Positions 1 through 12,792 of a stretch of 12,792 bases of DNA are shown here, in pieces. Every line of letters starts with the position of its first letter. Positions within the stretch are counted from its first letter, which is position 1. Origin of the DNA: Methanosarcina sp. GTDB lineage: Archaea; Halobacteriota; Methanosarcinia; Methanosarcinales; Methanosarcinaceae. The notes under the pieces were generated by a model. That model had not been told where the DNA came from, did no database searches, and saw nothing but the letters and a program-made list of their open reading frames with translations. The stretch lies in NCBI GenBank assembly GCA_013330315.1, contig DUIO01000025.1:273-13064 (forward strand), read 5' to 3'. A program made the position numbers and the translations under genes.

Positions 1-1
1 A

Positions 2-337
2 CGGGTAAAAGTTCAATCTGAAGAAAGCAATAAGGCTGAATCCGGGATAGGTCGAGGGAATAATACAGAATCTAATACAGAATCCGGGGCTGGAAAATTA
101 CCTGGATTCGGGGTAAAAATCAGTCTCGAAAAGAAGAACGCAGTGACGGAGAAGTTTCCTGAGGAAAGGCTTGAGGATGAAATTCCTGCAGTCGGAATAT
201 TTCCAGATGACAATCTTTCGGACGAAAAACCCTCCAGGACTCCGGATAAAGCCGTAAAACCGGTAAAGCAGAGCCAGAAAAAAGGAAAAGAAAAGTCTGC
301 AGTACCCAGACAGTATAACCTTGGTGATTACCTGTGA
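2..337 (+). CDS. mre11: Mre11 nuclease, C-terminal tail (5' end outside window)
   Basis: An open frame enters from the left edge and runs without a stop to TGA at 335-337. Only the last 111 residues are present, so none of the phosphoesterase motifs can be checked. The visible part is hydrophilic and low in complexity (Glu/Lys/Ser/Asn-rich), as expected of the poorly conserved linker and tail of archaeal Mre11, and ends in the more hydrophobic motif QYNLGDYL. The identification rests mainly on context: the stop overlaps the GTG start of rad50 (GTGA at 334-337), and mre11 directly upstream of rad50 is the usual archaeal order. In the family, Mre11 is a Mn-dependent 3'-5' exonuclease and endonuclease whose C-terminal part docks onto the Rad50 coiled-coil base. 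A separate gene starting at an internal codon (for example GTG 140, read with ACG 143 next) is less likely, because the frame is open from the window edge. Confidence 0.8.
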   Translation, partial: RVKVQSEESNKAESGIGRGNNTESNTESGAGKLPGFGVKISLEKKNAVTEKFPEERLEDEIPAVGIFPDDNLSDEKPSRTPDKAVKPVKQSQKKGKEKSAVPRQYNLGDYL

Positions 338-3300
338 AGCTGAAAAACCTGTATATAGAAAATATCCGGAGTTATAAAAAACTGGACTTCACTTTCGATG
401 ACGGAGTGACCGTGATTTCCGGAGTAAACGGTAGCGGGAAATCAAGCCTGCTTGAAGCCTGCTTCATGGGGCTTTTCGGGAGCAAAATTCTCTCAAAGGA
501 CTTTGTTCTTGCGGATATGATTTTTAAAGGAGCTGAGAATGCAAAGATCAACCTTGGCTTTGAACATCTCGGGCGGGAATACCTGCTTGAGCAGGCTTTC
601 AGGTACTCTTCAAAAAGTGAAAATGCTTCAAGCTCAAGGTGCGTACTTTTTGCTGACGGGGAAAATATTGTTGACCAGGCAACCCGCACTTATGAAGAAG
701 TCTGTGCCCTCCTGAATATGGATGAAGAGGCATACAGGAACTGCGCATATATCCGGCAGGGCGAAATTGACGTACTGATCAATGCAAAGCCAAAGGACAG
801 GCAGCGAATGATTGACGATTTGCTCCAGCTCGGAAAGCTTGAGGAATACCGTGAAAGGGCAGGATACGCTAAAACGGCCGTTAGAAGGCTTGAAAGAGAC
901 ACAAAAAATAATATCTCGGGAGTAAAAGCCGAAATCGAAGGGATCGAAAGTACCGAGCCCGTTATAGCTCTCAATAAGCTAAGGCAGAAGGTAAAGGAAA
1001 CGGACACTATCCTGAACGATCTTAACAATAAAAAAGAATTTGCGGCTGCACGTAAAGGAGAGCTCGATCTCAAAATTGCCGAATACAGGGAACGCCTGCA
1101 GGAAATTGAACTTTTGAAACAGGCAATACTTAAGTTTCAGGAAGATAAAGCCAGCTGCTTTAAAGAAAAGGAAGCCTTTTCAGGGGAGGTCCAGGGACAC
1201 AGGCGCGTTTTACTTGAACTAGGAGAAGAAAATTCCGGCTTGAGAGAAGAATGCGGTTTTGGAGACCTTGAAATTGAGGCTCTGCTTTTGCTCCAGGAAA
1301 AAGAGGAGTCATCTGCCAGGGAAAAAATAAGTGCAGAATCAAAAGAACTTGCTCTCCTCCTGAAAGAGGAGGAAACCGGTATTCAGGCATTGCGCGAACT
1401 TGAAAAAGAAAAAGCTGAAACCGAATTTACTCTTGTCGAATGCAGAAACAGTATCGGGGCTGCGAATAAGGAGATCGAAAGGTACAGGGAAAATATAAAG
1501 CAGCTAGAAGAGGAAAATAAAGGGCTGAGGGAAAAAGCAGGTTTTGGGACTGCCGATGAAATCGTTTCAATTATAAAGAAACTTGAAGAAGAGGAAAGCT
1601 TCCTCAGAGATCGGAAAAATGAAGTCTCGACAAAACTCGGACTTGCACTTAAGGAACAAGAGACCAGCGATACAACCATTTGCGAGCTTGAAACTGAAAT
1701 GCAAAACTGCGAAACTGCAATCCGGAAAGGGAGTACGGAAATTGAGGCGCTTGAGCAGGAACTCAGGGACAACTCAAAAGCAGTGCTGGATATTCAGGAG
1801 CAGAAATCTGGAGTTTTTGAGGGGCTGAAAACTCTCGGATTTACCGGAAATCAACTTGAAAATCTGGAAGATTTCAATGAAATTTTGCTGGAAAACAAAA
1901 ACCGGCTGCATGGAAAAGAGAAAGAGATTGAGGCTACCTTAAGGGAAATTGAAAATAGCCTCCGTAAAAACCAGGAGCTGCTCGCGGAAGGAAAGTGCCC
2001 TACCTGCGGGCAGGAGTTAAAAGGGTCAGAAGTTGCATGCACTGCAGAAGAATGCGAACAGAAAAAAGAAAAGCTTTCTTCGGAGCTTAAGGACATAAAA
2101 CTTCAAAGTGCTGAACTTGAGAAAAAGCTCAACCGGCTCAAGGACGCAAAAAAGCTGGATAAACAGATCTCTGATTACGACCTCGAAATTGAAAAGCTGG
2201 CTGAAAAGTCAAAAGCTTCAGGAAAACTGATAGAGACTCATAGAGTCCGGATAGAAGAAGAGTCCCGTAAGCTTGAGACGCTTAATAGGCGGAAACAGGA
2301 ACTTGAAACCGTAAGAGACCAGCTCACTTCAGGTATTAAAGCTCTGCAGGACCAGGAAGGTGCGGCTCAAAAAGCTCATGCTGAAAGTGAAAATGCTCTC
2401 CGGGAAGCTAAAGTTTTTGAACGAAAACTTGCCGAAAATGCCTCTGAAATCGAATCTCTGGGCGGTAAAATCCGGACATCCCTTGCGCTTATAGAAAATT
2501 ACGGGCAGAGACTTGAAGAGCTCAACGAAAGACTAAAGGCGTTTACAGATAAGGAAGCCCTGTCAAAAGAAAAACTTAAAGCTCTCGAACTTGCCCTTGA
2601 AGCTGTTCGGAGAAAAGAGGACGACGCAAGAAAAGCCCATGCCGAAAGCGAAAGGCTTCTCGGGCAGGCAAAAAAGCTTCAGGCCAACCTGCTCCATATG
2701 GAAGGCATCAGGCACAAGATATCCGAGCTTGAGGCCGGAATACGAAGCCTTTCAGAAAAAATAAGTCTCTTCGACCGTGAAATCCTTGAACGAAGCGACA
2801 GAAAAAGGCAGCTTGAAGGAAAACTGGAAGGAAATAAGCTTGCAGAACTCCAGCAGAAGCGTGCTCAGTTTGAAGAAGCATATGCAAATATTACAGAGAG
2901 AGCCAGGGAAGTAACTGCTGGGAAAGATGCTTTTCTAAAAGAAATAGGCATGATTGAAAACAGCTTAAAGCGTTTGAAGGAACTTAAAGAAGAACTGAAA
3001 GCTCTTGAAAACAAAAGGCTGTACCTTGAAGCCGTATATAATAACGCTGACGAGCTTGAAAATACCTATACGCGCGTCAGGGCTGATATGCGGGCAAGGA
3101 ACATAGGGGCACTTTCTATCCTTTTGAATGAGATGTTTGGTTTTATGTATACAAATAATGCGTATTCCCATATCGAGCTTGACCCCGAATATAACTTGAC
3201 GGTTTACAGAAAAGACGGCACACCTCTCGAGCCCAAACTTTTGAGCGGGGGAGAGCGTGCAATCTTTAACCTTGTACTGCGCTGCGCTATCTACAGGCTT

Positions 3301-3558
3301 CTTGCCCTTGGTTTTGGTGGAGATAAGCCGGACGGGCTTCCTCCGATGATCCTTGACGAGCCCACAGTTTTCCTTGACCGCGGGCATGTCAGGCAGCTTT
3401 TGAAACTCATAGACATGATGCGCAGCATCGGAGTGGGGCAGATCATAGTGGTTTCCCACGACGAGTCCCTTATAGATTCTGCTGACCATGTCTTCCAGGT
3501 TGAAAAAGACCCTCTTACCAATATGTCATCGATTACAAAGATCAGAAATAAACTTTAA
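334..3558 (+). CDS. rad50: DNA double-strand break repair ATPase Rad50
   Basis: A complete 1074-residue SMC-like ABC ATPase. It forms the ATP-driven clamp of the Mre11-Rad50 complex, which tethers and processes DNA ends. Motifs in order: Walker A GVNGSGKSS (residues 30-38); Q-loop YIRQGEID (from 139); a first coiled coil (about 170-550); zinc hook CPTC (Cys555, Cys558) for dimerisation through a shared Zn; a second coiled coil (about 570-930); ABC signature LLSGGER (about 969-975); Walker B MILDEP (1005-1010) with the D-loop FLD after it; and H-loop VVSHDE (His1042). All catalytic motifs are intact. The GTG start at 334 overlaps the mre11 stop, so translation is probably coupled; the nearby sequence offers no better start. 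The coiled coils carry internal duplications: GLRE-x2-GFG recurs 95 residues apart (302 and 397) and KAHAESE recurs 87 residues apart (680 and 767). A second Cys pair (C569, C574) follows the hook. Confidence 0.98.
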   Translation: MKLKNLYIENIRSYKKLDFTFDDGVTVISGVNGSGKSSLLEACFMGLFGSKILSKDFVLADMIFKGAENAKINLGFEHLGREYLLEQAFRYSSKSENASSSRCVLFADGENIVDQATRTYEEVCALLNMDEEAYRNCAYIRQGEIDVLINAKPKDRQRMIDDLLQLGKLEEYRERAGYAKTAVRRLERDTKNNISGVKAEIEGIESTEPVIALNKLRQKVKETDTILNDLNNKKEFAAARKGELDLKIAEYRERLQEIELLKQAILKFQEDKASCFKEKEAFSGEVQGHRRVLLELGEENSGLREECGFGDLEIEALLLLQEKEESSAREKISAESKELALLLKEEETGIQALRELEKEKAETEFTLVECRNSIGAANKEIERYRENIKQLEEENKGLREKAGFGTADEIVSIIKKLEEEESFLRDRKNEVSTKLGLALKEQETSDTTICELETEMQNCETAIRKGSTEIEALEQELRDNSKAVLDIQEQKSGVFEGLKTLGFTGNQLENLEDFNEILLENKNRLHGKEKEIEATLREIENSLRKNQELLAEGKCPTCGQELKGSEVACTAEECEQKKEKLSSELKDIKLQSAELEKKLNRLKDAKKLDKQISDYDLEIEKLAEKSKASGKLIETHRVRIEEESRKLETLNRRKQELETVRDQLTSGIKALQDQEGAAQKAHAESENALREAKVFERKLAENASEIESLGGKIRTSLALIENYGQRLEELNERLKAFTDKEALSKEKLKALELALEAVRRKEDDARKAHAESERLLGQAKKLQANLLHMEGIRHKISELEAGIRSLSEKISLFDREILERSDRKRQLEGKLEGNKLAELQQKRAQFEEAYANITERAREVTAGKDAFLKEIGMIENSLKRLKELKEELKALENKRLYLEAVYNNADELENTYTRVRADMRARNIGALSILLNEMFGFMYTNNAYSHIELDPEYNLTVYRKDGTPLEPKLLSGGERAIFNLVLRCAIYRLLALGFGGDKPDGLPPMILDEPTVFLDRGHVRQLLKLIDMMRSIGVGQIIVVSHDESLIDSADHVFQVEKDPLTNMSSITKIRNKL

Positions 3559-3618
3559 AATCCCTTTTTCCAGAAATGGAAAGTAAATAAAAACAGGACC
3601 TGTAAAGTGGACAGATTA

Positions 3619-3696
3619 AAAAGACAGGCAAAAAAGTCAGGCAAAAAGACAGGCAAAAAGACAGGCAAAAGAGACAGGTAAAAAAGACAGGTAAAA
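3619..3696. repeat. 12-13 bp tandem repeat, six copies
   Basis: The octamer GACAGGCA or a one-base variant (GTCAGGCA, GACAGGTA) starts at 3623, 3636, 3648, 3660, 3673 and 3686, each separated by A4-6. The period is thus 12-13 bp. Read on the minus strand it gives a series of T-tracts directly downstream of the 3753-4751 gene. A 24-codon GTG frame (3606-3680) crosses it but is only a Lys-rich translation of the repeat. Confidence 0.85.
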
Positions 3697-3703
3697 GCCG
3701 GAA

Positions 3704-3762
3704 ATTACAAAAAACCTTGTAATATGTAAAAAAATAAAACCTGATGGGAAATTCATCCCATC
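3704..3762 (-). terminator. Probable terminator of the F420 oxidoreductase gene: two hairpins with T-tract
   Basis: Reading the minus strand, the stem GATGGGA / TCCCATC (3756-3762 with 3743-3749, six-base loop) spans the stop codon at 3753-3755. It is followed by TTTTATTTTTTT (about 3728-3739) and then a second perfect seven-base stem ATTACAA / TTGTAAT (3717-3723 with 3704-3710). Archaeal termination depends mainly on U-tracts, so the T-run is the more telling part. Termination is inferred, not observed. Confidence 0.6.
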
Positions 3763-4751
3763 TTCTTTAAAGCAGGTAAAACGTCTTTTCCGTACCTTTC
3801 AAGAAAAACTATCTGGTCCCCGGCTGCAGAATGGAAATAAAAATGTGTGAAACCTGCATCGATGTACTGCTTTACATATTCTATGTGCTTTTCAGGGTCT
3901 CCCGAAATACAGACTGATTTTTGAATAGTATCCCTGCCAACTACCTTGCCGTTTTGGGCAGACATCGCAGGAGTATAGATTTTATTCAGGAAAAGGGCCG
4001 GGATCATAGCCCCGGCCCAGTATTTTTTAAAGCTATCAACCACTTTTTCGGTATCATCTGTATACTCCACAAAAAGCTCCACGGCTTTTGGCATCTTCTC
4101 AAAATCTCTGCCTGCATCAGTAGCCCCTCTTCTGACCTCAGAGAGCATCCTTTCATATTCCGGTATCTCAAGAGACCCTCCTACGGTAATGAGGCCGTCT
4201 CCATAATACCCGGCAAGATAGGCGCTTTCCGGAACAAGGGAAGAAATGTAAATAGGAATCTCATTTTTGGGCAGGGTATAAAGTTTAGCCTGCTTTGTCC
4301 GATAATAGCACCCTTGAAAATCTACTTTTTCTCCTGTCCACAGGCTGCGGATAAGCTGTACGGCTTCTATCATCATTGCCTGGCGCTCTCTAAAAGTTGG
4401 CCATTCGTAAGTCACCGGATATTCGTTGAGAGCTTCCCCGGTTCCTACTCCAAGGTAAGTCCTGCCTCCCGCCAGAGAAGAGACTGTTGCTGCTGCCTGA
4501 GCAATAATTGCCGGATTATAGCGCAGGATCGGGCATGTAACCCCAGGACCCAATTCGATGGTTTCTGTCCTTGCAGCTGCAGCTCCAAGCCAGCTCCAGG
4601 TAAAGCATGCCTGCCCCTCTTCACTCCAGGGATGAAAATGGTCGCTAACGTCTATGCTTTCAAACCCATTCTTTTCGGCTGCAATTACCTGTTCCAGCAT
4701 TTCTAAAGGTGAAAACTGTTCAGGTCCAATTTTGTATCCTATTTTCAGCAT
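3753..4751 (-). CDS. F420-dependent oxidoreductase, glucose-6-phosphate dehydrogenase-like (LLM class)
   Basis: A complete 332-residue protein of the luciferase-like (beta/alpha)8 family that uses coenzyme F420 for hydride transfer. It aligns by eye along its whole length with actinobacterial F420-dependent glucose-6-phosphate dehydrogenase. The F420/active-site features are kept: SDHFHPW (Asp37, His38, Trp42), the segment ILRYNPA (75-81), and GVGTGEALNE with Glu106 in the place of the catalytic Glu109. The phosphate-binding pocket is not kept: the SGKG lysine region reads GGSLE, and the region of Arg283 (AKRW in the actinobacterial enzyme) reads QKSV. Glucose 6-phosphate is therefore an unlikely substrate; an alcohol or another small metabolite is possible but unproven. 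Start ATG at 4749-4751 is preceded by a G-run (4757-4762 on the opposite strand) at five bases, a good ribosome site. The gene stands alone, convergent with rad50. Confidence 0.9.
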   Translation of the reverse strand: MLKIGYKIGPEQFSPLEMLEQVIAAEKNGFESIDVSDHFHPWSEEGQACFTWSWLGAAAARTETIELGPGVTCPILRYNPAIIAQAAATVSSLAGGRTYLGVGTGEALNEYPVTYEWPTFRERQAMMIEAVQLIRSLWTGEKVDFQGCYYRTKQAKLYTLPKNEIPIYISSLVPESAYLAGYYGDGLITVGGSLEIPEYERMLSEVRRGATDAGRDFEKMPKAVELFVEYTDDTEKVVDSFKKYWAGAMIPALFLNKIYTPAMSAQNGKVVGRDTIQKSVCISGDPEKHIEYVKQYIDAGFTHFYFHSAAGDQIVFLERYGKDVLPALKKMG

Positions 4752-4756
4752 ATTTT

Positions 4757-4798
4757 CCCCCCATATATCTTCAGCTATGTCAAATAATTATATTTTCG
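4757..4798 (-). promoter_or_regulatory. Candidate archaeal promoter and ribosome site for the 3753-4751 gene
   Basis: On the minus strand CGAAAATATAATTA (4785-4798) resembles a BRE plus TATA box. A start site about 25 bases downstream would leave a leader of roughly a dozen bases that includes the G6 ribosome-binding run at 4757-4762. The RBS is clear; the TATA assignment is tentative because the whole spacer is AT-rich. Confidence 0.35.
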
Positions 4799-4914
4799 TA
4801 TTAATATAATATGATTTTAACGCTCTATGCAATATAACTGTGGAAAACTAATGAAGCTACGGAAGACAGTATTGGAAGATCTTAAAAAAAAGAGAGAACT
4901 TATAAAAATTCGGT

Positions 4915-5078
4915 GAGATAAAGTTCAATAAAAGATGAAAGGTTCAATAAAAAATGAAATATTTGGTAAAAGAGGAAATATTTGGTAAAAGATGAAAGAT
5001 TTAATAAAAGAAAAAAAGTATCAATAAAAGAGAAAAGGTTCAATGAAAACTGGTTCTGTAAAAAATGGTTCGATAAAA
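4915..5078. repeat. 19-bp degenerate tandem repeat, about eight copies
   Basis: The unit is close to GATGAAAGGTTCAATAAAA. Successive units start at 4915, 4934, 4953, 4972 and 4991 with an exact 19-base period, then 5010 and 5030 with 20 bases, followed by two shortened copies to about 5078. Copies differ at 3-7 positions and all end in a run of A. The array fills the spacer immediately 3' of the nuclease gene ending at 5103; on that gene's strand every unit contributes a TTTTA tract. The rest of the 4752-5102 spacer holds only the promoter noted above and a doubtful 21-codon frame (4851-4916, +). Confidence 0.85.
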
Positions 5079-5102
5079 TATCCGGTGGGCAATTTGGGCA
5101 GC

Positions 5103-5903
5103 TCACCAGTAAACAAGATAGTTGAACAGCTCGTCAGTCTGTTCTTTATATTCCCTGAAAAAGCTGTAGTCTTTTATCAGATACCCCTCTCCTTCGGGAG
5201 CAAGGTCTTCTAAATAGCCGTACCAGTAAACTACCATGCCCTCACCGAAGATGTCAGCGTATTCTCTGAATTGTTTTTTTGCATAATGCTTATGTTCGAA
5301 ATCATCCCCGAAGAGAGCTTTGCTTTCAATCCACCTGACCATATGGCCCTCTATGGGGATCGGATCAGATAGGACAAAGTCCGGGGTCTTGCCATCTCCC
5401 TGAGCTCTTATTTCAGCTTCGGTACAGTAAGAAATTCTCCTGTCATCAAGCCATTTGCGGATAATCTCTTCCCCCATTTCACCTTTTTTGCACTGCATTT
5501 CATGGGCGCGGGGTGAAAAGAAATAATCTGCGTCGAGGGCTTTTCTGATCTCTTTCCTCAGACGGCGGTTTTCTATACAGTCTAGATGCTTAAAGAGCCA
5601 GTTTATACTTTTTCGAGACATATCGCAGTTCTTGAGGATCAGAGAAGCCATGAGGGTTGGAGGAAAATATGTGTGTTCCGCAAGTTCGAGAATAGACCTT
5701 CCCTGCTTCCATCTCAAAAAGAGTTCCTTTTCCCTGGAATAGACCTTCCTGTGCTTGAACCTGGTCATCTTCACTACCTTCTGATTAAGAATGGTAGCAA
5801 TCATGCCTGCAGGCCTGGTATGTTCTTCTGAGAGACGGAACACGTCTCCAAAGTTATGCAGTGAATTGTATATTTTCTGGTATGTCTGGCGGTCCATCCT
5901 CAA
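5103..5903 (-). CDS. CDIN1 (C15orf41)/TPD-motif family predicted nuclease
   Basis: A complete protein of about 266 residues. I recognise it as an archaeal member of the family containing human CDIN1 (C15orf41), defined by a TPD motif. The N-terminal half (about 1-125) is basic and helical and probably holds helix-turn-helix DNA-binding segments (for example GRSILELAEHTYFPPTLMAS around 68-87). The C-terminal half has a PD-(D/E)XK-like nuclease core: helix KKGEMGEEII (Glu142, Glu145, Glu146), TPDF (Thr173-Pro174-Asp175), WIESK (Glu193-x-Lys195), and the helix with Gln211. All expected catalytic residues are present, so it is probably an active metal-dependent nuclease. The start is TTG 5903, with AGGG nine bases upstream; ATG 5897 is the alternative, and TGA at 5904-5906 excludes anything further upstream. 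Proximity to mre11-rad50 is suggestive but there is a gene between them. The substrate is unknown. Confidence 0.85.
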   Translation of the reverse strand: MRMDRQTYQKIYNSLHNFGDVFRLSEEHTRPAGMIATILNQKVVKMTRFKHRKVYSREKELFLRWKQGRSILELAEHTYFPPTLMASLILKNCDMSRKSINWLFKHLDCIENRRLRKEIRKALDADYFFSPRAHEMQCKKGEMGEEIIRKWLDDRRISYCTEAEIRAQGDGKTPDFVLSDPIPIEGHMVRWIESKALFGDDFEHKHYAKKQFREYADIFGEGMVVYWYGYLEDLAPEGEGYLIKDYSFFREYKEQTDELFNYLVYW

Positions 5904-5987
5904 TCATTGCATCCCTGTTCTTGCTTTAACATAGAAAATAAAATTGAACAACATGAACGAAAAGCGAACTTTTCAATATGCAGGGGC

Positions 5988-6180
5988 TTATTTTTTTCTA
6001 TAGACATCTATTCTTTTCCTTCTATATAAGCTTCTGACCATACCATCAAGCTGTATCAGGGTCTTTATAGAGCGAAACCTCGGAAGCTTAATTCTCCGGA
6101 TCAGGTCGCGAAATCCAGAAGGCTACATTAAGGAGTTTCTTTGCAGGCTTGCCTGATAAATCAGGAAGTGAAGAAATCAT
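5988..6180 (-). pseudogene. Decayed coding fragment, unrecognised
   Basis: No intact gene lies here, but two adjacent minus-strand frames look coding. The first starts at ATG 6180 (MISSLPDLSGKPAKKLLNVA, then TAA at 6088). The second, one base out of phase and open from 6122 to TAA at 5988, reads RDLIRRIKLPRF, then SIKTLIQLDGMV, and ends RIDVYRKK. The codon choice (CTG, CTT, ATC, AGA, AGG) resembles real genes in this window. Joining them with one frameshift near 6120 gives about 65 residues. This could be a small gene broken by an indel or the 3' remnant of a longer one. I do not recognise the product, and chance cannot be excluded. Confidence 0.25.
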
Positions 6181-6415
6181 TTTTTCGTTTTTCTGTTTCT
6201 GGATATTTCTTTTGAAGCTTCAGCCTGCGGCTCCGTTTCAAGTTAATTCAGTTTTGAATATTTTGAATAATTCCAGTTTGACCTGAGTCAGGCCGGATTT
6301 TTTTCAGTTATTTTGATTAAACCTTAAGTTTACTTAAAATTAACTTAAATTACTTCTTCTTTTATAGGTTAATTTCGAGCTTCCAGGGTATTTCTTTTTC
6401 GGTAGGGAGATCTTT
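6181..6415. other. Non-coding AT-rich spacer with a small palindrome
   Basis: No supported gene. It contains the direct repeat TTTTGAATA twice (6252-6269) and the 11-base palindrome CCTGAGTCAGG (6282-6292), followed by CCGG and a T-run on the plus strand. Just to the left, two mutually exclusive stems share bases: CAGGC-TT-GCCTG (6144-6155) and CCTGA-TAAA-TCAGG (6152-6165). There is no flanking gene that would clearly use these as a terminator. Confidence 0.5.
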
Positions 6416-7156
6416 TTAACTCCAGAACTCTTCTTCGTTATCGGGAAGATCTATTTCCATTACCTCATCAAGCCTTTTACGCTTTTCCCTGTTTTCAGCC
6501 ATTTTTCCTGGTTTTTCTTCCCTGCCCGGAGGATAAATATTTTTCTTTTCTTCCTCATTGCAGGACGCAAAGATTGTTGCATGCTTATCCCTGGAAATTA
6601 CTCTCTCCTGGACTTTCGGCTTTTCCTGAGCCTTTGGTTGTGGCTTTGCGTATATGATCGGATTCTCTTCAACAGGATCCTTTTTCAGTCTGGCTTCAAG
6701 TCTGAGGGAAGCTTTTTCAGCTTCGATACCAGCATGTCCTTTTTGCAGCTTTTCTCCGTGGTCTTCTTCAGGACTTTTTTCAGGTTTTGTATCCACAATG
6801 TTTTCGCGGCATCCAAAAAATAATTTTTGAGTGTCTTTTTCTGCGGTGTGGGAATGCTCTTCTTCTCTCTCAAGACGTCTTTCCTGAGGTCTTTCTACCG
6901 GCCTGGTTGGCGTCCAGTCTCCTTTTTCAGAGACGTTTTTCCATCTTGGAAGAGGCTGCCTCCCTCGCTTGCGGAAGGTATCTTCGGCATATGTATCTCT
7001 GTTATGCTCAGCATTTCCGGACCTGACTTTGCTTGTTGCGTTATAGCCTATTAAACAGGTGGGTTCCCTTGTTCTCCATTCCAGGCAAAAGAGGTGGCAT
7101 TCCCGCCCTTTGCATGATTGGGCTATATCAAGTGGACAAACTTCTGGAAGGGCCAT
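6416..7156 (-). CDS. Cys-rich N-terminus/disordered charged protein, function unknown
   Basis: A predicted 246-residue protein that I do not recognise. The first 40 residues hold a compact cysteine cluster (C7, C15, C20, C24, C34; pattern C-x7-C-x4-C-x3-C-x9-C, including KGRECHLFCLEW), which looks like a zinc or Fe-S binding knuckle. From about residue 45 on it is low in complexity, rich in Glu, Lys, Arg and Pro, and probably disordered. It ends in an acidic-aromatic tail, DLPDNEEEFWS, resembling protein-docking tails. No signal peptide or membrane segment is seen. I chose ATG 7156 because the cysteine motif starts just after it. An upstream TTG (7210) would add 18 residues with no ribosome site. 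A TATA-like element (TTTTTTATATTC, about 7173-7184 on the opposite strand) lies about 25 bases upstream of this ATG, so the transcript could be nearly leaderless. It lies on the same strand as the CDIN1-like gene, but 500 bases away. Confidence 0.7.
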   Translation of the reverse strand: MALPEVCPLDIAQSCKGRECHLFCLEWRTREPTCLIGYNATSKVRSGNAEHNRDTYAEDTFRKRGRQPLPRWKNVSEKGDWTPTRPVERPQERRLEREEEHSHTAEKDTQKLFFGCRENIVDTKPEKSPEEDHGEKLQKGHAGIEAEKASLRLEARLKKDPVEENPIIYAKPQPKAQEKPKVQERVISRDKHATIFASCNEEEKKNIYPPGREEKPGKMAENREKRKRLDEVMEIDLPDNEEEFWS

Positions 7157-7315
7157 AATATTAGAATATGCAGAATATAAAAAATAGTTAACGGTGATGA
7201 AGTGAAGCAAAATGGTCAGAGAGCTGAAAAGGCACGAGTTTTCTGAAGGTTTTTAAGGCTTGGGTTTTTAGGGAAAGACCGGGGAGCGGGAAAGGAGGGG
7301 GCAAGTCCTGAGCTT
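7157..7315. other. Spacer, no supported gene
   Basis: This holds the likely upstream region of the 6416-7156 gene and a purine-rich stretch (7271-7301, with GGAGGGG at 7294-7300). Nothing else was identified. Confidence 0.4.
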
Positions 7316-7423
7316 ATGCCCAATAGTTCTTTAATATGGCTTCAACTCAGTGGAGTTTATACTAATCTTGGCGAATATGAAAAGGCTGTGTACTCCATTA
7401 AAAAATCAGCATTGTTAATGTGA
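7316..7423 (+). pseudogene. Single TPR-repeat remnant
   Basis: A 35-codon frame (ATG 7316 to TGA 7423) encodes a good match to one tetratricopeptide repeat: Trp8, Leu11, Tyr15, Gly19, Tyr21 and Ala24 fall on TPR consensus positions 4, 7, 11, 15, 17 and 20 (core VYTNLGEYEKAVYSIKKS). A single repeat does not make a functional TPR protein, and no coding sequence continues on either side. It is best read as debris of a larger TPR gene; such proteins are common in Methanosarcina. GGAGG at 7294 is too far upstream to be a convincing ribosome site. Confidence 0.4.
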
Positions 7424-7798
7424 TCATTTCGGTTAAAGACGTTAAAGGGCAAATTGTAGCTTTTTTACCTAATTGAGTTGGAACGGGGGATAACGGATGA
7501 AGGGGCATTTTGAATTAAATTTTCATGATACGTTGAGGTTCAAAAAACGGTAGATTTGTTATTGAACTTTAATTTGACAGATGCATAAATATTAAAATGA
7601 ATATCTGGGCTTCACACTCCGGTTTTTCTCATATATTCGAAATTTCTATGCTGTATTCTCTGATTTTCACTATTTTTCACTTTTCTGAAAAATTCTATGC
7701 AGATGAAATAAGTTTTTTGCCAGAAAATACTCTATTAATTAGTGAATTCCGTCAAATTAGGATTAAATAGGATATTTGCTAAAATAAGAGTAACGATT
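7424..7798. other. AT-rich spacer upstream of the VOC gene
   Basis: No gene supported on either strand. A TATA-like ATTAAATAGG (about 7762-7771) lies about 30 bases before ATG 7799 and might serve as its promoter. A GTG at 7742 is in frame with the VOC gene, but the 19 extra residues do not resemble the family. Confidence 0.4.
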
Positions 7799-8284
7799 AT
7801 GAAATCAAAAAAATCTGCACTACTAAGAATGGACAGTGTCGGCATTGTTGTTGACGACCTCAAAACTGCTATCGCGTTCTTTACAGAACTTGGTCTGGAG
7901 CTAGAAGGCGAAACGACAGTTGAAGGACGATGGGTCGACCGAGTCGTTGGGCTCGATGGTGTCAGAAGCGACATTGTGATAATGCGGACTCCCGACGGCC
8001 ATAGCAGACTTGAACTGAGCAAGTTCCGGACGCCTCTGGCGCAGAGCGCCGAGCCAAACGCGCCGGTGAACACGCTCGGTATACGTCGCATCATGTTCGC
8101 CGTCACGGACATCGACGACGTTGTTGCTCGCCTGCAGAAGCTCGGGGCCGAACTTGTTGGCGAGGTGGTACAGTACGAGGACATATACCGACTCTGCTAC
8201 CTCCGCGGCCCCGAGGGCATTCTCGTCGCGCTGGCCGAACAACTCGGCAATAAATCGACAGCGGATGTTTTAGGAAATTCTTAA
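7799..8284 (+). CDS. VOC (glyoxalase/bleomycin-resistance fold) family protein, probably acquired
   Basis: A predicted 161-residue protein with two beta-alpha-beta-beta-beta modules: the first starts at MDSVGIVVDDLKTAIAFF (from 11) and the second at RIMFAVTDIDDVVARL (97-112). The family includes glyoxalase I, dioxygenases and resistance proteins. Of the usual metal ligands, Glu72 (SRLELS) and Glu147 (VALAEQ) are present. The first-strand position, often His, is Ser13 (DSVGIVV), and the second module's first strand also lacks a clear His. Metal binding is thus uncertain and the substrate cannot be named. ATG 7799 is preferred (weak AAGAG upstream); in-frame GTG 7742 and ATG 7829 are alternatives. 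From about 7840 to 8250 the sequence is visibly G+C-rich with many C/G-ending codons (CTC, GTC, GAC, CGC), unlike its AT-rich neighbours. This suggests horizontal transfer, probably from a bacterium. The transposase-like remnant downstream fits that. Confidence 0.85.
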   Translation: MKSKKSALLRMDSVGIVVDDLKTAIAFFTELGLELEGETTVEGRWVDRVVGLDGVRSDIVIMRTPDGHSRLELSKFRTPLAQSAEPNAPVNTLGIRRIMFAVTDIDDVVARLQKLGAELVGEVVQYEDIYRLCYLRGPEGILVALAEQLGNKSTADVLGNS

Positions 8285-8397
8285 CGAAAAATTTGCTGCC
8301 AGAGAATTAACAATTAAATGAAGACATTCCGATCAAATCTAACCATCTATTCTCTCCTAACCCTAAATTAACTCCCAATATTTCAGAAGGAACTTAA

Positions 8398-8571
8398 TCA
8401 ATAGTAGAATGATTTTCTATAAAAGTTATGCTGAATGACTATTGCCGTCATTAGAATGGGGGCAGACCATAGAGCTTTCAACCCTCTAAAATCTATAATT
8501 CTGTCTTTTTTGTGGATCTCCTTTTGATCTATCAACTGCCCAATTCCAGAAATTTGTGTAAAAAATGATGC
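8398..8571 (-). pseudogene. Transposase C-terminal remnant (DDE type, tentative)
   Basis: A minus-strand frame is open from 8571 to TGA at 8398-8400 (57 codons) and lacks a credible start and ribosome site. It reads ISGIGQLIDQKEIHKKDRII, then DFRGLKAL, SAPILMTAIVIQHNFYRKSF. The pattern RGLK followed about 16 residues later by an aromatic/His-Asn-Phe-x-Arg/Lys motif resembles the C-terminus of archaeal and bacterial DDE transposases (RGLK...YNFIRPH). Neither the N-terminal catalytic part nor the terminal inverted repeats was found. The family assignment is tentative. Confidence 0.4.
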
Positions 8572-8779
8572 TTAAAACAGTTTCTTTTTTAGTCCACTAG
8601 ACTCCTATTTTTTTCGGCCGACGGTTGATCTGATTAATAAACTCAGCTTGATTGTATCAAGGGGAGGTTATAAGACAAAAGGTGAAATAATTTTTATGCA
8701 AAATTGTTCCTTTCTAGAAAAAAAGAGTTAAAGTAATTTGATTTTTTAAACAGACTCCACTAGGCTTTTAACTCAGAGT
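8572..8779. other. AT-rich spacer 3' of prs
   Basis: No gene supported. On the minus strand a T7 tract (8718-8725) lies about 55 bases beyond the prs stop and is the likeliest termination signal. TCCACTAG occurs twice (8593-8600 and 8756-8763), about 160 bases apart; its significance is unknown. Confidence 0.4.
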
Positions 8780-9631
8780 TTACCTCTCCGAAAGGGCTTC
8801 TGCAATAAGAGGGGCAACACTCAATTTACTTTCAGCTTTTTCGAGAGTGTCGGTTGCAATTATGTCTCTTACGCCTGCATTAAACAGCCTTAAAGCTGCA
8901 TTTCTTGTAAGGACAGGGTGTACGCATGCAAGGTGAACATCAATTGCTCCCTGGGCTTTAAGCATCCGTATTGACTCAGCCATTGTCCCTCCGGTTGCGA
9001 TCATATCATCCACGAGGACAACGTGCCGTCCGGTTACGTCAAGGTTCTTTGTTTTAATTACAACCGTGTCTCCGCTGAGCCTTGTTTTCTGAAGATGGTC
9101 ATAATCAAAACCATTTCCTGAAGCTACATTCCTTACAAGCCCCTGGGCTCCTTCGTCCGGGGCGACCAGCATTGGTCCCTCAAGGCCGAAACCTGCTATA
9201 TAAGTGCCTAGAAGGTTTGCTGCATCAAGATTTGTAGCAGGGCAGGGGAAGTAATCAAGTATGCTTTTTTCGTGAATATTTATCGTGAAAACCCTGTCGG
9301 CATTAATGCAGCGGGCGATAGCGCGGGCGCTTATGGGCTCTCCGGGCTTGAACTTCTTGTCCTGCCTGGCATAACCCATGTAAGGGACCACAACATTGAT
9401 TTCAGCTGCCTCTTCACAGGCATCAATAAGCTGGAGCAGGGATACAAAATCAGAATCTGTAGGGGTGCTCTGGATAATGGTCACTTTTTCATTTTGGGTC
9501 TGTTCTGCGATTCTAAGATAAAGTTCCCCGTCAGGGAAGCGATTAAATTCGCAAAGCCCAGGTTCTGTCCCTAGAGCCCTGGCAGTGCGGCTGGCAAGTA
9601 ACTGTGATGCGGGTCCACCTATGATCTTCAA
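8780..9631 (-). CDS. prs: Ribose-phosphate diphosphokinase (PRPP synthetase)
   Basis: A complete 283-residue enzyme. It makes 5-phosphoribosyl 1-diphosphate from ribose 5-phosphate and ATP, feeding nucleotide, histidine and tryptophan synthesis in the cytoplasm. Visible motifs: GGPASQ at the N-terminus; FNRFPDGE (29-36); ARQDKKFKPGEPISAR (88-103), the conserved ATP-binding region; NIHEKS with His120 in the position of the catalytic-site histidine; QKTR (Lys182, Arg184) of the catalytic flexible loop; and the PRPP-binding loop VVLVDDMIATGGTM (204-217). The short length, about 30 residues less than bacterial enzymes, is normal for archaeal forms. The start is TTG 9631, supported by GAGGT (9639-9643 on the other strand) seven bases upstream; the ATG overlapping it upstream is out of frame. 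It lies 97 bases after moaC on the same strand, with its own possible promoter between. Confidence 0.96.
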   Translation of the reverse strand: MKIIGGPASQLLASRTARALGTEPGLCEFNRFPDGELYLRIAEQTQNEKVTIIQSTPTDSDFVSLLQLIDACEEAAEINVVVPYMGYARQDKKFKPGEPISARAIARCINADRVFTINIHEKSILDYFPCPATNLDAANLLGTYIAGFGLEGPMLVAPDEGAQGLVRNVASGNGFDYDHLQKTRLSGDTVVIKTKNLDVTGRHVVLVDDMIATGGTMAESIRMLKAQGAIDVHLACVHPVLTRNAALRLFNAGVRDIIATDTLEKAESKLSVAPLIAEALSER

Positions 9632-9638
9632 GATTCAT

Positions 9639-9679
9639 ACCTCAGTGTGCCGTCTTGATATATCGCATCCTTTAAAAAG
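9639..9679 (-). promoter_or_regulatory. Ribosome site and possible promoter of prs
   Basis: GAGGT (9639-9643, minus strand) sets the TTG start of prs. Further upstream, CTTTTTAAAG (9670-9679) is TATA-like and would place a start site near 9650. Cotranscription from moaC is equally possible, so only the ribosome site is firm. Confidence 0.35.
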
Positions 9680-9728
9680 CTTATTTTTAATGGGCTCTGT
9701 TTTTTCCCGGCTTTACCTTTTCGAAACT

Positions 9729-10196
9729 TCATCCTTTAAGCTTTTCAAGCACCCTGATGTTTCTTATCAGTGTATGCGGGTAATTCCCGTTTTCGTCCTT
9801 TTCTGCAGATTTTACCATATCCCATACGGTAAGCAGTGAAACCGAAACCCCGGTCAGAGCTTCCATTTCAACTCCGGTTTTTCCGACAGTCCTGACCTCG
9901 ACTACGGCAGAAACAGCTTCTTCCCCTATCTCAAAGTCCACGTCTATCCCTGTTATAGGGATCTGATGGCACATTGGAATCGTCTCGGGAGTTTTTTTAA
10001 CTGCAAGCACGGCTGCTACTCTGGCAGTTGCAAACACATTTCCTTTCTCTACAGTGCCTGTTCTTATTTTCTCTATGGTTTCTGCGGAAAGTACGATTTC
10101 TCCTGCAGCCCTTGCCAGCCTGGAAACATTATTTTTTTCGCTTATATCAACCATTCGTGCCCTACCGGCTTCGATATGAGTAAATGACTTCTCCAC
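9729..10196 (-). CDS. moaC: Cyclic pyranopterin monophosphate synthase
   Basis: A 155-residue MoaC, close to the usual family length. It converts the MoaA product 3',8-cyclo-7,8-dihydroguanosine triphosphate to cyclic pyranopterin monophosphate, the second step of molybdopterin/tungstopterin synthesis; methanogens need this cofactor for formylmethanofuran dehydrogenase. Motifs seen: THIEAGRARMVDIS (6-19), KGNVFATAR (Lys51 onward), PMCHQIP (Cys76, His77), GKTGVEMEALTG (105-116, with Glu110 and Glu112) and WDMVKSAEKD (Asp126, Lys129). These match the catalytic Lys, His, Asp and Lys of the family. Start GTG 10196 is chosen for family length and GGTGA four bases upstream; a TTG at 10253 would add 19 residues unlike other MoaC proteins. 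It probably forms a cluster with the small gene upstream and prs downstream. Confidence 0.95.
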   Translation of the reverse strand: MEKSFTHIEAGRARMVDISEKNNVSRLARAAGEIVLSAETIEKIRTGTVEKGNVFATARVAAVLAVKKTPETIPMCHQIPITGIDVDFEIGEEAVSAVVEVRTVGKTGVEMEALTGVSVSLLTVWDMVKSAEKDENGNYPHTLIRNIRVLEKLKG

Positions 10197-10276
10197 AAAA
10201 TCACCACGTTTTTCGTACCTATTTTTTGTAGTTTCCGCTCTTTTTGCTTGCAATTTCCGATTTCTTAGTTTTCCGT

Positions 10277-10462
10277 TCAGTCAATCCGTATTTGTTTTCG
10301 CTGCGAGTAGTCCTCAATTATCTGCTGCAGTTTCTCTGCAAGCTCCTCGGCTTCTTCAAGGTTAAGTTTTATTACTTCTTCGTCTTCCCCGTGAAAAACC
10401 GTAATTCTTATTCTTGTCCTTTCGATTTCCACGTCTATCTTTCTTTCAAAATCATACACCAA
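10277..10462 (-). CDS. Small acidic protein, function unknown
   Basis: A 61-residue frame I do not recognise. Its composition is protein-like: an N-terminal half predicted as two or three beta strands (RKIDVEIERTRIRITVFHG), then a Glu-rich amphipathic helix (LEEAEELAEKLQQIIEDYSQ). This beta-beta-alpha layout suggests a small folded domain rather than chance. The TTG start at 10462 is preceded by the purine run GAGGGGG nine bases upstream, a strong ribosome site; the adjacent GTG (10459) is an alternative. It has no Cys, signal peptide or membrane segment. It ends 80 bases before moaC on the same strand, so the two may be cotranscribed, but a role in cofactor synthesis would be guesswork. Confidence 0.7.
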   Translation of the reverse strand: MVYDFERKIDVEIERTRIRITVFHGEDEEVIKLNLEEAEELAEKLQQIIEDYSQRKQIRID

Positions 10463-10893
10463 AGCCTGTTACCCCCTCAATATGAAATTCATCGAGAATT
10501 AACATATGAACTATCATTGTTAAATATTGATTCTTTTTTTAATACTGATTACTGCTTGAATATCGATTATTATTCGAATATTATTCGAATATTATACTGT
10601 TATGAATAACGTTAGGATATTATTTGAGTATTGTCTGAACATTGTTCCATTTGAATGGTATTTAATCCCTTATTCTTTACCCGAATCTTAGTCTCGAATT
10701 TTTATCTGAAATTTTAACCCTAATTTTTATCTGAAATTTTAACCTTAATTTTAGTCTAGAATTTATTCAGAATTTTGTATCATGGCCTGCTTTTAGAAAT
10801 AGCCTGCTTTTGAAAATTATTCCTGGATTACTACTTCTTTGTTATTTCTGACTAGTTTACTCCCATATACCTGCATATTTTTACCATAACTCA
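10463..10893. other. AT-rich spacer with short tandem repeats
   Basis: No gene supported on either strand. It contains ATTATTCGAAT twice in tandem (10569-10590), a 25-bp repeat (10696-10764, listed separately), and an imperfect 18-base duplication GCCTGCTTTT-A/G-GAAA (about 10786-10819). The left end should hold the promoter of the 10462 gene, for which a minus-strand CAATATTTAAC (about 10518-10528) is a weak TATA candidate. Confidence 0.5.
10696..10764. repeat. 25-bp tandem repeat, about 2.5 copies
   Basis: The unit TAATTTTTATCTGAAATTTTAACCC occurs at 10696-10720 (first base G) and 10721-10745 (last base T), differing only at those positions. A partial, diverged third copy (TAATTTTAGTCTAGAATTT) follows. 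The near identity of the first two copies points to a recent duplication. Confidence 0.8.
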
Positions 10894-12396
10894 TCATCCT
10901 ATTTCTGCCTCTTTGATTATTTGAGGAATCTTTTCAAGGACATCAGTAGCAAGCAGTGCGTTTCCTGCTTTTTCAAAGGCCAGGTCTCCGGCTGCCCCAT
11001 TGATATAGGCTGCACAGGCTGCGGCAAGAAATGCCGGATTTTTTGAAAAAAGGGACCCTGTAATGCCTGCCAGAACGTCTCCGGTGCCTCCTACAGTCAT
11101 TCCCGGATTTCCTGTCCTGTTTAGAAGGGTTTGTTTTCCATCTGAAATAATGTCTATCTTGCCTTTCAGAAGCGTTACCACTCCTTTTTCTTCGGAAAAC
11201 TCCCTGACGGCTTTTTCGCGGGATTCAGGGGCCCCGGGTGTTTCCATACCTCTAAGGCGTGCAAACTCCGCCGCATGCGGGGTCACTATTATTTCGCAGT
11301 TTCCTGCAAGGGTCTCGAAGAGGATTCCTGAAAGGGCTGAAAGAGCATCGGCATCCAGGACTACTTTTCTACAGAAGGGCAGTATCTTTCTAACAGTCTC
11401 AAGAGTCTCTGTTGCTCGCCCAAGCCCCATTCCCATAACAACAACATCGTGAGAGTTAATCAGGTCCGGAAGAATCGACAGGTCCTCAGGGCAGAGGATA
11501 TTTGACGATAATTTCCTCACGATAAGGTCCGGAGAATAAGAAGCCACGACCTTCGCTATAGACTCGGGCACTGCTGCCGTTACAAGGTCTGCTCCCGCCT
11601 TCAGGGCTGCAAGTGATGCAAGTGCCGGAGCTCCGGAATAAGGCCCTCCCCCTATGATAAGGACTCTTCCTGCATTTCCTTTATGCGCCTCGGACCTTCT
11701 CTTTTGAAGCATCTGCAGGTCACCAGGACCAACATAGTGTTCCGCATCCGCACAGACCCCTATTTCTGCAACTTTTACCATACCCGTATGCTCTTTTGCC
11801 TGCTCACTCATAAGCCCTGTTTTCATGCGGTGAAAAGTTAAGGTAAGGTCTGCATACACGGCTTTTTTAAATTCTCCTCCATCAGGGTCAATCCCGGACG
11901 GGACATCCACTGAAATTACGGGCTTTCCTGATTTTCCTTCCCTGTTTATCAAATCGATCGCAGTTGATTCGGGCTCTTTTACCTCTCCTTTTACTCCTGT
12001 GCCGAAGATAGCATCTACAAGCATGTCAGCATCTGAAAACCAGCCAGAAGCTGCAAGCTGGCTTGAGTCTTTGATTTCAATCACCTGGACCCTGCTAAAC
12101 CTTAACAGGGAGAAATTATGTAGAGCTTCTTCGGTCCTTATATCCTCGACTTTTCCAAGCAGGATTATTCTTACAACATATCCCGGCGTGCCTGCAAGGT
12201 GCCTGGCGGCAACAAAAGCATCCCCTCCATTATTACCTCTGCCTGCTACAAACAGTACCTTTCCGCTCCCTAGCCTTTCCCTTACACCCTGTGCAATAGC
12301 TGCCCCCGCATTTTCCATTAACTGAACCGGAGACAAGCCCAGATATGCACAGTTTATATCAATTGCCCTCATTCTTAACGAATTAATATATTTCAT
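10894..12396 (-). CDS. nnr: Bifunctional NAD(P)HX epimerase / ADP-dependent NAD(P)HX dehydratase
   Basis: A complete 500-residue fusion that repairs hydrated NADH and NADPH. The N-terminal YjeF-like domain (1-about 215) interconverts the R and S epimers: LMENAG (26-31), GRGNNGGDA (52-60), DAIFGTG (Asp128) and VDVPSGID (163-170). The C-terminal ribokinase-like domain (about 235-495) dehydrates S-NAD(P)HX using ADP: AHKGNAGRVLIIGG (237-250), MGMGLGR (321-327), LDADAL (347-352), VTPHAAEFARL (371-381) and NPGMTVGGTGDVLAG (430-444) with catalytic Asp440. Both sites look intact. The fused order is that of the common prokaryotic form. ATG 12396 is the natural start, being at the family N-terminus (MKYINSLRMRAID); the ribosome site is weak (AGG about ten bases upstream). 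The gene stands alone between two AT-rich repeat-bearing spacers. Confidence 0.96.
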   Translation of the reverse strand: MKYINSLRMRAIDINCAYLGLSPVQLMENAGAAIAQGVRERLGSGKVLFVAGRGNNGGDAFVAARHLAGTPGYVVRIILLGKVEDIRTEEALHNFSLLRFSRVQVIEIKDSSQLAASGWFSDADMLVDAIFGTGVKGEVKEPESTAIDLINREGKSGKPVISVDVPSGIDPDGGEFKKAVYADLTLTFHRMKTGLMSEQAKEHTGMVKVAEIGVCADAEHYVGPGDLQMLQKRRSEAHKGNAGRVLIIGGGPYSGAPALASLAALKAGADLVTAAVPESIAKVVASYSPDLIVRKLSSNILCPEDLSILPDLINSHDVVVMGMGLGRATETLETVRKILPFCRKVVLDADALSALSGILFETLAGNCEIIVTPHAAEFARLRGMETPGAPESREKAVREFSEEKGVVTLLKGKIDIISDGKQTLLNRTGNPGMTVGGTGDVLAGITGSLFSKNPAFLAAACAAYINGAAGDLAFEKAGNALLATDVLEKIPQIIKEAEIG

Positions 12397-12437
12397 GATG
12401 ATTGCCTGCCCATCTTTCTGCCCCTCTTTATTAAATT

Positions 12438-12536
12438 CTTATTTGCTGCTCCGATTTACTTGCTATTCTGTTTATTTGCTATTCTAATTTTCCCGCTGGT
12501 TCAATTTACTTGCCGGTCTAATTTTCTAGCTTTTTT
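12438..12536. repeat. 17-bp degenerate tandem repeat, about six copies
   Basis: Units resembling AATTTACTTGCTATTCT start at 12438 (short), 12453, 12470, 12486, 12503 and 12520, with a period of 16-17 bases. Two sub-types are visible, ending in GCTATTCT and in GCTGGTTC/GCCGGTCT. The array lies just upstream of nnr. The 79-codon plus-strand frame through it (12460-12699) is translation of repeat and has no protein-like features. Confidence 0.75.
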
Positions 12537-12610
12537 TACTGAAGTATTTTATACTGAAGTAGATTTATCTGTTATTATTAATTATATACACTACAACCCT
12601 GATAACAACG

Positions 12611-12727
12611 TATGCCCCGGAATAATGTATATGCCGATAAAAGCAAATTACTTCCGTAGAAGCTGTTATGCAGTAAAGGTGAGCTATGCCCTGGAATAAT
12701 AGGGCAGGCTTGTTACCTGGAAGTAAT
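12611..12727. repeat. Spaced direct repeat with nested inverted repeat
   Basis: TATGCCCCGGAATAAT (12611-12626) recurs as TATGCCCTGGAATAAT (12685-12700), 74 bases apart with one mismatch. ATTACTTCC (12647-12655) pairs with GGAAGTAAT (12719-12727). The second direct copy also forms a hairpin, GCCCT (12688-12692) with AGGGC (12701-12705). The 12537-12792 stretch has no supported gene; it may be the control region of a gene to the right. Confidence 0.6.
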
Positions 12728-12792
12728 CTTTAATAAGTAGTTTCATTAATAGTAACAAATGTATAGTAAGAGGAACTAATAACTGAAGTTAG

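Follow-up and report, generated by a model that had tools for sequence, protein, structure and literature searches.

Mutations in CDIN1 (C15ORF41, CDAN1-interacting nuclease 1) cause congenital dyserythropoietic anemia type I, and the protein is a predicted nuclease. Archaeal Hjc, a Holliday-junction resolvase, belongs to the PD-(D/E)XK superfamily, as does the archaeal TPD protein described here. An Hjc-type resolvase function was proposed for the human protein in earlier papers; similarity of C15ORF41 to archaeal Hjc is stated in the available part of PMC7261414, where D196 was mutated as the active-site aspartate. The roots of C15orf41 are older than those of Codanin-1 and reach the Euryarchaeota, according to the part of PMC7092493 covered here. 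The window (the whole stretch of 12,792 nucleotides of a Methanosarcina sp. contig that was analyzed) encodes an archaeal relative of CDIN1.

Family Membership and Start of the TPD Gene

The longest mechanical ORF of the gene spans 5103–5903 on the minus strand (266 aa, TTG start at 5903), where the original prediction had located it. An ATG at 5897 lies six bases inside this TTG, and every start-traced relative from the Methanosarcinaceae and from family f2 has an ATG at the same column, the tracing script favoring an ATG within a few residues. Because these relatives share it, ATG 5897 was preferred, and by this sequence comparison it is most likely the start. The position of the gene stood as predicted, with a shorter reading now favored; residues are numbered from ATG 5897, and the numbers of the original 266-aa reading are higher by 2.

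Pfam profile PF14811 (TPD) matched residues 112–246 of the 266-aa reading with E=1.7e-50 and covered profile positions 2–137 of 138; its score (170.8 bits, cut-off 27) places the match beyond chance. An NCBIfam scan of the protein gave no match. Mammalian CDIN1 (P0131) is 32% identical to the window protein across 234 aligned columns, and a family profile built from 49 archaeal sequences matched 120/120 CDIN1 proteins (E 1.2e-53 to 1.7e-36). This CDIN1 set was the best 120 of 840 matches to the human protein, and since its members resemble one another closely and are mostly named vertebrates, it represents vertebrates rather than eukaryotes in general. These data supported the assignment to the TPD/C15orf41 family made in the original prediction, which had nevertheless overstated the novelty of the protein: the closest database protein, from M. 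mazei and 92% identical over its full length, is already named "C15orf41 family protein" by NCBI. The family is annotated and published in archaea, and the window protein is an ordinary orthologue.

Coordinates of features in the window (strand given relative to the sequence as read)
Feature	Position	Strand	Basis
rad50, convergent with the TPD gene	334..3558	+	NF002572, 1193 bits, cut-off 1087
TPD/CDIN1-family gene, 264 aa	5103..5897	-	ORF list, PF14811 match, start tracing in relatives, CDIN1 alignment
N-terminal all-helical module, residues 1-122	5532..5897	-	AlphaFold2 model
PD-(D/E)XK nuclease domain (predicted), residues 125-250	5148..5525	-	PF14811 match and model
E143, motif I glutamate (helix 129-152)	5469..5471	-	Alignment and predicted helix
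D173, aspartate of TPD (residues 171-173), equivalent to D196 of mammalian CDIN1	5379..5381	-	Alignments
E191-S-K193, (D/E)XK motif	5319..5327	-	Alignments
Q209-x3-Y213, RecB-type QxxxY motif	5259..5273	-	Alignments; motif definition from PMC2602864
c3, conserved neighbor, 246 aa from an internal ATG	6416..7156	-	ORF list, clustering, alignment

The region 3′ of the gene (4900–5090) is AT-rich and holds several near-repeats of the aaaagatgaaa / ttcaataaaa kind, spotted by eye. Rfam and tRNA scans of the window gave no match. Six promoter-like sites were found against 4.8 expected, the scanned promoter type not being archaeal; terminator-like sites also numbered six (2.8 expected), and every one is on the plus strand.

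Active-Site Residues and the RecB-Type Motif Set

The 265 archaeal loci yielded 196 distinct sequences, which were aligned. All six of E143, D173, E191 (D in 12 sequences), K193, Q209 and Y213 are kept in 195/196, and E143 in 196/196; in the sole exception (L049), an in-frame TAG interrupts the sequence after E143. The equivalent residues of mammalian CDIN1 are E166, D196, E214, K216, Q232 and Y236, and in the 120 CDIN1 sequences the six positions are conserved in 118, 119, 120, 120, 120 and 120, respectively. The TPD motif of the window protein lies within a K-T-P-D stretch (residues 170–173), whose P and D occur in 195/196 archaeal rows. The TPD motif is therefore present as predicted, and so is the PD-(D/E)XK signature, intact with its helix glutamate, PD and (D/E)XK residues all in place. 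Of the four catalytic residues that had been named, D175, E193 and K195 (D173, E191 and K193 in our numbering) are conserved. The fourth, Glu142, corresponds to E140, where the commonest letters are E, K, R, Q, D, H and I across archaeal lineages and H, Y and Q in CDIN1; because it varies by lineage it is no conserved catalytic residue, and E143 (145 in the 266-aa reading) takes its place. The earlier observation was right in substance, its faults being this one misassigned residue and the overlong start.

The exceptional sequence belongs to another Methanosarcinaceae TPD gene (L049 1423–2280, minus strand), with its one in-frame TAG just 5′ of the TPD motif. Methanosarcinaceae can decode TAG as pyrrolysine; the codon may be read through, or the gene may be a broken copy.

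A QxxxY motif is not expected in Hjc. In the available part of PMC2602864, the order GxxxE, PD, (D/E)xK, QxxxY is the four-motif set that defines RecB-like nucleases, with QxxxY as a RecB-like hallmark. The archaeal TPD proteins contain and conserve the complete set. A loose ordered pattern of the four was found in 196/197 archaeal rows (the window protein being counted in two lengths) and 116/120 CDIN1 rows, and in 81/20000 shuffles of the window protein. A literature search of a limited collection found no paper joining C15orf41 and RecB, and among the matches listed there for QxxxY and RecB, no title names CDIN1.

The same conservation bears on whether the protein cuts at all. A nucleic-acid binder that keeps the nuclease fold without cutting would fit the literature covered, PMC7261414 (in its available part) among it, in which no cutting activity was found reported for CDIN1 or any other family member. 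The retention of six active-site residues from archaea to CDIN1, including a tolerated E/D exchange at 191, is however hard to explain without catalysis, making a purely binding role quite improbable.

Predicted Structure

The AlphaFold2 model of the window protein (pLDDT 93.9) shows a PD-(D/E)XK-type order of secondary structure behind a homeodomain-like helical module, and from this order the catalytic residues are predicted to cluster in space. Residues 1–48 are homeodomain-like, and residues 49–92 weakly resemble the DNA-binding domain of gamma-delta resolvase/Hin; a helix-turn-helix region before the nuclease domain is present, as predicted for human C15ORF41. Foldseek searches returned nothing at E <= 0.001, and a sequence search for solved relatives gave no credible match. 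The 50 structural matches listed for the whole model include restriction enzymes, EndoMS/NucS and Bax1. In the sequence search, an alanine racemase match (E 0.0054) was set aside, since it spans 73 helical positions.

The comparison with Holliday-junction resolvases proposed in the original prediction gave no specific likeness among the structural matches listed. Although the TPD protein shares a superfamily with Hjc, archaeal Hjc is absent from these 50 matches, a weak point as the list falls short of a full search. The QxxxY motif, invariant here, is RecB-like, and the human protein left Holliday junctions uncut in the part of PMC7261414 available. Taken together, QxxxY and the structural matches favor the RecB-like nucleases, and the Hjc-type role put forward for the human protein appears very unlikely for the archaeal one.

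Distribution and Descent

Among 39 near relatives, 28 genomes carry the family (24/24 of the genus, 4/4 of family f2 and 0/11 others). Across the phylum, 89/294 genomes were positive, all in families f1, f2 or f9, the last of which we take to be the Archaeoglobaceae; one f1 genome (G255) is without the family. Elsewhere, 127/243 genomes were positive in the phylum to which a Thermoplasmata record belongs, and 13/23 in that of SZUA-158. Each positive genome in these surveys gave one TPD match, and the source genome of the window, rated 61% complete, likewise holds one copy. Methanosarcina acetivorans was the only match among 14 control genomes. When GTDB contigs were scanned with a single peptide pattern, 344 loci were counted, 80 of them listed.

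A quick tree was built from 77 sequences, and on it seven lineage labels together needed 6 changes, the minimum; the label HYD was split (4 changes) and THPL took 2. (THPL, THPw and HYD are labels coined in the present analysis.) The placement of CDIN1 in this tree is unsure because of long branches. This pattern fits mainly vertical descent: the window protein, encoded once in its genome, belongs to an archaeal branch of the TPD/CDIN1 family that largely follows lineage.

A nuclease fold near that of restriction enzymes could point to defense or mobile elements. However, the PADLOC defense scan gave no match, none of 14 pattern matches on viral contigs (two peptide patterns only) encodes a relative, no relative was found in the phage and plasmid collections, and the tree largely tracks lineages, so that a defense or mobile-element nuclease is extremely unlikely.

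The f9 proteins at L054–L069 mostly have a longer C-terminal extension. A DUF488 fusion was considered and dropped: one similar protein, P0123, has a 50-residue match to DUF488 at its C terminus (E 4.6e-7), whereas L062 has no match.

Gene Neighborhood

Genes were called in 176 loci; the TPD ORF was recovered in 167, and the 9 without it (a simple caller was used) were left out of the neighbor counts. These counts come from strict clustering, and intergenic gaps were measured from profile-placed starts. Clusters were named by Pfam scans of several members for the HhH-GPD (5 from Methanosarcinaceae and 2 from f9), aRF1 (2) and NMD3-like (5) clusters, and of one member each for Pcc1, DHH/DHHA1, LeuRS, CCA-adding enzyme, rRNA dimethylase, methyltransferase and disulfide oxidoreductase.

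Methanosarcinaceae-labeled loci share the gene order nnr, moaC, prs, c3, (glycosylase), TPD, with prs in 69/85, c3 in 63/85, moaC in 56/85 and nnr in 52/85 within five genes of TPD. In the window, a luciferase-like F420-type oxidoreductase (3753–4751, minus strand) and a glyoxalase-fold protein (7742–8284, plus strand) interrupt this otherwise conserved order. A convergent rad50 lies at +1 or +2 in 32/85 loci. The original prediction had mre11-rad50 nearby; rad50 was confirmed by NF002572, and mre11 is putatively represented by a 111-aa frame that overlaps the rad50 start and is taken as the mre11 tail by position. The predicted unrecognized neighbor is a real conserved protein, c3, which had no match in Pfam or NCBIfam. 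Cysteines 7, 15, 20 and 34 near its N terminus are invariant in 65/65 rows (64 relatives and the window); the long middle part varies, and the C-terminal tail is acidic. From these sequence features, a metal site plus a docking tail is possible.

A HhH-GPD glycosylase gene (PF00730) lies at -1 in 45/85 of these loci and at -2 in 1/85. Of the 45, 27 run 8 to 20 bases past the TPD start, and the other 18 end 0 to 24 bases upstream. This neighbor is absent at the Methanosarcina loci and at four Methanimicrococcus loci; 14/18 Methanosarcina genomes have a HhH-GPD copy elsewhere (45–49% identical). The genomes of 39 relatives each hold 1 to 5 HhH-GPD genes, and since they are so few, their adjacency to TPD in two lineages is notable; on the other side, the family was picked after inspection, and 7/8 relatives without TPD hold a copy that is 55–61% identical. 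In one Methanococcoides metagenome contig (L133 7323–8783, plus strand), glycosylase and TPD form a single 487-aa frame; this fusion was given little weight, as it stands on a single metagenome contig and the TPD portion retains its own ATG.

Other lineages have other partners. Release factor aRF1 is at -1 in 8/8 ANME-2-labeled loci (7 distinct TPD sequences) and in 2/85 Methanosarcinaceae-labeled loci, with gaps to TPD of 7 to 17 bases. Of the f9 loci, 12/22 have an NMD3-like gene at -1, which overlaps TPD in 7 of them, and 6/22 have Pcc1 there, each sharing 1 to 4 bases with TPD and itself preceded by a DHH/DHHA1 gene; an endonuclease III-type HhH-GPD gene is at -2 in 2/22. The f9 sample is uneven: six of its loci (L260–L265) were drawn deliberately from genus g33, to which all six Pcc1 loci and both HhH-GPD loci belong. 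A pyridine-nucleotide disulfide oxidoreductase is at -1 in 12/29 THPL loci. Within five genes of TPD, 8/11 THPw loci have a class-I tRNA synthetase cluster, whose one scanned member is LeuRS, and HYD loci contain an rRNA adenine dimethylase and a methyltransferase (2/12) or a CCA-adding enzyme (3/12). The upstream partners HhH-GPD glycosylase, aRF1, NMD3-like protein and Pcc1 belong to information processing, but to no single pathway. The neighborhood was rejected as proof of a pathway, since the upstream partner differs by lineage and the counts have no genome-wide background.

Several of these neighbors (aRF1 in ANME-2, NMD3-like protein and Pcc1 in f9, and the tRNA synthetase, rRNA dimethylase, methyltransferase and CCA-adding enzyme of THPw and HYD) would suit a nuclease that acts on mRNA, tRNA or rRNA in translation or in the quality control of ribosomes. 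The later-acquired partner Codanin-1 would then reflect this role as a CNOT1-like scaffold, a likeness argued in the available parts of PMC7092493 and PMC11911400. However, translation genes are common and clustered, the same lack of a background applies to their counts, the N-terminal module resembles homeodomains that bind dsDNA, and the human complex did not cleave RNA in the part of PMC7261414 available. An RNA substrate is accordingly possible, though doubtful.

Proposed Function

Family, motifs, archaea-to-vertebrate conservation and a confident fold prediction are directly supported. Building on these, we place slightly better than even confidence in the archaeal TPD protein being a metal-dependent housekeeping DNA nuclease that makes nicks in, or trims, DNA that is damaged or branched. 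E143, D173 and E191 would bind one or two divalent metal ions, K193 would aid water activation, and Q209 and Y213 would steady the nucleic acid close to the active site. The N-terminal module is predicted to grip duplex DNA, and nicking or trimming would serve genome maintenance; DNA is presumed to be the substrate since the module is homeodomain-like and the structural matches include DNA enzymes.

A bolder proposal combines three statements: that the CDIN1 family is a RecB-type nuclease and not a Holliday-junction resolvase, that its ancestral archaeal job was to cut DNA at glycosylase-opened lesions, and that human CDIN1 is active when given such a substrate. It draws on the HhH-GPD gene adjoining TPD in 45/85 Methanosarcinaceae-labeled loci, the single frame in L133, the f9 gene at -2 in 2/22 loci and the six residues kept in human CDIN1; as a whole we hold it to be unlikely.

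Some archaea that carry TPD proteins are genetically tractable. The archaeal versions are small and two-part, keep the active site and have no known scaffold partner, making them good subjects for the question of activity. E143 (mammalian E166) and the QxxxY pair complete a six-residue set for point mutation, and the neighbors suggest candidate substrates, glycosylase-treated or abasic DNA first and then RNA of stalled or terminating ribosomes. The worth of the window protein lies in its use for such tests, which the corrected glutamate, the RecB-type motif set and the list of neighbors make more pointed.

Comparison with Known Systems

From the M. mazei protein the window protein differs only at the species level. 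With CDIN1 it has the two-part architecture in common, whereas K40 and W63, found in most archaea, are replaced by E and Y in CDIN1. Codanin-1 is the partner of human CDIN1, and no such partner is known in archaea. The original prediction held that archaea lack Codanin-1; its domain PF15296 was found in 0/39 genomes, but the controls gave no match either, which makes this negative uninformative. Among the enzymes in the structural matches listed for the model is the repair endonuclease EndoMS/NucS. The RecB-like nucleases, whose motif set the archaeal TPD proteins hold in full, differ in architecture: the window protein has no helicase domain and carries instead an N-terminal helical module that resembles DNA-binding domains.
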